This document shows, piece by piece, positions 1 through 64,000 of a DNA stretch of 64,000 nucleotides (its first letter is position 1; each line of letters starts with the position of its first letter). A program made the translations under genes and the position numbers. Below the pieces are notes generated by a model. The model did not search any database. It was not told the DNA's origin and saw only the letters and a list, made by a program, of their open reading frames with translations. The stretch is from Acidobacteriota bacterium. GTDB lineage: Bacteria > Acidobacteriota > Terriglobia > Terriglobales > SCQP01. The stretch spans positions 248,001-312,000 of the forward strand of contig DAIDIE010000014.1 of the NCBI GenBank assembly GCA_027459505.1, in the 5' to 3' direction.

Positions 1-1
1 G

Positions 2-2554
2 GCCAGCATCGAGCCAATGCACCTGCTCGCCGCCCTCCTCGCGGACACGGAGGGTGTGGTGGCGCCGGTGCTGCAACGGTTGGGTGTGCAGCCCGCGGCA
101 CTGTTACAGCAAGCGCAACAGACGCTGCAAAATATGCCCAGTGTGCAAGGCGGCGGCGTGGAGCGCGGCATCGGCCCGGCGCTCCGCAAGGTCCTGGAAG
201 CCGCCTTCCGCCAGGCCGGCAAGTTCAAAGACGAATACGTCAGCGCGGAACACCTGCTGCTCGGCATTCTCGACCAGAAGGATGAGCCGGCGCAGGCGCT
301 CCTGACTCGCGCCGGCATCAGCAGCGATCGCGTGCTGCAGGCGCTCATGCAGGTGCGCGGCAGCCAGCGCGTCACCGATCCCAACCCGGAGGCCAAGTAC
401 CAGGCGCTGCAGCGCTACGCGCGCGACCTCACCGAGTTGGCCACGCAAGGCAAGCTCGATCCGGTCATTGGCCGCGATGAAGAGATCCGGCGGGTGATTC
501 AGGTCCTTTCCCGCCGCACGAAGAATAACCCCGTGCTCATTGGCGAGCCCGGCGTCGGCAAAACCGCCATTGTGGAAGGACTCGCGCAACGCATCATTGC
601 CGGCGATGTCCCCGACGCGCTCAAGTCCAAGCGGGTCATTGTCCTTGATTTGGGTGCTCTGGTGGCTGGGGCCAAGTACCGCGGCGAATTCGAGGACCGC
701 CTCAAGGCCGTGCTGAAGGAAATCGAGGATGCGGGTGGCCAGATCATCCTCTTTATCGACGAATTGCACACGCTCGTCGGAGCGGGCGCCGCGGAAGGGT
801 CCATGGACGCCTCCAACATGCTCAAACCCGCTCTGGCCCGCGGTGAACTGCGCGCCATTGGCGCCACCACCCTCAATGAGTACAAAAAATACATCGAAAA
901 GGATCCTGCCCTGGAGCGCCGCTTCCAGCCCGTCTACGTGGGCGAACCGGCCTTGGAGGATACGGTGGCGATCCTGCGTGGCTTGAAGGAGCGCTACGAG
1001 GTGCACCATGGCGTGCGCATCAAAGACGCCGCTCTGCTGGCGGCCGCGCGCCTGTCCCATCGCTACATTGCCGATCGCTTTCTGCCGGATAAGGCCATCG
1101 ACCTCGTCGACGAGGCGGCGGCGGCTTTGCGCATGCAACTCGACTCGCGCCCAGCCGAAATCGAACACGTCGAACGCCGCATCACTCACCTGGAAATCGA
1201 GCGCACCGCTCTGACCAAGGAAAAGGATCCTCAGTCCAAGGACCGTATGCGGGCCATCGAGGCCGAAATCGCCAATTTGAAAGAACAGGCCTCCGCTTTG
1301 CGCACCCGCTGGACGCGCGAAAAGGAGCAGATCGAACGCGTGCAGAATCTCAAAACGCAAATGGAGCAGCTCCAGATTGAGGAGCAGCAGGCCGAGCGCG
1401 CCGCCGATTTGCAAAAGCTGGCGGAAATCCGCTACGGCCGCCGCCTGCAACTCGAACGGGAATTGGCCGCGGCCAATCGCGCCCTCGAGGAACAGGAGAA
1501 AGAGCATCGTCTTCTGCAGGAAGAAGTTGGGGAGGAGGACATTGCCAAGGTCGTCTCCAAATGGACGGGAGTTCCGGTAAGCAAAATGGTCGAGAGCGAA
1601 ACCGAAAAGCTCGTTCACATGGAGGAACGTCTGCACCAGCGCGTGGTGGGTCAGGACCTGGCGGTCGAGGCGGTAGCCGACGCGCTGCGCCGCTCGCGCG
1701 CCGGTCTCAGCGATCCCAAACGGCCGATCGGCTCATTCATGTTTCTCGGGCCAACCGGTGTGGGCAAAACGGAATTGGCACGGGCGTTGGCCGAGTTCCT
1801 TTTTGATGACGAACACGCCATGGTCCGCCTGGACATGAGTGAGTACATGGAAAAGCATTCCGTCGCCCGCCTCATCGGTGCGCCTCCCGGCTACGTCGGC
1901 TATGAGGAGGGCGGGCAGCTCACCGAACGGGTTCGGCGCCGTCCCTATGCGGTCGTCCTGCTCGACGAGGTCGAGAAGGCGCATCCCGATGTCTTCAACC
2001 TGTTGCTGCAGGTGCTCGACGACGGCCGCCTTACCGATGGCAAGGGACGAACGGTGGATTTCCGCAACACCGTCGTCATCATGACCTCCAACCTCGGCAG
2101 CGCCTACATCCGCCCCGACGCGTTTGAATCCGTGGCCAGCGAGGAACAGATGCGCGAACAGGTCATGTCTGTGTTGCGCGCGCACTTCAAACCGGAGTTT
2201 CTCAACCGCGTGGACGACATTATCATCTTCCGTGCACTGCGCAAGCAGGAGATCGAAAAGATCGTCCGTCTGCAATTGGAGACCATGCTGGCCAGTTTGC
2301 GGGAACGGCGCATCCATCTGGACTTCACGCCCGCGGCGCGGGAATTGATCCTGCGCGAGGGCTACGACCCGCAGTATGGAGCCCGCCCCTTGAAGCGCGC
2401 CTTGCAGCGGCTGGTGCAGAACCCGCTGGCGCAAGCCATGCTGCGTGGCGAAGTCGCACCCGGAAGTCACGTCCAGGTGGACGCCGCGCCCAGCGGCAAC
2501 TCCCTGCAATTGCAGCCTCTGGCTGCCTCGCAGGAAATTCCCGCCGCCGACTGA
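2..2554 (+). CDS. clpB: ATP-dependent disaggregase ClpB, 5' end cut off by the window
   Basis: ClpB is a hexameric cytoplasmic AAA+ chaperone that threads aggregated proteins through its pore, working with DnaK. The frame is open from the first bases of the window, so the true start lies upstream; about 40-50 N-terminal residues are missing. Visible in order (numbering from the ATG at 17) are the rest of the Clp N-domain (to about 110), NBD1 with Walker A GEPGVGKT near residue 176 and Walker [10 protein letters not shown], a long coiled-coil M-domain (about 400-520), NBD2 with Walker A GPTGVGKT near 578, and the C-terminal D2-small domain. The M-domain and the absence of a ClpP-binding loop distinguish it from ClpA/ClpX. 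A strong hairpin terminator follows 28 bp after the stop. No CIRCE-like element is visible because the promoter is outside the window. Confidence 0.97.
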
Positions 2555-2581
2555 CGCTGGGCCGTTAGGCTGCACGCAAAA

Positions 2582-2617
2582 GGGGAGCAAACCCAGGTTT
2601 GCTCCCCCTTCTCTTTT
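2582..2617 (+). terminator. Rho-independent terminator of clpB
   Basis: A near-perfect hairpin (arms 2582-2593 and 2596-2607, GGGGAGCAAACC paired with its complement) is followed by CTTCTCTTTT. It lies between the converging clpB (+) and ruvA (-) genes. Confidence 0.85.
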
Positions 2618-2640
2618 CATGGCCAGCTTTGTCCCGCGGT

Positions 2641-3228
2641 TCAGGCCATCTTTTTCATGCACTCCTTAAACAGCGTGTCGAAATCAGCCTCCGGCATCGC
2701 TGCGCTGATGCGGCTCAATGCCTTCTCCGCCAGTGCTTTCGGATAGCCCAGGTTGAGCAAGGCGGAAAGCACCTCTTCGGCCGCGCCCCCCAAGTGAGCG
2801 GCGGGTTCTTCCGCGGCGGCCTGCAAGGGCCCCATCTTATCGCGCAGTTCCATCACCAGACGCTCGGCTGTTTTCTTTCCCACCCCAGGAATGGCGGTGA
2901 GCCGCGCCAGGTCACCGCGGCTGATCGCCGCCGCCAGCTCCGGCGCCGGCAGACCGGACAGCACTCCCAGCGCCACCTTGGGGCCCACACCATTCACACT
3001 GAGCAGCTTTTCAAAGAGCGCCTTCTCGGCGTTGCTGCCAAAGCCAAACAACTGGATTGCGTCCTCACGGACATGGGTGTAGACCTGCAAGGAAACCAGT
3101 TGCCCGGCCGCCGGAAGCTGACTGAATGTGCTGACTGGAATCAGCAGCTCGTATCCCACCCCGTGAACGTCGATAACCAAGCGTCCCGGAGTGCGCTCCA
3201 GCAGCGTGCCGCGCAAGTAAGCGATCAT
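2641..3228 (-). CDS. ruvA: Holliday junction branch migration protein RuvA
   Basis: RuvA binds four-way DNA junctions as a tetramer and loads the RuvB motor for branch migration during recombinational repair. The 195 residues match the family length. An OB-fold N-terminus (MIAYLRGTL start) is followed by two helix-hairpin-helix motifs, NGVGPKVALGVLSG near residue 80 and IPGVGKKTAERLV near 113, then an acidic linker and the small RuvB-contacting domain III (about 148-195). The start codon lies 3 nt after the mqnA stop, so the two are almost certainly cotranscribed. ruvB and ruvC are not in the window. Confidence 0.97.
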   Translation of the reverse strand: MIAYLRGTLLERTPGRLVIDVHGVGYELLIPVSTFSQLPAAGQLVSLQVYTHVREDAIQLFGFGSNAEKALFEKLLSVNGVGPKVALGVLSGLPAPELAAAISRGDLARLTAIPGVGKKTAERLVMELRDKMGPLQAAAEEPAAHLGGAAEEVLSALLNLGYPKALAEKALSRISAAMPEADFDTLFKECMKKMA

Positions 3229-3231
3229 GAT

Positions 3232-4059
3232 TCAGGTTAGCAGCAGTTCGGGTATGTCTGGCCGCGCAATGAGGTGCTGCTCGGCGGCGAGTTTGAAAAA
3301 GCGCGTAAGCCCGGCCCAGGCGGCCGTGTCCACATCAAAGACAACGTTGTGTTGCAGGTATCGCAGCACCTCGGCCACCGGAAGCTGCATCCGTGGCGCC
3401 CAGGTGGCCGCCAGTTCCGGGATGTGTGCCATCCCCTCCACCTTGGCGCGCTGAAAGCGTTCGCTCAGCCAGCTTGCCTCCTGCACAGACGCAATCGCCT
3501 CTCTCCTCACCGCCCAAAGGGCGAACACGAACGGCAACCCGGTCCATTCCTGCCACACCTGCGCCAGGTCAAACACCTGGTAGCCCGCCGCGCTGTGGTG
3601 CACCGAGATTTGCAGCGCGGGATCGCCAATCACCAGCGCGGCATCGTTGTCCCGCAACATTTCCCGCCAGTCGGGCTCGGCCTCCCGCACCTGCGGCTCT
3701 CCCGCCTTCCAATACTGGCGCAAGAGAATCTGCACCAGCGCCGCGGAGGTGCGCGATGAACTATCCAACGCCAGGCGCTGAATGTTGGCGGGCGCTACGC
3801 GGCTGATCAAAAGAATGCTGCGCACTTGTTCGCGCGCGGTGATTCCTATCCCCGGCAACGCCGCCAGACCGGCAATGCGCGCCATCTCAATTACGGGAAT
3901 AATGCCGATGTCCGCCTGACCTTCGCGCATCTGACGGGCGCAGTGCGAAGGGACGGTATAGCTGATGTCCAGGTGCGGCTCGTGTTCCAGCCCCCACATC
4001 AGCGGCGCGGTATTCAGAAAGCGGATCGCCGCCACACGCCAGACTTGATCGGTTTCCAT
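3232..4059 (-). CDS. mqnA: Chorismate dehydratase MqnA (futalosine pathway of menaquinone synthesis)
   Basis: MqnA converts chorismate to 3-enolpyruvyl-benzoate, the first step of the futalosine route to menaquinone. The 275-residue protein has the family's periplasmic-binding-protein-like fold signatures: an N-terminal IRFLNTAPL motif, VPSHCARQMREGQADIGIIP, and the LALDSSSRTSAALVQILL stretch typical of MqnA. No other mqn gene is present here, so the pathway assignment comes from the family, not from clustering. It precedes ruvA by 3 nt. No clear Shine-Dalgarno is seen; the 11 nt before the ATG are the T-rich tail of a hairpin (4060-4094). Confidence 0.9.
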   Translation of the reverse strand: METDQVWRVAAIRFLNTAPLMWGLEHEPHLDISYTVPSHCARQMREGQADIGIIPVIEMARIAGLAALPGIGITAREQVRSILLISRVAPANIQRLALDSSSRTSAALVQILLRQYWKAGEPQVREAEPDWREMLRDNDAALVIGDPALQISVHHSAAGYQVFDLAQVWQEWTGLPFVFALWAVRREAIASVQEASWLSERFQRAKVEGMAHIPELAATWAPRMQLPVAEVLRYLQHNVVFDVDTAAWAGLTRFFKLAAEQHLIARPDIPELLLT

Positions 4060-4094
4060 AAAAGAACGAAGAGGGACGCCACCGGGCGCCCCTC
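4060..4094 (-). terminator. Hairpin with T-rich tail between leuD and mqnA
   Basis: Read on the minus strand, a 10-bp stem with one G-U pair (arms 4085-4094 and 4071-4080, loop CGGT) is followed by TTCGTTCTTTT and then directly by the mqnA ATG. It could terminate leuCD transcription or act as an attenuator at the mqnA leader. The tail touching the start codon is unusual. Confidence 0.5.
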
Positions 4095-4148
4095 AATCAT
4101 TACCAGCATTCGGTTCCAAGCGGCCTTGCCGCTCCAACCAGGCGCGGC

Positions 4149-4745
4149 TCAGGCAACGCTGGCGTGCGCCTTCTCGTATTGCTCAATTTCCGCCTCATGC
4201 CGCAGCGTGAGGGCGATATCGTCGAGCCCCTCCAGGAGGCATTTCTTGCGAAAACTGTCGACTTCAAAGCTCCAGCTCTTCCCCGCGTCATCCCGCACGG
4301 TTTGCGATGGCAAATCCACCGTCAGCTGCGTGCCCGGCTTGGCTTGCACGAGCTGAAACAACTCCTCCACCTGGTCCGCCGGCAGCACCAACGGCAACAT
4401 CCCGTTTTTGAAGCAATTGTTGTAGAAGATGTCGGCAAACGACGGCGCGATAATGACCTGAAAGCCGTAATCCTTCAGTGCCCAGGGAGCGTGCTCGCGC
4501 GAGCTGCCACAGCCAAAGTTGTCGCGCGCCAGCAGGATGGACGCACCCTGATAACGCGGCTGATTGAGCGCGAAGTCCGGATTGGACGCTCCGCTGGCCA
4601 GAAACCGCCAGTCGAAGAATAGCCCTTTCCCCAGTCCCGAGCGCAGGATGGCTTTCAAAAACTGTTTGGGAATGATCTGGTCCGTGTCCACATTGGGCCG
4701 GTCCAGGGGTGCGACCAGGCCGCGGTGTTGCACAAAGGGTTTCAT
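4149..4745 (-). CDS. leuD: 3-isopropylmalate dehydratase small subunit LeuD
   Basis: LeuD pairs with LeuC to isomerise 2-isopropylmalate to 3-isopropylmalate in leucine synthesis; it supplies the swivelling substrate-binding domain. Recognisable elements are the N-terminal [13 protein letters not shown]-like stretch (here [13 protein letters not shown]) and the swivel-loop motif [16 protein letters not shown]. The start was placed at ATG 4745 ([10 protein letters not shown]) because it overlaps the leuC stop as ATGA, a classical coupling arrangement, giving 198 residues as in the family. A longer frame adds 11 residues of leuC-overlapping sequence and is unlikely. Confidence 0.96.
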
Positions 4746-6169
4746 TGGCTGGCTCCTGTGGCGACGGGAACATCCCAATCGCGGATATCGACAAAGTGAC
4801 CGCTCACCGCCGCCGCCGCGGCCATCGTCGGGCTGACCAGATGGGTCCGCCCACCTTTGCCCTGCCGCCCTTCAAAATTGCGGTTGCTGGTCGACGCGCA
4901 GCGCTCGCCGGGGCTGAGGGTATCGGGGTTCATACCCAGGCACATACTGCACCCTGATTCGCGCCATTCAAAGCCAGCCTCACGGAAAATGCGGTCCAGC
5001 CCGAGCTTTTCCGCCTCCGCTTTCACCTGCTGCGAGCCGGGGACCACCATGGCGCGGACCGTGGGCGCCACATGCCGTCCGCGCACCACGCTTGCCGCGG
5101 CTTTCAGATCCTCAATGCGGGAGTTGGTGCAGGAGCCGATAAAGACGCGATCGAGTTTGATTTCCTGCACTGGCGTGCCGGGCTTCAGCCCCATGTATTC
5201 CAGCGCCATTTCCGCCGAGCGGCGCTCCACCGGATCGCTGAACGCATTAGGATCGGGCACCCGGCCGTTGATATCGACCACCATGCCGGGGTTGGTTCCC
5301 CAGCTCACTTGCGGGGCGATATCTTCGGCCTGAAACACCAGGCTCTTGTCATATTGCGCGCCGGCATCGGAGGCCAGTGAGAGCCAGTCCGCCGCCGCCT
5401 TCTCAAACTCCGCCCCCTGTGGAACGTGTTTGCGGCCGCGCAGGTAATCCACCGTCACCTGGTCGGGTGCAATCATGCCGGCGCGCGCACCCGCCTCGAT
5501 CGACATGTTGCAGACCGTCATTCGCTGCTCCATCGTCAGGTTGCGCATCACCGGACCGGTGTACTCGACTACATAGCCGGTAGCGCCGCCGGTGCCGATG
5601 CGGCCAATGATGTAGAGAATCACGTCCTTCGCCGTCACCCCGGGCCGCAGCGTCCCCTCCACCCGCAGTTCCAATGTCTGCGGACGGGATTGCCACAAGC
5701 ACTGCGTTGCCAGCACATGCTCCACTTCGCTTGTGCCGATACCAAACGCCAACGCGCCAAACGCGCCGTGCGTTGAAGTGTGGCTGTCGCCGCAAACAAT
5801 CGTCTTCCCGGGCTGCGTCAAACCCAGCTCCGGGCCAATGACGTGAACGATGCCCTGGCTGGGGCTGTCCAGATCGAAAAGCTGAATGCCAAACGAGCGG
5901 CAATTCTCGCGCATGACGTCGATCTGCTTGGCGGAATTGGCGTCCAGAATCTTGAACGGGCGCGGATCGGTGGGAACGTTGTGATCCAGGGTGGCGAAGG
6001 TGCGATCCGTGCGGCGCACCTTGCGGCCGGTCTCGCGCAACGCCTCAAAGGCCTGCGGTGAGGTGACTTCGTGAACCAGATGCAAATCGATGTACAGCAG
6101 TGAGGGGCGTCCGGGTTCCGAAAAAACTACATGACGTTGCCAGATCTTTTCAAAAAGCGTCTTGGGCAT
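4742..6169 (-). CDS. leuC: 3-isopropylmalate dehydratase large subunit LeuC
   Basis: This aconitase-family Fe-S subunit of isopropylmalate isomerase is 475 residues, the normal length for bacterial LeuC. The three cluster-ligating cysteines are visible: one in IGSCTNSR near residue 346 and two in GCSMCLGMN near 409. DHNVPTD and [12 protein letters not shown], both active-site motifs, are also present. It forms an operon with leuD through the overlapping stop/start. About 90 bp separate its start from the upstream minus-strand gene; no leader peptide or T-box was recognised there. Confidence 0.97.
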
Positions 6170-6261
6170 GCATTCACTATTTTACCGGAGTGGAAGCCGG
6201 CTTGCATGCTTACCCAGGTCGCTTGGCGAGAGCCTCTTCCCCGCAGGGGAGTTTCGCTGCC

Positions 6262-8169
6262 CTACTGCTCGCGGAACGCGGCCAGGCTGTGCGGCAGCAG
6301 ATGCACGGTAAAACTGTTGGCCCCTTCGGGCAGCGATTGCCGTTCCGGCTGCTGCAGCGCTGTGCCCTTGACGATGTGCCCGGTGGTCAGGTTCTCAATC
6401 GTATGGAAGCCGCCCAGCACCTGCACATCCACAGGGTGGTCCAGGTACGACTCCAGCACGAAGGTCCGGTTGTCGTAAATAAAAAGGCTGGTCTGGCTGG
6501 GGCCATTCAGGCGCACTGGCAGGCTGGCGCCCACATAGTTCTTCAGCGCCGAGAGGGTCGCTTCCGGAAGCCGGTAGAGGTCGCTGGGATTGTAGGGAAT
6601 ATTCCAGATGAAAAGCTGCCCCTTCGAATAGTGATCATTGAGCAGCATGGGGACGCCGGTGCCGTTGGCGGTGCCTCGAACCACAGGCCAGGCGTCATTG
6701 GTGTAGAAGTCCAGCTCGGGATACAGAATGTCGCCGCCCTTCGCCTGCCCGAGGTTTTGTCCCGCGCCGGCGCCGTAGGCTCCGTAAAACGAGCTGACCA
6801 TCATCGGGCGGCTGGTGAAACTGGCTTCAACAATGTCCTCAATCCCTCTGCTTTGCAGCGCCTGCAACAGTCCGGACGTGATGATGACCGTGCCCCCGGC
6901 GCGCAGCTTTTGCTCAATCTTTGCGACGATATTCGGATCGAAACTGGCCTGTTTGGTCAGCAGAACCGCCGGCGCCTTCCCAGGAAACCGCGGCTCCATT
7001 TCCATGGGAAGTCCGATCAGCCCCATGTAGTTGGGCAGGAAGTCCTCCCCATGCGATTGAAACGGCTTATAGCTTTTCAGACCCAACGGCTGCCCCAGGC
7101 TGCCGAGAACGCCATCAATGCTTCGCAGCGCGTTTCCCGCAACCGTCGCCATGGTCACGTCCTGCCGCCCGGCGGCTAACGTTTGAAAGTTGAGCGTGGT
7201 CCCTAAATTCGCCCAGGCTTGGCGCGCCCCGGGTTTGGCCGGCGCCAGTAACGCCGCCCAGTTGAACAGCGTAATCGCCGGCGCTTTGGCTAGCAGCGTG
7301 TCCCACAACTGTTCCGCATAACGATCCACGTAGCGGATGTCATACGTGTCGACCCAGCCGCCACCGTTGCGTCCCGGCGCGACATTGTCGAAGTAGCGAA
7401 TGATTTCGTAGCTTTCGTACTGCTGCAGATGCTGATCGGTGATGACCGGATCGCGAGTCTCCGTACCGGTGTAGATGCCGTCAAAAAGTTTCGGTTCAAC
7501 CGCCAGATCGTAGCCGGATCCCTGGAAATGGTCGTACCAGTTAGGGAACTTGATCACGATCTTGACGCGTGGATTGGCCCGCCTCGCCGGACGCAGAATC
7601 AGGTCACGCGAGACCTCGTCCATCAACTGCAAGCGGAACGCAGTCCAGCTCTGCCGCCCTTTAGCGGCTATATCCGCATCAGTCTTGGTGGAGTTGAAAA
7701 AGAAGTCGTCCAGAATTATGTGGTTGAAGTGCCGCGCCGTCAGCGCCGAGATGCGCGCCAGCAGCGCCCGGTCACCCGGGTTCGTGTAGGAAAGCGAGCG
7801 AAACTGGCCGCCCCGGCCCCCCGCCACCAGCGCCATCCCTCCCGCCGTGGCGACGCCCTGCCGCGCAAAAAAGCGCTTCACCGCTTCCAGCGTTGCGCCG
7901 TTCGCGGTATCCCCGCCCCGGTAGCTCTCGATATAGACCTTGTCGACGTGCACATCGCGCGAAATCGCCTTCCACGTCGCGCCTAACCACGCCGGATCGG
8001 CCGCCATATGCTGCACAATCTGCACCGGGATGTACACCGAGACTTTGAAGTTCCTGTAGGCCGGCTGCGGTTGCGCCGGCTGCCGTTGCGCCAGCTGCGC
8101 CGCTCGCGCCCTGCCGGCGGCCAAAATCAGGAACGCGGTAAACAACAAGATTGCACAGCGGTGTTTCAT
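6262..8169 (-). CDS. Secreted protein with a probable TIM-barrel hydrolase-like N-terminal half, function unknown
   Basis: The 635-residue protein opens with a clear signal peptide (MKHRCAILLFTAFLILAAGRARA) and a Gln/Pro-rich linker, so it is exported. Residues about 40-340 have alternating strand/helix character with motifs such as HIILDDFFF and VKIVIKFPNW that resemble a glycosidase-type barrel. Residues about 390-470 (PAVLLTKQASF..GGTVIITSGL) look like a class-I-amidotransferase-like Rossmann domain, and the C-terminus (about 540-635) looks like a beta-sandwich. This barrel / GATase-like / sandwich order recalls beta-galactosidase families such as GH42, but no catalytic pair could be assigned, so that is inference only. 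It stands alone between leuC and the prenyl synthase. Confidence 0.75.
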   Translation of the reverse strand: MKHRCAILLFTAFLILAAGRARAAQLAQRQPAQPQPAYRNFKVSVYIPVQIVQHMAADPAWLGATWKAISRDVHVDKVYIESYRGGDTANGATLEAVKRFFARQGVATAGGMALVAGGRGGQFRSLSYTNPGDRALLARISALTARHFNHIILDDFFFNSTKTDADIAAKGRQSWTAFRLQLMDEVSRDLILRPARRANPRVKIVIKFPNWYDHFQGSGYDLAVEPKLFDGIYTGTETRDPVITDQHLQQYESYEIIRYFDNVAPGRNGGGWVDTYDIRYVDRYAEQLWDTLLAKAPAITLFNWAALLAPAKPGARQAWANLGTTLNFQTLAAGRQDVTMATVAGNALRSIDGVLGSLGQPLGLKSYKPFQSHGEDFLPNYMGLIGLPMEMEPRFPGKAPAVLLTKQASFDPNIVAKIEQKLRAGGTVIITSGLLQALQSRGIEDIVEASFTSRPMMVSSFYGAYGAGAGQNLGQAKGGDILYPELDFYTNDAWPVVRGTANGTGVPMLLNDHYSKGQLFIWNIPYNPSDLYRLPEATLSALKNYVGASLPVRLNGPSQTSLFIYDNRTFVLESYLDHPVDVQVLGGFHTIENLTTGHIVKGTALQQPERQSLPEGANSFTVHLLPHSLAAFREQ

Positions 8170-8183
8170 GAAGCTCTCGTGAA

Positions 8184-8215
8184 GATGGTGTTCGGAGATG
8201 ATGGTGTTCGGAGCA
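8184..8215. repeat. Tandem 16-bp direct repeat upstream of the secreted-protein gene
   Basis: Two adjacent 16-bp units beginning GATGGTGTTCGGAG (8184-8199 and 8200-8215) match at 14 of 16 positions. They lie 15 bp upstream of the minus-strand start at 8169, within its leader. Confidence 0.7.
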
Positions 8216-8337
8216 GGTGGTGTGCGGCCAGAGACGCGACGCCTCGCGCGTGCTCTGAGCTTAGGCCAGCGGGCGGCCCTTTTGCAATTGGGACCAGAAC
8301 AGCCAGGGACACCGCATGAAGTTAGGACTTGGGTGGC

Positions 8338-9234
8338 TCAATTGCGCCGCCTGACCATGACTTCCGCCAGCAGGCGCAGCGCCTGCGCCCGGTCGCCTAG
8401 CTCCGTGAGCCGGCCCAAAGCGCGTTCGCTGTAGCGGCGCGCGTCTTCCCGCGCCTGCTCCAGCCCGAAGAGCGCCGGATAGGTGACCTTCTCCTGCGCT
8501 TCGTCCTTGCCGGCGGTTTTACCAAGTTCGCCGGACGACGAGGTCACGTCCAGAATGTCGTCAACAATCTGAAATGCCAGCCCAATTTCCTCGCCAAAGC
8601 GTGAGAGTTCCTGCAGGGTTGGCGCCGAGGCGCCGCCGGCTTGGGCGCCCATGAGCACAGCGGCGCGAATCAGCGCTCCTGTCTTGTTGCGGTGAACAAA
8701 CAGGAGGGTATCTTCGTTAGCCGTTTCGCGCGTCGCTTCCAGGTCCGCCATTTGCCCGCCGACCATGCCCAGGGGAGTGCCGGCGGCGCCGGCGAGTTCC
8801 CGTACCCATTCCCGCGTCAGCCCCGCGTCCGCCGCGGTGGCAAGTTCGGCGAAGGCCAGCGTCAACAGGGCGTCGCCGGCCAGGATCGCCGTCGCTTCCC
8901 CGTACGCCTTGTGGCAAGTAGGCTGACCCCGCCGCAGGTCGTCGTTGTCGAGGGCGGGCAGGTCGTCGTGTATGAGCGAGTAGGTGTGCACCATTTCCAG
9001 CGCACACGCGGCCGGCAGCGCGCGCCTTCGCACATCCTCGGCTTCTGGCGCGGTGCTCACCGCCTCGGCGGCGGCCAGGCACAGCAAGGGGCGCAGCCGC
9101 TTGCCCCCGGCAAACACACTGTGCCGCATGGCCTCATGCAGCCGCTTCGGCGAGGTGTGTGCCGCCGGAAGCGCCTGCTCCAGGCGCGCCTCGACCAGTG
9201 CCCGCCGCTCTTCAATCCAGGCTTTTGCGTCCAC
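8338..9234 (-). CDS. ispA: Short-chain polyprenyl diphosphate synthase (farnesyl/geranylgeranyl type)
   Basis: The enzyme condenses isopentenyl diphosphate with allylic diphosphates to make C15/C20 precursors for quinones, undecaprenol and other isoprenoids. The 298 residues carry both aspartate-rich motifs: FARM in HDDLPALDNDD near residue 93-102 (the DDx4D form typical of bacterial FPP synthases) and SARM in FQIVDDILDVTSS near 225. The GGKRLRPLL basic motif and the KTGALIRA stretch are also present. Chain length cannot be settled from sequence alone; the bacterial IspA pattern favours farnesyl or geranylgeranyl product. Confidence 0.93.
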   Translation of the reverse strand: MDAKAWIEERRALVEARLEQALPAAHTSPKRLHEAMRHSVFAGGKRLRPLLCLAAAEAVSTAPEAEDVRRRALPAACALEMVHTYSLIHDDLPALDNDDLRRGQPTCHKAYGEATAILAGDALLTLAFAELATAADAGLTREWVRELAGAAGTPLGMVGGQMADLEATRETANEDTLLFVHRNKTGALIRAAVLMGAQAGGASAPTLQELSRFGEEIGLAFQIVDDILDVTSSSGELGKTAGKDEAQEKVTYPALFGLEQAREDARRYSERALGRLTELGDRAQALRLLAEVMVRRRN

Positions 9235-9301
9235 TTTCCAAGTTTAACGAGGTTTCTTTAACGACGTTTCGTGCCGGAGCTAAAGGGAAGCACACGGCGC
9301 A

Positions 9302-9838
9302 CTAGGGGACCTGCTCGGGACTTTCAAAGGGCAACTCGGCGGCTTCGCGCAATTTGCCCGCAATCAGCGAGGCGGCGCGTTCCAGCAGCGCCTGGTCATG
9401 CTCGTTGAAAGCGCCGGGAATGTCGCTGTCCACATCGATTTCGCCCCACACCCGCGTGCCGTCCACAATGGGAACCACGATTTCCGAGCGCGTTTCCACA
9501 CTGCAGGCCAGGTAACGCGGATCGGCAAGCACGTTCGGAACGATAATCGATTGCCGCTCCCGCGCAGCCGCCCCGCACACGCCGTGTTCCAAAGGAATCT
9601 GCTGGTGGGGCGTCGTCTTGCCCGCGAAGGGGCCCAGGTGCAGCAGCTCCCCCCGCAGCAGGTATATTCCCACCCAGTGGTAATGCGGAATGCGGGACTT
9701 GAACAAGCCGACCAGATACCGCATAAGGCTGGCCGCATCGCGTCCATCGGCGATGCGCTCCAGGTCGTCTGACAGGGCTTCGACACGGTCTAAATCCATC
9801 GCCAAGCCGAGACGAGTGGGGTTGCTGGCAGCGCTCAT
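9302..9838 (-). CDS. GAF-domain protein resembling free-methionine-(R)-sulfoxide reductase
   Basis: Almost the whole protein is one GAF domain. It shows the signature shared with free-Met-(R)-sulfoxide reductases (fRMsr): a GVCG motif followed 30-odd residues later by a YLACSVETRSEIVVPI segment, supplying two of the three cysteines used by that family. fRMsr reduces oxidised free methionine in the cytoplasm. The start was set at 9838 (MSAASNPT), which has GGAAAGGA upstream; a longer frame reaches 9910 but its extra residues look like noncoding translation. A GAF-only sensor remains possible because the third, resolving cysteine was not identified. Confidence 0.75.
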   Translation of the reverse strand: MSAASNPTRLGLAMDLDRVEALSDDLERIADGRDAASLMRYLVGLFKSRIPHYHWVGIYLLRGELLHLGPFAGKTTPHQQIPLEHGVCGAAARERQSIIVPNVLADPRYLACSVETRSEIVVPIVDGTRVWGEIDVDSDIPGAFNEHDQALLERAASLIAGKLREAAELPFESPEQVP

Positions 9839-10106
9839 AGCGTTTCTGATCCTTTCCGCGGCCGGCCCAGCGGCGCTTCCTTGGGGGGGCGGTACGGACC
9901 GGCACTCCAAGGATTCTTCCGCTTAGGCTCGACTGGCCTATTTTACCCGAGAGTCAGCACCGCTTCCCATGTACGGTCCCAAACTCATGGAAATCCACTG
10001 CGGGCGTAGAGAAAATAGCGAGAAGCTCCGTCCGCGGGCGGCCAGGCTTGGCGGCGCGCATCGCCTGCCTCTCGTGGAGCCGTCTAGTGCGCTCGCGCAC
10101 ATTGCG

Positions 10107-10445
10107 CTAGAGCGCTTCCTTGCCTCTCTGTCCGTTCCGAATGCGGATCGCGTCCTCCACCGGATAGATGAAGATCTTTCCATCTCCGATCTTTCCCGTT
10201 CGTGCGCCGCTCACCAGCGCGTCGATTGCCCGTTCCACCATGTCGTCAGCCACAACCATCTCGATCTTCAGCTTGGGCAACAGATCGACCGAATACTCCC
10301 GGCCGCGATAAACCTCGGTGTGCCCCTTCTGACGCCCATGGCCACGCGCCTCGATGACCGTCATGCCTTCCACGCCGACCTCTTTCAGGGCTTCCTTGAC
10401 CTGCTCCAGGCGCGAGGATTGAATGATCGCTTCCAGCTTTTTCAT
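10107..10445 (-). CDS. glnK: Nitrogen regulatory protein PII (GlnK/GlnB)
   Basis: PII is a trimeric sensor of ATP/ADP and 2-oxoglutarate that plugs the ammonium channel AmtB and controls nitrogen enzymes. The 112 residues match the family. The T-loop YRGREYSVDLLPK includes the tyrosine that is uridylylated in proteobacterial PII (residue 51 position), and the B- and C-loop motifs GKIGDGKIFIYPVEDAIRIR are intact. It lies 30 nt downstream of amtB on the same strand, the reverse of the usual glnK-amtB order, and is named glnK for that linkage. Confidence 0.96.
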   Translation of the reverse strand: MKKLEAIIQSSRLEQVKEALKEVGVEGMTVIEARGHGRQKGHTEVYRGREYSVDLLPKLKIEMVVADDMVERAIDALVSGARTGKIGDGKIFIYPVEDAIRIRNGQRGKEAL

Positions 10446-10475
10446 AAGTCAGTTCCTGGGCCGAGAATTGGCCAA

Positions 10476-11789
10476 CTAATCGAGATGGTAGCCTTCCTCT
10501 CCGTGCAGCACCACATCCAGTCCTTCGATTTCTTGTTCCGTGCTGACCCGCAGTCCCACCGTGCGGTCCACCACCCACAGCAGGATCAAGCTGCCCACGG
10601 CGGCAATCCCCCAGGCGGTGGCTGCCCCCGCGGCCTGGTGCAGCACTTGCACCCAGTGGCCGTCCACTCCCCCGACTGGCTGGCCGGGGCCAAACGCCGG
10701 GTTGATCGCCCGGGTGGCAAAGACGCCGGTCAGCAGCGCCCCCAGCGTCCCGCCAATCCCGTGCACACCAAAAGCGTCCAGTGCGTCATCGTAGCCGAAG
10801 TGGCGCTTGACGGTGGTCACCATGAAGAAACAGACCAGGCCGGCACAGATGCCAATGAGCAGCGCCGCCATTGGGGTGACAAAGCCGGAGGCGGGCGTGA
10901 TGGCCACCAGCCCCGCGACCGCTCCCGAAATCACGCCCAGCATGCTCGCCTTGCCGTTGTGAATCCATTCCGCCGCGCCCCAACTCAGGGCCCCCGAGGC
11001 CGCCGCAAAATGGGTTGCCGCGAAGGCGGCCGAAGCCAGTGCGCCGGCGCTGAGCGCGCTGCCGGCGTTGAATCCAAACCACCCTACCCACAATAGCCCT
11101 GCACCTACTACCGACAGCACCAGACTGTGCGGCATCATCGGCTGTTGCGGGTAACCGACCCGCTTGCCTAAATACAGCGCGCAAACCAGGGCGGAAATCC
11201 CGCTGGTGATATGGACCACCGTGCCACCCGCGAAATCCAGCGATGGAACACTACCGCCGCTGGCGTTCAGCCAGCCCCCCTGCCCCCAAACCATATGCGC
11301 CATGGGGCAATACACCAGCAGCGACCACAGGCCCAAAAACAGCAGCATGGCGCTGAATTTCATCCGTTCCGCAAAGGCCCCCGTGATCAGCGCCGGCGTG
11401 ATGATGGCAAACATCATCTGGAACAGCATGAAGGTGGTATGCGGAATCGTCGGGGCGTAAACGCTGGGTCGAGCCCCGACTCCATGCAGCCCCAGGTAGC
11501 GGAATCCGCCGATGAACGCGCTGCCCGGGGCAAATCCCAGGCTGTAACCTATCAGCGCCCACATCACGGACACCAGCGCCATCATGGCAAAGCACTGCAT
11601 CAGGACGGAGAGCACGTTCTTGCTGCGCACCAGGCCGCCATAAAAAAGCGCCAGGCCAGGCGCCGTCATCAACAGCACAAGGGCGGCGGAGACCAGCATC
11701 CAGGCATTGTCTCCGCTGGAAATCGTGCCGCCCTGCAATAGCAACAGAGCGGAAAAGGACGGGCAGACCGCGTGGGCTGCGAACACCAT
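10476..11789 (-). CDS. amtB: Ammonium transporter AmtB
   Basis: This eleven-helix Amt/Rh channel in the inner membrane imports ammonium. The chosen start (MVFAAHAVCPS, 11789) has GAGGAAACGCA directly upstream and gives 437 residues; a frame to 11876 adds 29 non-membrane residues and is unlikely. Family hallmarks are the ALFYGGLVRSKN segment, AFAERMKFSAM, and the two pore histidines, in VVHITSGISAL and in FGVHGIGGTLGALLTGVFA. The N-terminus before helix 1 is short and may be a cleaved signal peptide as in E. coli AmtB. It forms an operon with glnK. Three GTGGAAC-type half-sites lie at the start region (11801-11842). Confidence 0.96.
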   Translation of the reverse strand: MVFAAHAVCPSFSALLLLQGGTISSGDNAWMLVSAALVLLMTAPGLALFYGGLVRSKNVLSVLMQCFAMMALVSVMWALIGYSLGFAPGSAFIGGFRYLGLHGVGARPSVYAPTIPHTTFMLFQMMFAIITPALITGAFAERMKFSAMLLFLGLWSLLVYCPMAHMVWGQGGWLNASGGSVPSLDFAGGTVVHITSGISALVCALYLGKRVGYPQQPMMPHSLVLSVVGAGLLWVGWFGFNAGSALSAGALASAAFAATHFAAASGALSWGAAEWIHNGKASMLGVISGAVAGLVAITPASGFVTPMAALLIGICAGLVCFFMVTTVKRHFGYDDALDAFGVHGIGGTLGALLTGVFATRAINPAFGPGQPVGGVDGHWVQVLHQAAGAATAWGIAAVGSLILLWVVDRTVGLRVSTEQEIEGLDVVLHGEEGYHLD

Positions 11790-11800
11790 TGCGTTTCCTC

Positions 11801-11842
11801 GTGGAACGTTGGATTGGATTGGGGTTCCACGTCGTGGTGGAA
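11801..11842. promoter_or_regulatory. Iterated GTGGAAC half-sites at the amtB leader
   Basis: GTGGAAC (11801-11807) and its exact complement GTTCCAC (11824-11830) form a 7-bp inverted repeat; GTGGAA (11837-11842) pairs again with the second arm. The array begins 12 bp upstream of the amtB start and overlaps its ribosome-binding region. It may be an operator or a leader-RNA stem; no sigma-54 promoter was found nearby. The rest of the 11843-12115 gap before the NYN gene holds no other recognised feature. Confidence 0.4.
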
Positions 11843-12115
11843 GCGCTATTATGCCATCGAAATCCATTCGGCCCAATGCTCGGTGCGCTGCGTTGTCCCA
11901 ACCCGGGCCCTGTTAAACCGGGCTTGCGCCCGGCCCCGTAGCCTGGTGGCCCCTACCCGTGCTATCATCGGCTTGGTGTGACGGGATTGCCTGTGTTTGC
12001 CGCTTGGCGGTGCTCCCGGCACGCGACATGAAATTCACCGCGCCGCTTTCGCCAAGTCCTTCTTTTCTCGCGAAAGCCCGTTTTACCTCCCAAGGGAACG
12101 CGCGGTTTCACTTCT

Positions 12116-13651
12116 GTGAACGACGACAAACTGAAAATAGCTGTATTCATCGACTTCGATAACATCCAGATCGGCGTGCGAAGCACCATGGGCCGCGATT
12201 TCGATCTGGGACTCATCCTCGAGGCGCTCAAGGAGCGCGGCGAAGTCGTCACCAAAATTGCCTACGGAAACTGGAAGCGCGCCGGCGAGCTCACCAGGAC
12301 GCTCACCCAGAACGCTGTCCTCATGGTGCAGCGCGACCTCACCCCGCGCGGCGACAAGAACGGCGCCGATATCAACCTGGCGCTGGACGCGCTGGAGATG
12401 GCCATTAACCATCCCCACATCAACGCCTTCGTCGTGGTCGGCGGCGACAGTGATTTCATCGCCCTGGTGGAGAAGCTCAAGCAGTACAACAAAGCTGTCT
12501 TTGTGGTCGGGGGCCGCTCCTTCACCAGCAGCGTGCTGCAACGCAACTGCCGCGAGTTCATTGCCTACGAAAACCTGATCGAGCCCGCCGTCTCCGATCG
12601 CCGCCGCGACGGCAAGGAAGCCGCCGATGGTGTGCGGCGCCGCGAGCTCTACCCCATTGAGAACGTGGTTCCCCTGGTCTACCGCGCCCTGAAAGTCCTG
12701 AGCGACCGCTCCGTGCAGGCCCAGCTGGGGCTCTTGAAGAGCACTCTGGTCCAGCTCGACTCCACCTTCAACGAGCGCGATTTCGGCGCCAGCTCCTTCC
12801 GGCAGTTCGTGCAAAAGCTGGCCGACAAGGAACTGGTCACGCTCCGCCAGCACGGCAATAGCTGCCTGGTCGAGCCCCTGGATCGCGAGCCCAGCCTCGA
12901 ACTGCCCGCGCCGGAACCCGAGCAGCGGACGGACGCCGAGCCCGTGGAGGGTGAATTGGAACCGGCTCCGCTCACTGCGGATGGCGAGGAGAGCGCCGAA
13001 AACCTGCCTTCCCCGGTGATTCCGGTTGCGGCGCCGGCTCCAGCCGTTTTGAACGGCCCCGCTTTGCCCCAGGGAGAGGCGGTTGAGCTGCTGACCAAGG
13101 TCCTCTTGCCGCTGCGCGGCACCAACCCACGCCCCCTCTACCTGCGCAACGTCAAACAGCTCCTGCGCAACGAGGCCCCCGGCTTCGACGAGCAGCGCTA
13201 CGGCTTCGCCTCACTGGTGGAGTTGTTGCGGATTGGGCAGAATCAAAACCTTCTGCGCCTGCAGCGCGACCGCCGCGGCGCCCTGCGTGTCTTCATCCCT
13301 GGAGGAACTCCGCCTCCCAGCGCCAATGGTCCTGTAGCGCCGGCTCCAAGCGCCCCTCCCGTCACCACCCGCGCCGCCGAGGGCCTGGAGGCCGACGGCC
13401 AGCCCGAGAGCGGCGCCGTGCCGGCGAACGCAGCCGTGCCCCCTGCCGAGGAAGGGGAAGACTCGCAGATCGCGCTGCTCGGCTATTACAACGGAGTCCA
13501 CGGCGAAGGCGCGGAAGAGCAACCCCTGAGCCTGGCCGATGCCGTGGCCGCCGAAGCGGGCGGCCGTAAGAAGCGCGCCCCGCGCAAGCCCAAAGCCAAG
13601 CCGGAAGGCGCGCCCAAAGCCCCACGCAAGCGCAAACCCTCCGCCAAATAG
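12116..13651 (+). CDS. NYN-domain (LabA/DUF88) protein with LOTUS/OST-HTH domains and a basic tail
   Basis: Residues about 5-165 form a NYN/PIN-like nuclease domain: IAVFIDFDNIQIG, DKNGADINLALDAL and FVVVGGDSDFIALVEKLK supply the conserved acidic residues. Two winged-helix modules of the OST-HTH/LOTUS type follow, about 205-255 and 325-385, then a low-complexity acidic/Ala-Pro linker and a strongly basic C-terminus rich in RK-AP (about 480-511). The architecture suggests RNA cleavage or RNA binding, with the basic tail as a nucleic-acid contact. The start is GTG at 12116; it lacks a strong Shine-Dalgarno at normal spacing, but the conserved domain begins within six codons. The gene stands alone, closed by its own terminator. 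Confidence 0.9.
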   Translation: MNDDKLKIAVFIDFDNIQIGVRSTMGRDFDLGLILEALKERGEVVTKIAYGNWKRAGELTRTLTQNAVLMVQRDLTPRGDKNGADINLALDALEMAINHPHINAFVVVGGDSDFIALVEKLKQYNKAVFVVGGRSFTSSVLQRNCREFIAYENLIEPAVSDRRRDGKEAADGVRRRELYPIENVVPLVYRALKVLSDRSVQAQLGLLKSTLVQLDSTFNERDFGASSFRQFVQKLADKELVTLRQHGNSCLVEPLDREPSLELPAPEPEQRTDAEPVEGELEPAPLTADGEESAENLPSPVIPVAAPAPAVLNGPALPQGEAVELLTKVLLPLRGTNPRPLYLRNVKQLLRNEAPGFDEQRYGFASLVELLRIGQNQNLLRLQRDRRGALRVFIPGGTPPPSANGPVAPAPSAPPVTTRAAEGLEADGQPESGAVPANAAVPPAEEGEDSQIALLGYYNGVHGEGAEEQPLSLADAVAAEAGGRKKRAPRKPKAKPEGAPKAPRKRKPSAK

Positions 13652-13673
13652 GCTGCTTCCAACCGCTGGAAAG

Positions 13674-13713
13674 GCGCGGGGCCGGTGGCCGTTACCGGCC
13701 CCGCGCTTTTGTT
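13674..13713 (+). terminator. Rho-independent terminator of the NYN gene
   Basis: Perfect 13-bp stem (13674-13686 with 13694-13706, loop GGCCGTT) followed by TTTTGTT, 22 bp after the stop codon. From here to 13961 no gene is visible. Confidence 0.9.
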
Positions 13714-13961
13714 CTCCGCGCTTGGCCAATGCGTCCGTCCTGCTGTCGAAAGCCGTCGCCCAGCTGCCCCAGTCCCAAGCCGCGCACTAAATGCACATCT
13801 TCACTCTTTTGGAACAAGGTCGGAGGGTTGCCCTCCAGAGCGGGTGGAATAAAAGCGGCCGTACCGCCTATGCTTCCGGGCGCCGCACAGCACCGGACTT
13901 GGCTGAAAAGGCTGGATTCTTCAGGCCGACATGATCTAAGCAAAAATCGCCGCACAGACGC

Positions 13962-13992
13962 AAAAAGGCCGCCCCAAAGGGGCGGCCTTTTT
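13962..13992 (-). terminator. Bidirectional terminator of the first FecR-like gene
   Basis: GGCCGCCCC (13967-13975), AAA loop, GGGGCGGCC (13979-13987), flanked by A5 on one side and T5 on the other, so it can act in both directions. It lies 22 bp beyond the minus-strand stop at 14015. Confidence 0.88.
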
Positions 13993-14014
13993 GTGAATGC
14001 AATCCAACCCCTGC

Positions 14015-14641
14015 TTAGTAGGACGGGCTGGTGATGCAGTTGCTGCACTTCGTAACTTCGTGAACGACCACACCGGTAATGACCGCGGCGGCCGCCCCAA
14101 TGCCAATGGCTACTGGTAGGGCAACGCTCGAAGCTCCGCCCGCGCTGCCAGCAGCCGGGGCCGCAGCTTGGTCCTGGAACATCATGGCGTGACCAGCGGC
14201 TACGGTGTAGCTGTGGCTGGCGCTGACCAGCTTTACGCTGCCGGAGACGGCGGTGACATAGTTGGTGCCGTTCAACGCGGTAACGGTGAAACGGGCATTG
14301 GAGGAAGCAGGCAGAACGCGGAAGCCATGCACGTCAACGGTCATGCCGGTAACGTTCACAAGTCCCTCGTTCAGGCGAACCTGATTGCCCTGCTCCATCT
14401 GGAAGTTGGTTTTGGAGGCAGCCTCCAGCATTCCGTTGGGCAGAACCAAGCGCGCGCTGCCATTGGAACTGGTCGCCACCGCATCGCCAGCGACGATCGC
14501 CGAACCACTGACAATCGACTGACCGTTGACCAAAACAGAACCGGCCATCGGGCTCAGAAGAGCGCCGTTGCTTCCCATCGCGGGAAGCGTGGCCAAGCCG
14601 GCAACCACTGCGGCTGCCGCAAACATACGGGAAAACTTCAT
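14015..14641 (-). CDS. Exported FecR-like domain protein, copy A of a tandem pair
   Basis: The 208-residue product has an N-terminal signal sequence (MKFSRMFAAAAVVAGLATLPAMG) and a central FecR-like beta-rich domain (about 28-150: GSVLVNGQSIVSGSAIVAGD, NGSARLVLPNG, YTVAAGHAMMF). It ends in a single hydrophobic segment (PVAIGIGAAAAVITGVVV) followed by a short tail with CSNC. It lacks the cytoplasmic anti-sigma part of true FecR, so a structural or surface role is more likely than signalling. It is about 80 percent identical by eye to the neighbour at 15008-15640, and both share the promoter region and GAGGAGG ribosome-binding site. Confidence 0.8.
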   Translation of the reverse strand: MKFSRMFAAAAVVAGLATLPAMGSNGALLSPMAGSVLVNGQSIVSGSAIVAGDAVATSSNGSARLVLPNGMLEAASKTNFQMEQGNQVRLNEGLVNVTGMTVDVHGFRVLPASSNARFTVTALNGTNYVTAVSGSVKLVSASHSYTVAAGHAMMFQDQAAAPAAGSAGGASSVALPVAIGIGAAAAVITGVVVHEVTKCSNCITSPSY

Positions 14642-15007
14642 CTAAACCTCCTCAAAAGCTCCACACGGGCAGAACCATTGGGTATTTCAAAGTTGGAGAT
14701 ACAGCGGTTCATTTGTACCACAGCCGGCGCGGACAACGCAACCCATTTCCACCACGAAAATCTCTCGAATAGGCATCCACTGCGCCCAGGTAGAGATCCC
14801 AGGGCGCGCAAGCGCTTGCGCAGCGCCCGCCGGTATTAGCCTGGGGAGGGCGCGCGCTTTCGCCTGTTGATGAGCAGACACTTAAAGTCGCCTTGTTCTC
14901 CGCGGCGCTTGGTGTTCCTGTCGTCCTGGATTCACTCGCGCACCCGTGAGGACAAATAAAAAAGGCCGCCCCGCTGGGCGGCCTTTTTTATTTGTGCTTG
15001 ACCCTGC
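14642..15007. other. Intergenic spacer between the two FecR-like genes
   Basis: It holds the leader of copy A (14642-14722) and the terminator of copy B (14953-14994). The middle, about 14725-14950, shows no gene. The leader is closely matched by 15641-15720 upstream of copy B. Confidence 0.8.
14953..14994 (-). terminator. Terminator of the second FecR-like gene, long A/T-flanked palindrome
   Basis: A nearly perfect palindrome with 19-bp arms: CAAATAAAAAA flank, GGCCGCCC (14964-14971), CGCT loop, GGGCGGCC (14976-14983), then TTTTTTATTTG. It can act in both directions and ends 13 bp beyond the stop at 15008. Confidence 0.9.
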
Positions 15008-15640
15008 CTAGAAAGCGGGGCTGTTGCTGCTGTTCTTGGTCACTACGTGCACAACCACACCGGTAATCACCGCCGCCGCACCGGCAATGCCTACCGCCAC
15101 TGGAGCGGCCAAACCCGTGCTCGTCGTTCCGCCCGCGCTGGCAGCTGCGGAAGTGCTGTTACTGCCGTTGTCCTGGAACATCATCGCGTGACCGGCGGCC
15201 ACCGTATAGCTGTGGCTGGCGCTGACCAGCTTTACGCTGCCGCTGACGGCGGTGACGTAGTTGGCGCCGTTCAACGCGGTCACGGTGAAGCGGGCGTTGT
15301 TTGAAGCGGGCAGCACGCGGAACCCGTGCACGTCAACCGTCAAACCGGAAACGTTGATGAGTCCCTGGTTCAGGCGAACCTGATTGCCCTGCTCCATCTG
15401 AAAATTGGTTTTGGAGGCAGCTTCCAGCAGTCCGCCCGGCAGAACCATGCGCGCGCTGCCGTTAGAGCTGGTCGCTACCGTATCGCCAGCCACGATCGCC
15501 GAACCGCTGACAATCGACTGACCGTTGACCAAAACAGAACCGGCCATCGGGCTCAGCAGAGCGCCGTTGCTTCCCATCGCGGGCAGCGCGGCCAGACCGG
15601 CAACCATTGCGGCCGCCGCAAACATGCGAGACAACTTCAT
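15008..15640 (-). CDS. Exported FecR-like domain protein, copy B of a tandem pair
   Basis: 210 residues with the same layout as copy A: signal peptide (MKLSRMFAAAAMVAGLAALP), FecR-like domain with LVNGQSIVSGSAIVAGDTV and YTVAAGHAMMFQD, then a Ser/Ala/Gly linker and a C-terminal hydrophobic helix (PVAVGIAGAAAVITGVVVHVV). It differs mainly in the linker and the last residues, where copy A has cysteines and copy B has NSSNSPAF. The tail cysteines may therefore mark a functional split. The start has GAGGAGG upstream. Confidence 0.8.
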   Translation of the reverse strand: MKLSRMFAAAAMVAGLAALPAMGSNGALLSPMAGSVLVNGQSIVSGSAIVAGDTVATSSNGSARMVLPGGLLEAASKTNFQMEQGNQVRLNQGLINVSGLTVDVHGFRVLPASNNARFTVTALNGANYVTAVSGSVKLVSASHSYTVAAGHAMMFQDNGSNSTSAAASAGGTTSTGLAAPVAVGIAGAAAVITGVVVHVVTKNSSNSPAF

Positions 15641-15720
15641 TCAAAACCTCCTCAAAACTCTACTCGGGCAGCACCATTGGTTATTCCGCCACCGGAGATA
15701 CTGCGTTTCAGTTGTACCAC
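15641..15720 (-). promoter_or_regulatory. Duplicated promoter/leader of the FecR-like pair
   Basis: On the minus strand this 80-bp stretch and 14642-14722 share TGTGGTACAA, GTATCTCC, CCAATGGT, CTGCCCG and TTTTGAGGAGG in the same order and spacing. Conservation extends through the whole leader, which implies that a promoter and an untranslated leader were duplicated with the gene. Confidence 0.6.
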
Positions 15721-15844
15721 AAGCGGGGCCTCCGCGGCAACTCAGTACGGAGCAATTTATCTGCGAAGCGGGAACGGCGTTCCCCCGCCCCGGGTGCCGC
15801 CGGACTCCCCGCCATAGAAGCCATGCTGTTTCTGTGGGTTAGCC

Positions 15845-16777
15845 TCAATTCTCTCTGGCTTTAGGGTGACTGCGGTCGTAGACCTCCATGATTTGCCCCA
15901 GGTTGGTCTGCGTGTAGCGCTGAGTGGTCGCCAGACTCTTGTGCCCCAGCATTTCCTGGATGGCGCGCAGATCCGCGCCTTCCCCCAGCAGGTGCGAGGC
16001 AAACGCATGCCGCAACGAATGCGGGTGGAGATCTCCCGGCAAGCCGAAGCGCAGCGCGCAAGCCTTCACAATGCGTCCCACGGAGCGGCTGGTCAGGCGT
16101 GTGCCTCGCAAGTTCACAAACACCGCGGCCTGTTGCCGTACCTTCTTGGCTGCCAACATCGTGTTGCGCTTTTCCAGATAACTGCGTAATGCCCGCTCTG
16201 CTTTGCTTCCAAATGGCGCCAGCCTCTCACGGCGTCCTTTGCCCCGCACTCGCAACAGGCCTTCGCCAAAGTTGACGTGCTCCAAATCCAGCGCTGTCAA
16301 TTCGCTCACGCGCAACCCACAGCCGTAGAGCAACTCCAAAATCGCAACCTCGCGCTCCGGAAAGCTCGCCTCTTCATCGGCCGGCAGCTCGTCCAGAAGT
16401 CGATTGACCTGCTCCGCCCGCGGAATCTCCGGCAGCCGCTTGGGCAGCTTCGGCGAGCTCACCAGCCGCGCCGGATTGTCCTGCACCACGCCTTCCCGCA
16501 CCAGATAGCGAAAAAACGAACGAATACTGGAGAGCCGCCGCGCCGCGGAAGTCTTTTGCGCGCCCCGGCTGTACAGGTCGGCCAGAAACTGCCGGATGTG
16601 GATATGCGTCACCGCGGCAGCGCTCCAGGGTGCCTCTCCCCTGTTCGTGGCCTCCAGAAAGGCGGCAAACTGCAACAGGTCCGTACGGTAATTCCGCATG
16701 GTGTGCGGACTGGCGTTGCGTTCGGCCCTTAAATACCGCTCCACAAACCCGCAGATGAGATCGTTGAGTCCGCTCAT
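15845..16777 (-). CDS. xerC: Tyrosine site-specific recombinase, XerC/XerD type
   Basis: Xer recombinases resolve chromosome dimers at dif with FtsK. An N-terminal SAM-like DNA-binding core (about 1-95) is followed by the catalytic domain with the full tyrosine-recombinase set: Arg in GCGLRVSELTALD, Lys in VRGKGRRERLAPFG, HSLRHAFASHLL, GHKSLATTQRYTQ carrying the second His and the nucleophilic Tyr. The start at 16777 (MSGLNDLICGF) gives 310 residues, close to the normal 300; a longer frame reaches 16840. XerC and XerD cannot be separated confidently. It is not flanked by integrase-type att repeats or cargo, which favours the housekeeping role. Confidence 0.9.
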   Translation of the reverse strand: MSGLNDLICGFVERYLRAERNASPHTMRNYRTDLLQFAAFLEATNRGEAPWSAAAVTHIHIRQFLADLYSRGAQKTSAARRLSSIRSFFRYLVREGVVQDNPARLVSSPKLPKRLPEIPRAEQVNRLLDELPADEEASFPEREVAILELLYGCGLRVSELTALDLEHVNFGEGLLRVRGKGRRERLAPFGSKAERALRSYLEKRNTMLAAKKVRQQAAVFVNLRGTRLTSRSVGRIVKACALRFGLPGDLHPHSLRHAFASHLLGEGADLRAIQEMLGHKSLATTQRYTQTNLGQIMEVYDRSHPKAREN

Positions 16778-17224
16778 GGCCCTGAGTTGCTCTTCCAGAC
16801 TACCCGCCCACGGCTTCCCATTCCCGCAAATTCGCTTCAAGTACTTGCTTAATCAATACTTCTCGCTGGCCAACCCCGGTGCCGCGCAATGCACCCCAAT
16901 ATCTTGGGCCTTGTCTATTGACATCCCCCAGAAGTGGCGTTACTGTTCGATTCCGGCCCTTGCTGAGCGTGCAGCGGGAGCTGCCCCGCAAATGCCCCCG
17001 TCGAGCACCATGCCCACTGGGGTGGGGACGAAAAAAAGATCGGAGCACAGACAAGGCGGCTGGGTTATGATGGCCGCCCTGAGTTCAGGATCGTTCGCCA
17101 GCCGCGGACGAACCTGGACGCCGTGCCGCCCGGCCGGCTATTGGCCAGCCGCACCGGGCGTGATCGCAATCCGCTACCGCGGACGGCCAAAGAACCCTCA
17201 CCCAGAACACGGAGAGACGTTCCA
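16778..17224. other. Divergent intergenic region between xerC and nrdJ
   Basis: This 447-bp gap should hold the promoter of nrdJ and that of xerC. It contains a small inverted repeat CCCAA-TATC-TTGGG (about 16895-16908) with some resemblance to an NrdR half-box, but no second box at helical spacing. No cobalamin riboswitch core was found. A GGAGAG ribosome-binding site precedes nrdJ at 17211. Confidence 0.6.
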
Positions 17225-20146
17225 ATGGAGATGGGAAACGACAGCAAGCTCGAGAACCTCGCCGAAGCCTCCACCAGCTTCACCACCGAGAGTGGCCCGG
17301 CCGCCGCGCCTTCCAAAAAGGCGCGCAGCGCGCGCGGTTTAACCTTCACCCGCCGCTTCAGCCACGCCGGCATTTCGCCCTACGATGAGGTCGCGTGGGA
17401 AAAGCGCACCGCCCTGATTCAAAACGAAAAGGGCGAGGTCATCTTCGAGCAGAAGGATATTGACGTTCCCCAGGACTGGTCGCAAACCGCCACCAACATC
17501 GTCGCCTCCAAATACCTGCATGGCAAGCTGGGCGCCAGCGCTCGCGAAAACAGCGTGCGCGATCTGATCTCCCGCGTTGCCGAAACCATTACCCACTGGG
17601 GCGTGGCGGACGGCTACTTCCGCTCCGCCGAAGACGCCAAAGTGTTTGAGGACGAGCTCACCCATCTGCTCGTCACGCAAAGGGCCGCCTTCAACTCTCC
17701 GGTCTGGTTCAACTGCGGCGTAGACCGCCTCGAGCCCAATGCCGACGGCGCCAACTGGTACTGGGACAAGGCGCGGCAGCAGCCCGTCTACGGCCCGATC
17801 GGCTACAAGCGGCCGCAATGCTCGGCTTGCTTTATTAACTCCGTGCAGGATTCACTGGAGAGCATTCTTACCCTGGCCAAGACTGAAGGCATGCTCTTCA
17901 AGTGGGGTTCGGGAACCGGCACCAATCTCTCCCCCATTCGCGGCTCGGCGGAAATACTTTCCGGCGGCGGCACCGCCAGTGGCCCATTGAGCTTCATGAA
18001 GGGCTTTGACGCCTTCGCCGGCGTGATCAAGTCGGGTGGCAAAACGCGCCGCGCCGCCAAAATGGTCATCCTGAACGCCGACCACCCGGATATCGAAGAG
18101 TTCATCTGGTGCAAGGCCAAGGAGGAGAAGAAGGCCCAAACCCTGGTCCAGAACGGCTACGACGCCTCGCTGGACGGCGAGGCCTACTCCTCGATCTTCT
18201 TCCAGAACGCCAACAACTCCGTCCGCGTCAGCGACGAGTTCATGGAAGCCGCGGAAAAGAACCAGAACTGGGCCCTGCGCCGTGTCGGCGGAGGCCGCAA
18301 AGGTGAGCCGCTGCGCCACGTCAACGCCCGCGACCTGCTGCGCCAGATCTCCGATGCCGCCTGGCAGTGCGGCGATCCCGGCATGCAGTACGACACCACC
18401 GTCAACCGTTGGCATACCAGCAAGAACACGGCCCGCATCAACGCCTCCAATCCCTGTTCCGAGTACATGTTCCTCGACGACTCGGCCTGCAATCTGGCCT
18501 CGATCAACCTGATGAAGTTCGCCGGCGCGGGTGGCTTCGACGTCGCCGGCTACCGCCACGCGGTTGACGTCCTGATCACGGCCCAGGAAATCATCGTCGA
18601 TAACGCCAGCTATCCCACACAGGCGATCATGCAGAATTCGCACGATTACCGCCCGCTGGGCCTGGGCTATGCCAATCTGGGCGCGCTGTTGATGTCCAAT
18701 GGGTTGCCTTACGACAGCGACGCGGGCCGCGATTTCGCCGCCTCCTTAACCGCCATTATGTGTGGGGAAGCCTATCTGCAGTCGGCGCGCATCGCCGAAG
18801 CTCTCACCACCAACGAGGTCGCCGGTTACTTCCCGGGCTTTGCCATGAACCGCGAGCCCATGCTCGACGTCATCCGCATGCACCGCGCCTCGGTCAACCA
18901 TATCCAACCCAAAAACGTCGCCGAGCCCGTCTACCAGGCCGCCCGCCAGTGCTGGGACGAGGCGCTGGAGCTGGGCAGCAAAGCCGGCTACCGCAACGCC
19001 CAGGTCACCGTTCTCGCACCGACTGGCACCATCGGCTTCATGATGGACTGCGATACGACCGGTATCGAGCCCGACCTGGCCCTGGTGAAGTACAAAAAAC
19101 TGGTCGGCGGCGGCATGATCAAAATCGTCAACCAGAGCGTGGACAAGGCCCTCTTGAAGCTCGGCTACACCCCCGAGCAGACCGAGGCCATCGTCGCCTT
19201 TGTGGATGCCACCGGAACCATCGAAGGCGCGCCGCACCTCAAGGCCGAGCACCTGCCCGTGTTTGACTGCTCCTTTAAACCGCAGAACGGCACGCGCAGC
19301 ATTCACTACTCCGGTCACGTCCGCATGATGGGCGCTTGCCAGCCCTTCCTCTCCGGCGCCATTTCCAAGACCGTTAACCTGCCCGAGTCCGCCACCGTGG
19401 AAGACATCATGCAGGTCTACATCGATTCCTGGAAACTGGGGCTCAAGGCGGTCGCCATTTATCGTGATGGCAGCAAGAAGGTGCAGCCCCTTTCGGCCTC
19501 CAAGGACAAGGCAGCCGATGAGAAGACGGCTGAAAAGACCGCCGAGGCCATCGCTCGCCCGTACCGCCGCCGGCTCCCCGACGAGCGCCAGTCGATCACC
19601 CACAAATTCAAGGTGGGCGGCCATGAGGGCTACATCACTGTCGGCATGTATGAAGATGGCCAGGCCGGCGAGATCTTCGTCACCATGGCCAAAGAGGGCT
19701 CCACCATCAGCGGCCTGATGGACAGCTTCGCTACCGCCATCTCCATCGCGCTGCAGCATGGCGTCCCCTTGAAGCTGCTGGTCGACAAGTTTTCCCACAC
19801 CCGTTTCGAGCCCAGCGGCTGGTCCGGCAACGCGGAAATTGGCTACGCCAAGTCCATCATGGATTACCTGTTCCGCTGGCTGGGTCTGAAGTTCCTGGGT
19901 CAGCAGCCGCCCGCCAGCAAGAGCGTCGAAGATGCCCATGGCGATCGCGGCGTCGAGAAGGAACAGTTGGAGACGGTCGGGCAGATTCCCCTGATTCCGG
20001 ACAATTCCGGCAACAGTGCCGCCCCCCGCGGCGTAGTCGCCACCGCCGCGGACGCGCCCGCCTGCCACAACTGCGGCAGCATCATGGTTCCCAATGGCGC
20101 CTGCTACAAGTGCGTCAATTGCGGCGAGACCAGCGGCTGCTCCTAG
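17225..20146 (+). CDS. nrdJ: Adenosylcobalamin-dependent (class II) ribonucleotide reductase
   Basis: NrdJ reduces ribonucleotides to deoxyribonucleotides using a B12-generated thiyl radical and works with or without oxygen. The start at ATG 17225 (MEMGNDSKLEN) has GGAGAG eight bases upstream and gives 973 residues, typical of the long NrdJ form. Visible hallmarks are FNSPVWFNCGVD, QCSACFINSVQDSLESI, the active-site region NPCSEYMFLDDSACNLASINLMKF, and a C-terminal zinc ribbon CHNCGS..CYKCVNCGETSGCS that regenerates the active-site disulfide. A frame running back to a GTG at 17123 adds unconserved residues and was rejected. A repeat element and then a terminator follow. Confidence 0.95.
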   Translation: MEMGNDSKLENLAEASTSFTTESGPAAAPSKKARSARGLTFTRRFSHAGISPYDEVAWEKRTALIQNEKGEVIFEQKDIDVPQDWSQTATNIVASKYLHGKLGASARENSVRDLISRVAETITHWGVADGYFRSAEDAKVFEDELTHLLVTQRAAFNSPVWFNCGVDRLEPNADGANWYWDKARQQPVYGPIGYKRPQCSACFINSVQDSLESILTLAKTEGMLFKWGSGTGTNLSPIRGSAEILSGGGTASGPLSFMKGFDAFAGVIKSGGKTRRAAKMVILNADHPDIEEFIWCKAKEEKKAQTLVQNGYDASLDGEAYSSIFFQNANNSVRVSDEFMEAAEKNQNWALRRVGGGRKGEPLRHVNARDLLRQISDAAWQCGDPGMQYDTTVNRWHTSKNTARINASNPCSEYMFLDDSACNLASINLMKFAGAGGFDVAGYRHAVDVLITAQEIIVDNASYPTQAIMQNSHDYRPLGLGYANLGALLMSNGLPYDSDAGRDFAASLTAIMCGEAYLQSARIAEALTTNEVAGYFPGFAMNREPMLDVIRMHRASVNHIQPKNVAEPVYQAARQCWDEALELGSKAGYRNAQVTVLAPTGTIGFMMDCDTTGIEPDLALVKYKKLVGGGMIKIVNQSVDKALLKLGYTPEQTEAIVAFVDATGTIEGAPHLKAEHLPVFDCSFKPQNGTRSIHYSGHVRMMGACQPFLSGAISKTVNLPESATVEDIMQVYIDSWKLGLKAVAIYRDGSKKVQPLSASKDKAADEKTAEKTAEAIARPYRRRLPDERQSITHKFKVGGHEGYITVGMYEDGQAGEIFVTMAKEGSTISGLMDSFATAISIALQHGVPLKLLVDKFSHTRFEPSGWSGNAEIGYAKSIMDYLFRWLGLKFLGQQPPASKSVEDAHGDRGVEKEQLETVGQIPLIPDNSGNSAAPRGVVATAADAPACHNCGSIMVPNGACYKCVNCGETSGCS

Positions 20147-20163
20147 ACCATCGCTGCTTCCAG

Positions 20164-20354
20164 AGGAGCGAGCCACCGGGCCCTCCCTTCGGGAGGAGAT
20201 CGCAGGTGGAGGGCCGCGAAATTCCGAAGGGCGGGCCCCTCGCGCGGGAGAGGAGCCCGGCATCGGTCGCTGGCACGTTCTCACTGGAGAACGTGCCAGC
20301 GACCCAACGGAAAGCAATGCCAGCGGGCGGCTCAGGAGACGAGGCCGTGCCTCG
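20164..20354 (+). repeat. Dispersed structured repeat, copy 1 (full length)
   Basis: A 191-bp element shared with 21692-21879 and 54460-54620, with the 3' part at 45959-46073. It starts AGGAGCGAGCCACCG, contains nested stems (CCACC with GGTGG around CCTCCC/GGGAGG), a hairpin ACGTTCTC-ACTG-GAGAACGT, and a 3' stem-loop CGGCTC-AGGAGAC-GAGGCCG ending GTGCCTC. In this copy alone the central hairpin is extended to perfect 18-bp arms (20264-20303 region). It sits between the nrdJ stop and the terminator at 20360, and upstream of the gene at 20431. Confidence 0.85.
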
Positions 20355-20359
20355 CCAAA

Positions 20360-20394
20360 GGCGGGGGATCCGATCCCCCGCCTTTTTTATTGTT
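20360..20394 (+). terminator. Rho-independent terminator downstream of nrdJ
   Basis: GGCGGGGGATC (20360-20370) pairs with GATCCCCCGCC (20372-20382), followed by TTTTTTATTGTTT. It immediately follows repeat copy 1, so the repeat lies inside the nrdJ 3' untranslated region. Confidence 0.88.
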
Positions 20395-20430
20395 TCAGTA
20401 CTGCTTCAATGCCATGGTGAAGGCGTTGCT

Positions 20431-21576
20431 ATGAGCGGCTCGCATCTCCCCAACCCCGACCATCCCGGCGCCGGCAAGCGCATTTTTGCCACCGCCGACA
20501 TTGGCAGTCATGCCTTCGACCTGCTGCGCAATCTCGGCTATCAGGTCGAGGTCTATCCCCAACTCAGTCCCCCCTCGGAGGAGTTGATTCGCGCCAAGGT
20601 CGCCACCGGCATCGATGCGCTCATCACCACCTTGCGCGATCCCATCACCGCGGCGGTCATCGCCGCCGGCGCCGGAACCCTTCAGGTGATCGCCCAGGAT
20701 TCGGTCGGCGTCGACAACATTGATCGCGCAGCCGCCTCGCGCTACCGCATCCCCTTCACCAACACGCCGGGCGTGCTCACCGGCGCCACCGCGGAATTCG
20801 CCCTGTTCATGATGGGCGCGGTCGCGCGCCGGCTGTGGTCCAGCGAACGCCTGGTGCGGGAAAATCATTGGGGCGCATGGCATCCCCATCATCCTTTTCT
20901 CGGTGACGAAGTCAGTGGACGCACCGTCGCCGTCATCGGCATGGGCCGCATCGGCCGCGCGTTTCTGCAGAAGTGCCTCGGACTGGACATGAACGTGTTG
21001 TGTTACGCGCGCCGTCCGGTGGAGGAGAGCTACCTGCAAAGCGTGCGGGAATTGATGGCCCTGCGGCACCGCGCCGGATGGGTGCGCGAACCCAGAACCA
21101 TTCGCCAGGTGGACCTGCGCACCGCGCTTGCGGAGGCGGATTTCGTCAGCTTGCACCTGCCGCTCGTCCATGGCGTTGGCCCGGACTCTACCTACCATCT
21201 CATCAACGCCGAGCGGCTCAGCTGGATGAAGCCCACTGCCTATCTGATCAACACCGCCCGCGGCCCCGTCGTGGATGAAGAGGCCCTGGTGAAGGCACTG
21301 CGAGAGCACAAGCTTGCCGGCGCTGCCTTGGATGTATTTGTCACCGAACCCCTGCCCGCCGATTCGCCTCTGCGCGATTCCGAACTCGAGGACCGCACCC
21401 GCCTGTTTCACCATTTCGGCAGCGGTGCGCGCCAGACCCGCCTCTCCCTCGACCCGCAACTCGGCATGGCCGGTCGCTGCCTGGAAGGTCTGCGCGACGT
21501 TCTGGAGGCGCGCCACGGCGGCAACCCGGCCAATATGCCTTGGGTGGTCAACAAAGAGGCGTTTCGCCAGGGATGA
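20431..21576 (+). CDS. D-isomer-specific 2-hydroxyacid dehydrogenase
   Basis: An NAD(P)-dependent dehydrogenase of the family that includes D-lactate, glyoxylate/hydroxypyruvate and phosphoglycerate dehydrogenases. The Rossmann domain carries VAVIGMGRIGRAF, and the catalytic triad is visible: Arg in INTARGPVVDEEAL, Glu in DVFVTEPLP, His in LFHHFGSGARQTR. The start was set at ATG 20431 (MSGSHLPNPD) after the repeat and terminator, giving 381 residues; the longer open frame reads through repeat copy 1 and is not credible. A roughly 35-residue insertion (LQSVRELMALRHRAGWVREP region) lengthens the cofactor domain compared with typical members. Substrate is not predictable here. Confidence 0.88.
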   Translation: MSGSHLPNPDHPGAGKRIFATADIGSHAFDLLRNLGYQVEVYPQLSPPSEELIRAKVATGIDALITTLRDPITAAVIAAGAGTLQVIAQDSVGVDNIDRAAASRYRIPFTNTPGVLTGATAEFALFMMGAVARRLWSSERLVRENHWGAWHPHHPFLGDEVSGRTVAVIGMGRIGRAFLQKCLGLDMNVLCYARRPVEESYLQSVRELMALRHRAGWVREPRTIRQVDLRTALAEADFVSLHLPLVHGVGPDSTYHLINAERLSWMKPTAYLINTARGPVVDEEALVKALREHKLAGAALDVFVTEPLPADSPLRDSELEDRTRLFHHFGSGARQTRLSLDPQLGMAGRCLEGLRDVLEARHGGNPANMPWVVNKEAFRQG

Positions 21577-21604
21577 TTTCCCCCCACCCCGCCGTTGCAG
21601 CCGG

Positions 21605-21674
21605 CCACCCCGTCCTCCCTCGGGGAGACGAAGCAATACTGGCGGGCGGCTCAGAAGACGAGGTTCGGCCTCGT
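21605..21674 (+). repeat. Internally shortened, decayed partial copy of the dispersed repeat
   Basis: About 70 bp with a TCCTCCCT..GGGGA stem remnant joined directly to a diverged 3' end (AAGCAATACTGGCGGGCGGC, then TCAGAAGACGAGG). It lies 18 bp upstream of full copy 2, making a tandem arrangement. Confidence 0.6.
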
Positions 21675-21691
21675 GAAACTCCGGTCTCGGT

Positions 21692-21879
21692 AGGAGCGAG
21701 CCACCGAGTTCTCCCTGCGGGAGGGGATCGCAGGTGGAGGGCCGCGAAATTCCGAAGGGCGGGCCCTCGCGCGGGAGAGGAGCCCGGCATCGGCGGCTTC
21801 ACGTTCTCACGGGAGAACGTGCCAGCGACCCAACGGTAAGCAATGCCAGCGGGCGGCTCAGGAGACGAGGCCGTGCCTC
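21692..21879 (+). repeat. Dispersed structured repeat, copy 2 (full length)
   Basis: 188 bp, nearly identical to copy 1 from AGGAGCGAGCCACCGAG to GAGGCCGTGCCTC. The central hairpin is ACGTTCTC-ACGG-GAGAACGT without the long extension seen in copy 1. It lies between the dehydrogenase and the DUF1015 gene, about 115 bp upstream of the latter's start. Confidence 0.85.
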
Positions 21880-21880
21880 T

Positions 21881-21934
21881 CATGCTCATTCCGCGTTGGA
21901 ATCAGCTCCCCATTCATGCTCATTCCGTATTGGA
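21881..21934. repeat. 20-bp direct repeat with 34-bp period upstream of DUF1015 gene
   Basis: CATGCTCATTCCG followed by a TTGGA-ending tail occurs at 21881-21900 and 21915-21934, matching at 18 of 20 positions. It directly abuts the end of repeat copy 2 and lies in the promoter/leader of the gene at 21995. A related TGCTCATTCCG occurs near 62087. Confidence 0.7.
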
Positions 21935-21994
21935 CAACTCTTCTCCGGTTTCCCCTCCTTGCGTTTTCGCTAAACTGGAACATTCAGGTTTTCT

Positions 21995-23320
21995 ATGGCA
22001 CGCATACGACCCTTTCGCGCCTTCCGTTACGACCCGGCCCGGGTTTCGCCCCAGGATGTGGTCACTCAACCCTACGACAAAATTACTCCCGAGATGCGCC
22101 AGCACTACCTCAAGCAGAGTCCTTACAATCTGGTGCGGCTCATCCTCGGCGAAAAGCATTCCGCCGATAACGAGCAGAACAACGTCTACACCCGCGCCGC
22201 GCAGTTTTTGCGCGATTGGATTGACCAGGGCATTCTGCGCGCCGAGGCCTCTCCCTGCGTTTACCCCTATACCCAGACGTTCCATGTCCCCGGGCGGGAA
22301 GCCGAAAAGCACGTGCGCCGCGGCTTCATCGCCCTCGGCGCCCTTGAACCCTACGAAAACAAGGTCGTCTTCCGCCACGAGCAGACCTTGAGCGGACCGA
22401 AACAGGACCGCCTCAATCTGCTGCGCGCCACGCGCACGCACTTCGGGCAGATCTTCATGCTCTACAGCGACCCCTCGCTGCGCACCGAGCAGGAATTGCT
22501 CGAGCGTGCCAATACCCCGATCGCGGAAGCGGTTGATGAGTACGGCACCGAGCATCGCCTCTTCCGCGAGGCCGACCCCGAGGTGATTGCGCGCCTGCAG
22601 AAGGCGATGGAGTCGCGCCAGCTCGTCATTGCCGACGGCCATCACCGCTACGAGACCGCTCTGGCCTACATGCGCGAGGAGCGCGAGAAGGCGCCGCACG
22701 CCAGTGGCGAGCTGCCCTCCGACTTCGTCATGATGACCTTCGTCAACCTCGACGCCCCCGGCATGGTGGTGCTGCCCAGCCATCGCGTCGTCCACTCGCT
22801 GCCGCACCTCGACTCCCACGCCGCGGTGCAGCAACTGAAGGAATTTTTCGATGTCGAGGAGCGGCCCGCTCCGCCCGATACCTGGGCCTCGCAGTGGGAG
22901 CACATCCGCCAGCAGTTACAAGGCGGGCGCCGGTCTTTCGCCGCGGTTTTTGCCGACCGCTCCGCGATCTTCCTGCTGCATCTCAAGCGCGACCTCAAAC
23001 TGGCCGCCGTCCTGCCGGAATATCTCGAACAACAGCGGCAATTGGACGTGGTCGTGCTCCACGAGCTGGCCTTGCAGCGCGCCTTGGGCATCACTCCGGA
23101 AGCGGTCCGCGAAGAGAAGAACCTGCATTACCTGCGCGACGCCCGCGAAGCCCTCAACAGCGTCGCCCATGGCCATGCGCAGGCCGCTTTCTTCCTGAAT
23201 CAGGTGGCGGCACAGCAGGTGCGTGACGTGGCCCTGGCGGGTGGCGTTATGCCGCAAAAGTCGACTGACTTTTTCCCCAAACTGCTCAGTGGCTTCACGC
23301 TCTTTAAGCTCAACCCGTAA
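21995..23320 (+). CDS. DUF1015 family protein
   Basis: The 441-residue protein is a full-length DUF1015 member: N-terminal IRPFRAFRYDP, QPYDKI, NLVRLILGE, and the signature VIADGHHRYETALAYM near residue 210-225. The family is widespread in bacteria with no settled biochemical role; a phosphatase or kinase-like function has been suggested from its conserved histidines, which is not testable here. The start ATG at 21995 begins directly with conserved sequence. It is a single gene, closed by a terminator shared with the converging STAS gene. Confidence 0.9.
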   Translation: MARIRPFRAFRYDPARVSPQDVVTQPYDKITPEMRQHYLKQSPYNLVRLILGEKHSADNEQNNVYTRAAQFLRDWIDQGILRAEASPCVYPYTQTFHVPGREAEKHVRRGFIALGALEPYENKVVFRHEQTLSGPKQDRLNLLRATRTHFGQIFMLYSDPSLRTEQELLERANTPIAEAVDEYGTEHRLFREADPEVIARLQKAMESRQLVIADGHHRYETALAYMREEREKAPHASGELPSDFVMMTFVNLDAPGMVVLPSHRVVHSLPHLDSHAAVQQLKEFFDVEERPAPPDTWASQWEHIRQQLQGGRRSFAAVFADRSAIFLLHLKRDLKLAAVLPEYLEQQRQLDVVVLHELALQRALGITPEAVREEKNLHYLRDAREALNSVAHGHAQAAFFLNQVAAQQVRDVALAGGVMPQKSTDFFPKLLSGFTLFKLNP

Positions 23321-23337
23321 TGCGCATGCCACAAAAC

Positions 23338-23368
23338 AAAAAAGGGCGGCTTTCGGCCGCCCTTTTTT
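23338..23368. terminator. Bidirectional terminator between DUF1015 and STAS genes
   Basis: A6, GGGCGGC (23344-23350), loop TTTCG, GCCGCCC (23356-23362), T6. Placed 17 bp after one stop codon and 28 bp after the other, it serves both converging genes. Confidence 0.92.
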
Positions 23369-23396
23369 CTATTCGGCACAAACAGGGTGTGCGTGC

Positions 23397-23741
23397 CTAC
23401 GAAAAGCTCTGGATCGCGTCCTGCTCGGAGTTGTACACGTCAAACACCGTCAGCAGTTTGGTGATCTGCAGCAACTCGTGAAAACGCTTGGTGACGTTGG
23501 CCAGACGGATTTCCGCCCCTTGCGCATGCGCGGTGGTGTGCAGCCCAACCAGGGCGCCCAGTCCACTGCTATCAATGAAATCCACCTGCCCCAGATTCAG
23601 GACAATCTTCTTGCGCCCCTCCGCCAGGAGCTTCTTCAGGCTGTCCCGCAGCGTGCTGGTCTCCTCGCCCAGGACAATGCGGCCGGTGGCGTTAACAACG
23701 GTGATGCCGTTGCTGTCGTGTGTCGCGAGTGTTAAAGACAA
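23397..23741 (-). CDS. STAS-domain anti-sigma factor antagonist
   Basis: A single STAS domain protein, like SpoIIAA/RsbV, that in partner-switching systems binds an anti-sigma kinase and is inactivated by phosphorylation of a serine. The phospho-acceptor motif is FIDSSGLGALVG near residue 58; GRIVLGEE and HELLQITKLLTVFDV are typical of the acidobacterial/deltaproteobacterial subgroup. The start was set at TTG 23741 (114 residues) because GGGGGAG lies nine bases upstream and family members begin with this SLT-type segment; an ATG at 23780 is possible but gives a non-conserved extension. No anti-sigma kinase gene is adjacent. Confidence 0.88.
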   Translation of the reverse strand: MSLTLATHDSNGITVVNATGRIVLGEETSTLRDSLKKLLAEGRKKIVLNLGQVDFIDSSGLGALVGLHTTAHAQGAEIRLANVTKRFHELLQITKLLTVFDVYNSEQDAIQSFS

Positions 23742-23878
23742 GGTAGTGATCTCCCCCACATCCGAAGGTCTTCCCCACACGGCGGGGTAAATACCGATTG
23801 TATTTCACTGTATGGGCTCTCGGCAAACCGGGCAGCCGGCCGGCCCTTCGCCCCAAGCCCTTCCCATTGCGCTCAAGC

Positions 23879-25288
23879 TCAAGCCTCGCTTGGACCGGCC
23901 TGGGACTGCTGTGTTGTGGATGGCGCTGAGGCCTCCGGGCGTTGTTTGCGCTCCACCGCCTCCAGCAGCTCCTGTAAGCGCCTCTCAAAGCCGGCGCCAC
24001 TGGGGCGATAATAGCGCCGGTCGCGCAGGTTGTCCGGCAGACATTGCATCGCCGCCACCTTGCCGGGCACGTCGTGCGCGTATTGATAGCCGCGAGAATA
24101 GCCCAGCTCCTTCATCAGCGCCGTGGGCGCATTGCGCAAGTGCATCGGAACCGGATCGGCTTGCGTCTGCTGGACATCCCCTTGCGCCTCTCCATAAGCC
24201 GTATAGAGCGCGTTGGACTTGGGCGCCATCGCCAGATACACCGCCGCCTGCGCCAACGCCAGCCCTCCCTCCGGCAACCCCAGAAAATGAAACGCGTCCC
24301 GCGCCGCCAGCGCCTGCTCCAGCGCCCGCGGATCGGCCAGCCCTATATCCTCCACCGCAAACCGCACCATCCGGCGCGCTACGTACATCGGGTCCTCGCC
24401 CGACTGCAACATGCGCACCGTCCAGTACAGCGCCGCCTGCGGATCGCTGTTGCGCAGCGATTTGTGCAGGGCCGAAATCAGATTGAAATGTTCCTCGCCG
24501 CCCTTGTCATAGAGCAGCATCTTGCGCTGCAACGTGTCGCTGACCAGCTCCTTCGTAAGGCGTAACACTGCCGGATCGCCGCTGGGAACCGCCGATGCCG
24601 CCACCGCCTCCAGCATGTTGTATGCGCTGCGCGCATCGCCGTTGGCAAACAAGGCAATGTGCTGCAATGCCTCGCCTTCCGCCTCCACCCCCAACGGCCG
24701 CCGCTCCCGCGCCAGCTCCGAATTTCCCAACAGCCCGCGTTCCCGGTCCTGCAGCGCCCGCTGCAGCAGCCCCACAATCTGCTCCTGCTCCAGCGCCCGC
24801 AGCACATACACCCGCGCCCGGCTCAACAGCGCCGAATTGATTTCAAAGCTGGGATTTTCCGTGGTGGCGCCGATCAGCGTAATCGTGCCCTTCTCGACAT
24901 AGGGCAAAAACGCGTCCTGCTGCGCCTTATTGAAGCGATGTATTTCGTCGACAAACAGGATGGTTCGCCGCCCGTGCGCCTGCAGCTTCTCCGCGTCCGC
25001 CATGACCTGCCGGATTTCCTTGATGCCGCTGGTGACGGCGCTGAACGGCACGAAGACGCGTTGCGTACGCTGCGCAATGATGCGCGCCAGTGTGGTCTTG
25101 CCGACTCCTGGCGGCCCCCAGAAGATCAGCGAACCCAGCGTGTCCCGTTCGATTTGCGCGCGCAGCGGGCGTCCCGGAGCCAGCAGGTGTTCCTGCCCGG
25201 TGAATTCATCCAGTGTGCGCGGCCGCATACGCTCGGCCAGCGGCGCGCCGCTCTGGCTCGGGGGCGTGGATGCGTCAAACAGAGACAT
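23879..25288 (-). CDS. rarA: Replication-associated recombination protein A (RarA/MgsA)
   Basis: RarA is a AAA+ clamp-loader-like ATPase acting at stalled replication forks. Walker A GPPGVGKTTLA near residue 41, Walker B ILFVDEIHRFNKAQQDAFLP, sensor-1 GATTENPSFEIN and the C-terminal MgsA tetramerisation domain (KSNALYTAYGEAQ, PMHLRNAPTALMKELGY, YRYAHD-like YQYAHD) are all present. The start was taken as ATG 25288 (MSLFD; an adjacent ATG at 25291 is equally possible), which overlaps the end of the upstream methyltransferase by 14 nt and implies translational coupling. The last 25 or so residues are a low-complexity tail. Confidence 0.93.
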   Translation of the reverse strand: MSLFDASTPPSQSGAPLAERMRPRTLDEFTGQEHLLAPGRPLRAQIERDTLGSLIFWGPPGVGKTTLARIIAQRTQRVFVPFSAVTSGIKEIRQVMADAEKLQAHGRRTILFVDEIHRFNKAQQDAFLPYVEKGTITLIGATTENPSFEINSALLSRARVYVLRALEQEQIVGLLQRALQDRERGLLGNSELARERRPLGVEAEGEALQHIALFANGDARSAYNMLEAVAASAVPSGDPAVLRLTKELVSDTLQRKMLLYDKGGEEHFNLISALHKSLRNSDPQAALYWTVRMLQSGEDPMYVARRMVRFAVEDIGLADPRALEQALAARDAFHFLGLPEGGLALAQAAVYLAMAPKSNALYTAYGEAQGDVQQTQADPVPMHLRNAPTALMKELGYSRGYQYAHDVPGKVAAMQCLPDNLRDRRYYRPSGAGFERRLQELLEAVERKQRPEASAPSTTQQSQAGPSEA

Positions 25289-26141
25289 CATGCCTTTCGA
25301 AGCCTCGTTGCCGCGCCACTTCGTACAGAATGATGGCGCCGGCCACTCCGGCATTCAGCGATTCCACGTCGCGCAGCATCGGAACGGCGACATTGGCGGT
25401 CGCGGCTCGCTGTAACTCCCGCGGCACCCCCGCCCCCTCCTGTCCGATCACCAGGCACAGCCCCCCACGCAATGGTAATTGCGGCAGCGGCGCCTTGCCT
25501 TTGGCCGCGGTGGTGTAGATGGGCAAATCGCGCGAGCGGCAGAGCGCAATCAAAGCGGAAGGCTCTACCTTGGTCACGATGGGAATGTGCAGCACGGAGC
25601 CGGCGCTGGCCCTCACCGCCTTGGCATTCCAGGGGCTTACCGTGTCCGTCAACGCCACCATCGCCGTCGCTCCAAAAGCGTCCGCTGCTCTCACCAGGGT
25701 GCCCATATTGCCCGGATCCTGTAGCCCAGCCGCTACCACCAGCAGTGGCGCCCCCCCCACTTGCTCCGCTGCGTTTTCCTTGCCGGAAAACACCTGCTCC
25801 AGCCCGTAGAGCGGAACCCGCACCAGAGCCGCCGCCCCCTGCGGCTGCTCCACATTCACCGCCGACTGAAATACCGCATCGGGAACGACCGTCACTGCCG
25901 TGTGCTTGGAAAGCTGCGGCAGCAGCCGCGGACCGTGGTGGTCTTCACCGGTATTGCTCAGAAGCACCTGCTCCAGCCGGAATCCACTGCGCAGCGCTTC
26001 CGCAATGAGCCGCGGGCTCTCCAGCGCCAGCAGACCGTGTCCCTGCTCACCCTCCAGGGGCATCATCCCCTGCCGGAAGATTTGGCGAAAAAGCTTAACT
26101 GCGCCATTTTGCGCACTGCTGACACTCTTAACTGAGGGCAT
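25275..26141 (-). CDS. TrmH/SpoU-family RNA 2'-O-methyltransferase
   Basis: SpoU-type enzymes methylate ribose 2'-OH in rRNA or tRNA and form a trefoil-knotted fold. The three SpoU motifs are visible: motif 1 GLQDPGNMGTLVRAADAFGA, motif 2 LVIGQEGAGVPREL, motif 3 VPMLRDVESLNAGVAGAIILYE, preceded by an N-terminal substrate-binding domain (LLALESPRLIAEALRSG). The start was set at ATG 26141 (MPSVKSV), 288 residues; a GTG at 26171 is the longer option. The 3' end overlaps rarA. Substrate RNA cannot be named from sequence alone. Confidence 0.92.
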   Translation of the reverse strand: MPSVKSVSSAQNGAVKLFRQIFRQGMMPLEGEQGHGLLALESPRLIAEALRSGFRLEQVLLSNTGEDHHGPRLLPQLSKHTAVTVVPDAVFQSAVNVEQPQGAAALVRVPLYGLEQVFSGKENAAEQVGGAPLLVVAAGLQDPGNMGTLVRAADAFGATAMVALTDTVSPWNAKAVRASAGSVLHIPIVTKVEPSALIALCRSRDLPIYTTAAKGKAPLPQLPLRGGLCLVIGQEGAGVPRELQRAATANVAVPMLRDVESLNAGVAGAIILYEVARQRGFERHDVSV

Positions 26142-26393
26142 ATCCGAGTGTAGAACAGATGCCGGGCTCACCCCACTAACGAAGGGCCAGAGCAGAGAGC
26201 CAGCGGCTCAGGCTTCCAATGCAAGCGTTTGCGCCTCTTTTCGGGGTGCCTGCTCCGTTCACTTAGCGCCACTAGCCCGCGCCAATTCAGGAAAATCCAA
26301 GTTGCTGGCCAGCAAAATAGCAACGGGCTGCCACCTGAGTGCATCTATTTACCCAAAGGACACGGGGCTCACCCCGGTCTGGGAGGAACACTG

Positions 26394-26741
26394 ATGCAAC
26401 CTACCTTGTTTGAGAGCCAAGCTCCCGAGGAGGTGGTGCTACTGAAACGGGCGGTGCGTGGATTGTCCGAAGCTTGGTCCTGGTTGGCCCAGCGCAGTTG
26501 TACTCACCATTGGGTACGGGCGCGGTGGGACGATGGCACCTACGGCCTGCGCTGCCAGCACTGCATGAAGCGCCATGGCCAAACCTGGAACCAAATCATG
26601 GATCAGTCCGTCCCGGTCCCGGTAGAGGCTGCTGCCGCTGCGCAAACCTCCCCAATCCCGCTCCTCAGCCCCGCGGAGGTTCTGCCTGGCCGTAAGCTCC
26701 CCGTCGCCGGCACCCGTCATACCCGCCGCGCAGCGGCGTGA
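26394..26741 (+). CDS. Small hypothetical protein with a putative zinc-binding Cys/His cluster
   Basis: 115 residues starting at ATG 26394 with an excellent GGGAGGAA ribosome-binding site five bases upstream. Residues about 35-65 contain CTHHWVRARW and GLRCQHCMKRHGQTW, a possible C-x-H ... C-x2-C zinc site; the C-terminus is low-complexity Pro/Ala/Arg. No family was recognised. The ribosome-binding site and the terminator at 26801 support expression. A longer open frame from 26229 exists but its N-terminal part looks noncoding. Confidence 0.6.
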   Translation: MQPTLFESQAPEEVVLLKRAVRGLSEAWSWLAQRSCTHHWVRARWDDGTYGLRCQHCMKRHGQTWNQIMDQSVPVPVEAAAAAQTSPIPLLSPAEVLPGRKLPVAGTRHTRRAAA

Positions 26742-26800
26742 ATTCGAGCCCCCGTCTTCGAGCACCCCTTTCTTCGTCGCTCCTCACTGATTGGGTATCA

Positions 26801-26844
26801 ACAGCAGGCGGTCTTTCCCAACGAAAGACCGCCTGCTGTTTTCT
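26801..26844 (+). terminator. Rho-independent terminator upstream of the ABC-F gene
   Basis: A perfect 17-bp stem (26801-26817 with 26823-26839, ACAGCAGGCGGTCTTTC) with loop CCAAC and TTTTC tail. It closes the small gene at 26394 and insulates the ABC-F gene that starts at 26905. Confidence 0.9.
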
Positions 26845-26904
26845 GCCGCTGTCCTTCTCTCCCCCACCGTAGCCTTTCTACCCCCCTCTATACTGTAGAG
26901 AGGC

Positions 26905-28884
<1,980 letters not shown>

Positions 28885-28943
28885 GGCTCCGTCCTCATCC
28901 GCCGGGCCACTCCGCTCCCAGCGGCACTATCCCTCTCGACGGC

Positions 28944-30182
28944 TCAGTAGCTGCCCGCCGCCACCAGCTTTACGCTCACCAGCCCGCTCTGAATCGAGGG
29001 CTGCAGCACAGCTCGCAGGTCAGGGAAGTTGGCCATGTAATCCTTCAACAGAACGATGTTCAGGAAGGTCCCGCCATGAAACGGCCAGTTCTGCTGAGCC
29101 TTGGTCATATCCTTGCTCCTGAACCCGGCCACGCGCAGGTCGCCCATGCGATAGCGCACTCCGGGCACTACCTGAACCTGCACGTTGATCGCGTCCCCAC
29201 TGCCAGCGGTAAAGTGCGGCACCAGTTTGGGGTACAGATAACCCGCCTTCAGAAACGGCGCATGCGCGTCATTCAGCTGAGCATTGAGCACATCCAGGTT
29301 GGCCATGGCGCCCTGCTTTAGGTGGACCAGCGCGTTCAACTGCGCCGCGGAAAGAAATACATCGCCGGTCCAGCTCAACTGCCCCCACGTGTACTGTTTA
29401 CCGGGCACGACCGGAAATGTCACCGTGACATGCTCGTAATCCTGATAGGGAGTCAACTGAAACACGGGCTGGCCTGCTGCGGCCTGTAGGTAGCCTCGCC
29501 GCCCGTAAATATTGCGAAACCAGGTTTTGAGATATCCATGCATCGTCGCCGTGGTATAAGGCAGTCCCATCATGTATTGCGCGGCTTGCTGCAACTCCGG
29601 TTGCATCTCCCCACTTCCTTCGAAGTTGATTCCGGCCAGAATCAGCCGTGGACGTATGATGGTGAAGCTAAGCGCCTTGGTGCCAGGCATGGCTTGCACC
29701 AGAGGCTGACTCAAACCCTTGCTTTCCAGGTAGTCTTGAATCGCCGCGTCGACTTCGCTGGTTAAGCTGCCTGAACTGGGCAGCCACCCGGTAAAGAGCG
29801 GAACCTGCTTTTTCACAGCCGCCCAGAGGGCGTCCTCATCATTCCACACGTAGTTTTCCATGCGCGCCCGCAGCAGCCCGCTCATCTCGTCCACGTCGAT
29901 CTGAATAACGATGCCGCGGTTGTTGGATGACCACTGATAATTGATATCGCTGAACAGCCCGGTCGCGTTCAGCTTGGCGACTGCGGCCCGCACCTTGGCG
30001 GCGTCAAAAGTCTGTCCCGCTCTTAACCCCAGCACCTCGTCAACCGCCGGCTCCGGGACTTTCTTCAGACCCGTCACGGTTACCTTCGCAATCGGCGCTT
30101 TGAACGCCTGGGCGAAAGCCACGGGAGAAGAGACCGCAAGCAACGTTCCAATAACCAAAGAAAGCCGGGCCGTACCTGTCAT
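28944..30182 (-). CDS. Periplasmic POTRA-repeat protein lacking an outer-membrane barrel
   Basis: The 412-residue protein has a signal peptide (MTGTARLSLVIGTLLAVSSPVAFA) followed by BamA-like POTRA modules. One is at about 32-100 (IAKVTVTGLKKVPEPAVDEVLGLRAGQTFD, LNATGLFSDINY), and at least two more follow, about 170-270 and 275-370 (KQYTWGQLSWTGDVFLS, RYRMGDLRVAG). It ends about where a BamA/TamA barrel would begin: there is no C-terminal beta-barrel or terminal aromatic motif. It may be an adaptor for outer-membrane assembly or secretion. The gene is single and diverges from gltX. Confidence 0.82.
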   Translation of the reverse strand: MTGTARLSLVIGTLLAVSSPVAFAQAFKAPIAKVTVTGLKKVPEPAVDEVLGLRAGQTFDAAKVRAAVAKLNATGLFSDINYQWSSNNRGIVIQIDVDEMSGLLRARMENYVWNDEDALWAAVKKQVPLFTGWLPSSGSLTSEVDAAIQDYLESKGLSQPLVQAMPGTKALSFTIIRPRLILAGINFEGSGEMQPELQQAAQYMMGLPYTTATMHGYLKTWFRNIYGRRGYLQAAAGQPVFQLTPYQDYEHVTVTFPVVPGKQYTWGQLSWTGDVFLSAAQLNALVHLKQGAMANLDVLNAQLNDAHAPFLKAGYLYPKLVPHFTAGSGDAINVQVQVVPGVRYRMGDLRVAGFRSKDMTKAQQNWPFHGGTFLNIVLLKDYMANFPDLRAVLQPSIQSGLVSVKLVAAGSY

Positions 30183-30577
30183 GGGGGGAGATTATATGTT
30201 GTTCAGGTAAGCCGCGCCAGTCTCTTGTTGCTGATTGCGAGCCATTCGAGTCAGAGCCCAGTCGAGCTGATTTCCCGTAAAACGAACTACCGGGTCCTTC
30301 CTTTGCAGGGGATTGCCGGGAGGAGATCGCAAAATCGAGACCCACTCATTCCGCAGGGCGCCCTGCACGCGCGCGAGGAAACCGCCTTGCGAGCTCCTCC
30401 CGCTTGGAGGAATTGGCGGCTTGCTCCTCTTCGCCAGCCAACGGTGGCGCTGGCCCTGGGCGACCCAACGTCGGAGCTCGGCCAGCCGGTCCCTCAGCTG
30501 ACGAGAGGCCGTGCCACCGTTCCCCGCTTCTCCTTCCGCCCGGCCAGCCTCTCGGCCCCTCCGCTAAACTAGTCTTT
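30183..30577. other. Intergenic region between POTRA gene and gltX
   Basis: 395 bp carrying the two divergent promoters and a diverged copy of the dispersed repeat (30317-30519). No clear Shine-Dalgarno precedes the gltX ATG. No open frame here has coding character. Confidence 0.7.
30317..30519 (+). repeat. Diverged copy (copy 5) of the dispersed repeat upstream of gltX
   Basis: It begins with CGGGAGGAGATCGCA, identical to the 5' stem region of copies 1 and 4, and ends with GCGACCCAACG, then CTCAGCTGACGAGAGGCCGT, matching the 3' core in order and spacing. The middle is rearranged. It lies about 60 bp before the gltX start. Confidence 0.65.
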
Positions 30578-32026
30578 ATGGTTGATGCCCCTATTCGTGT
30601 TCGTATTGCCCCCAGCCCGACTGGTGATCCCCACGTGGGCACCGCTTATATTGCGCTGATCAACTACCTCTTCGCTCAGCAGCGGGGCGGCCAGTTCATC
30701 CTGCGTATTGAAGACACCGACCGCACCCGTTTCGTCGAGTCTTCCGAGCAGATGATCTTTGATGCCCTGCACTGGCTGGGACTGCACTGGCAGGAGGGCC
30801 CTGACGTGGGCGGCCCCTATGGCCCCTACCGGCAATCGGAGCGGACCGGGATCTATCGCCAGGCCACGGACGAGCTGCTAAGCCGCGGCACCGCCTACAA
30901 GTGCTTCTGCACGCCCGCGCGGCTGGACGAGATGCGCCGCGCCCAGATCGCCGCCAAGCTGCCGCCGCGCTACGACCGCCACTGCCGCTCCCTCACCCCG
31001 CAAGAGGTGCAACAGGCCGAGGCCGCCGGAACGCCTTACACCGTGCGCATGGCCGTCCCGCTCGAAGGCGCGACCACCTTCCGCGATGAGTTGCGCGGCG
31101 ACATTACCTTCGACCACAACAACGTCGACGATCAGGTGCTGATGAAGTCTGACGGCTTTCCCACCTATCACCTCGCCAATGTCGTCGACGATCACCACAT
31201 GAAGATCAGCGACGTCATTCGCGCTGAGGAGTGGATATCCTCAACGCCCAAGCATGTGCTGCTCTACCAGGCTTTCGGCTGGCAGGCGCCGCGCTTTTGG
31301 CACATGCCGTTGCTGCGCAACACCGATAAATCGAAGATCTCCAAGCGCAAAAACCCGGTCTCTTTGATCTACTATCGCCAGGCGGGCTTTTTGCCCCAGG
31401 CCCTGATCAATTTCCTCGGCCTGATGGGCGGCGGCATGCCCGCTGATCTGGAAAAGTTTTCGCTCGAGGAAATGGCCGCCAATTTTCAGTTCGAGCGCAT
31501 CAGTCTGGGCGGCCCGGTATTCGACCTGGAGAAATTGAAGTGGCTCAATGGCCTTTACCTCCGCGCGCTTTCTCCCGCGCAGTTCTACAGCACAATTCGC
31601 GAGGGCGTCTTCGGAGAGGACTACCTGCGCCAGATCGCCCCTTTGGTTCAGGAGCGCATCGAGACACTTACACAGTTCCTGGACCTCGCCGACTTCTTTT
31701 TCCGCGACGATATAATGCCGGCGGAAGAGGTCTTCTTGCCCAAAAAGAAAACCTTGCCCGAAACCCTCAAGCTTGCCGGCGAACTACTCGGTGTTCTGGA
31801 AGCCGCTGACTGGAACCACCCCGCTCTGGAAAAGGCTTTGCGCGATCTGGCCACCACGCAAAACTGGTCGGCCAAAGAGGTTTTTATGCTGGTGCGCGCC
31901 ATTGTCACCGGCAAGACCGCCTCCCCGCCGCTGCTGGAGAGTATGGTCGTATTCGGCAAAGCGCGTACCCTGGACCGCATCCGCCGCTTCCTGGACTTCC
32001 AGAAAAAGCGGCCCGCCAAGAACTGA
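30578..32026 (+). CDS. gltX: Glutamyl-tRNA synthetase
   Basis: GluRS charges tRNA-Glu. The 482 residues are near the family length. The class I signatures are present: the HIGH-equivalent APSPTGDPHVGTAY at residue 8-21 and the KMSKS-equivalent DKSKISKRKNP near 253. The catalytic core includes LRIEDTDRTRF and the anticodon-binding helical domain follows. Whether it is discriminating or also charges tRNA-Gln (requiring GatCAB) cannot be told here. The start ATG 30578 (MVDAPIRVRIAPSP) begins at the conserved N-terminus; the upstream open frame belongs to the repeat region. Confidence 0.96.
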   Translation: MVDAPIRVRIAPSPTGDPHVGTAYIALINYLFAQQRGGQFILRIEDTDRTRFVESSEQMIFDALHWLGLHWQEGPDVGGPYGPYRQSERTGIYRQATDELLSRGTAYKCFCTPARLDEMRRAQIAAKLPPRYDRHCRSLTPQEVQQAEAAGTPYTVRMAVPLEGATTFRDELRGDITFDHNNVDDQVLMKSDGFPTYHLANVVDDHHMKISDVIRAEEWISSTPKHVLLYQAFGWQAPRFWHMPLLRNTDKSKISKRKNPVSLIYYRQAGFLPQALINFLGLMGGGMPADLEKFSLEEMAANFQFERISLGGPVFDLEKLKWLNGLYLRALSPAQFYSTIREGVFGEDYLRQIAPLVQERIETLTQFLDLADFFFRDDIMPAEEVFLPKKKTLPETLKLAGELLGVLEAADWNHPALEKALRDLATTQNWSAKEVFMLVRAIVTGKTASPPLLESMVVFGKARTLDRIRRFLDFQKKRPAKN

Positions 32027-32129
32027 ACCGGCGCAACATTCTTAGTGCCAGAACTCGGGGCGCAAGGAATAATCGGCGCGGCGGGACTCTCTATGGACCG
32101 CGCGGCAAGAGCGCCTTCTACCGCCGTTC

Positions 32130-33686
32130 TCAGTGCTTGCCCGTGGGCACGGCGCAATCCGCATTGATGCCGGCCGCCAGCGCCTTTTGTGCCGCATGCG
32201 CGGCGCTCCACCTCGAATAGTTCCAGCGCCGCCAGTCCCGGTCCTGCGCCGCCCAATACTGTAGGCTTCCCACCGGGGCGAGCGCGCAGCGCTCAGCCTT
32301 GGAGAGCGTCGGAAGCGCGTGCACAATGTCCGCCGCCGCATCGATGCTGAGGCCTTGCAGATAGTTCACGTCCAGCGCGTGGCCGCCGAGCGCGCGTGCC
32401 ACGTCGACGCGCACAATCAAGCCGTTGGGGTTGATTGCCTGCAACGCCAGCAGCGTGACAAAGGCGCTGACCAGGGCCCCCATGGCAAACTGCCGCGGCC
32501 GCTCGCGCAGAAGCGTAATCACGAACCAGGCGAACAAGACCGCCAGCCACAGCATGAACGCCGTGGTGTAAATGCGCAGGATGGTGAGGCCATACGCCTG
32601 CTGGTAGAGGTGCATGCGCAGCAAAGCCGAAGCGATCATGACGAAAACCAGGGCCACCATTGTGACCATCACAAGCTTGAAATGTGCGGGAAGCCTTCCT
32701 CCGGTCCGTTCGCCGGGTTGCACGAACGACAATGCGCACAGCAGCAACGCAAGCACCAGCGCCGCTATGATGGCGAGTTCAAAAAAACCATGCCGGGCGT
32801 ATTGCGCGTAGGTCACTCCGGCCGTTGCCTGAACGTGTTGACCGCCCCCAAACAAGTAGCGGAACTGGATGATTGCGAACAGCAGGAACAACGCATCAAG
32901 CAGACCCAACGCGATTGTCATTTCGAGGGTGGGCACATTCCAACCCGCCCGCCGGGCCCATGGACGGGGCTCCGCTCGATCCGGAAAAAACAGGCCGTGC
33001 AGGTACCCGGCGGTTATCCACGTGAACGCGCCAATGAGGGAGAGGTGCGAAATAAGGCTGCGAAGGTCAAGGTGCAGCCTCTCGCGCACAAACACCGAGA
33101 ACACGGCATCGGCTGCCATCAGCAGTCCGCCAAAAACAATCAGCAGAGGCAATGCGAGCAACACTCCTCGCAAGATAGATAGAAGTGTTCCCCACGTGCT
33201 CGTTTTTCGTGCTCTCCCCCAGGAGACGTGGTCCGACAAAAGCAGCGAGCCGACGAAGACCTCCGCTCCTGTTGTCAGGGTTGCACGCAGAAAGCCCAGC
33301 ATGCCCCAATCGGTGAGCGCCTTGAAGCTTTGCTTGGCCAGCGCCGCCACCAGGACCGCGCCCAGCCCGCACAGCACGAGAAAATTCAGGAGCACGGAGG
33401 CGTGCCAGGCCACCATGCCCGTCACCCCAAGCAGCAAAACCACGGCAGTGAGGTCGTCGCCACGGCTGACCACCGGACGTCCCCTGGTCAGAAAATAGAC
33501 CAGCCCCACCAGGCACCCGGCCCACAGGGCCACATTGATGCCTACCGGTCCTACGCGCAGCAGGGCGTCACCGCAAACGCCTGCCGCCAGCGCCCCCCAG
33601 AAGATGCGTCCGGCGGAAGGATGGGTCGGGCTGGAATTTGGTGGAAGGCCTTCGTTCCAGGCCAGTGGGGCGGCAAGATCGTGCAT
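32130..33686 (-). CDS. DUF4173-type multi-spanning membrane protein
   Basis: 518 residues with about 11-12 predicted membrane helices and no signal peptide. The segment GVTYAQYARHGFFELAIIA near residue 295 is characteristic of the DUF4173/DUF4153 family of inner-membrane proteins of unknown function. The C-terminal 90 residues are soluble. The gene follows the HTH_34 regulator by 70 bp, and that gap contains a palindromic operator-like site (33718-33734), so its expression is probably controlled by the neighbouring regulator. Confidence 0.85.
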   Translation of the reverse strand: MHDLAAPLAWNEGLPPNSSPTHPSAGRIFWGALAAGVCGDALLRVGPVGINVALWAGCLVGLVYFLTRGRPVVSRGDDLTAVVLLLGVTGMVAWHASVLLNFLVLCGLGAVLVAALAKQSFKALTDWGMLGFLRATLTTGAEVFVGSLLLSDHVSWGRARKTSTWGTLLSILRGVLLALPLLIVFGGLLMAADAVFSVFVRERLHLDLRSLISHLSLIGAFTWITAGYLHGLFFPDRAEPRPWARRAGWNVPTLEMTIALGLLDALFLLFAIIQFRYLFGGGQHVQATAGVTYAQYARHGFFELAIIAALVLALLLCALSFVQPGERTGGRLPAHFKLVMVTMVALVFVMIASALLRMHLYQQAYGLTILRIYTTAFMLWLAVLFAWFVITLLRERPRQFAMGALVSAFVTLLALQAINPNGLIVRVDVARALGGHALDVNYLQGLSIDAAADIVHALPTLSKAERCALAPVGSLQYWAAQDRDWRRWNYSRWSAAHAAQKALAAGINADCAVPTGKH

Positions 33687-33709
33687 AAAATGTATTCCTC
33701 GTTTCCAAT

Positions 33710-33734
33710 TACAAAGAACTTTGTAGTGTAAAGT
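33710..33734. promoter_or_regulatory. Operator-like palindromes in front of the DUF4173 gene
   Basis: Two overlapping inverted repeats: TACAAAG-AA-CTTTGTA (33710-33725) and ACTTT-N7-AAAGT (33718-33734). The second matches, in reverse complement, the site at 34893-34909 at 15 of 17 positions (consensus ACTTTRTAGTGYAAAGT). The centre of the shared site is 40 bp from the DUF4173 start, where a repressor could block transcription. Confidence 0.7.
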
Positions 33735-33756
33735 GATACGGCAAAAAAATTTCCTC

Positions 33757-34215
33757 TCACTTGGGGCGGGTGGCTTCGATCAACGCTTCCATATGGTTGA
33801 GGTACTTCTCCAAGGTGCGCCGTCCCAGGGCGGTCAGCCGGTACTCGGTGCGCGGCACCCGCCCCGCAAAGCCTTTGCCGCAGATGACGTAGCCCGCCTC
33901 TTCCAGCTTGCGCGCGTGCACACTGAGGTTGCCGTCGCTGGTCTCCAGTATCCGTTTCAGCTCATTGAACGTAAGAACTTCATTGACCGCCAGGGCGCTG
34001 ACCATTCCAAGCCGTGTGCGTTCGTGAATGACACGGTCGAGCGTAGCAGTCGGGTGGGGCCTGGAGCTTGCCTCCGGCTTCGCGCCTCGGACTGCGTGCG
34101 GAGCGATGACGCCGTTGGCCCCATCTTTCGCTCCGTCCTTCGCGGCACGAGATTTTTTCCGTCGCCCGCTCGATTCCTGGCTTACTGCTTTGTTCAGCTT
34201 TTGCGTCACTGCCAT
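33757..34215 (-). CDS. Winged-helix transcriptional regulator, HTH_34 type
   Basis: The C-terminal 90 residues form a winged helix: LDRVIHERTRLGMVSALAV, LTFNELKRILETSDGNLSVHARKLEEAGYV, then a wing with KGFAGRVPRTEYRLTALGRRTLEKYL. This is the ArsR/PadR-like HTH_34 pattern. The start ATG 34215 (MAVTQKLNKA) has GAGG seven bases upstream and gives 152 residues; the first 60 are a basic low-complexity extension (SGRRKKSRAAKDGAKDG) not usual for the family. It lies 25 nt after a membrane-protein gene and ahead of the DUF4173 gene, and is the natural candidate to bind the two shared palindromes. Confidence 0.88.
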   Translation of the reverse strand: MAVTQKLNKAVSQESSGRRKKSRAAKDGAKDGANGVIAPHAVRGAKPEASSRPHPTATLDRVIHERTRLGMVSALAVNEVLTFNELKRILETSDGNLSVHARKLEEAGYVICGKGFAGRVPRTEYRLTALGRRTLEKYLNHMEALIEATRPK

Positions 34216-34240
34216 GCGTTTGCCTCGTTTCCCGCCGCTT

Positions 34241-34855
34241 TCAGCCCCCATACCTCCAGGCAATCCATGCCCCAAAAACAACGTGCAGCGCCCCAAAGCC
34301 CGCACCCATAAAGCTGTTGCTCCAGGCGGGTGGAGCAAACAATGCCACCGTTCCCAAGCCCATAAAGCAAACGCCCATGAGCGGCAGCACCCGCACGGAA
34401 TACGCGCCCCCCGTCACCGTGCCCGCCCCGTACAACAGCAGCCAGATCGCCGGCAGGTGCGCGAATTCGCCGAGGCGCGCCGCAGCCAACGTCCAAATCG
34501 CCGCCGCCGCCATGGGAGGCAACATTCCCAGGGCGAACTTGCGCGCTGCCCGGGACAGCCATTGCCCGTAAAGCCGCCGCGTCTTCAATGCCGTGGGACC
34601 GAATCCAACCGACGCGGCCACCGCTGCCGCCGCCACCCAAAACTCCACCCAGCGCACCCCGGAGATGCCCGCCACGCCTCCCCGCGGCGCCAGCCACGCC
34701 GCCGCCAGCCCCACCGCGCCGGTCAGCATGCTGCCGGTGCCGGAGACGCCGGTAAAAGCGCCGGCGCCTTCCATGGCCGCCCGGATAAAGCGCAGGTTCT
34801 CGGCGGCGCGGGAGGTGACCGCGGTGGGCGCCGGCGGCTCGGGAAACCGGTTCAT
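34241..34855 (-). CDS. Predicted membrane protein upstream of the HTH_34 regulator
   Basis: 204 residues with about five or six hydrophobic helices (for example GAVGLAAAWLAPRG, VEFWVAAAAVAASVGFG, ALGMLPPMAAAAIWTLAAARL-like segments, SFMGAGFGALHVVFGAWIAW) and a short soluble N-terminus. No named family was recognised. It is the first gene of a probable operon with the HTH_34 regulator (25-nt gap), and an operator-like palindrome lies 46 bp upstream of its start. Confidence 0.8.
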   Translation of the reverse strand: MNRFPEPPAPTAVTSRAAENLRFIRAAMEGAGAFTGVSGTGSMLTGAVGLAAAWLAPRGGVAGISGVRWVEFWVAAAAVAASVGFGPTALKTRRLYGQWLSRAARKFALGMLPPMAAAAIWTLAAARLGEFAHLPAIWLLLYGAGTVTGGAYSVRVLPLMGVCFMGLGTVALFAPPAWSNSFMGAGFGALHVVFGAWIAWRYGG

Positions 34856-34892
34856 GCTCCTATCAAACCCCCGCGGCTGGAGAATGTCAAGT

Positions 34893-34909
34893 ACTTTGCA
34901 CTATAAAGT
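34893..34909. promoter_or_regulatory. Operator-like palindrome upstream of the membrane-protein/regulator operon
   Basis: ACTTT-GCACTAT-AAAGT, reverse complement ACTTTATAGTGCAAAGT, matching the site at 33718-33734 at 15 of 17 positions. An additional AAGTACTT palindrome overlaps its left side (34889-34896). Its centre is 46 bp from the start codon at 34855. Confidence 0.7.
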
Positions 34910-34961
34910 TCGGCTGCGCCAGAGGGCCTGGGCCCGTTCTTGCCCCCGGCTCCCTCCGCCC

Positions 34962-37900
34962 TCAGTCGCCGCCCAACACGTTTCCCGCGCCTGCTCCCCC
35001 GCCGCGAAGTTCGCCCAACGCCTCGCCCGGCGCCTCGCCGGACCACGGCTCGCTCCCATGTCCCCACTCTCCCGCCTCCTCAACGCGTACGCCCGCCGAA
35101 TCGTTGAGGCTGCCCAGCCTGAAGTGCGCGTTCGATTGCGCGGCGATACGCTCGCCGTTGAGGACAATGCCGGCCAGGTTGAGAGGGTCGCTGGCGGAGA
35201 GGGTAATGGGCGCCGCCAGCGGCGCCAGCTTGCGCACCGCCCGCAATGCCTCCACCGCCTCCGGCAAGGCGAACTGTTCGCCGTGAAAACCGGAAACAAA
35301 ACGCCCACCCCGTATTTCTCCCCGCGTCTCCAGACGCCGGCACGCCATCAACAATTCGAACCAGGGAAGGGCGCAGTTTTCGCGTTCCATGAGCGCGCGG
35401 AACAGCACCCCATAGCGCCGCAGCAGTTGCCGCGCTTGCCGCTCCGCCAGAGGCGCGCGCTCCTGCCAATCGGCGGGGATCGGCTCCCCGGCCGCCGGAA
35501 GCAAGTCCGCCACCAGCGACCAGCGTCCAGCGCTATGCCGCGGACGCGCGCTGCGCCCGGCCCCCTGCGCGCCCCTCCGCTTGGGGTCCAGCAGCGCACG
35601 TAGATTGTCAAAGCCGTCGGCGGTGACCAGACCGGCGCAGGCCAGCTCCCAAAGCGCCTCTTCGACCTGCGCCTTCACCAGCGTCGCCTCGCCGGAACCA
35701 CTCGCTGCGCCGTGTTCCGCCGCTCGCGCCAGGTCGGCAAAGAAGGCGGCGCGGCGGGCTTGCAGTATTTTCAAAACGTGTCGCGCGGGCGCCGAGAGCG
35801 CCGCGCCGTCGACTGGCGCGGGCAGGCCCGCCGCGGGCAGCAGCCACCCCGCATCGTCGCGAAAGAAAAAACTCAGCGGAGAGCTGCGGCTGGGGATAAC
35901 CCGGCGGCGGCCAGTCTCGCGCGCATTGCCGCCTTCAGTCCCGTCGCTTGCTCCCTCCTCGCCGCCGCGCAGCAGGCTCGCCGGTGGACTGAGCCGCGCC
36001 CAGGCAATCTCGCCGGAAAGACAGAGCTCATCGAGCAACTCCGGCTTGTAGGCATGCAGACGCCGCGCAAGCAGCTCCGTTTCCCACGCGCCCGAGGCGG
36101 CCTCAAAACTTTGTAACTGGCGCAACACCGCCGCCAGTCCAGTGGCGCCATGCAGCCGCGTCTCCGGTTCCACATGGGTCCAGCGCAGTAGAAAGCGCAT
36201 AAAGACCGCCGGCGAAACCGGTTCAATCTCGCTGCGCAGTTGCGTCAACATGCGGCGATGCATGCGCGCCAGCAGACGGCGATGGCAGAACTCGAGGTTG
36301 GCGTCGTCGCCGGCCGCGACTGGCGGCGCCAGAAACGATCCGCGCAGCACCATCCCGTCCGCCTCCAACTGCAGGAGCGCGCTGAAGAGCGGCTCTGAGC
36401 CAAGACCCAGCAGTTGTGACAGGCTTTGTGCCGTTGCCGGCCCCAGAAACTCCATCCAGCCGCGCGCGATGGCGGTGGCGGCCTGCTCCGCCGTGGTCTC
36501 CTCCGCAACCGGCAACAGGCTGCGAATGGCTGGCGCCAGCTCAAACTGAATTCCTGCCGCCTCCGCCACCGCATAGCGCTCGGTGGCAATCCATCCCCGC
36601 CGTCCTTGAAGAGTTGCGGGCAGCACCCGCCCGGCGCTGGCCAAAGGATGCAGCAGCGATGTCTGAATCCCCTGCAAATTCCCGCAGCCCGCGGCTCGCT
36701 GATCGAGCTCTTCCGGCAGCCAGTGCAGGCTCAGCAGCAGGTCGTGCATCTCGTCAGGCGTGACCGGATCGGGCGCCGCCTCCTGGCAGACCGCGGCCAC
36801 CACGCTCGGGTCCAGCCGCCCACTGCTGTCATTCGGATCAAGCGTGCGGCGCAGGTTCACCGCGCGCGTGCGCCGTTCCTCCAGCGGCGCGTCGTCAAGA
36901 TAGCTGTACGGCGCGGCGTTCAATATCTCATGCGAGAACGGCGAGGGCGCGGCGGTGTCGCGCGCGCTGAAGGCAATCGTCTTCTCTTCCAACCCCTGCA
37001 AGACCCGCACCAGCCCCGGCAGATCGAGCGCCTCCTCCAGGCAGTCGCGCATGGCTTCCGCCACATAGGGATGATCCGGCAGTTCCAGATCCTTGCCGCC
37101 GTGATTGTCCTGGCAGCCCACCGCCATGGGAAAGGCGGCGGCCAAAAGATCTTCCGAGCGCATGCGCTGCAGATGCGGAGGCACCTTGCGGCCGCCGCTG
37201 AAGCGCAGCAGCGCCAGCGCGCGGCCAGCGTCCCAACGCCAGCGCGTCTGAAATAACGGCGCCTGCAGCACCGCCTGCACCAGGATGTCGCGAACGGAAT
37301 TTGAATTGAGGAACGCGAAAATCGTTTCCAGAGGAAAGCTGTGCTGCTCGGAAAGCGACAGCACCAGCCCGTTCTCGCTCGCCGAGGCCTGCAGTTCGAA
37401 GTCAAAGCCGCGGCAAAACCGCTTGCGCAGCGCCAGCCCCCAGGCCTTGTTGATGCGGCTGCCGAAGGGCGCGTGGATGACCAGCTGCATGCCGCCCGCT
37501 TCGTCAAAAAAGCGCTCCGCGATGACGTGTTCGCAATGCGGCGCAACTCCCAGCGCGCGGGCCCCCGTCTCGATGTACAACAGCAGTTGAGCCGACGCCA
37601 GTTGTGAAAGACCGCAGTCCCGCTCCAACTCCTGCAACAGTTCCTGCCGCGCCGCCGTCGCCTCCCCCGGCGCGAGCGCGGCAATGGCATCCAGCCGCTC
37701 CGCCAGCTCCCGCCGCAAGCCGGCGACCTCGCGCGAAAGCTCGATCGTGCGCCCCGGCGCCTCCCCCAGCCAGAAGGGCACGGTGGGTGGCGCGCCATGA
37801 GCGTCTTCCACCCGCACCCGTCCGGTCTCCACGCCGCGAATGCGCCACGACGTCGTGCCCAGCAGAATGATGTCGCCGGCGTGGCTTTCTACCGCGAAGT

Positions 37901-39491
37901 CTTCGTCGAGCGAGCCGACGGTGATCTGCTCCGGTTCCGAAACAACGGTGTAGGCGGCGTTCTCCGCAATCGCGCCGCCGCTGGTCAACGCCGTCAAACG
38001 CGCGCCGCGGCGGCCGCGCAAGCGCCGGTGGATCCGGTCGCGATGCAGGTAGGCGGCGCCACGGCCGCGGCGCGTGGCAATGCCCTCTGACAGCACGTGC
38101 ACGATGTCGTCAAACTCTTTGCGCGGCAGTTCCCTGTAGGGATAGGCCTGGCGGACAGTGCGGTACAACGCCTCCTCATCCCACTCGCCGGCCGCCACGC
38201 TGGCCACAATCTGCTGCGCCAGAATGTCACGCGGCCAGGGAGGAATGATCACCTCGTCGATCAGTCCACGGCGCAACGAGCGCACAATCGCGGCGCACTC
38301 CAACAGGTCGTCGCGTGTCAGCGCGAAAAAGCGTCCCTTGGGGGTCGCCCCATGCGAGTGTCCGGCGCGCCCAATGCGCTGCCAGGCGGCGGCCAGCATC
38401 CGCGTTGAGCCAACCTGACAGACCAGTTCGACACTGCCGATATCGAGGCCAAGCTCCAGCGAGGCGGTGGCCACCATCATGCGCAGCTCACCGTTTTTGA
38501 AACGCTCCTCAGCCCGCAGCCGGATGCGCCGTGAGAGGCTGCCGTGGTGCGCCGCCACCGCGTCTTCTCCCAGCCGCTCGCTCATGCGGTGGGCAATGCG
38601 CTCCGCCAGTCCGCGCGTGCTCACAAACACCAGTGTCGTGCGGTGCTCGTTAGCCAGTTGCTCGAGCCGGTCAAAGCGCTCCTCCCACTGATCGTTGGTG
38701 GCCACCGCGCCCAGCTCGGAGCGGTGCGGCACTTCAATGCCGAGGTCCAGTTCGCGCAGCGCCGGAATGTGCACGATGCGGCAGGGCCGCGGCCCCTGCG
38801 GCGTCACTCCGGTAAGAAAGGCCGCCATACGCTCCAGCGGACGGACGGTGGCGGAGAGCCCAATGCGCTGCGGACGCCGCCGCTGCGTCTCTGCAATCAG
38901 CGCGTCCAGCCGCTCCAGCGAAAGCGTCAGATGAGATCCCCGCTTGTTGCCCGCCATGGCGTGAATCTCGTCGGTGATCACCGTATGCACACCACACAAC
39001 AGCGCGCGGCTCTTGGCCGCGGTTAATAGCAAATACAACGATTCGGGCGTGGTCACCAGGATGTGCGGCGGGTGGCGCAGGATCGCCTGCCGTTCACTGG
39101 CCAGCGTGTCGCCATTGCGCACGGCGCTGCGCATCTCCTCGATCATGTGGCCATGCTCGAAGGCGTAGCGCGTCAGCGACGCCAGCGGCTGTTCCAGATT
39201 TTTGTGAACATCGTGCGTCAGCGCCTTCAGCGGAGAGACGTAGAGCACCTGGATGCCGGGCCGCAACCTCCCCGCTATCGCCTGGCGGAACAATCCATCT
39301 ATGGCGGTGAGAAAGGCGGCCAGCGTCTTGCCCGAGCCGGTGGGCGCGGCTATGAGGACGTCTTCGCCGCTGGCCACCGCCGGCCAGCCCTCGCGCTGTG
39401 GGGCAGTGGCCTCGCCAAAACATTCGGCAAACCATGCCTCCAGCAGCGGGTGGAAACCCGTTCCCGCAGGGGGAAGAAAAGGCGAAGACAT
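34962..39491 (-). CDS. lhr: Lhr-type ATP-dependent helicase, full length
   Basis: Bacterial Lhr is a 3'-5' single-stranded-DNA translocase and RNA:DNA helicase linked to repair. The 1509 residues contain the whole family architecture: superfamily-2 motifs with Walker A APTGSGKT near residue 50, DEIH in VITDEIHAMAGNKRGSHL, the SAT motif in IGLSATVRPLERM, helicase-C motifs (HRTTLVFVSTRG, VATASLELGLDIG, QRIGRAGHSHG), the Lhr winged helix and core (to about 870), and the long C-terminal domain. A Gly/Glu/Arg-rich stretch near 1215-1245 looks like a lineage-specific insertion. AGGA precedes the start by nine bases. Confidence 0.95.
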   Translation of the reverse strand: MSSPFLPPAGTGFHPLLEAWFAECFGEATAPQREGWPAVASGEDVLIAAPTGSGKTLAAFLTAIDGLFRQAIAGRLRPGIQVLYVSPLKALTHDVHKNLEQPLASLTRYAFEHGHMIEEMRSAVRNGDTLASERQAILRHPPHILVTTPESLYLLLTAAKSRALLCGVHTVITDEIHAMAGNKRGSHLTLSLERLDALIAETQRRRPQRIGLSATVRPLERMAAFLTGVTPQGPRPCRIVHIPALRELDLGIEVPHRSELGAVATNDQWEERFDRLEQLANEHRTTLVFVSTRGLAERIAHRMSERLGEDAVAAHHGSLSRRIRLRAEERFKNGELRMMVATASLELGLDIGSVELVCQVGSTRMLAAAWQRIGRAGHSHGATPKGRFFALTRDDLLECAAIVRSLRRGLIDEVIIPPWPRDILAQQIVASVAAGEWDEEALYRTVRQAYPYRELPRKEFDDIVHVLSEGIATRRGRGAAYLHRDRIHRRLRGRRGARLTALTSGGAIAENAAYTVVSEPEQITVGSLDEDFAVESHAGDIILLGTTSWRIRGVETGRVRVEDAHGAPPTVPFWLGEAPGRTIELSREVAGLRRELAERLDAIAALAPGEATAARQELLQELERDCGLSQLASAQLLLYIETGARALGVAPHCEHVIAERFFDEAGGMQLVIHAPFGSRINKAWGLALRKRFCRGFDFELQASASENGLVLSLSEQHSFPLETIFAFLNSNSVRDILVQAVLQAPLFQTRWRWDAGRALALLRFSGGRKVPPHLQRMRSEDLLAAAFPMAVGCQDNHGGKDLELPDHPYVAEAMRDCLEEALDLPGLVRVLQGLEEKTIAFSARDTAAPSPFSHEILNAAPYSYLDDAPLEERRTRAVNLRRTLDPNDSSGRLDPSVVAAVCQEAAPDPVTPDEMHDLLLSLHWLPEELDQRAAGCGNLQGIQTSLLHPLASAGRVLPATLQGRRGWIATERYAVAEAAGIQFELAPAIRSLLPVAEETTAEQAATAIARGWMEFLGPATAQSLSQLLGLGSEPLFSALLQLEADGMVLRGSFLAPPVAAGDDANLEFCHRRLLARMHRRMLTQLRSEIEPVSPAVFMRFLLRWTHVEPETRLHGATGLAAVLRQLQSFEAASGAWETELLARRLHAYKPELLDELCLSGEIAWARLSPPASLLRGGEEGASDGTEGGNARETGRRRVIPSRSSPLSFFFRDDAGWLLPAAGLPAPVDGAALSAPARHVLKILQARRAAFFADLARAAEHGAASGSGEATLVKAQVEEALWELACAGLVTADGFDNLRALLDPKRRGAQGAGRSARPRHSAGRWSLVADLLPAAGEPIPADWQERAPLAERQARQLLRRYGVLFRALMERENCALPWFELLMACRRLETRGEIRGGRFVSGFHGEQFALPEAVEALRAVRKLAPLAAPITLSASDPLNLAGIVLNGERIAAQSNAHFRLGSLNDSAGVRVEEAGEWGHGSEPWSGEAPGEALGELRGGGAGAGNVLGGD

Positions 39492-39534
39492 GGAGCTATC
39501 CTAACAGACCCTCCCCATGCGGCGAGCCCAGCCT

Positions 39535-41433
39535 CTACTTCTTTGGCCCCAGCAGCCCTTCGCGCAGTTCGCGCTTGCGGATCTTACCGGTGGCGGTGCG
39601 CGGAATCTTGTCGCACACGATAAAGCGGTCGGGCAATTGCCAGGCGGCGAAACGGCGCAGAAGCCGCTTACACAGCTCCTCCCGCAGGGTGTCCGGCGCT
39701 TCGTCCTGAAACGATTTGTGTGCGCCCTCGTGCGCTCGAAGCTCCAGGAAAGCGACCGGGCGCTCGCCCCATTTTTCGTCGGGCACGGGAACGACCGCCG
39801 CGTCCGCCACCCCCGGATGCTCCCGGAGCGCGTGCTCCAGATCCAGCGAACTGATCCATTCGCCACCTGACTTGATCAGGTCCTTCAGGCGGTCCACTAC
39901 GCGAAACGAACCGCTCGCATTGACGGTGACGGCATCGCCGGTGCGTAACCAGCCATCAGCACTCCGGCCATCGACACTCCAGCCATCGACGCTCCAGCAA
40001 TCGACCGTCCGGCCGCCGGCGCTCCCGACATCGCCCGCCAGACCCGCGTTTCGCTCTTCCGCTCCCTGAGCACCGTATGGGTGTGCGCCTTGCACCTCCT
40101 CCGCGCGGAAATACCCAGCCGCAACCCAGGGGCTGCGCACCTGCAGCTCGCCGGCGGTCTGATCGTCCCAGGGAGCTTCACTTCCGTCTTCGCGCACCGC
40201 GCGCGCCTCAAACAGCGGCACGGGAATGCCTTGGCGCGCACGAGCTTCGTAGGCCTCATCGCTATTTATTTCCACACCCGCGGGAACCATGCCCAGCAAC
40301 GCCATCGGGGCGGTTTCAGTCATGCCCCAGCCCTGCAACAGGTGGATACCGTTCGCATCGAGTTCGCGAAGCAGATGGGCGGGAACCGCCGAACCTCCGG
40401 TGAGCACGCGTAACGAGCCCACCCCTGCGCGCCGCTCGCGAAAGCGCGCCGCTTCCCGCTCCTCGCGCAGCAGCCGCGCAATCTCCTGCCAAAGCACGGT
40501 GGCGCCGGTCGAGAAAGTGACCTCACGGCACAGGACCAGTTCGAAAATCGAGCGCGCTTCTGACCATTTTTCCGCCCCTGCCTCGGTTTCTGCCGCTCCT
40601 TGTCCAGCCCCAAAGTGAGCACTGGAAGACGGTGCTTCCGCCCCAGGGTTTGGCGGCAGCTTTCCTCCGGTGCGGCAACGTGACCCGGGCAGAGCCAGCG
40701 CGCAGCCGTGCATGGCGGCAATGTAGGGAAGGCACCAGCCGTTTACATGAAAAATCGGCGTGGCGGCCAGCACCGTATCGCGCTGGCTGATGTTCATGGC
40801 GTCGGGCAGCGACGATACCAGCGAGTGCAGCAGCAGAGCGCGATGCGAATAGACCACGCCCTTCGGGCGCCCGGTCGTACCCGACGTGTAGCACATGCTG
40901 GCAGCGTCGTTTTCGCCCAATTCCCCCGGATGGAAATGCGCTTCCGCTCCCTGCTTGAAACCATCCAGCGTAAGCAAGCCCAGCGCTGCCGGCGCTTCTC
41001 CGATGACGATGACGCGCTCAGCCGGTAGAGCCGGGGCGCCCGCTTGCCGCTGCGCCGCGTGGACCGCTTCCAGCAGCGGCAGGTACGCCACGTCGAGCAG
41101 CAGAAACCGGTCTTCCGCATGGCCGATGATGTAGGCCAACTCGGCGGCGCTGAGGCGCGGGTTCAGCGGATGGAAAACACCGCCCGCCCAGGGGACGGCG
41201 AAGCAGGCTTCCAGATGCTCGACCTGATTCCATAGCAGCGTGGCAACGCGCTCGCCGGGTCGCAATCCGGCACGTTGCAGCGCGCCCGCCAGCCGCCGCG
41301 CCTCGCCCGCGACCGCGGCCCAGGTAGTAGCCGTCTGCACCCCCGCATAGACGGGAACGGCGGGAAACAGGCGCTCGGTCCGCTCCAAAAGCTGGGGCAA
41401 AAGCAGCGGTCGGGTCATGGAAAGGCCGTTCAT
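39535..41433 (-). CDS. AMP-forming acyl-CoA synthetase-like enzyme with two low-complexity insertions
   Basis: The ANL-superfamily fold is clear: AMP-binding loop YTSGTTGRPKGVVYSH, IFHVNGWCLPY, GWGMTETAPM, GELQVRSPWVAAGYF, the hinge GWLRTGDAVTV..DRLKDLIKSGGEWIS, and the C-terminal catalytic lysine in TATGKIRKRELRE. This pattern resembles medium/long-chain acyl-CoA synthetases. Two segments interrupt the usual sequence: about 251-293 (after ALPGSRC) and about 441-490, where four tandem 15-bp DNA units encode VDGWS-type repeats just before the hinge. All catalytic motifs are intact. The start at 41433 (MNGLSMTRPLLL) is uncertain; 41418 is an alternative. Confidence 0.88.
   Translation of the reverse strand: MNGLSMTRPLLLPQLLERTERLFPAVPVYAGVQTATTWAAVAGEARRLAGALQRAGLRPGERVATLLWNQVEHLEACFAVPWAGGVFHPLNPRLSAAELAYIIGHAEDRFLLLDVAYLPLLEAVHAAQRQAGAPALPAERVIVIGEAPAALGLLTLDGFKQGAEAHFHPGELGENDAASMCYTSGTTGRPKGVVYSHRALLLHSLVSSLPDAMNISQRDTVLAATPIFHVNGWCLPYIAAMHGCALALPGSRCRTGGKLPPNPGAEAPSSSAHFGAGQGAAETEAGAEKWSEARSIFELVLCREVTFSTGATVLWQEIARLLREEREAARFRERRAGVGSLRVLTGGSAVPAHLLRELDANGIHLLQGWGMTETAPMALLGMVPAGVEINSDEAYEARARQGIPVPLFEARAVREDGSEAPWDDQTAGELQVRSPWVAAGYFRAEEVQGAHPYGAQGAEERNAGLAGDVGSAGGRTVDCWSVDGWSVDGRSADGWLRTGDAVTVNASGSFRVVDRLKDLIKSGGEWISSLDLEHALREHPGVADAAVVPVPDEKWGERPVAFLELRAHEGAHKSFQDEAPDTLREELCKRLLRRFAAWQLPDRFIVCDKIPRTATGKIRKRELREGLLGPKK
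39953..40012. repeat. Four tandem 15-bp units inside the acyl-CoA synthetase gene
   Basis: Units 39953-39967, 39968-39982, 39983-39997 and 39998-40012 are variants of CCATCGACACTCCAG; a decayed fifth follows. The 15-bp period keeps the reading frame and encodes a repeated five-residue VDGWS-like motif. Confidence 0.85.
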
Positions 41434-41772
41434 GGATTTCGTCGTTTGCCGTTTCGGTAAAGTTAGGCTCTTCTGCGCGCTGCCCCACCGGCCCCACTCT
41501 CGATCGAGCGCCCTCACAAGCAAAGGATCTGGCCTGACGCCCCCTCCCGGTCCCGCTGTTAGGGCTTGCCGGCGGCGTCGCTTGGCGCGCCCCATTCTGC
41601 CCAGTACCGCGCTTTCACTGCCCCGCCCGCCAGCCCGTCACCTCTGGTGCGTTATCGTAAAGCAGGCGGTACCCCACTAGCGGCCGCCAGCCGTCATGCC
41701 CTTGGGCAGCGCGAATGGTTTCCCCATCCGGGCAGCGGCCGTCCGCCGCGTTCCACAGCAACGGAGGCTTTG
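41434..41772. other. Divergent intergenic region
   Basis: 339 bp between the start regions of the acyl-CoA synthetase (-) and the CPBP protein (+). Nothing recognised beyond the GGAGG ribosome-binding site at 41763 for the latter. A longer open frame through this stretch lacks coding character. Confidence 0.6.
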
Positions 41773-44700
41773 ATGAGTGAGGTCCAGATCCTTCCCCAGC
41801 CGGTTCCCGCCGGCTCGCGTTTTGGCCGCAACGATGCGCGCTTTGTGCTGTTGACGCTCCTTTTGGCCGTGGTCTCCCTCGCGGTTGCCCTGCATTTCTT
41901 TCACCGCGCGTTTCCCCAAGCCAATATCGATTTTCGCACTACCAACAGCGGAGCGCGGCAGATTGCGCGGAACTACCTCGCGGCGCAGCATCAGGCGCCG
42001 CCCGCCGGTTACCGCAACGCTGGACAGTTTGGTTGGGACGAGCACGCGCAAATCTTTTTGGAGCGCGAGCTGGGCGTGGCCGCCGAGGCGCAGCTCAACA
42101 AAACCCGCATCCATCTCTGGCGCTGGGAGGAACGCTGGTTCGAACCGCTGCAAAAAGAGGAGTTCCGGGTTGCCGTCACCCCCGATGGACAAGTGGTTGG
42201 CTTTCGCCACCTGCTGCCTGAAGCCGCGCCCGGAGCGCAACTGGACCAGACGGCGGCCGAGAAGTTGGCGGTTGACTTTCTCCACGCCCGCAACCTCCAT
42301 CCGGAGGCGATGACCTTTATTCGCGGCGTGCGGCATGTGCGCCCGGCCCGCACCGACTACGTCTTCGAATGGGCCGACAACACACCCCTCAGCTCCACAG
42401 TGCACAACGCCGCACTGGCCCAGGCCAATTACCGCTATGAGGTCTGGGTGCAGGGCAACGTGGTCGGCGGATACCGCGAGTACCTGCATATCCCCGACTT
42501 CTGGCTGCGCAGTTATCAGCACATGCGCTCGAAAAACGAGACCACCGGCGAGGTCGACACCGTCCTCATGCTGCTGCTGATCGTTGCGGGAATTATCGTG
42601 CTGGTGAGCCGTATCCCGCGCGGAGACGTGCATTGGCGGCCGGCCCGCTGGGTGGGGCTGATTGGGGGACTACTCGGCTTCCTGACGCAGCTCAACAGCC
42701 TGGGCAGCGCTACCTACGGTTACGACACCAACTCGTCTTATCCGGCCTTTCTGGCGCGCGGCATCTTTATGGCGCTGCTGGCCGGGGTGGGTATTGGCGC
42801 GCTGCTGGCGCTGATCACCGCCTTCGCCGAACCGCTGTACCGGGAGCACTTCAAGTCGCATCTCGCGCTGCCCAGCCTGCTTTCCTGGCGCGCCTGGCGA
42901 ACCCGTTCGACCTTCCGCAGCCTCTTGCTCGGCCTGGGCTTGGCGTGTTTCTTCTTCGCCTACCAGTCGGTGTTTTACGTCATCGCCAACCACTTTGGCG
43001 CCTGGGCGCCGGCCGACGTCTCCTACGACCAGTTACTCAACAGCCGCTGGCCCTGGCTTTTTGTGCTCTTCATGGGGTTTTTCCCCGCCATCTCGGAAGA
43101 GTTCGTCTTCCGCATGTTCGCCATTCCCTTCTTCGCCAAATACCTGCGCTGGATGCCCTTGGCGGTGGTGCTGGCCTCGTTTCTCTGGGGCTTTGGACAC
43201 GCCACTTATCCCAATGAGCCGTTTTACATCCGCGGCCTGGAAGTGGGTTTGGGCGGAATCATCCTCTCCGTGATCATGATTCGCTTTGGAATTCTGACCA
43301 CTCTGGTCTGGCATTACACCGTAGACGCGCTCTACACCGCGATGCTGTTGCTGACCTCGCACAGCCTCTACTTCCGTGTGTCCGGCGGCCTGACCGCATT
43401 CATTACGCTGATTCCGCTGGCCGCCTGCATCGTCGCCTACCGCCGGCACGGCGGGTTTGCGGAAGAGGCGGGACTGCGCAACGAAGATGTGGGGACGGCC
43501 CCCCCTTTGAATTCCGAAGCTGCCGAAGCTGCCTCTATCATCGCCCTCCCCAGTTACCAACGCGTGCCGCGTAAGGTCTGGCTGGGCGCTGCCGTGGTTG
43601 CATTGGCGCTGCTGGCGAGCTTCGCATTGCGTGTACCGGGTTGGAGGGTGATGCGGCCCGGGGTGACTCCGGCGCAGGCGGCAGCGCAAACCAGCGCATT
43701 TCTCACCAGTCATGGCGTGAACCTGCGCGGTTACAAAGTGGTGGTCAGCAGCGGGAGCGCTCTCACCCCCAATCCGCTGCTGCCCGGCGATAACGCGCAA
43801 CGGCATGTGACCGCGGTCGCGGCCCACGCGCTGTTCCGCGCTCAGGGCGCCCAGGCGGTGCACAACGCCCTCACCGGGCGCACGCCGATCACCTACTGGC
43901 GCGTGCGCTATTTCAAGCCCGACCAGAAGCAGGAATACGTCGTGCGCTTGCGTCCCAGCGGCAACGGAATTGTCGGGCTGCACCATATCGTTCGCGACGA
44001 CGCTCCGGCGGCTTCACCAACCCAGTCCCAGGCAATTGCGCTGGCTTCGGCCTTCCTCACGCGAATTGGTTATAACCCGGCGGGGATGACCTTGAAGGAG
44101 GCGGAGCAACTGCGGCGCCCGGCGCGCATGGACACCAGCCTGCTCTGGCAGGCGCCTCCCGATCCCCAACTGGCGCCCGCCGATTTCCGCCTGCAAGCCC
44201 TGCTCCAAGGCACCGAAGTCTCTCAGTTCCGCCCACTGCTGCATGTGCCCGAGACCATGGTGCGGCGCGCGGACCGGCGCACCGTGTTCTCGATTCTGCC
44301 CGGCTTTTTCGATCTCGCCACCATGTTGGCGCTGGCGGTGCTGGTGCTGACTTTGTTTTACGAGGCGGTGCGGCGGCGCGAGGGAGAAGCCTACACTGCG
44401 GTGCCTTGGAAAGCGGTCTTCCTGGTGGCCAGCGCGACCGGGCTGCTGGACGCCATTGCCGCCGTGGACCGGTTCAAGCAGGTCGAAATGGCGCGCTACA
44501 CCACCAACTACGCCTGGTCGCTATGGCAGACGACCTCGGTGATCAGTATCCCTGTATCGTTCCTAGCCGGACTGCTGCCCATGGCGCTGCTGTTACCTCC
44601 GTTGTTACGCGTGGCCCCGCGGGTGCGGGAACTCGCGTCTCCTTTGGCACGGCGTTTGTGGGCGCGCGACGCGTTTTGGGCAAGCCTGGCGGCGCTGGCC

Positions 44701-45237
44701 ACCGCGGCCGGATTCGAGCATCTGCTGCGGGTGTGCAGCGAACATTTTCATCGCGTGGGCGCTTTTCCACTGCCCTCTCTCGATGCGTACACCGGCTTGG
44801 TGCCCGGAATGGGCGACACCGCGCTGGCAATCTCGCATGCCATCCTGCTGTCCGCCCTTTTCGGGATTCTCGCCGCGTGGTTAGGCGGCCAGCTCAAGGC
44901 CGGACGTGGGTGGCTGCTGGCCCTCGCGGTAGTCGCATTCGCGGTCGCTCAGCTGCCCGCCACGCACTCGGCCGCGGCCTTCGCCTTCAACTTCGCTCTC
45001 GGCCTGGCGACCTGGATTCTGGTGGCCGCCTTTACCTGGTTCCTTTTGCGCGGCAATCCGCTGTCGTATCTATCGGCGGCAGTGGTCATTGCGCTGGCTG
45101 GCGCCGCCGCTCCGCTCCTGGAAGCGCCGCTGCGTTATTACCGCATTCCCGGCCTGATCGTCGTTCCGCTGGGAGTGGTGTGGCTGGCCTGGGTCTGGCT
45201 CCAGGGCGCCGGAGCGGTCCGCGGCACGGGCAACTGA
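41773..45237 (+). CDS. Very large membrane protein with a CPBP (CAAX-like) protease core and two extracytoplasmic domains
   Basis: 1154 residues, three to five times longer than ordinary CPBP proteases. N-terminal helix (about 23-43), a 200-residue extracytoplasmic domain with PepSY-like segments (SGARQIARNYLAAQ, EEFRVAVTPDGQVVGFRH), then a membrane block containing all CPBP motifs: SEEFVFRMF near 441 (EExxxR), FLWGFGHATYP near 472 and WHYTVDAL near 513. A second extracytoplasmic domain of similar type follows (about 630-840: VTPAQAAAQTSAFLTSHGV, VRLRPSGNGIVGLHH), and then six or more further helices. The catalytic glutamates and histidines are present, so activity as an intramembrane metalloprotease is plausible. 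GGAGG lies five bases before the ATG. Confidence 0.82.
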   Translation: MSEVQILPQPVPAGSRFGRNDARFVLLTLLLAVVSLAVALHFFHRAFPQANIDFRTTNSGARQIARNYLAAQHQAPPAGYRNAGQFGWDEHAQIFLERELGVAAEAQLNKTRIHLWRWEERWFEPLQKEEFRVAVTPDGQVVGFRHLLPEAAPGAQLDQTAAEKLAVDFLHARNLHPEAMTFIRGVRHVRPARTDYVFEWADNTPLSSTVHNAALAQANYRYEVWVQGNVVGGYREYLHIPDFWLRSYQHMRSKNETTGEVDTVLMLLLIVAGIIVLVSRIPRGDVHWRPARWVGLIGGLLGFLTQLNSLGSATYGYDTNSSYPAFLARGIFMALLAGVGIGALLALITAFAEPLYREHFKSHLALPSLLSWRAWRTRSTFRSLLLGLGLACFFFAYQSVFYVIANHFGAWAPADVSYDQLLNSRWPWLFVLFMGFFPAISEEFVFRMFAIPFFAKYLRWMPLAVVLASFLWGFGHATYPNEPFYIRGLEVGLGGIILSVIMIRFGILTTLVWHYTVDALYTAMLLLTSHSLYFRVSGGLTAFITLIPLAACIVAYRRHGGFAEEAGLRNEDVGTAPPLNSEAAEAASIIALPSYQRVPRKVWLGAAVVALALLASFALRVPGWRVMRPGVTPAQAAAQTSAFLTSHGVNLRGYKVVVSSGSALTPNPLLPGDNAQRHVTAVAAHALFRAQGAQAVHNALTGRTPITYWRVRYFKPDQKQEYVVRLRPSGNGIVGLHHIVRDDAPAASPTQSQAIALASAFLTRIGYNPAGMTLKEAEQLRRPARMDTSLLWQAPPDPQLAPADFRLQALLQGTEVSQFRPLLHVPETMVRRADRRTVFSILPGFFDLATMLALAVLVLTLFYEAVRRREGEAYTAVPWKAVFLVASATGLLDAIAAVDRFKQVEMARYTTNYAWSLWQTTSVISIPVSFLAGLLPMALLLPPLLRVAPRVRELASPLARRLWARDAFWASLAALATAAGFEHLLRVCSEHFHRVGAFPLPSLDAYTGLVPGMGDTALAISHAILLSALFGILAAWLGGQLKAGRGWLLALAVVAFAVAQLPATHSAAAFAFNFALGLATWILVAAFTWFLLRGNPLSYLSAAVVIALAGAAAPLLEAPLRYYRIPGLIVVPLGVVWLAWVWLQGAGAVRGTGN

Positions 45238-45271
45238 GCCGCGTCGGCGAGCCTTGCCGATCGCCTTCCGC

Positions 45272-45910
45272 CTAGGGCAGGGAGGCGAGGAGATCGTCGC
45301 CAGTCCAGACCGCGGCGTAGCGCTGACCGCCACCGTACGTGGCGCGGGTCAAAACAAACGGCCGCCGGTTGGGCCGCAGCTTCAGCAGCGCCGCGTAGCT
45401 GGCGCGCGACATCTGCTGGCCATAAACGTTGTGGTCCTCGCGCGCGGTACTGGGCTGTCCGTCGTTGAAGAAGCGCACGTTGTCTGGCGTAGTCGCAATG
45501 GGTGTCTTAAACACCGACGGCTCGTTCATATCGTTCCATAAGCCATCCACACCCACCGCGGCAAACCGGCCTGCCTCAGCTTCCCACCAGTTACGCACCG
45601 CCGTGCTGGTGAAGTCCGGAAAGGCTGCGTTTCCGGGCCAGACTGGGCCGATGAACGGCGTTCCGTCCGGATTGCTCAGGAAAGCGTGCCGTTGCAGACC
45701 GTGCTGATAGACCGCGTAGTGCGCGTCCTGTTTCAGCCCGGGATCGATGATAGTCACCGTGTGAAAGTGAATCGAGTGCAGATAGCGCATCAAACGCCCG
45801 GGATGCGGGAATCCCTTGGGATCCCAGGTGAAGTCACGGAAGCCGTTCATGTAGGCGATATCGAACCAGATGCCGTCGGCGGGAATCCGCTTCTTGCGGA
45901 CAGGGCGGCC
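45272..45910 (-). pseudogene. Truncated remains of a GH31 alpha-glycosidase
   Basis: A catalytic-domain fragment with GH31 landmarks: GIWFDIAYMNGFRDFTWDP, the nucleophile-bearing WNDMNEPSVF (about 45511-45540), and TYGGGQRYAAVWTGDD with the region of the acid/base. Normal GH31 enzymes exceed 600 residues; here an N-terminal domain is absent and the sequence stops right after WTGDD, without the rest of the barrel. The longest ATG-started stretch is 45272-45850, but homology runs on upstream to about 45905 without a start. Repeat copy 3 lies 50 bp further upstream. It is best read as a decayed gene. Confidence 0.8.
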
Positions 45911-45958
45911 CCCCGCGCCGGGGCCCCCGCGAAGCCGTAGTTGGGCTTCGTGGGGTGG

Positions 45959-46073
45959 CTCGCGCGGGAGAGGAGCCCGGCATCGGCGGCTTCACGTTCT
46001 CACTGGAGAACGCGCCAGCGACCCACCGGAAAGCAATGCCAACGGGCGCCTCAGGAGACGAGACCGTGCCTCG
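45959..46073 (+). repeat. Dispersed structured repeat, copy 3 (5'-truncated)
   Basis: It begins within the element at CTCGCGCGGGAGAGGAGCCC and runs to the end GAGACCGTGCCTC, with about six substitutions relative to copies 1 and 2. It has the hairpin ACGTTCTC-ACTG-GAGAACGC. The missing 5' part is replaced by a GAAGCC-GTAGTTG-GGCTTC stem-loop (45931-45949 region). Confidence 0.8.
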
Positions 46074-46382
46074 CCGGCGTTCCAGGCGCGGGCCCCCGCG
46101 ATTCCCTGATGGTGCAAGTGGGCAGGGCATGTCCTCGGCAATCGCTGAAAACGCGTTCGATCTCTTGCCTCGCCTGCAGGCTCTTACCGGCGGCCAGATC
46201 GAGCGAGACCGGCAGCTGCCAGGCATTCCAGCTATTCGGGTTATCGCGCCAGAGATGCGGAAGCGCTGCGGGTCCAGGACTGCGCGTGCCCGCCTGCCCA
46301 CCAGTGATTCCAAATTGCTGGCGGTGCGCTGACGTCAAGAAAGTAGCCGGCGAAGCCCCTCACCCACCCGCAAACCGCGGGA

Positions 46383-46407
46383 ACGGCGGGCCTCTTTGGC
46401 CCGCCGT
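46383..46407 (-). terminator. Strong hairpin downstream of the VWFA gene, no T-tract
   Basis: ACGGCGGGCC (46383-46392), loop TCTTT, GGCCCGCCGT (46398-46407), 10 bp beyond the stop codon at 46418. The lack of T residues means it may stabilise the 3' end rather than terminate on its own. Confidence 0.5.
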
Positions 46408-46417
46408 CATCCCCGGC

Positions 46418-47953
46418 TTACTTTTTCGCAGCGGCCGGCTGCACCAGCTGATACATCTTGCCCATCTCTCCGTTGAGGTTGTTGCGGACAATGGCCACTA
46501 TGTAAAACGCCTGTCCGGGAGTAGTGGAGAGCTGCCCCTGGTAGGTGGCCAGGTGCTTGCCAAACGCCTGCGCATCAGCGGCGGAAAGTTGCCGGGCGAA
46601 ATGTTGCGCCGGCAGCGAGACTTCTTTGTTGCTCACGGCGTTTTGCAGCGAAACCTGCACGGTGTAGTCGTATTGATTACCGCTCCCCAGGATGGCGGAA
46701 GGGGGAACGTAGACCGTGAACGGAACACTGTTGGCCCCTGCCGCGGGCGGCGGTACCTGCAGAATCATGGGAATGGTCCCGATCACCACCGGCGTGTCCT
46801 GCGCCCAGCGCAACGCCTTTTTTACCTGGTCGTTCTTTTTTTCGTAGGGAACCGGCCGCGAGGTATAGACCTGGCGGGCCAGCACCTGAGCGTGTTGACC
46901 GGCGTTCACGGTGACCCGCAGCGAGTGATTGTTGGTGCGGCTGTCATTGCCTTTGCTCGAGGGGTCAAACTTCAGATCGTAGAAGTTGGACCACTCCCGC
47001 ACGGCCTGAGAGATGGTGCCTTCGAATCCGCTTCCCGCCAGCAGCGCGCCGCCTGTTCTGTTGGCAAAAGTTCGCATCAAATTCGCGTTGGCTGGGTTGT
47101 ACTGCCGCAGCGCGTCGGGCACGCTGGGTTCCACATTGACGATGTCTACCGGGTAGAGGCTGACGTTGGCGTCATTGAGCGCGTCGATCGTGCGATTGAC
47201 GTCCGTACTGGAAATTACATCTCCCGGAATGACCGGGGTGAGGTCATGTGTGAGCCAGATGACTGTGGTATGGCCTCCTCGCCCGCGGAAGACTCGCGCC
47301 AGGTCCTTGAGCCCGTTAAGGGTGGCGAAGCCGCGGGTTTGCACGTCAGTGTCGGGAGCATTCACGTAACGAATGATGCCGCTGCTCATCAGGATCGGAA
47401 ATTTTCCGGTCGCACTCTGCGCCTGGTCCTTTCCTGGGGTGTGCACCATCCACGACGACAGCAACCCGAGCGTGGCGTTTAGGGCGTTGCGGTTGGGCGT
47501 AAAGGCGCCGAATTGTGTCAACTTTGGGGCGAGACCATAAACCCCCAGCGGTTCCCCCATCGGCAACGAATTCTGCATGGCCAGGGCCAGGTTCTTTTGC
47601 AAATACTGAGCTGCTTGCACCGTGCCCTGGTAATTGCCCACGTTCATGTTCACGAAATCCAGCAGCAACACCACACGATTGTCGTTGGATGCTGGATCCA
47701 CATTCATGTTGCTGGAAAACGCCGCGTTCAACGGCAGCGGTTGCACGGCGGCAACCTGCACCTGCTGAACCCCGCTAATGGGAGTCTGCTTGCCGTCGAC
47801 GGCAAGCTGAAAATGGTTCGCGGCCAACCCCGGCACGGGCTGCCCTTGCGCATTGACCACGGCAACCGGAACGTCCACGGCGGGATTTCCCTGCGCGAAC
47901 GCGACGCCGCAAAAACCCAGACTGCACACTATTGATGTGATTGTTTTATTCAT
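46418..47953 (-). CDS. Secreted VWFA-domain protein of the acidobacterial type
   Basis: 511 residues from ATG 47953, beginning with a signal peptide (MNKTITSIVCSLGFCGVAFA). A short N-terminal beta domain (VPVAVVNAQGQPVPGLAANHFQLAVDGK) precedes a von Willebrand A-like domain with RVVLLLDFVNMN in place of the MIDAS DxSxS and THVIWLTH-like TTVIWLTHDLTP. This layout corresponds to the VWFA-related family found almost only in Acidobacteriota. Metal binding is doubtful because the DxSxS motif is not intact. A longer frame to 48280 overlaps the upstream gene and was rejected. The role is unknown; protein-protein binding at the cell surface is likely. Confidence 0.88.
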   Translation of the reverse strand: MNKTITSIVCSLGFCGVAFAQGNPAVDVPVAVVNAQGQPVPGLAANHFQLAVDGKQTPISGVQQVQVAAVQPLPLNAAFSSNMNVDPASNDNRVVLLLDFVNMNVGNYQGTVQAAQYLQKNLALAMQNSLPMGEPLGVYGLAPKLTQFGAFTPNRNALNATLGLLSSWMVHTPGKDQAQSATGKFPILMSSGIIRYVNAPDTDVQTRGFATLNGLKDLARVFRGRGGHTTVIWLTHDLTPVIPGDVISSTDVNRTIDALNDANVSLYPVDIVNVEPSVPDALRQYNPANANLMRTFANRTGGALLAGSGFEGTISQAVREWSNFYDLKFDPSSKGNDSRTNNHSLRVTVNAGQHAQVLARQVYTSRPVPYEKKNDQVKKALRWAQDTPVVIGTIPMILQVPPPAAGANSVPFTVYVPPSAILGSGNQYDYTVQVSLQNAVSNKEVSLPAQHFARQLSAADAQAFGKHLATYQGQLSTTPGQAFYIVAIVRNNLNGEMGKMYQLVQPAAAKK

Positions 47954-48108
47954 GAAGAGCCACCATCCACACACTGGAAGAGAACAAGGCATTATGGCTG
48001 AGACGGGGTGCCTGTGGACAGTTTGCGCAAAAGATGGGTGGCACGGAAAGCGCGATCCGTCACTTTCAGCCGCACCCGGAGCCCCCAGGATCGTACCGCT
48101 GTGCAAGC

Positions 48109-48642
48109 TCACGGCTTGGCGGAAGCTGCACTGCTTGATGGCTCTCCGTTGGTCTCCCACACCACCGCGCCCAGCGCACGGCGCTCCCCGCCGCGCAGGT
48201 TGCTGAGCAGCGCACGCACGCTCTCCACGGGCCCGTAGGGAATCCCCCACCAGCCCAGCAGAACGGTGATCCCACTGCACAGCAGCATCACTCCGGCGCG
48301 CGGCTCCTGGTCGGCAATGATCCAGCGCGATTGCATCCGCGCCGTGGGCAAGATGGCGGAGGCGCGCACCTCATAGCGCACCAGCGGGGTCTCGGCCGTG
48401 AGGTGGAAGGGCCCGTAAAAAGCCGAGCCGTGCAGCACCGCCTGCCCATGCGCACGCAACCAAAGTTGAAAACGCTCCTCCTGTTGTCCTTGCCGGCGCA
48501 ACAGCAGGTAAGCGGCGGCGCACAGCAGCGCACTCAACAGCGCCAGTTTGGAAGCACTGTCGTGCTCACTGGCCGACAAAAATACCGCCATGCACACCAG
48601 CAGCGCGGACATCAGCAGCGGCACTCGGAACGGTGACTTCAT
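48109..48642 (-). CDS. Small membrane protein of unknown function
   Basis: 177 residues with two hydrophobic N-terminal helices (VPLLMSALLVCMAVFLSA, ALLSALLCAAAYLLL), a soluble middle part (about 55-110, FYGPFHLTAETPLVRYEVRAS) and a third helix near 118-136 (VMLLCSGITVLLGWWGIPYG). No family recognised. It is transcribed in the same direction as the VWFA gene, 155 bp upstream of it. Confidence 0.65.
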   Translation of the reverse strand: MKSPFRVPLLMSALLVCMAVFLSASEHDSASKLALLSALLCAAAYLLLRRQGQQEERFQLWLRAHGQAVLHGSAFYGPFHLTAETPLVRYEVRASAILPTARMQSRWIIADQEPRAGVMLLCSGITVLLGWWGIPYGPVESVRALLSNLRGGERRALGAVVWETNGEPSSSAASAKP

Positions 48643-48744
48643 GCGGAGGGTTCATCATACCTGATCCCGGCTACGCTGGCGCAGGATCGGCGCTCCGGCC
48701 CCTCCTGCAGAGGGTCCAGGGTGGTCCAGGCTTACGATGAGCCG

Positions 48745-50028
48745 CTAATCCAGGTGCGCCCGCCGCAGTTCCGGAAACAGCGGCGTCCACAGCGCCACCA
48801 CCAGCAGCGTGCCAATGCCGCCCCAAACCACTGCGCGCACCGCGCCCAGCCATTGCGCCGTCAATCCCGATTCGAATTCGCCGAATTCGTTGGAAGTCCC
48901 GATAAACAGCATGTTGACCGAGTTCACCCGGCCTCGCATCTCGGGAGGAGTCTCCAACTGCACCAGCGTTCCTCGCACCACAACGCTCACCATGTCGCTG
49001 GCGCCCGCCAGCAGCAGAAACAGCATTGAAATCAGGAAATGGGTGGTCAAGCCGAAACCGATGGTGGCCAAGCCAAACAGGGCAACGCAACCCAGCATGA
49101 TCCCTCCCGCCCGCCGCCGCAGCGGACGGTACGCCATTAATGCCGCCATCGCCCCCGCCCCAATCGCGGGAGCGCTGCGCAACAGACCCAGGCCGGCGGG
49201 ACCAACGTGCAACACGCTTTCCGCATACATAGGCAGCAACGCCACCGCTCCGCCCAGCAGCACCGCAAACAGATCCAGCGTCGTGGCGCCTAGAATGAGC
49301 TTCTTCCGCCAGATGTAAGCGAAACCGGCGAGCGCCGTTTGCAGGGAGACCGAGCGCTGCTCCATGCGGCCGGTCCGGGTGCGCACGCGCGCCACCGCCA
49401 ACGCTCCCATCAGCAGGGTGGGAATCGCCACCGCGTACACCAGCGTCGCGCTGCCACCAACGGCGTAAAGCAGACCACCCAACGCGGGCCCGAGAATGAT
49501 CGCCAGCGTAAACAGGCTACTGCTCCACGCCACTGCGTTCTGAAAGTGCTCCCGCGGCACCAGGTGGGTCATGTAGGCCTGCACCGCCGGACTATAAAAC
49601 GAGCGCACAATCCCGGTCCCCAACAACACCGCCAATATGCCGTAAACATGCCATCCGCGCAGTGTCGCCCAGAGCAGCAGTGAGGAACACAGGCAGGCGC
49701 CTAGCGTGCAGACCAGCATCACTGTGCGGCGGTCAAAGCGATCCGCCGCGTGCCCGGACACCAGAACCAGCAGCAGCACCGGCAGAAATTGCGCCAGCCC
49801 AACGTAGCCCAGGTCCAGGGCGCGATGCGTGATCTGGTAGACCTGCCAGCCTACCGCCACCGACTGCGCCTCCACCGTCAATACCAGCAGCACCCGTCCC
49901 AGCTGAAACCAGCGGAAGTCGGGATAGGTAAACGCAATATGCCCGGCGGGCTTTTCCAGCGTGCTGGCAGTGATTACAGGAGAACTGGCTGCCGGACCAT
50001 CGGGAGATTCGTGAGGGCCGTCACTCAT
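48745..50028 (-). CDS. Major facilitator superfamily exporter, MFS_3 / EntS-like
   Basis: About 427 residues with twelve predicted helices. The MFS motif SGHAADRFDRRTVML follows helix 2, and the topology and FRWFQLGRVLL N-terminus match the MFS_3 group that includes the enterobactin exporter EntS and related efflux pumps. Substrate is unknown; no siderophore genes lie nearby. The start was set at ATG 50028 (MSDGPHESPD); the longer frame to 50112 overlaps the CapA stop. No strong ribosome-binding site was seen. Confidence 0.88.
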   Translation of the reverse strand: MSDGPHESPDGPAASSPVITASTLEKPAGHIAFTYPDFRWFQLGRVLLVLTVEAQSVAVGWQVYQITHRALDLGYVGLAQFLPVLLLVLVSGHAADRFDRRTVMLVCTLGACLCSSLLLWATLRGWHVYGILAVLLGTGIVRSFYSPAVQAYMTHLVPREHFQNAVAWSSSLFTLAIILGPALGGLLYAVGGSATLVYAVAIPTLLMGALAVARVRTRTGRMEQRSVSLQTALAGFAYIWRKKLILGATTLDLFAVLLGGAVALLPMYAESVLHVGPAGLGLLRSAPAIGAGAMAALMAYRPLRRRAGGIMLGCVALFGLATIGFGLTTHFLISMLFLLLAGASDMVSVVVRGTLVQLETPPEMRGRVNSVNMLFIGTSNEFGEFESGLTAQWLGAVRAVVWGGIGTLLVVALWTPLFPELRRAHLD

Positions 50029-50095
50029 GGGACTGGTGACTTCTATTGTAGCGAACGTGCTAAGGCTGTTTTTTGATCTCCCTCTACGGCGAACC

Positions 50096-51592
50096 TCAGT
50101 TGGGAAACACACCCTGGCACGCTTGGAGCGCCAGCTTCGCCTCTACGCCCTGAAAGCCAAAGCCGGACCAGCGATAGGCGGCAACGCGGGTTCCCTTGGA
50201 ATCGGGTTGGAGCAACAGGAAGGAGTCTTTGCGATGCAGAGCGCAGAGCAGCGAGGCCGCGTTCTGGACCGAGCCGTTGCCCTTTGTGCTCTCAACGGGC
50301 ACTGCATCGAGCAGTGGCCACGCCAAAGCGGTACCCCGCCAGCGGGCCACTAATCCGCGCCGCGTGACCTGGTAGACGTAGGGTCGAATCGCGTCCTCGT
50401 CATCCATGATCGAGCGGTGGCGTTCCAGGCTGAGCAGCGCCGGGGCCTGCGAAGCGCCGAAGAAGTGGGCTGGCGCCAGGCTGATCTCGTCGCGCGGCCG
50501 GGCGCGCCACAGTAGCCGGCCGGCGCGCCAACCCTCAACGACCAGACGCCGATTATCTTCGGTCTGGGATGAACGAATCCAGGGCCGCAGAGAAATCCCG
50601 CCGATGCGCAGCGTGGGGTGCAGGTGGACCGCGCAACTGCGCAGCACTTGATTGGACGCTGCGTCGGGGCCGTCGTCATGCGGAAAAAAGTCTCCGTCGG
50701 CCGTGAGCGTGCGCTCGGCGCGGCACGCGAGCTCATCGTTTTGAATGCGGCAGATAGCCAGCAGCCCGCGCTTGCTCTCCCGGTACTTCTGGTCAAAAAG
50801 GGTGTTGCCCAGCGAAAAAAACACGGCATGACCGCGGACGCATTCCGGTCGCTGAATCACGTGAGGGTGCATGCCGATAACAACACCGGCGCCATGGGCA
50901 ATCAACCAGCGCGCCGCGCTCTCTTGCTCGGCATTAGGCCAATCCTGCAGCTCGGTGCCCCAATGCACGTAGACCACGGTGAGATTGGCGAGAGAGCGCG
51001 CGAGGCGGAGCTTCTGCCGGAGCGCAATGCTGGGAATGGACACGCGGCGACCGTCTTTTTCCGGCACAGTGGTGATCGCGATAATGGCGATAATGCGCGA
51101 TCCTACTCGCATGAAATGTGGCGACCCGCTGTAGTCCCAAACCCCTAACCCGTCAGCTCGCAGAGCTGCGCTGGTGCGTCGGCGGCCCTCCGGGCCAAGA
51201 TCGCCAGCGTGATTGTTTTCCACTCCTACCTGAGTAAATCCCGCGCGCCGTAGCAGGACGGCAAGTTGGGGGTTGACCGCGAAACATGGGCCCCTGTCCG
51301 CGGGGCTGCTGGCCTGCACACACTCCCTTGAAGAACCAAGCGCTCCTTCGAGGTTGCCGGCCACAACCGCGCCACGAAGCTGCCGCCGCAGCCCGGCCAG
51401 CGGGGGCCGGCGTGTAAGCTGAACTTCGCGCGCCACTTGCCGGGCAAGCAACAGGTCGCCCGCGAAAACCAGGCGCGGACGCGCTGCCCCGGCAGTTTTC
51501 ACTGTCTTGGCGCGCGCCGCTGCGCGTACCTGGCCCGACGCTGCCCCTTGCAGCGCCAGCCCGGCCATCAGAACGGCAATTGTGCGGGACAT
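50096..51592 (-). CDS. CapA-like (PGA_cap) metallophosphoesterase-fold protein
   Basis: 498 residues from ATG 51592 with a signal-peptide-like N-terminus (MSRTIAVLMAGLALQGAASG). The CapA fold signatures are RLVFAGDLLLARQV near residue 39, GAVVAGNLEGALG, VGVENNHAGDLGPEG, VVYVHWGTELQDWP and GAGVVIGMHPHVIQ, followed by FFSLGNTLFD. CapA proteins assist poly-gamma-glutamate or capsule handling in some bacteria, but no pgs genes are near. Its 5' end overlaps the 3' end of the DUF3160 gene by 25 nt, so the two are coupled. The C-terminal 180 residues form an extra domain without recognised family. Confidence 0.85.
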   Translation of the reverse strand: MSRTIAVLMAGLALQGAASGQVRAAARAKTVKTAGAARPRLVFAGDLLLARQVAREVQLTRRPPLAGLRRQLRGAVVAGNLEGALGSSRECVQASSPADRGPCFAVNPQLAVLLRRAGFTQVGVENNHAGDLGPEGRRRTSAALRADGLGVWDYSGSPHFMRVGSRIIAIIAITTVPEKDGRRVSIPSIALRQKLRLARSLANLTVVYVHWGTELQDWPNAEQESAARWLIAHGAGVVIGMHPHVIQRPECVRGHAVFFSLGNTLFDQKYRESKRGLLAICRIQNDELACRAERTLTADGDFFPHDDGPDAASNQVLRSCAVHLHPTLRIGGISLRPWIRSSQTEDNRRLVVEGWRAGRLLWRARPRDEISLAPAHFFGASQAPALLSLERHRSIMDDEDAIRPYVYQVTRRGLVARWRGTALAWPLLDAVPVESTKGNGSVQNAASLLCALHRKDSFLLLQPDSKGTRVAAYRWSGFGFQGVEAKLALQACQGVFPN

Positions 51593-54411
51593 GAGAGCGT
51601 TTCGCGTTCGATAAACGGCGCCACCCAGGCCGGATGCGCCTCCCGGTCCACCAGCTTGAGCCACTCCGCATCGCTGAGCACTTCGCGCGCGGGACGGCTG
51701 AATTCATAGTAGGAGTACACCGAACCCTTCACAATCTCATGCTGCCCAAAAAAGGGAACGATTTGATCCCACTCCAGCGGCCGGCCCACCGCGGCATACA
51801 GCAGCGACGCCTGACCACCGCCAGAAACGTCCGCAATCTTCGGCATCGGCACCGGTGTGGATAGAGCGTAGCCGGGGTTCGCGAGACTGTTGAATACTTT
51901 GAAGTTGTACTCCGCCACGCGCGCGTAATACAAAATTGCATCGTAATCGGCCGGGCGCAACGGACGTCCGGACAGCTCGTCGGATGCCATGCGCGCGAAC
52001 TCGCGTGCCTGCTGTGCGGCGTTGCGCAGCCTTCGGGCGATGCCGGCATCGCGCCGCAACGCATTGGCTCTCCTGACAGCGGTGCCGTGGTGATTGGCGT
52101 CCCAATGCTCCTGCCCGTTTTCCAGCTGAATTGCCGTGTCAAAAAGTCCGGCGATAGACAGAAACGCCTTGGGATCAGGTTCAACGTACCCCCGCGGCGG
52201 CGCCATCACCAGAAACTCGAAGCCACCCTCCCCGCATTCAGCGCCGGTGCGCTCGTTTACCAAAAGCGTGGCATGGCGCAATGTGGCCCAGGAAGCCAGA
52301 CCGGTCTGCAGCCGCTTGATTTTCCAGATCTTCGGGGGTCTTCCCACGCCGGAAAAGCGGACGGCTTGCGCCCAGCTTTCACCCAGCGCTTCCATCCAGC
52401 GGTCATAAAGATCGGGTGCGGAAGGAGAACGCCGCCAGCGCTGGTTTAACTTTTGCAGCGCGTACCCAAGCGGCGGGTATTTCTTGATTTCCGGCTGCAG
52501 CAGCTCCACTGCCGTCGAGCTTCCCAGGGCGGCGGCCACGTCCAGACCCGAAGGAAGCAGACGTGGCCCATCCATTCCTTGAATCCGTTCCGCTAACGGC
52601 CACTGAGGGTGATAGACCGTGGAATCCAGAACTTCGTTGTCGAATCCCCAGGAGAGGGGAAATATCCGCGGCGTCTTTATTGGATGTGCGGAGTAGCTGG
52701 CGACCGGCATGGTGTTGCCCCATAGCAACGGAGCTCGGCTGGGTGCAATGAACCCGCCGTAAGCTCGCACCCATTGCAGCGCAGCCTGAGAAGCTGTGGC
52801 TGGCATCGATCCCAGCAACCGCATTTGCCCGGGACCCGCGCTGGCGCCGGCTGCTGTCAGATAACGGAACGCCCTGAAGTACCCCTGCAGCGCGGCATTG
52901 GCGGTGTAATGTCCACGAGGCTTGAAATCGGCATAGTCGATCTCCTTCCTGCCTCCGGGCGGAGTGTGGACGCCCCGGGCGGCGATTACTCGCAGCGCCT
53001 CTGGATTGTGCGTCGCCGTCTCATGAAGAGCGGCGATGGTTTGAAATGTCATCCCCCAAAGGCCGCGCGGCGATTTTGCCTGCCAATACTGATTCGCCAG
53101 CGCCACAAAGCGCCAGAAGGCGGGAATGGCGCGGGCGCGCTCCTGTACCAGGAACATCCCGTTATAGGCAGCCGCAAAGGTTTCCCAAAAGGCGTCGCTG
53201 GTCGCCATGTAAGGCCGCGTTGGCAGCGTCTGGGAAAGCCCGCCGCACTGGTAAAGCTCCGAGTCGTACAGTTGATAAAGCTGGTCGTCACCGGTTTCGC
53301 GGAACACGCCGGTGTCACCCTTGAAGTGCCGCATATCTGCGGCGGACTGGACAAACATCCAGGCGTTGACCACATCAGCCAGGGGCATTGAGATCGGGGT
53401 GTACGTCAGGCGCTCGCGCTTCGTGTTGCCGGTGACGCCCACCAGTCCACGCCCGTCGGCGGTGCTGGAGGGGGCTCTGCGAAAAAGTTCTCCCGCCGCC
53501 TCAATGCGATTTTTTTCACCCCACCTCTCCAAAATGTCTACCCCCGCGCTGCGCGGCTGCCACCGGATCAGACCGAGTCCGTTGGCTGTAAACGTAACTG
53601 AGCCGCCGCACAGCGGCGTCCCTGCCCAGCGCAGCGGGCGCGAGCCCTCCCAGTGGTCCGTGGCATATACCGCGGCCTGCACACATCCCGAGCTGTTCTG
53701 CCACAGTAATTCGTCTCCCGCCGGGAAAAACGCCAACGGCAGCGCCGAGCGCGCCGTAATACCGCTGGCCTCCTTCTTCATCCCTGATTGCGGGCCGGCG
53801 AACTGGTACATCCGCTCGCCCTGGGTCGTAATCGACAAGGTCCGGTAACGTCGGCCCTGATCGCGAACCGCGAAAAACACCCGGTAGTACTGACGCTGTG
53901 CATCCTCATTGAAGAATGGGCGCGGCGCGGCCAGGAGACGGCGGATGGCGTATGCGCTTCGGTAAATGCGGCGCGCCGCCCAGCAACTCCCTGCGCAGCC
54001 GTGACTGCCCGCCACGATCTGCGGCTCCAGCCGCAAAATAGCGCTACCGCCGGCCTGCGCGCCGGCAATGAATAAGACCTGTTTGGCTGGGTGCCAGGTC
54101 ACGGCGGAGATACGAAAGCCCCTTGGCGCCTGCCAGATGGCGTTCAGATGGTTCGTGCCAATGCGCCACAACCCAACAGTGTCTGGCCGCAAGGGCCGGC
54201 GGATCGCCACCGCAACCAGTGGTCCTTGCCGGGAGAGATCCAGATCAACAACGCGCGTGCCTGGCGCAAGCCGCAATGATGCCGCGTGCGAGGGGCTCGC
54301 CTCCACGGGCATGGGCGTGTGCGCGAAGGGACTAGTGGCAGCGGAAAGTTGCAGGCTAACGGCAGCGGTGGCCAGCAGCGTAACTGCTGTTCGAATGTAG
54401 GCAGAGGTCAT
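51568..54411 (-). CDS. Secreted DUF3160-family protein
   Basis: 947 residues from ATG 54411, with a signal peptide (MTSAYIRTAVTLLATAAVSLQLSA). The first 330 residues have WD/beta-propeller-like character (VVDLDLSRQGPLVAVAIRR, ISAVTWHPAKQVLFIAGA). The remainder is DUF3160: FWRFVALANQYW, PSGLDVAAALGSSTAVELL, LASWATLRHATLL, PRGYVEPDPKAFLSIAGLFD. The family is secreted and of unknown function. A longer frame reaches 54543 but runs into repeat copy 4. It is followed, overlapping, by the CapA-like gene, so a shared surface or envelope task is likely. Confidence 0.85.
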   Translation of the reverse strand: MTSAYIRTAVTLLATAAVSLQLSAATSPFAHTPMPVEASPSHAASLRLAPGTRVVDLDLSRQGPLVAVAIRRPLRPDTVGLWRIGTNHLNAIWQAPRGFRISAVTWHPAKQVLFIAGAQAGGSAILRLEPQIVAGSHGCAGSCWAARRIYRSAYAIRRLLAAPRPFFNEDAQRQYYRVFFAVRDQGRRYRTLSITTQGERMYQFAGPQSGMKKEASGITARSALPLAFFPAGDELLWQNSSGCVQAAVYATDHWEGSRPLRWAGTPLCGGSVTFTANGLGLIRWQPRSAGVDILERWGEKNRIEAAGELFRRAPSSTADGRGLVGVTGNTKRERLTYTPISMPLADVVNAWMFVQSAADMRHFKGDTGVFRETGDDQLYQLYDSELYQCGGLSQTLPTRPYMATSDAFWETFAAAYNGMFLVQERARAIPAFWRFVALANQYWQAKSPRGLWGMTFQTIAALHETATHNPEALRVIAARGVHTPPGGRKEIDYADFKPRGHYTANAALQGYFRAFRYLTAAGASAGPGQMRLLGSMPATASQAALQWVRAYGGFIAPSRAPLLWGNTMPVASYSAHPIKTPRIFPLSWGFDNEVLDSTVYHPQWPLAERIQGMDGPRLLPSGLDVAAALGSSTAVELLQPEIKKYPPLGYALQKLNQRWRRSPSAPDLYDRWMEALGESWAQAVRFSGVGRPPKIWKIKRLQTGLASWATLRHATLLVNERTGAECGEGGFEFLVMAPPRGYVEPDPKAFLSIAGLFDTAIQLENGQEHWDANHHGTAVRRANALRRDAGIARRLRNAAQQAREFARMASDELSGRPLRPADYDAILYYARVAEYNFKVFNSLANPGYALSTPVPMPKIADVSGGGQASLLYAAVGRPLEWDQIVPFFGQHEIVKGSVYSYYEFSRPAREVLSDAEWLKLVDREAHPAWVAPFIERETLSCPAQLPF

Positions 54412-54459
54412 GAGGAGTAGCCCCGCCCGGCGACTGCGGGGGCGAGAGCATCTTACCTC

Positions 54460-54620
54460 AGGAGCGAGCCACCGAGTCCTCCCTGCGGGAGGAGATCGCA
54501 GGTGGAGGGCCGCGAAATTCCCCCCGGGGTCCCCGACCTTCACGTTCTCACTGGAGAACGTGCCAGCGACCCAACGGAAAGCAATGCCAGCGGGCGGCTC
54601 AGGAGACGAGGCCGTGCCTC
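54460..54620 (+). repeat. Dispersed structured repeat, copy 4 (internal deletion)
   Basis: 161 bp, AGGAGCGAGCCACCGAG to GAGGCCGTGCCTC, nearly identical to copy 2 at both ends, but the segment between GCGAAATTCC and TTCACGTTCTC is replaced by a short C/G-rich stretch. Its last two bases form part of the stop codon of the flavoprotein gene (54619-54621), so the element abuts that gene exactly. Confidence 0.85.
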
Positions 54621-55839
54621 ATGCCGCGCGCGGCAGCCGGCCTTTCAGCTCGGCGGCCCGAAATGGTCCAGGCGCGGCAATCAGCCGGGTCGCCTCCTCC
54701 ACTTGGCCGAAGATGTTCCAGAGCAATACGCCACGCACTCGCCCCTCGCGCATGTAATAGATCACGCCCTCGCGGTTGGGCTCTTTCCAGTCGGTGACAA
54801 TCTCCAGCCGCGGATCGAGTTCGCCCACCGCCTCATATCCCTGATCGAATAGATCCGAGTAAAAGAAGGGCAGATGCGTGTAGCCCTCCGCCGCTCCCGC
54901 CATGCAGCGCCCCGCTGCCCGGCCCATGCTGTTGGCGTTGTCCTCGTGCTCCACGCGCATACGGCGCCCCAGCACTGGATTCGGAAAGTTGGCCACATCG
55001 CCGGCGGCATAAATGTGCGGCTCCGACGTGCGCAGAAATTCATCGACAACAATCCCGTTGTCGATCGCCAGACCGGCAGCCTGCGCCAGTGCCGTCTCCG
55101 GCAAGACGCCAACCCCGGCAACCACCGCGTCAACTTCGAAGTCCCCATGATTCTGGGTATGGATGCGAGTCGCCTCACCCACCTTGTCCAGACCAACCAC
55201 CTGGCTCCGGGCAATGACGCGCGCGCCCTTTTCCGTATAGAACTGGTTGAGGAAGCGGCCGAGTTCCGCCGGGTAGATGCGTGCCCCTATAGTCTCCTCG
55301 GGAAAAAACATCACCACCTCGCGGCCATTCATCACCAGCGCCGCGGCCACTTCCCACCCGATGAAGCCGCCTCCAATCACGGCAAAACGCCGCTTGCGGG
55401 CCGTCAGTGCATGGAGGGACTTGTAATCGCGCAGCGTGCGGTAGTAAATCACCGGGCTAGTCCCGCTAGAGGCGCCCGGATCAGTGCTGGAGGACTTGTC
55501 AAAAGGGAGGCGGCGCGGGCTGGCCCCTGTCGCCAGCAACAGCTTCTCGTACTGGTAGGCGGCGCCGCGATCGTCGGTGACCGTCTTCGTCCTGGGGTCG
55601 AGCGCAACGGCCTTGCGGCCCAGATTCAAGGCGACACCGCGGTCGATATTCTTGCGCCAGATGCTGTCAACCGCCTCGCCTTTCCAAAGCCCCTTCGAAA
55701 GCGGCGGGCGGTTGTAGGGCGCGTCGGGCTCGGCGCCAATCAGGCCAATGGCGCCGCTGGCGTCGAGATCGCGAATGCCTTCCACCGCCGCATCCGCCGT
55801 CATGCCTCCACCAATAATGAGGTACTTGAATTGGGACAT
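54619..55839 (-). CDS. NAD(P)/FAD-dependent reductase, ferredoxin-reductase/AIF-like
   Basis: 406 residues with two dinucleotide folds: FAD-binding YLIIGGGMTADAAVEG at the N-terminus, NAD-binding FAVIGGGFIGWEVAAAL near 160, and the FAD-contacting IYAAGDVANFPNPVLGRR near 280. These match pyridine nucleotide-disulfide oxidoreductases of the rubredoxin/ferredoxin-reductase type, without the redox CxxxxC of the disulfide subgroup. The start at 55839 (MSQFKYL) has AAGGAG seven bases upstream. The 3' end coincides with repeat copy 4, so the last codons may have been altered by insertion. No ferredoxin gene is adjacent. Confidence 0.88.
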   Translation of the reverse strand: MSQFKYLIIGGGMTADAAVEGIRDLDASGAIGLIGAEPDAPYNRPPLSKGLWKGEAVDSIWRKNIDRGVALNLGRKAVALDPRTKTVTDDRGAAYQYEKLLLATGASPRRLPFDKSSSTDPGASSGTSPVIYYRTLRDYKSLHALTARKRRFAVIGGGFIGWEVAAALVMNGREVVMFFPEETIGARIYPAELGRFLNQFYTEKGARVIARSQVVGLDKVGEATRIHTQNHGDFEVDAVVAGVGVLPETALAQAAGLAIDNGIVVDEFLRTSEPHIYAAGDVANFPNPVLGRRMRVEHEDNANSMGRAAGRCMAGAAEGYTHLPFFYSDLFDQGYEAVGELDPRLEIVTDWKEPNREGVIYYMREGRVRGVLLWNIFGQVEEATRLIAAPGPFRAAELKGRLPRAA

Positions 55840-56191
55840 CCTGGTCTCCTTCACTCTATGGAGATGTCGGAAACCCCGGCGGTGGCGGCACTATATTTTG
55901 ATCTGCGCCGAGCGCGATTGAGCACCGAGGCTTGCGCAAAATACACAGAACCTCCGCCTTCGCAGCCGGTCGCCTGCTAAGCAAAGAATGGTTGTGCTAC
56001 TGACTGAAGCAGGCGCGAGTCTTCCAGTGCGGCGCGGCGATGCCCCAGCCCGGCGAGATAGGCCTGGTGCTGGGCAAATGGGCAAATGCGAAAAAGGCAG
56101 AGACGCTGGCCTGGCGAACCAGCTCACCAGGTCCAACGCCCGAGAATCGCGCTCTCGCAAATCCTGAACTCGTGAACTTCATCACCCGGCG
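55840..56191. other. Intergenic region upstream of the flavoprotein gene
   Basis: 352 bp with the flavoprotein promoter region and the end of the DUF4870 gene. It shows only a short direct repeat GGGCAAAT (56075-56092 region). No gene seen. Confidence 0.6.
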
Positions 56192-56746
56192 CTATTGCCG
56201 CTTGGCCGCCAGATCCCCAATCACTGGCAGCCGGATTGCCTTGCCCTGATACGCCTGCACCATGAGGTAAACCACCAGGGCCAAAAACAGCAGCCCAATT
56301 AGGGGGATGAGCAGCCCCATCAGCGCCCACAGCCGCCAGCTCAGGGTAGCCAGCACTGCCTGCTCGACAATCCAGACACCGAACCAGACCACGCTCAGGT
56401 AGATTGACTGCCAGGCGTGGAAACGCACGAAGGGCTTGGCCTTATAGGGTTCCAAGACAAGAAACAGGATACCGGTGATAAAGCCCAGCGGATAACAGAG
56501 CATGCCCGCCACGTTATCGGCCATGGCGCCGGCCGTGGCGCCCCCCGTCGAGCCGGCTGTGAAGCCCCCCGTGGTGCTTCGAGGCGCCGCGACGACCGGC
56601 GCCGGGTCGGGCACCCGCGCCGACGCGGGCGCGGCGGCGGAACTCACCCCCGCGCCGGGGTTGGCCGTGGCGGTGAGGGAGCGGCCACAACCAGGACAGA
56701 AAGAGCCGTTTTCAGGAATCGGAGCGCCACAGGATGTGCAATGCAA
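56192..56746 (-). CDS. Zinc-ribbon / DUF4870-type membrane protein
   Basis: 184 residues from a TTG start at 56746 (GGAGG six bases upstream). An N-terminal double-CxxC zinc ribbon (HCTSCGAPIPENGSFCPGCGRSL) is followed by an Ala/Pro/Gly-rich linker (about 25-75) and a DUF4870-type membrane block (MLCYPLGFITGILFLVLEPYK, FVRFHAWQSIYLS, then two more helices). The family is small and uncharacterised, often found beside envelope proteins. The longer ATG frame to 56842 would add sequence before the zinc ribbon with no ribosome-binding site. Confidence 0.82.
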   Translation of the reverse strand: MHCTSCGAPIPENGSFCPGCGRSLTATANPGAGVSSAAAPASARVPDPAPVVAAPRSTTGGFTAGSTGGATAGAMADNVAGMLCYPLGFITGILFLVLEPYKAKPFVRFHAWQSIYLSVVWFGVWIVEQAVLATLSWRLWALMGLLIPLIGLLFLALVVYLMVQAYQGKAIRLPVIGDLAAKRQ

Positions 56747-56943
56747 GGAAGACCTCCAGGCAATCGACGTGCGCTTCTGTGGCTGCGACCACAGCGCGCG
56801 GCTGACTCGGAGCGTTCTCCTCGATGCCCGGCCCCTCACCAAACGTTGACTTGCGCGGGTGGGTCAAAAGGGGCAAAAAGTGGACCGGCGCCGGACGGCT
56901 GCTTCCGCCCCGCCGGCGCCTCCCAGATGCAGGCGCACTCCTG

Positions 56944-57192
56944 TCAGTCTGCGCCAGGGGCAGCTCTGAAATAGAGCTTCCGGGCACGTCGCTGCCGCCG
57001 CTGCTTCACAACTCGCATGACGAGAAGTGCAGCACCCACCGACATGCCTGCGTCAGACATCATGAACAAGCCCGGCCAGCTCCGCAGAGGAGCGAACAGC
57101 ATTCCAAGAAGGGCACTGATCACCACCTCGGTTGCAAGACCCATTCCGTAGTTATATGCGTCATCTGCCGCTTTCACATCCATAAGTTCCAA
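56944..57192 (-). CDS. Possible small membrane protein
   Basis: 82 residues with two hydrophobic stretches (GLATEVVISALLGMLFAPL, GLFMMSDAGMSVGAALLVM) and a basic C-terminus (KQRRQRRARKLYF). The positive-inside pattern is plausible, but there is no strong ribosome-binding site and no recognised family. A weak open frame upstream on the same strand (57161-57364, Gly/Ala-rich) overlaps it and may be unrelated. Confidence 0.4.
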   Translation of the reverse strand: MELMDVKAADDAYNYGMGLATEVVISALLGMLFAPLRSWPGLFMMSDAGMSVGAALLVMRVVKQRRQRRARKLYFRAAPGAD

Positions 57193-57512
57193 TAGCTGAA
57201 AATATACCCCCCACTACAGCGGTGCCACCGGCAACGGCGCCACATGGTTCTGCCACCACACACCCAACGGCGCCAGCCCCAGTAATTACCAACCTCCGGC
57301 CACGATAAAGTACACCATGGGTTTTGAGCCGTCGGCACGGAGGCTCAGTCGGAGGCTCAGTCATTGTGCCGAAGTCTATACGCGCTTGGCGCTCGCGCCG
57401 GTAGCTCTAGTGCGGGCTTGCTGGCTCGACTTCCTGGTTTGCTTCAGTTCGGCATGAAAAAAAGGGGCCCTCCTTGCGGAGGGCCCCTTGCCGCTTTGGC
57501 GATGGCTGCCGC
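57193..57512. other. Gap between small ORF and TonB receptor gene
   Basis: 320 bp that contain the receptor's terminator (57457-57487) and a Gly/Ala-rich minus-strand open frame without support. Nothing else recognised. Confidence 0.5.
57457..57487 (-). terminator. Rho-independent terminator of the Oar-like receptor gene
   Basis: On the minus strand: GGGGCCCTCC (57487-57478), loop GCAA, GGAGGGCCCC (57473-57464), then T7. It lies 26 bp after the stop at 57513. Confidence 0.92.
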
Positions 57513-60500
57513 CTAGAATCGCAGTCTGGCATTGAATTCCAGAATGCGGGGAGAGGCGTCGCCACCAAGGAACGACCCTAAAATGCTGGTCGGAACACTC
57601 ACCGTTTTCAAAGATAGCCCAAACTGTGGGTTGCTGACATCATTGATCGGCAAATCAAAGTTGGGATGATTAAAGATGTTGAAGCCCTGAATTCCGATGC
57701 CCAGGGTACTACTCTCCCAGGGCAGTTTGAAGTCCTTCACCAGGCTCATATCGGTATCCCAGTAATGAGGACCGAAGAACTGGTTGCGGATCTGGTTAGC
57801 GTAGGTCGTGTTGCTACCTGCGCTGCTGAACTGAGTGCTCAAACAGGGCTTGTCGACGATACTGCCACTGGTGCAATTGACCGGCTGGCCATTCCAGTTG
57901 GCAAACACTGGGCCGAAGAAATTATTGCCGTTGAGGTTGGCGGCTGTAGTTCCATCAATCACGCTAAACGGCATGCCCGTACGGCCAAAAAGGCGGCCAG
58001 AGAAGACCCACCCTTTCGTTAGCTGCGGCAGGAAGCCACCGGTCCAACGATCGAATGGAGCCGTCCAAACCCAGTAAGCGCTGATCTGCTGCCGCACGTC
58101 ATAATCGGCGTTACCGTAGTTATAAGCCCTGGTGTTGAGAGGATCGGCGACATTTAAGATGCTGGTGGTGTCCCCTAGGTTAAATTGCAGCAACCCTCCG
58201 TTGGAGACGGTGTCGAGCGCATGGCCCCAGGTATAATTCGCGCCGACTTCCAGAGTGCTGAATTCGCGCCGCACGTCCGCCACCAGTCCGTCGTAATTAG
58301 AGACGGCATCGGTCTGAAACTGCTGCACCTCGCTGAAGCGCGTATCCGGCGCCGTCGGCGGCAGGTCGGAAAGCGGGGTTCCCCCGGGATTAAATGCGTT
58401 CAGGCTGGGATTGACGATCAGCTCGTGCTGGCCGTGGTTGCCGACATAGTTCAGGCTCGCCACCGTCCGGTTCCCGAACCTGTGCTGCAACTGCACATTC
58501 CACTCCTCGTAGTAAGGGGTGTTGATGACCCCCGCCGGCCCGAAGAAGCTGGGCGGTGCGAAGTTAGGGTTACTCGCCGAGATCGAGGCCAGCGTCCCTC
58601 CATTGGCAAAGGCCTGCTGGAACGATTGGTTGGCGCCAGCCGCTGTCGCCATCGCGTTCCCCGATGCCGCGGGCGAAGCGTTCGCTCCAAAGATCACAAA
58701 CTGGGGATCGTAGGGAGCGTTTTGCGACAGGTTGTCCACCACGCTCGCCGGAAAGGCGTCGCTGAAAATCCCAAAGCCTCCGCGCAGCACCGTTTGCGAA
58801 CCAAACGGCTGCCAGGCGAACCCTAGGCGCGGCTCCCAGGAGAGGCCCTTGTAGTTGCTCAGCGCCTGATGCTGTCCCGCCTTGATGGCCTGGTTGTAGG
58901 GATTGTTAGGGTCATGGTTCAGCGTCTGGAAATCAGCGGCGTTCCAGGTAGAAAAGCAGTTGCGCTGGCATACCGGATTGGAATTGTCGTCAATGCGCAG
59001 CGATAGCGTCAGCGTTAAATTCGACCCGGCATTCCACTTGTCCTGTCCATACAGGCCCAGGTTGTACAAGGCCATGGGCTGCGCCAAGGACTGCGGAAAG
59101 CTTTGGATATAAACCGGAATGCTCCCGTTTTGGAAATCGGTCATATCGGTCAGACCCAGACCGGTATTGAAAAACCCAAAATCCTGATCGTTCACGTCTT
59201 CCCGCCGGAAATCCCCGCCGAATTTCAGCTCATGCGTCCCAATCGGCTTGGTGAAATTATCTATCAACTGATACTGGGTGACGTTACGCCCTTGCGGCCA
59301 TATGTAGTTGGTGCCGCCCATGTTCGAGAAGGAGCCATCAAAAAACTGAATCGTGTAAGGGACTAAAGCGTTCGCCTTGGCAAGGTCTGAGGGGCCAAAA
59401 ATCGCGCTGTACCATTGCCCGGATAAGATGGCTTCGTTCACCGCACCGCCCCCGAACTGGTGCGTTTCATGCAACTGCCCTTGATATTCCGGCTGCACGC
59501 TCTGCGCGTTGAATACCGGGTTGATGATATCCGTCAGCGTTGCCTGTGTCCCATGGTCGGTTTGGAAGCGGAAAAAGGCCGTATCGTGATCGCTGAAAGT
59601 GTGGTCAACACGCGCCGAAAGCAACCATTCGTGGGTGAAATTGCTCGGCGTCGCTTGAAATTGGTAGATATTGCCGGTAGTGTCGTTCGGGTCGGGAATA
59701 GCCGAGCTCGCCCCCGGAGCCGTGTTGTACAGATTAAAGACCTGCTGGTAAAACGGCACCTGGGACGGGCTGTTCAGCTGCAAGTTCGCGATGGTGGCCG
59801 TCTGATACGCCGGAGAAGGGATATAGGCCGTCGTTGAGGTCGGCAGAACCACCCGTAGCCCTTCCTGATCGACAAAGAAGAAGGTCTTGTGGTCCGGCAG
59901 CAGTGGGCCGCCAATGGACCAGGCCCACTGGTTGGCGTTGTCAAAAGAACGCGGCGCCCCGCTGGCGTTATTAAAGAAATCGTTGGCGTTCATCGAACGC
60001 CCATTCCACCACCATTTGGCATTGCCGTGGAACTGCTGCCCGCCGGACTTGGTCGTGTACGTGATGTTCGCGCCGGCCAGGCGGCCGTATTCACCCGTGT
60101 ACCCGTTGTTCACAATCGCGACCTGCGAAATCTCGTTGGCGCCCAATAACAGGTTGGTGGCGCCAGAGTTGTTGAGGTTCAGAAATGGATCATTCGTGTC
60201 CGCGCCATCCAGCGTAAACAGGTTGGAGGTGGCGGGAATCCCAAACATCTCAAAGTTGCCGTAACCACCTTGTGTGTTCATGATCGCGCCCGGAGCGTTC
60301 TGCGCGTAAGATGTAATGTCATTGCCCGGGTTAGGTATGTTTTGAATGGCCACCGTTCCAAAGGTGGTCGTCAGATTACCGTTCTGTGTTTGCAACAACG
60401 GCGCGGCGGCCGTCACCGTGACCACCTGCTTACTCCCGGTCACCTGCAGAGTTACCGGAACATTGGTGGGAAGGCCGACTGCAACCTCTGCCTTAGCGGA

Positions 60501-60779
60501 GGCAGTGGTGAACCCCTTGGCGCTTACCGTCAGAGTATATGCGCCCGGATCCAGGTAGCTGATCGTGTAACGCCCTTGGCTGTTCGCCGTAGCCGTACGG
60601 GTGGCGTTCGTCGCGCTATTGACCGCCGTAACCGTCGCCCCCGGTACCACCGCGCCGCTGGCGTCGGTAATGGTCCCCGTAATGGCGCCCGATGTCGTTG
60701 ACTGTGCCCAGCCTTGCGCCGCAAACAGCAGCGTGGCAAAAAGTGCAACTAAGACCGTGAGAGTTCTCGTTGGTTTCAT
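57513..60779 (-). CDS. Oar-like TonB-dependent outer-membrane receptor with carboxypeptidase-regulatory domain
   Basis: 1088 residues from ATG 60779, starting with a signal peptide (MKPTRTLTVLVALFATLLFAAQGWA). Residues about 27-115 form a CarboxypepD_reg-like domain (SGAITGTITDASGAVVPGATV, YTISYLDPGAYTLTVSAKGF). A TonB plug follows (GAIMNTQGGYGNFEMFGIPATSN, FTLDGADTNDP), and then a long beta-barrel ending in the terminal aromatic residue of ILEFNARLRF. This Oar-like organisation is expanded in Acidobacteriota. Ligand unknown; nearby genes give no hint. GGAGG lies 11 bases upstream. It is a single-gene unit with its own terminator. Confidence 0.92.
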   Translation of the reverse strand: MKPTRTLTVLVALFATLLFAAQGWAQSTTSGAITGTITDASGAVVPGATVTAVNSATNATRTATANSQGRYTISYLDPGAYTLTVSAKGFTTASAKAEVAVGLPTNVPVTLQVTGSKQVVTVTAAAPLLQTQNGNLTTTFGTVAIQNIPNPGNDITSYAQNAPGAIMNTQGGYGNFEMFGIPATSNLFTLDGADTNDPFLNLNNSGATNLLLGANEISQVAIVNNGYTGEYGRLAGANITYTTKSGGQQFHGNAKWWWNGRSMNANDFFNNASGAPRSFDNANQWAWSIGGPLLPDHKTFFFVDQEGLRVVLPTSTTAYIPSPAYQTATIANLQLNSPSQVPFYQQVFNLYNTAPGASSAIPDPNDTTGNIYQFQATPSNFTHEWLLSARVDHTFSDHDTAFFRFQTDHGTQATLTDIINPVFNAQSVQPEYQGQLHETHQFGGGAVNEAILSGQWYSAIFGPSDLAKANALVPYTIQFFDGSFSNMGGTNYIWPQGRNVTQYQLIDNFTKPIGTHELKFGGDFRREDVNDQDFGFFNTGLGLTDMTDFQNGSIPVYIQSFPQSLAQPMALYNLGLYGQDKWNAGSNLTLTLSLRIDDNSNPVCQRNCFSTWNAADFQTLNHDPNNPYNQAIKAGQHQALSNYKGLSWEPRLGFAWQPFGSQTVLRGGFGIFSDAFPASVVDNLSQNAPYDPQFVIFGANASPAASGNAMATAAGANQSFQQAFANGGTLASISASNPNFAPPSFFGPAGVINTPYYEEWNVQLQHRFGNRTVASLNYVGNHGQHELIVNPSLNAFNPGGTPLSDLPPTAPDTRFSEVQQFQTDAVSNYDGLVADVRREFSTLEVGANYTWGHALDTVSNGGLLQFNLGDTTSILNVADPLNTRAYNYGNADYDVRQQISAYWVWTAPFDRWTGGFLPQLTKGWVFSGRLFGRTGMPFSVIDGTTAANLNGNNFFGPVFANWNGQPVNCTSGSIVDKPCLSTQFSSAGSNTTYANQIRNQFFGPHYWDTDMSLVKDFKLPWESSTLGIGIQGFNIFNHPNFDLPINDVSNPQFGLSLKTVSVPTSILGSFLGGDASPRILEFNARLRF

Positions 60780-61227
60780 ATGTTCGTCCGCCTCCGTGAG
60801 CCCGTGGGACAGCCCGGGCGCCGACACGTGGGCCTAGACTTTATGCACTGTCATTTAAAGCACGCCGAAGGCCAACGCTCCTGCTGCCGCTTTTGCCTTA
60901 TTTTTCAGGTGTTTACCCGACCAGATCAGCAGTCACGTTATGAAAAGCGGGAATCCGGCCCCAACTTACACTATGAAAAATGAAAGTTTGGTGACAAAAC
61001 CAGGCCCTGACTGAACGGACGGTATGAATGTTGCGTATGTCCCGCGCAGATTGTGACCGGGAGCACAATTGTCGTCGCGAGGCGCATGCCCCGCCGCCCG
61101 CTAGCCTCTGAGCGCTTCAAGATAGAGCGGGGCACGGGTAAGCAGATCGAGAAAAAGAAAGTTCGCGCCAGCGCTTAAACGCACCGGGCATTCTCACAAG
61201 GACCCGGACTCCCGGCTCCCCTCGCCG
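60780..61227. other. Intergenic region between receptor and TlpA-like genes
   Basis: 448 bp holding the promoter of the receptor. It has an AT-richer core near 60940-61000 (tttggtgacaaaacc) but no recognised operator, small RNA or gene. Confidence 0.5.
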
Positions 61228-62004
61228 CTACTTCCCCGCTGCGGCGATGATCAGCTTCTTCGATTCCTGCAAACTCACCGGGCAGGTCGTGTCTTCCGTA
61301 CGGCAGTGCGCCAGCGTCATGTGGCAGGGGCAGGTGCAATGTTCCTTGTTGAGCCGACTCAACAGCACCTTCTGCTTCGCCGCCGGCAAGGCCGCCAGCT
61401 CATTGTATATACCGGGAATGTGAATCGTCTTCACCGGTTCCCCCGGCAGCAGCGGACGGCTGATATAGGTCACCTGCTCCCCATCCGGCATCTTCATCAG
61501 GGCACGTGCGTCCGCGTCAATTTCGGAAATGGGGTGCAGTCCCTGGAACCATTGTGCGATCCGGCCTTGCGGATCGACCAGGAACGTGGAGGGAATCGCC
61601 GTAATCCCTCCAAACTCCATCCGCAGCGGCACCCCCGCCATCCCCACCGGATAATTCACCCCAAGCTGCTTGGCAAAAGCGCCCACCTGCGCCGGGCTGG
61701 CGTCGTCATCCACGGAAAGCCCCAGGACCTGCAATCGCCCCGGATACTTCGCCTGCAGCCGCGCCAGGTTGGGAATCTCCATACGGCAGGGCCCGCACCA
61801 GGTCGCCCAGAAGTTCAGCAGCACCACCTCGCCCCGGTACTGCTTCAAATTGATCAGCTTGCCGTTGACGGTGTGGAACACCACCGCCGGCGCCGGCTTC
61901 GGGTTGCGCCACAGTTCGGCTTGCGCTTGCCCCAACTGCGCCAGGGCCAAAACACTGCAAAGAACGAGAAGGGAGAGCGACAGGCGGCGAGACATGAGGT
62001 TCAT
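61228..62004 (-). CDS. TlpA/ResA-like thiol-disulfide oxidoreductase with a Cys-rich C-terminal extension
   Basis: 258 residues. An N-terminal signal peptide (SLSLLVLCSVLALAQLGQAQA) exports it; the thioredoxin fold carries the active-site WATWCGPCRMEIP near residue 66-77 and the cis-proline loop GGITAIPSTFLVDPQG. After residue 215 comes an unusual tail, HCTCPCHMTLAHCRTEDTTC, with five cysteines in 17 residues followed by PVSLQESKKL. The fold predicts periplasmic disulfide reduction, as in cytochrome c maturation, but no ccm genes are present. The start is 62004 (MNLMSRRL) or 61995. Confidence 0.88.
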   Translation of the reverse strand: MNLMSRRLSLSLLVLCSVLALAQLGQAQAELWRNPKPAPAVVFHTVNGKLINLKQYRGEVVLLNFWATWCGPCRMEIPNLARLQAKYPGRLQVLGLSVDDDASPAQVGAFAKQLGVNYPVGMAGVPLRMEFGGITAIPSTFLVDPQGRIAQWFQGLHPISEIDADARALMKMPDGEQVTYISRPLLPGEPVKTIHIPGIYNELAALPAAKQKVLLSRLNKEHCTCPCHMTLAHCRTEDTTCPVSLQESKKLIIAAAGK

Positions 62005-62183
62005 TCTACGCTGTTCCAGTTGAGGTTCGATCACCAACATGGGTGAGCCCATCGACGCCAATTTCCAGCGGACCCACTCAAGCCGTGCTCATTCCGAAGC
62101 CCAGCGGACTCCAGCGGCACTGCTCATGGGATGATCGTTCCAACGCCCCGGCTTCGTTTTTTCGACAGCCAAGTTCGTTGCCT

Positions 62184-62981
62184 TTACCGCCGCTGCAACT
62201 GAAAGCGCTCGATCGCCGTCGCCCGCCCCTGCTCGCTCTCGATAATCGTTCCACACAAGCGCACATCGTCGCGGGCCGGCTCCAGCCGCGCCGGCTGTGC
62301 GAGCATCATCCGCTGCAGCACCTCTTCCACCCGCGACCCGATAATGCCCGCGTAGGCGCCCGTCATCCCCACATCGGTTTGAAAAGCGGTGCCATTCGGT
62401 AAAATGCGCTCATCGGCCGTCGGAACATGCGTATGCGTGCCCACCACCGCCGTGACCCGTCCGTCCAGGTACCAGGCCAGCGCCTGTTTTTCGCTGGTCG
62501 CCTCCGCGTGCATGTCGATGAAGATCGTGCGGCACTCCGCCGGCAATGCCGCCAGCAGTTCATCGGCCTTGCGAAAGGGGCAATCGATGGGCGTCATAAA
62601 GACGCGCCCTTGCAGGTTCAGCACCGCGTAGGGCTCGCCCGTCCGGGTGACTCCCCGGTACATGCCCGCGCCGGCCAGCCCCGGCGGATAATTCGCCGGA
62701 CGCAACACGCGCCGCCAGCGCGCATCCGCCGGCCCCGCCTGCTCCCAGTAGGGCAGGATCTCCTTGCGGTCAAAGCCGTGGTTCCCGGTGGTAATGACGT
62801 CGACACCGAGGTCGAAGAGCTCCTCGGCCAGCACGGGCGTAATACCGAACCCGCCGGCCGCGTTCTCACCGTTCACGATGAGCAGATCGATCTTCTTGCT
62901 CTGCGCAATATCGGCGAGATGGTCGTGAACAATGCTGCGTCCGGGGCTGCTGTAGATGTCACCAACGAAAAAGATGCGCAC
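62184..62981 (-). CDS. ymdB: YmdB-family metallophosphoesterase
   Basis: 265 residues from a GTG start at 62981 (the family begins VRIFFVGDI). The calcineurin-like metal-binding motifs are in place: GDIYSSPGR, VNGENAAGG, TTGNHGFDRKE, MHAEATSEKQAL and VGTHTHVPTADE. B. subtilis YmdB is a 2',3'-cAMP phosphodiesterase that affects biofilm and motility; the residues allow the same chemistry here. A TTG 21 nt upstream is the longer alternative. It is the third gene on the minus strand after the ZapB-like and zapA genes, an order often seen with RNase Y between (not here). Confidence 0.9.
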   Translation of the reverse strand: MRIFFVGDIYSSPGRSIVHDHLADIAQSKKIDLLIVNGENAAGGFGITPVLAEELFDLGVDVITTGNHGFDRKEILPYWEQAGPADARWRRVLRPANYPPGLAGAGMYRGVTRTGEPYAVLNLQGRVFMTPIDCPFRKADELLAALPAECRTIFIDMHAEATSEKQALAWYLDGRVTAVVGTHTHVPTADERILPNGTAFQTDVGMTGAYAGIIGSRVEEVLQRMMLAQPARLEPARDDVRLCGTIIESEQGRATAIERFQLQRR

Positions 62982-63002
62982 CCATTGAGTCTCGCATATC
63001 AA

Positions 63003-63173
63003 GCCCTGAACCCAGGCGCTGGTTATGCGAGTCCGGGCCGGCGCCTTTTGCGGAACGGCTGATTTCGAGATGGCGACGCGAAACTCTTAACGTGGGATAT
63101 ACCGATGGGGCGGCGCACTGGCCGGCCCACGCAGCTCACAACCAGACCGGCCCTCGCCCGTGGCAGCCCTGGC
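63003..63173 (-). ncRNA. Candidate 6S RNA (ssrS) in the zapA-ymdB gap
   Basis: The 170-nt gap directly downstream of zapA is the size and place of 6S RNA in many bacteria. On the minus strand there is a potential closing helix (CGAG plus GGCCGG with CCGGCC plus CTCG, with a bulge), an internal hairpin CGTGGG..CCCACG (63132-63086 region) and a small hairpin GTTTCG..CGAAAT (about 63083-63061) in the position of the 6S 3'-bubble stem. No 6S consensus was verified, so the call rests on position, length and fold. Confidence 0.35.
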
Positions 63174-63464
63174 TTACCCCACGCGTGACAGCGCCCCGTC
63201 CAGCGTGCGGTGGTATTCCGAGGATTTCTCCGCCAGCGTCTGTTCCAGACGCGCGCATTTGCGCCGCAGTTCCTCGTTTTCGTCGGCTAGGTTGAGTGCA
63301 GTCAACACCGCTAGTCGCACCGTGTCCACCACCCGCCCCTGGTGGGCAATGGTGCGCATTAACGTGTCCACCCGTGCGGCAATTTGCCGCACCTGCTCGG
63401 GATCGGCGCTCCCCGCCAATTGGTAGACCTGATCGTAAACCTCGACCTGGATCGGCTTGCTCAT
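63174..63464 (-). CDS. zapA: Cell division protein ZapA
   Basis: 96 residues, typical length. ZapA crosslinks FtsZ filaments at midcell. The globular N-terminal part (IQVEVYDQVYQLAGSADPEQVRQIAARVDTLMRTIA) and the C-terminal coiled coil (LTALNLADENEELRRKCARLEQTLAEKSSEY) are both present. It follows the ZapB-like gene by 6 bp, so the two are cotranscribed, and precedes the 170-nt gap and ymdB. Confidence 0.9.
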   Translation of the reverse strand: MSKPIQVEVYDQVYQLAGSADPEQVRQIAARVDTLMRTIAHQGRVVDTVRLAVLTALNLADENEELRRKCARLEQTLAEKSSEYHRTLDGALSRVG

Positions 63465-63470
63465 GGTTGG

Positions 63471-63755
63471 CTACTCGCCGCTCAGGGTCTCCAGTTGCGC
63501 CGCGAGTTTCTCCACCCGCCGGCGCACCTCTTCGCGCTCCTTGCGCAGTTCGATCAATTCCTGTTCCGCACGCGTGTACTCCTGCTTCAACCCGGCGTGC
63601 TTGCCCTTCAACTCCGTCAATTCGGCTTCGGCGCGGGCGCGCGCGTCGCGCGCGGCGCGCAGGTTTTCCACAACCCGGGTGATCTTTGCTTCCAGTTGCA
63701 GAAATTCATCCAGGCTTTCAACAAGAGGCGGTTGCAGATGTGCTTCGGTAGCCAT
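63471..63755 (-). CDS. Small coiled-coil protein, ZapB/DUF904-like
   Basis: 94 residues from ATG 63755 (MATEAHLQPP). After a short N-terminus it is one long heptad-type coiled coil (LDEFLQLEAKITRVVENLRAARDAR.. to EEVRRRVEKLAAQLETL). Its position six bases ahead of zapA and its size match the division-associated coiled-coil genes (ZapB-like) often found there. Sequence alone does not prove the role. A longer frame to 63920 begins with unconserved sequence. Confidence 0.72.
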   Translation of the reverse strand: MATEAHLQPPLVESLDEFLQLEAKITRVVENLRAARDARARAEAELTELKGKHAGLKQEYTRAEQELIELRKEREEVRRRVEKLAAQLETLSGE

Positions 63756-64000
63756 GTGAGTTGGATTGATGATAGCCAGCCAGGCGCGCCGCTGCAACGA
63801 ATTTCCGCCGTCCCAGCGCTGTTTTTCCGCTGACCACAAACAACGCTGCCGCCAAAGCGGACGTGACCGCGCCGCTGCCTCTTGCAACGCCCCTCCGTTC
63901 CCCGCAAACGTCAACGGCAAAACGCCATCGGCAGTTGTCTGCTGGAAAGCGGAGCCGCGCCTTCTCGTCCTAAACGTGCGCCTTTTCCGTGGCTGGAAGA
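63756..64000. other. End of window upstream of the ZapB-like gene
   Basis: 245 bp that should hold the operon promoter. No recognised coding end of a neighbouring gene, tRNA or motif is visible. Confidence 0.5.

Follow-up and report, generated by a model that had tools for sequence, protein, structure and literature searches.

CPBP-family proteases are common in bacteria, and a role is known for few of them. Members of the CPBP/Rce1 family (type II CAAX proteases, PF02517) share a membrane core with EE...R, H and H...D motifs. Rhomboid pseudoproteases (iRhoms) keep an intramembrane protease fold without its catalytic residues and are thought to act as regulators. In the proteins described by the NCBIfam model NF041647, a CPBP protease is joined to a different membrane unit, an ABC permease. 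The myxosortase MrtX, from a Gram-negative bacterium, is a glutamate intramembrane protease of the CPBP family; its published description gives it seven helices without a tandem copy (PMC11980579). PepSY domains, whose fold has been published as one helix and four antiparallel strands (PMC10653890), include protease inhibitors and partners of envelope enzymes; among them, YpeB may keep SleB inactive until germination (PMC10653890, PMC13393411).

A gene in the window (the whole 64,000-nucleotide stretch of an Acidobacteriota genome analysed here) encodes a protein that resembles each of these systems in part. It has the motifs and membrane core of the CPBP/Rce1 family but is set apart from that family by its length of 1,154 residues, its two units with large PepSY-like ectodomains, the catalytically dead second copy within its chain and a family motif of its own, GHxxYPxxPxxxRxxE. 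The fold of its ectodomains, in which a repeat made up of one helix and four strands occurs in tandem, is that of Bacillus YpeB (5boi), the PepSY superfamily and DUF4901, although only the ectodomain is comparable with 5boi, sequence identity is ~12% and the matched structure has no CPBP membrane domain. The window protein matches NF041647 in its CPBP core only, at 27.7 bits where the cut-off is 435, and its protease unit is fused to a copy of itself. iRhoms are of an unrelated fold and are separate proteins, whereas in the window protein dead and active copies share one chain. The CPBP/Rce1 core and the PepSY fold are thus known, and what appears new is their combination with a fused dead copy, of which we found no description: a search of open-licence papers returned no CPBP protein with PepSY or regulatory ectodomains, with a fused pseudoprotease half or with SpoIIE- or kinase-fused relatives, no paper linking PepSY or CPBP with SpoIIE in this sense, and none naming DUF4901.

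Our preferred reading, to which we assign a probability of roughly 55%, is that a glutamate-type (CPBP/Rce1) intramembrane protease is fused in one chain to a full pseudoprotease copy of its own unit and that the dead copy regulates it. Cleavage of a membrane-anchored substrate is expected of the first half from Rce1-type protease chemistry, with water activated, as we propose, by E442/E443 and two histidines. The dead half would pack beside the active half as an in-cis partner or regulator, and an envelope signal or a substrate would bind the PepSY domains, shift the helices and so gate the active half; we infer these steps from ligand to cleavage.

The two-unit chain and its catalytic core

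The original prediction of a 1,154-residue CPBP protein holding all three family motifs is borne out. The gene is a single unbroken ORF on the forward strand (41773-45237), its ATG at 41773 and its stop codon ending at 45237. Each half of the product opens with a single helix, continues with a pair of PepSY-like repeats that form the ectodomain and ends in a block modelled with nine helices (Table 1). By the positive-inside pattern of loop charges, the N terminus and the loops at residues 279-289, 350-384 and 558-602 lie inside, from which the N terminus is predicted to be cytoplasmic and both PepSY pairs to lie beyond the cytoplasmic membrane.

Table 1 Features of the two-unit gene, and gene products that carry a non-catalytic unit of the same kind
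Feature	Position	Strand	Residues or size	Basis and remarks
CPBP protease-pseudoprotease gene	41773..45237	+	1154 aa	ORF, Pfam, homologues
GGAGG, Shine-Dalgarno-like	41763..41767	+		5 bases 5' of ATG; from sequence
Unit 1, first membrane helix	41827..41910	+	19-46	Topology and model
Ectodomain 1, PepSY-like repeat 1	41944..42213	+	58-147	Model and YpeB 5boi (Z 11.7, whole ectodomain)
Ectodomain 1, PepSY-like repeat 2	42247..42489	+	159-239	Model and fold comparison
Membrane block 1 with CPBP core	42496..43449	+	242-559	Pfam, topology, model
Motif 1, EEFVFR	43096..43113	+	442-447	E442, E443, R447 constant in 42/42 first halves
Motif 2, GHATYPNEPFYIRGLE	43195..43242	+	475-490	H476, R487, E490 constant in 42/42 first halves
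Motif 3, HYTVD	43312..43326	+	514-518	H514, D518 constant in 42/42 first halves
Unit 2, first membrane helix	43573..43629	+	601-619	Topology and model
Ectodomain 2, PepSY-like repeat 1	43669..43989	+	633-739	Model and YpeB 5boi (Z 12.7, whole ectodomain)
Ectodomain 2, PepSY-like repeat 2	44023..44244	+	751-824	Model and fold comparison
Membrane block 2, CPBP-derived, without catalytic residues	44251..45210	+	827-1146	Profile alignment, model
SpoIIE PP2C phosphatases with N-terminal non-catalytic PepSY-CPBP membrane part	L065:1737-4193, L118-L124, L150, L152-L161			
Ser/Thr protein kinase, then non-catalytic PepSY-CPBP unit	L151:249-2903		885 aa	PF00069 (1.4e-55); one frame

The Rce1-like domain PF02517 is the sole Pfam domain in the window protein (residues 425-519, E = 2.5e-11), and its score of 44.1 bits is about twice the curated cut-off of 22.4 bits. 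All CPBP catalytic positions (EExxxR, the motif-2 histidine and HxxxN/D) are filled, by E442, E443, R447, H476, H514 and D518, and these six, together with P483, R487 and E490, are constant in all 42 first halves compared. When PDB chains were searched with models of the two halves, matches to the ectodomains filled the list and no Rce1 chain was among the matches listed, which says nothing against an Rce1 fold; a sequence search of solved structures with the N-half and C-half profiles gave nothing useful.

On this evidence the first half is an apparently active CPBP/Rce1-type protease. An alternative interpretation is that the membrane core is a scaffold, a transporter partner or an immunity-type membrane protein, as might be argued from the position of some single-unit relatives (family f5) directly behind an ABC-2 transporter pair, from the weak match to a permease-CPBP fusion and from the fact that protease activity is read here from sequence; but we consider this very improbable because the catalytic positions are constant in 42 distant first halves and lost in second halves and in the fusions described below, as expected if catalysis is selected in the first half only.

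Internal duplication and the second half

The original prediction had placed two related PepSY-like segments at about residues 45-250 and 630-840, with a second membrane block after the core, and had proposed an internal duplication in which one half alone kept the protease. Profiles were built from 42 first halves (window protein residues 1-599) and 42 second halves (residues 600-1154), and they align over 491 columns spanning ectodomain and membrane block (probability 100, E = 2.3e-65). By segment, the ectodomains (~49-241 and ~633-824) match over 193 columns at E = 2.1e-52, and E is 3.3e-19 for the membrane blocks, whose final helices match more weakly (E = 5.3e-6, probability 86); reversed-profile controls reach 0.016 or worse. 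The second halves of some homologues also match the first half of the window protein directly (for example, L059 at 6e-22). The second membrane block was recovered both by topology prediction and in the model. Since each half comprises leading helix, ectodomain and membrane block, the duplication spans the whole unit and not the soluble part alone.

Structure models of the two halves agree: in each, a single helix leads into an ectodomain of two repeats, and the helices of the block that follows come in the same order. The N-half model (md0679f61d0fc) is good (pLDDT 81.6) and the C-half model (m1ca253bafc4a) moderate (pLDDT 67.2), and because the alignment behind the latter contained N-half rows, its agreement with the former is not fully independent. 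In both models the ectodomain consists, by DSSP order, of two repeats of one helix and four strands each, with extra helices in the first repeat. The C-terminal domain of Bacillus megaterium YpeB (5boi) is the top PDB match of ectodomain 1 (Z = 11.7, 144 residues, r.m.s.d. 5.1) and again of ectodomain 2 (Z = 12.7, 143 residues, r.m.s.d. 5.4), the next-best matches of both lying far below, at Z ~7. The two soluble regions therefore share a profile and a top structural match, as the original prediction had them related. DUF4901 (YcdB/YcdC repeat) is matched by Pfam in 18 of 37 first-half relatives, at best at 2.3e-7, and Pfam PepSY is marginal at most in the second halves of relatives (0.015 at best); the window protein itself has no Pfam PepSY or DUF4901 match at E ≤ 1. 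Because the fold agrees but these Pfam matches are absent from the window protein, we describe its ectodomains as PepSY-like by fold and not as members of Pfam PepSY.

Loss of the catalytic set is confined to the second halves. There, none of the six catalytic residues is kept in 33 of 42 sequences and one is kept in the other nine, in each case the histidine in the H476 column, and EExxxR is absent at the aligned place from all 42. By these alignments, the second half (residues 600-1154) is homologous to CPBP proteases by descent only, having lost the catalytic set. By comparison, the equivalents of the ectodomain residues W118, R193, D195, G228, P241 and R246 are kept in 39-42 of the 42 second halves. 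Informative near pairs give dN/dS values of 0.07-0.34 for second-half segments, somewhat above the first half and well under 1, from few close pairs, none of which includes the window gene; a value of 0.93 for the pair L047/L056 was set aside because it involves hardly any synonymous changes. The conserved ectodomain residues and low dN/dS argue that the second half has been retained as a pseudoprotease and is no decaying remnant. That it is instead a functionless, decaying passenger of an old duplication would accord with its faster evolution relative to the first half and with its diverged last helices, but full length is kept in ~30 genera, the ectodomain residues are conserved in 39-42 of 42 sequences and dN/dS lies well below 1, so that we regard this reading as already disfavoured and scarcely credible.

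Distribution and descent

Matches to the window protein were found in 11 of 14 genomes of the family and, patchily, in 17 of 298 genomes of the order. In a sample of the phylum, the window protein as query matched 42 of 396 genomes and 34 of 211 genera, and the profile matched 73 of 396 genomes, a count that includes single units, fusions and ordinary CPBP proteins. Whole-genome searches gave two-unit homologues ~1,120-1,230 residues in length, and counting by frame length and double matches places the two-unit form in ~30 genera of Acidobacteriota. This recurrence rules out misassembly or chance fusion of short CPBP proteins as its origin; the two-unit architecture is old in Acidobacteriota. 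Named homologues belong to Bryobacterales and to one further Acidobacteria genome. A contig scan with six exact peptide patterns, by themselves a narrow test of other phyla, matched Acidobacteriota only, and a plasmid collection contained no real homologue. The window gene is alone of its kind in its genome, where other, ordinary CPBP matches are present.

Homologues with one unit, about 550-640 residues long and with their catalytic motifs intact, also exist (family f5, L043, L044, L045 and L054; family f28, L066, L108, L163 and L164), and one genome (G042) carries both single-unit and two-unit kinds (L026, L162). At L055, L098 and L099, f5 single-unit CPBP genes immediately follow a gene pair for an ABC-2 ATPase and permease, and genes for SpoIIE phosphatases and for a response regulator of the LytTR type lie upstream.

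In trees of the main group, N halves form one clade and C halves another. Single units fall outside N plus C in the FastTree analysis (support 0.80), and because the deepest branching order is not resolved in the more careful tree, one duplication and two are both possible. A distant two-unit clade (L047, L056-L058, L061-L063) has motif variants of its own; N and C halves of the distant clade (L056-L063) group together in the FastTree analysis and not in the careful tree, a pattern from one tree that hints at an independent duplication. In genome G077 the two-unit gene is split into two frames of 196 and 554 aa (L106:6868-9022, reverse strand), either by assembly error or because the gene is broken. 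A 2,066-aa frame (L060) was rejected as a longer protein, its upstream 946 aa having no Pfam match and probably being mere open frame.

No neighbour of the two-unit gene is conserved and none points to a substrate; apparent conserved neighbour clusters were produced by antisense shadow ORFs. Downstream of the window gene lies an acidobact_VWFA protein (TIGR03436), in keeping with an acidobacterial setting. Also in the window are a remnant of a GH31 alpha-glucosidase (45272-45850, reverse strand), whose 239-aa frame covers only positions 31-232 of the 328 in the profile and of which four full-length copies occur elsewhere in the genome, and a 991-aa DUF3160 protein (51568-54543, reverse strand) adjoining a PGA_cap capsule-type protein.

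Non-catalytic fusions and the role of the ectodomains

In the phylum search, the first-half profile also matched frames of 724-885 residues, in most of which a PepSY-CPBP unit that lacks catalytic residues precedes a SpoIIE PP2C phosphatase domain. The SpoIIE domain was identified by Pfam in L065/L118 (E = 3.6e-46), L119, L121, L150, L152, L155, L157, L158 and L159, and by C-terminal sequence in others; in one further frame a Ser/Thr kinase precedes the unit (Table 1). Compared by profile with the window family, the SpoIIE-linked units match in the ectodomain (E = 9.6e-24), the membrane block (1e-17) and the catalytic part of that block (1e-8), with reversed controls at 0.1 or worse, and the catalytic set is lost wherever it can be aligned. 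Most non-catalytic fusions score higher with the first-half than with the second-half profile and thus need not stem from second halves, of which descent the profile scores give no sign.

These fusions bear on what the ectodomains do. One possibility is that the PepSY pairs dock substrates for a constitutive sorting or processing protease with a role like that of myxosortase, the second half being a second docking platform without signal gating. MrtX, also a CPBP protease, cuts the C-terminal anchors of Myxococcus surface proteins (PMC11980579), and ectodomains beside the active site could bind substrates; but we consider this unlikely because docking of protease substrates makes little sense for a non-catalytic unit on SpoIIE phosphatases and a kinase, and no partner gene was found nearby. 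Alternatively, the PepSY domains could inhibit the protease from within the chain, the role proposed for M4 metallopeptidase propeptides, and be cut or displaced to activate it. The first description of PepSY domains was as intramolecular inhibitors of proteases (Yeats 2004, as cited in PMC10653890), and YpeB, the nearest fold, is proteolysed in germination (PMC13393411); yet built-in inhibition seems improbable where the active site lies within the membrane and the ectodomain outside it, where the second ectodomain belongs to a unit that is dead and where, in the phosphatase and kinase fusions, there is no protease on which an inhibitor could act.

A sensor role of the soluble domains, as in our preferred reading of a regulated protease, is plausible and is strengthened by the SpoIIE and kinase fusions of the PepSY-CPBP unit. 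Because the PepSY-CPBP unit, in non-catalytic form, is also linked to phosphatase and kinase domains, we think that the unit itself detects a signal in the envelope and relays it across the membrane, and we infer that it is a transmembrane sensing module with exchangeable outputs, the output here being intramembrane proteolysis. More broadly, and with slightly less than even confidence, we suggest that a PepSY ectodomain and a CPBP-derived block together may form a general bacterial receptor module, a protease fold turned signal transducer, whose outputs would be a protease, a PP2C/SpoIIE phosphatase or a Ser/Thr kinase, and of which the window protein would be the protease form with a dead receptor copy in cis.

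The natural tandem of active and dead units offers a direct route to asking how a glutamate intramembrane protease is controlled. That a non-catalytic unit is joined to signalling enzymes elsewhere in the phylum suggests that bacteria have put a protease fold to a second use, as a receiver of signals. If confirmed, the presence of the catalysis-stripped unit in phosphatases and a kinase would mark out an as yet unnamed family of receptors in Acidobacteriota.
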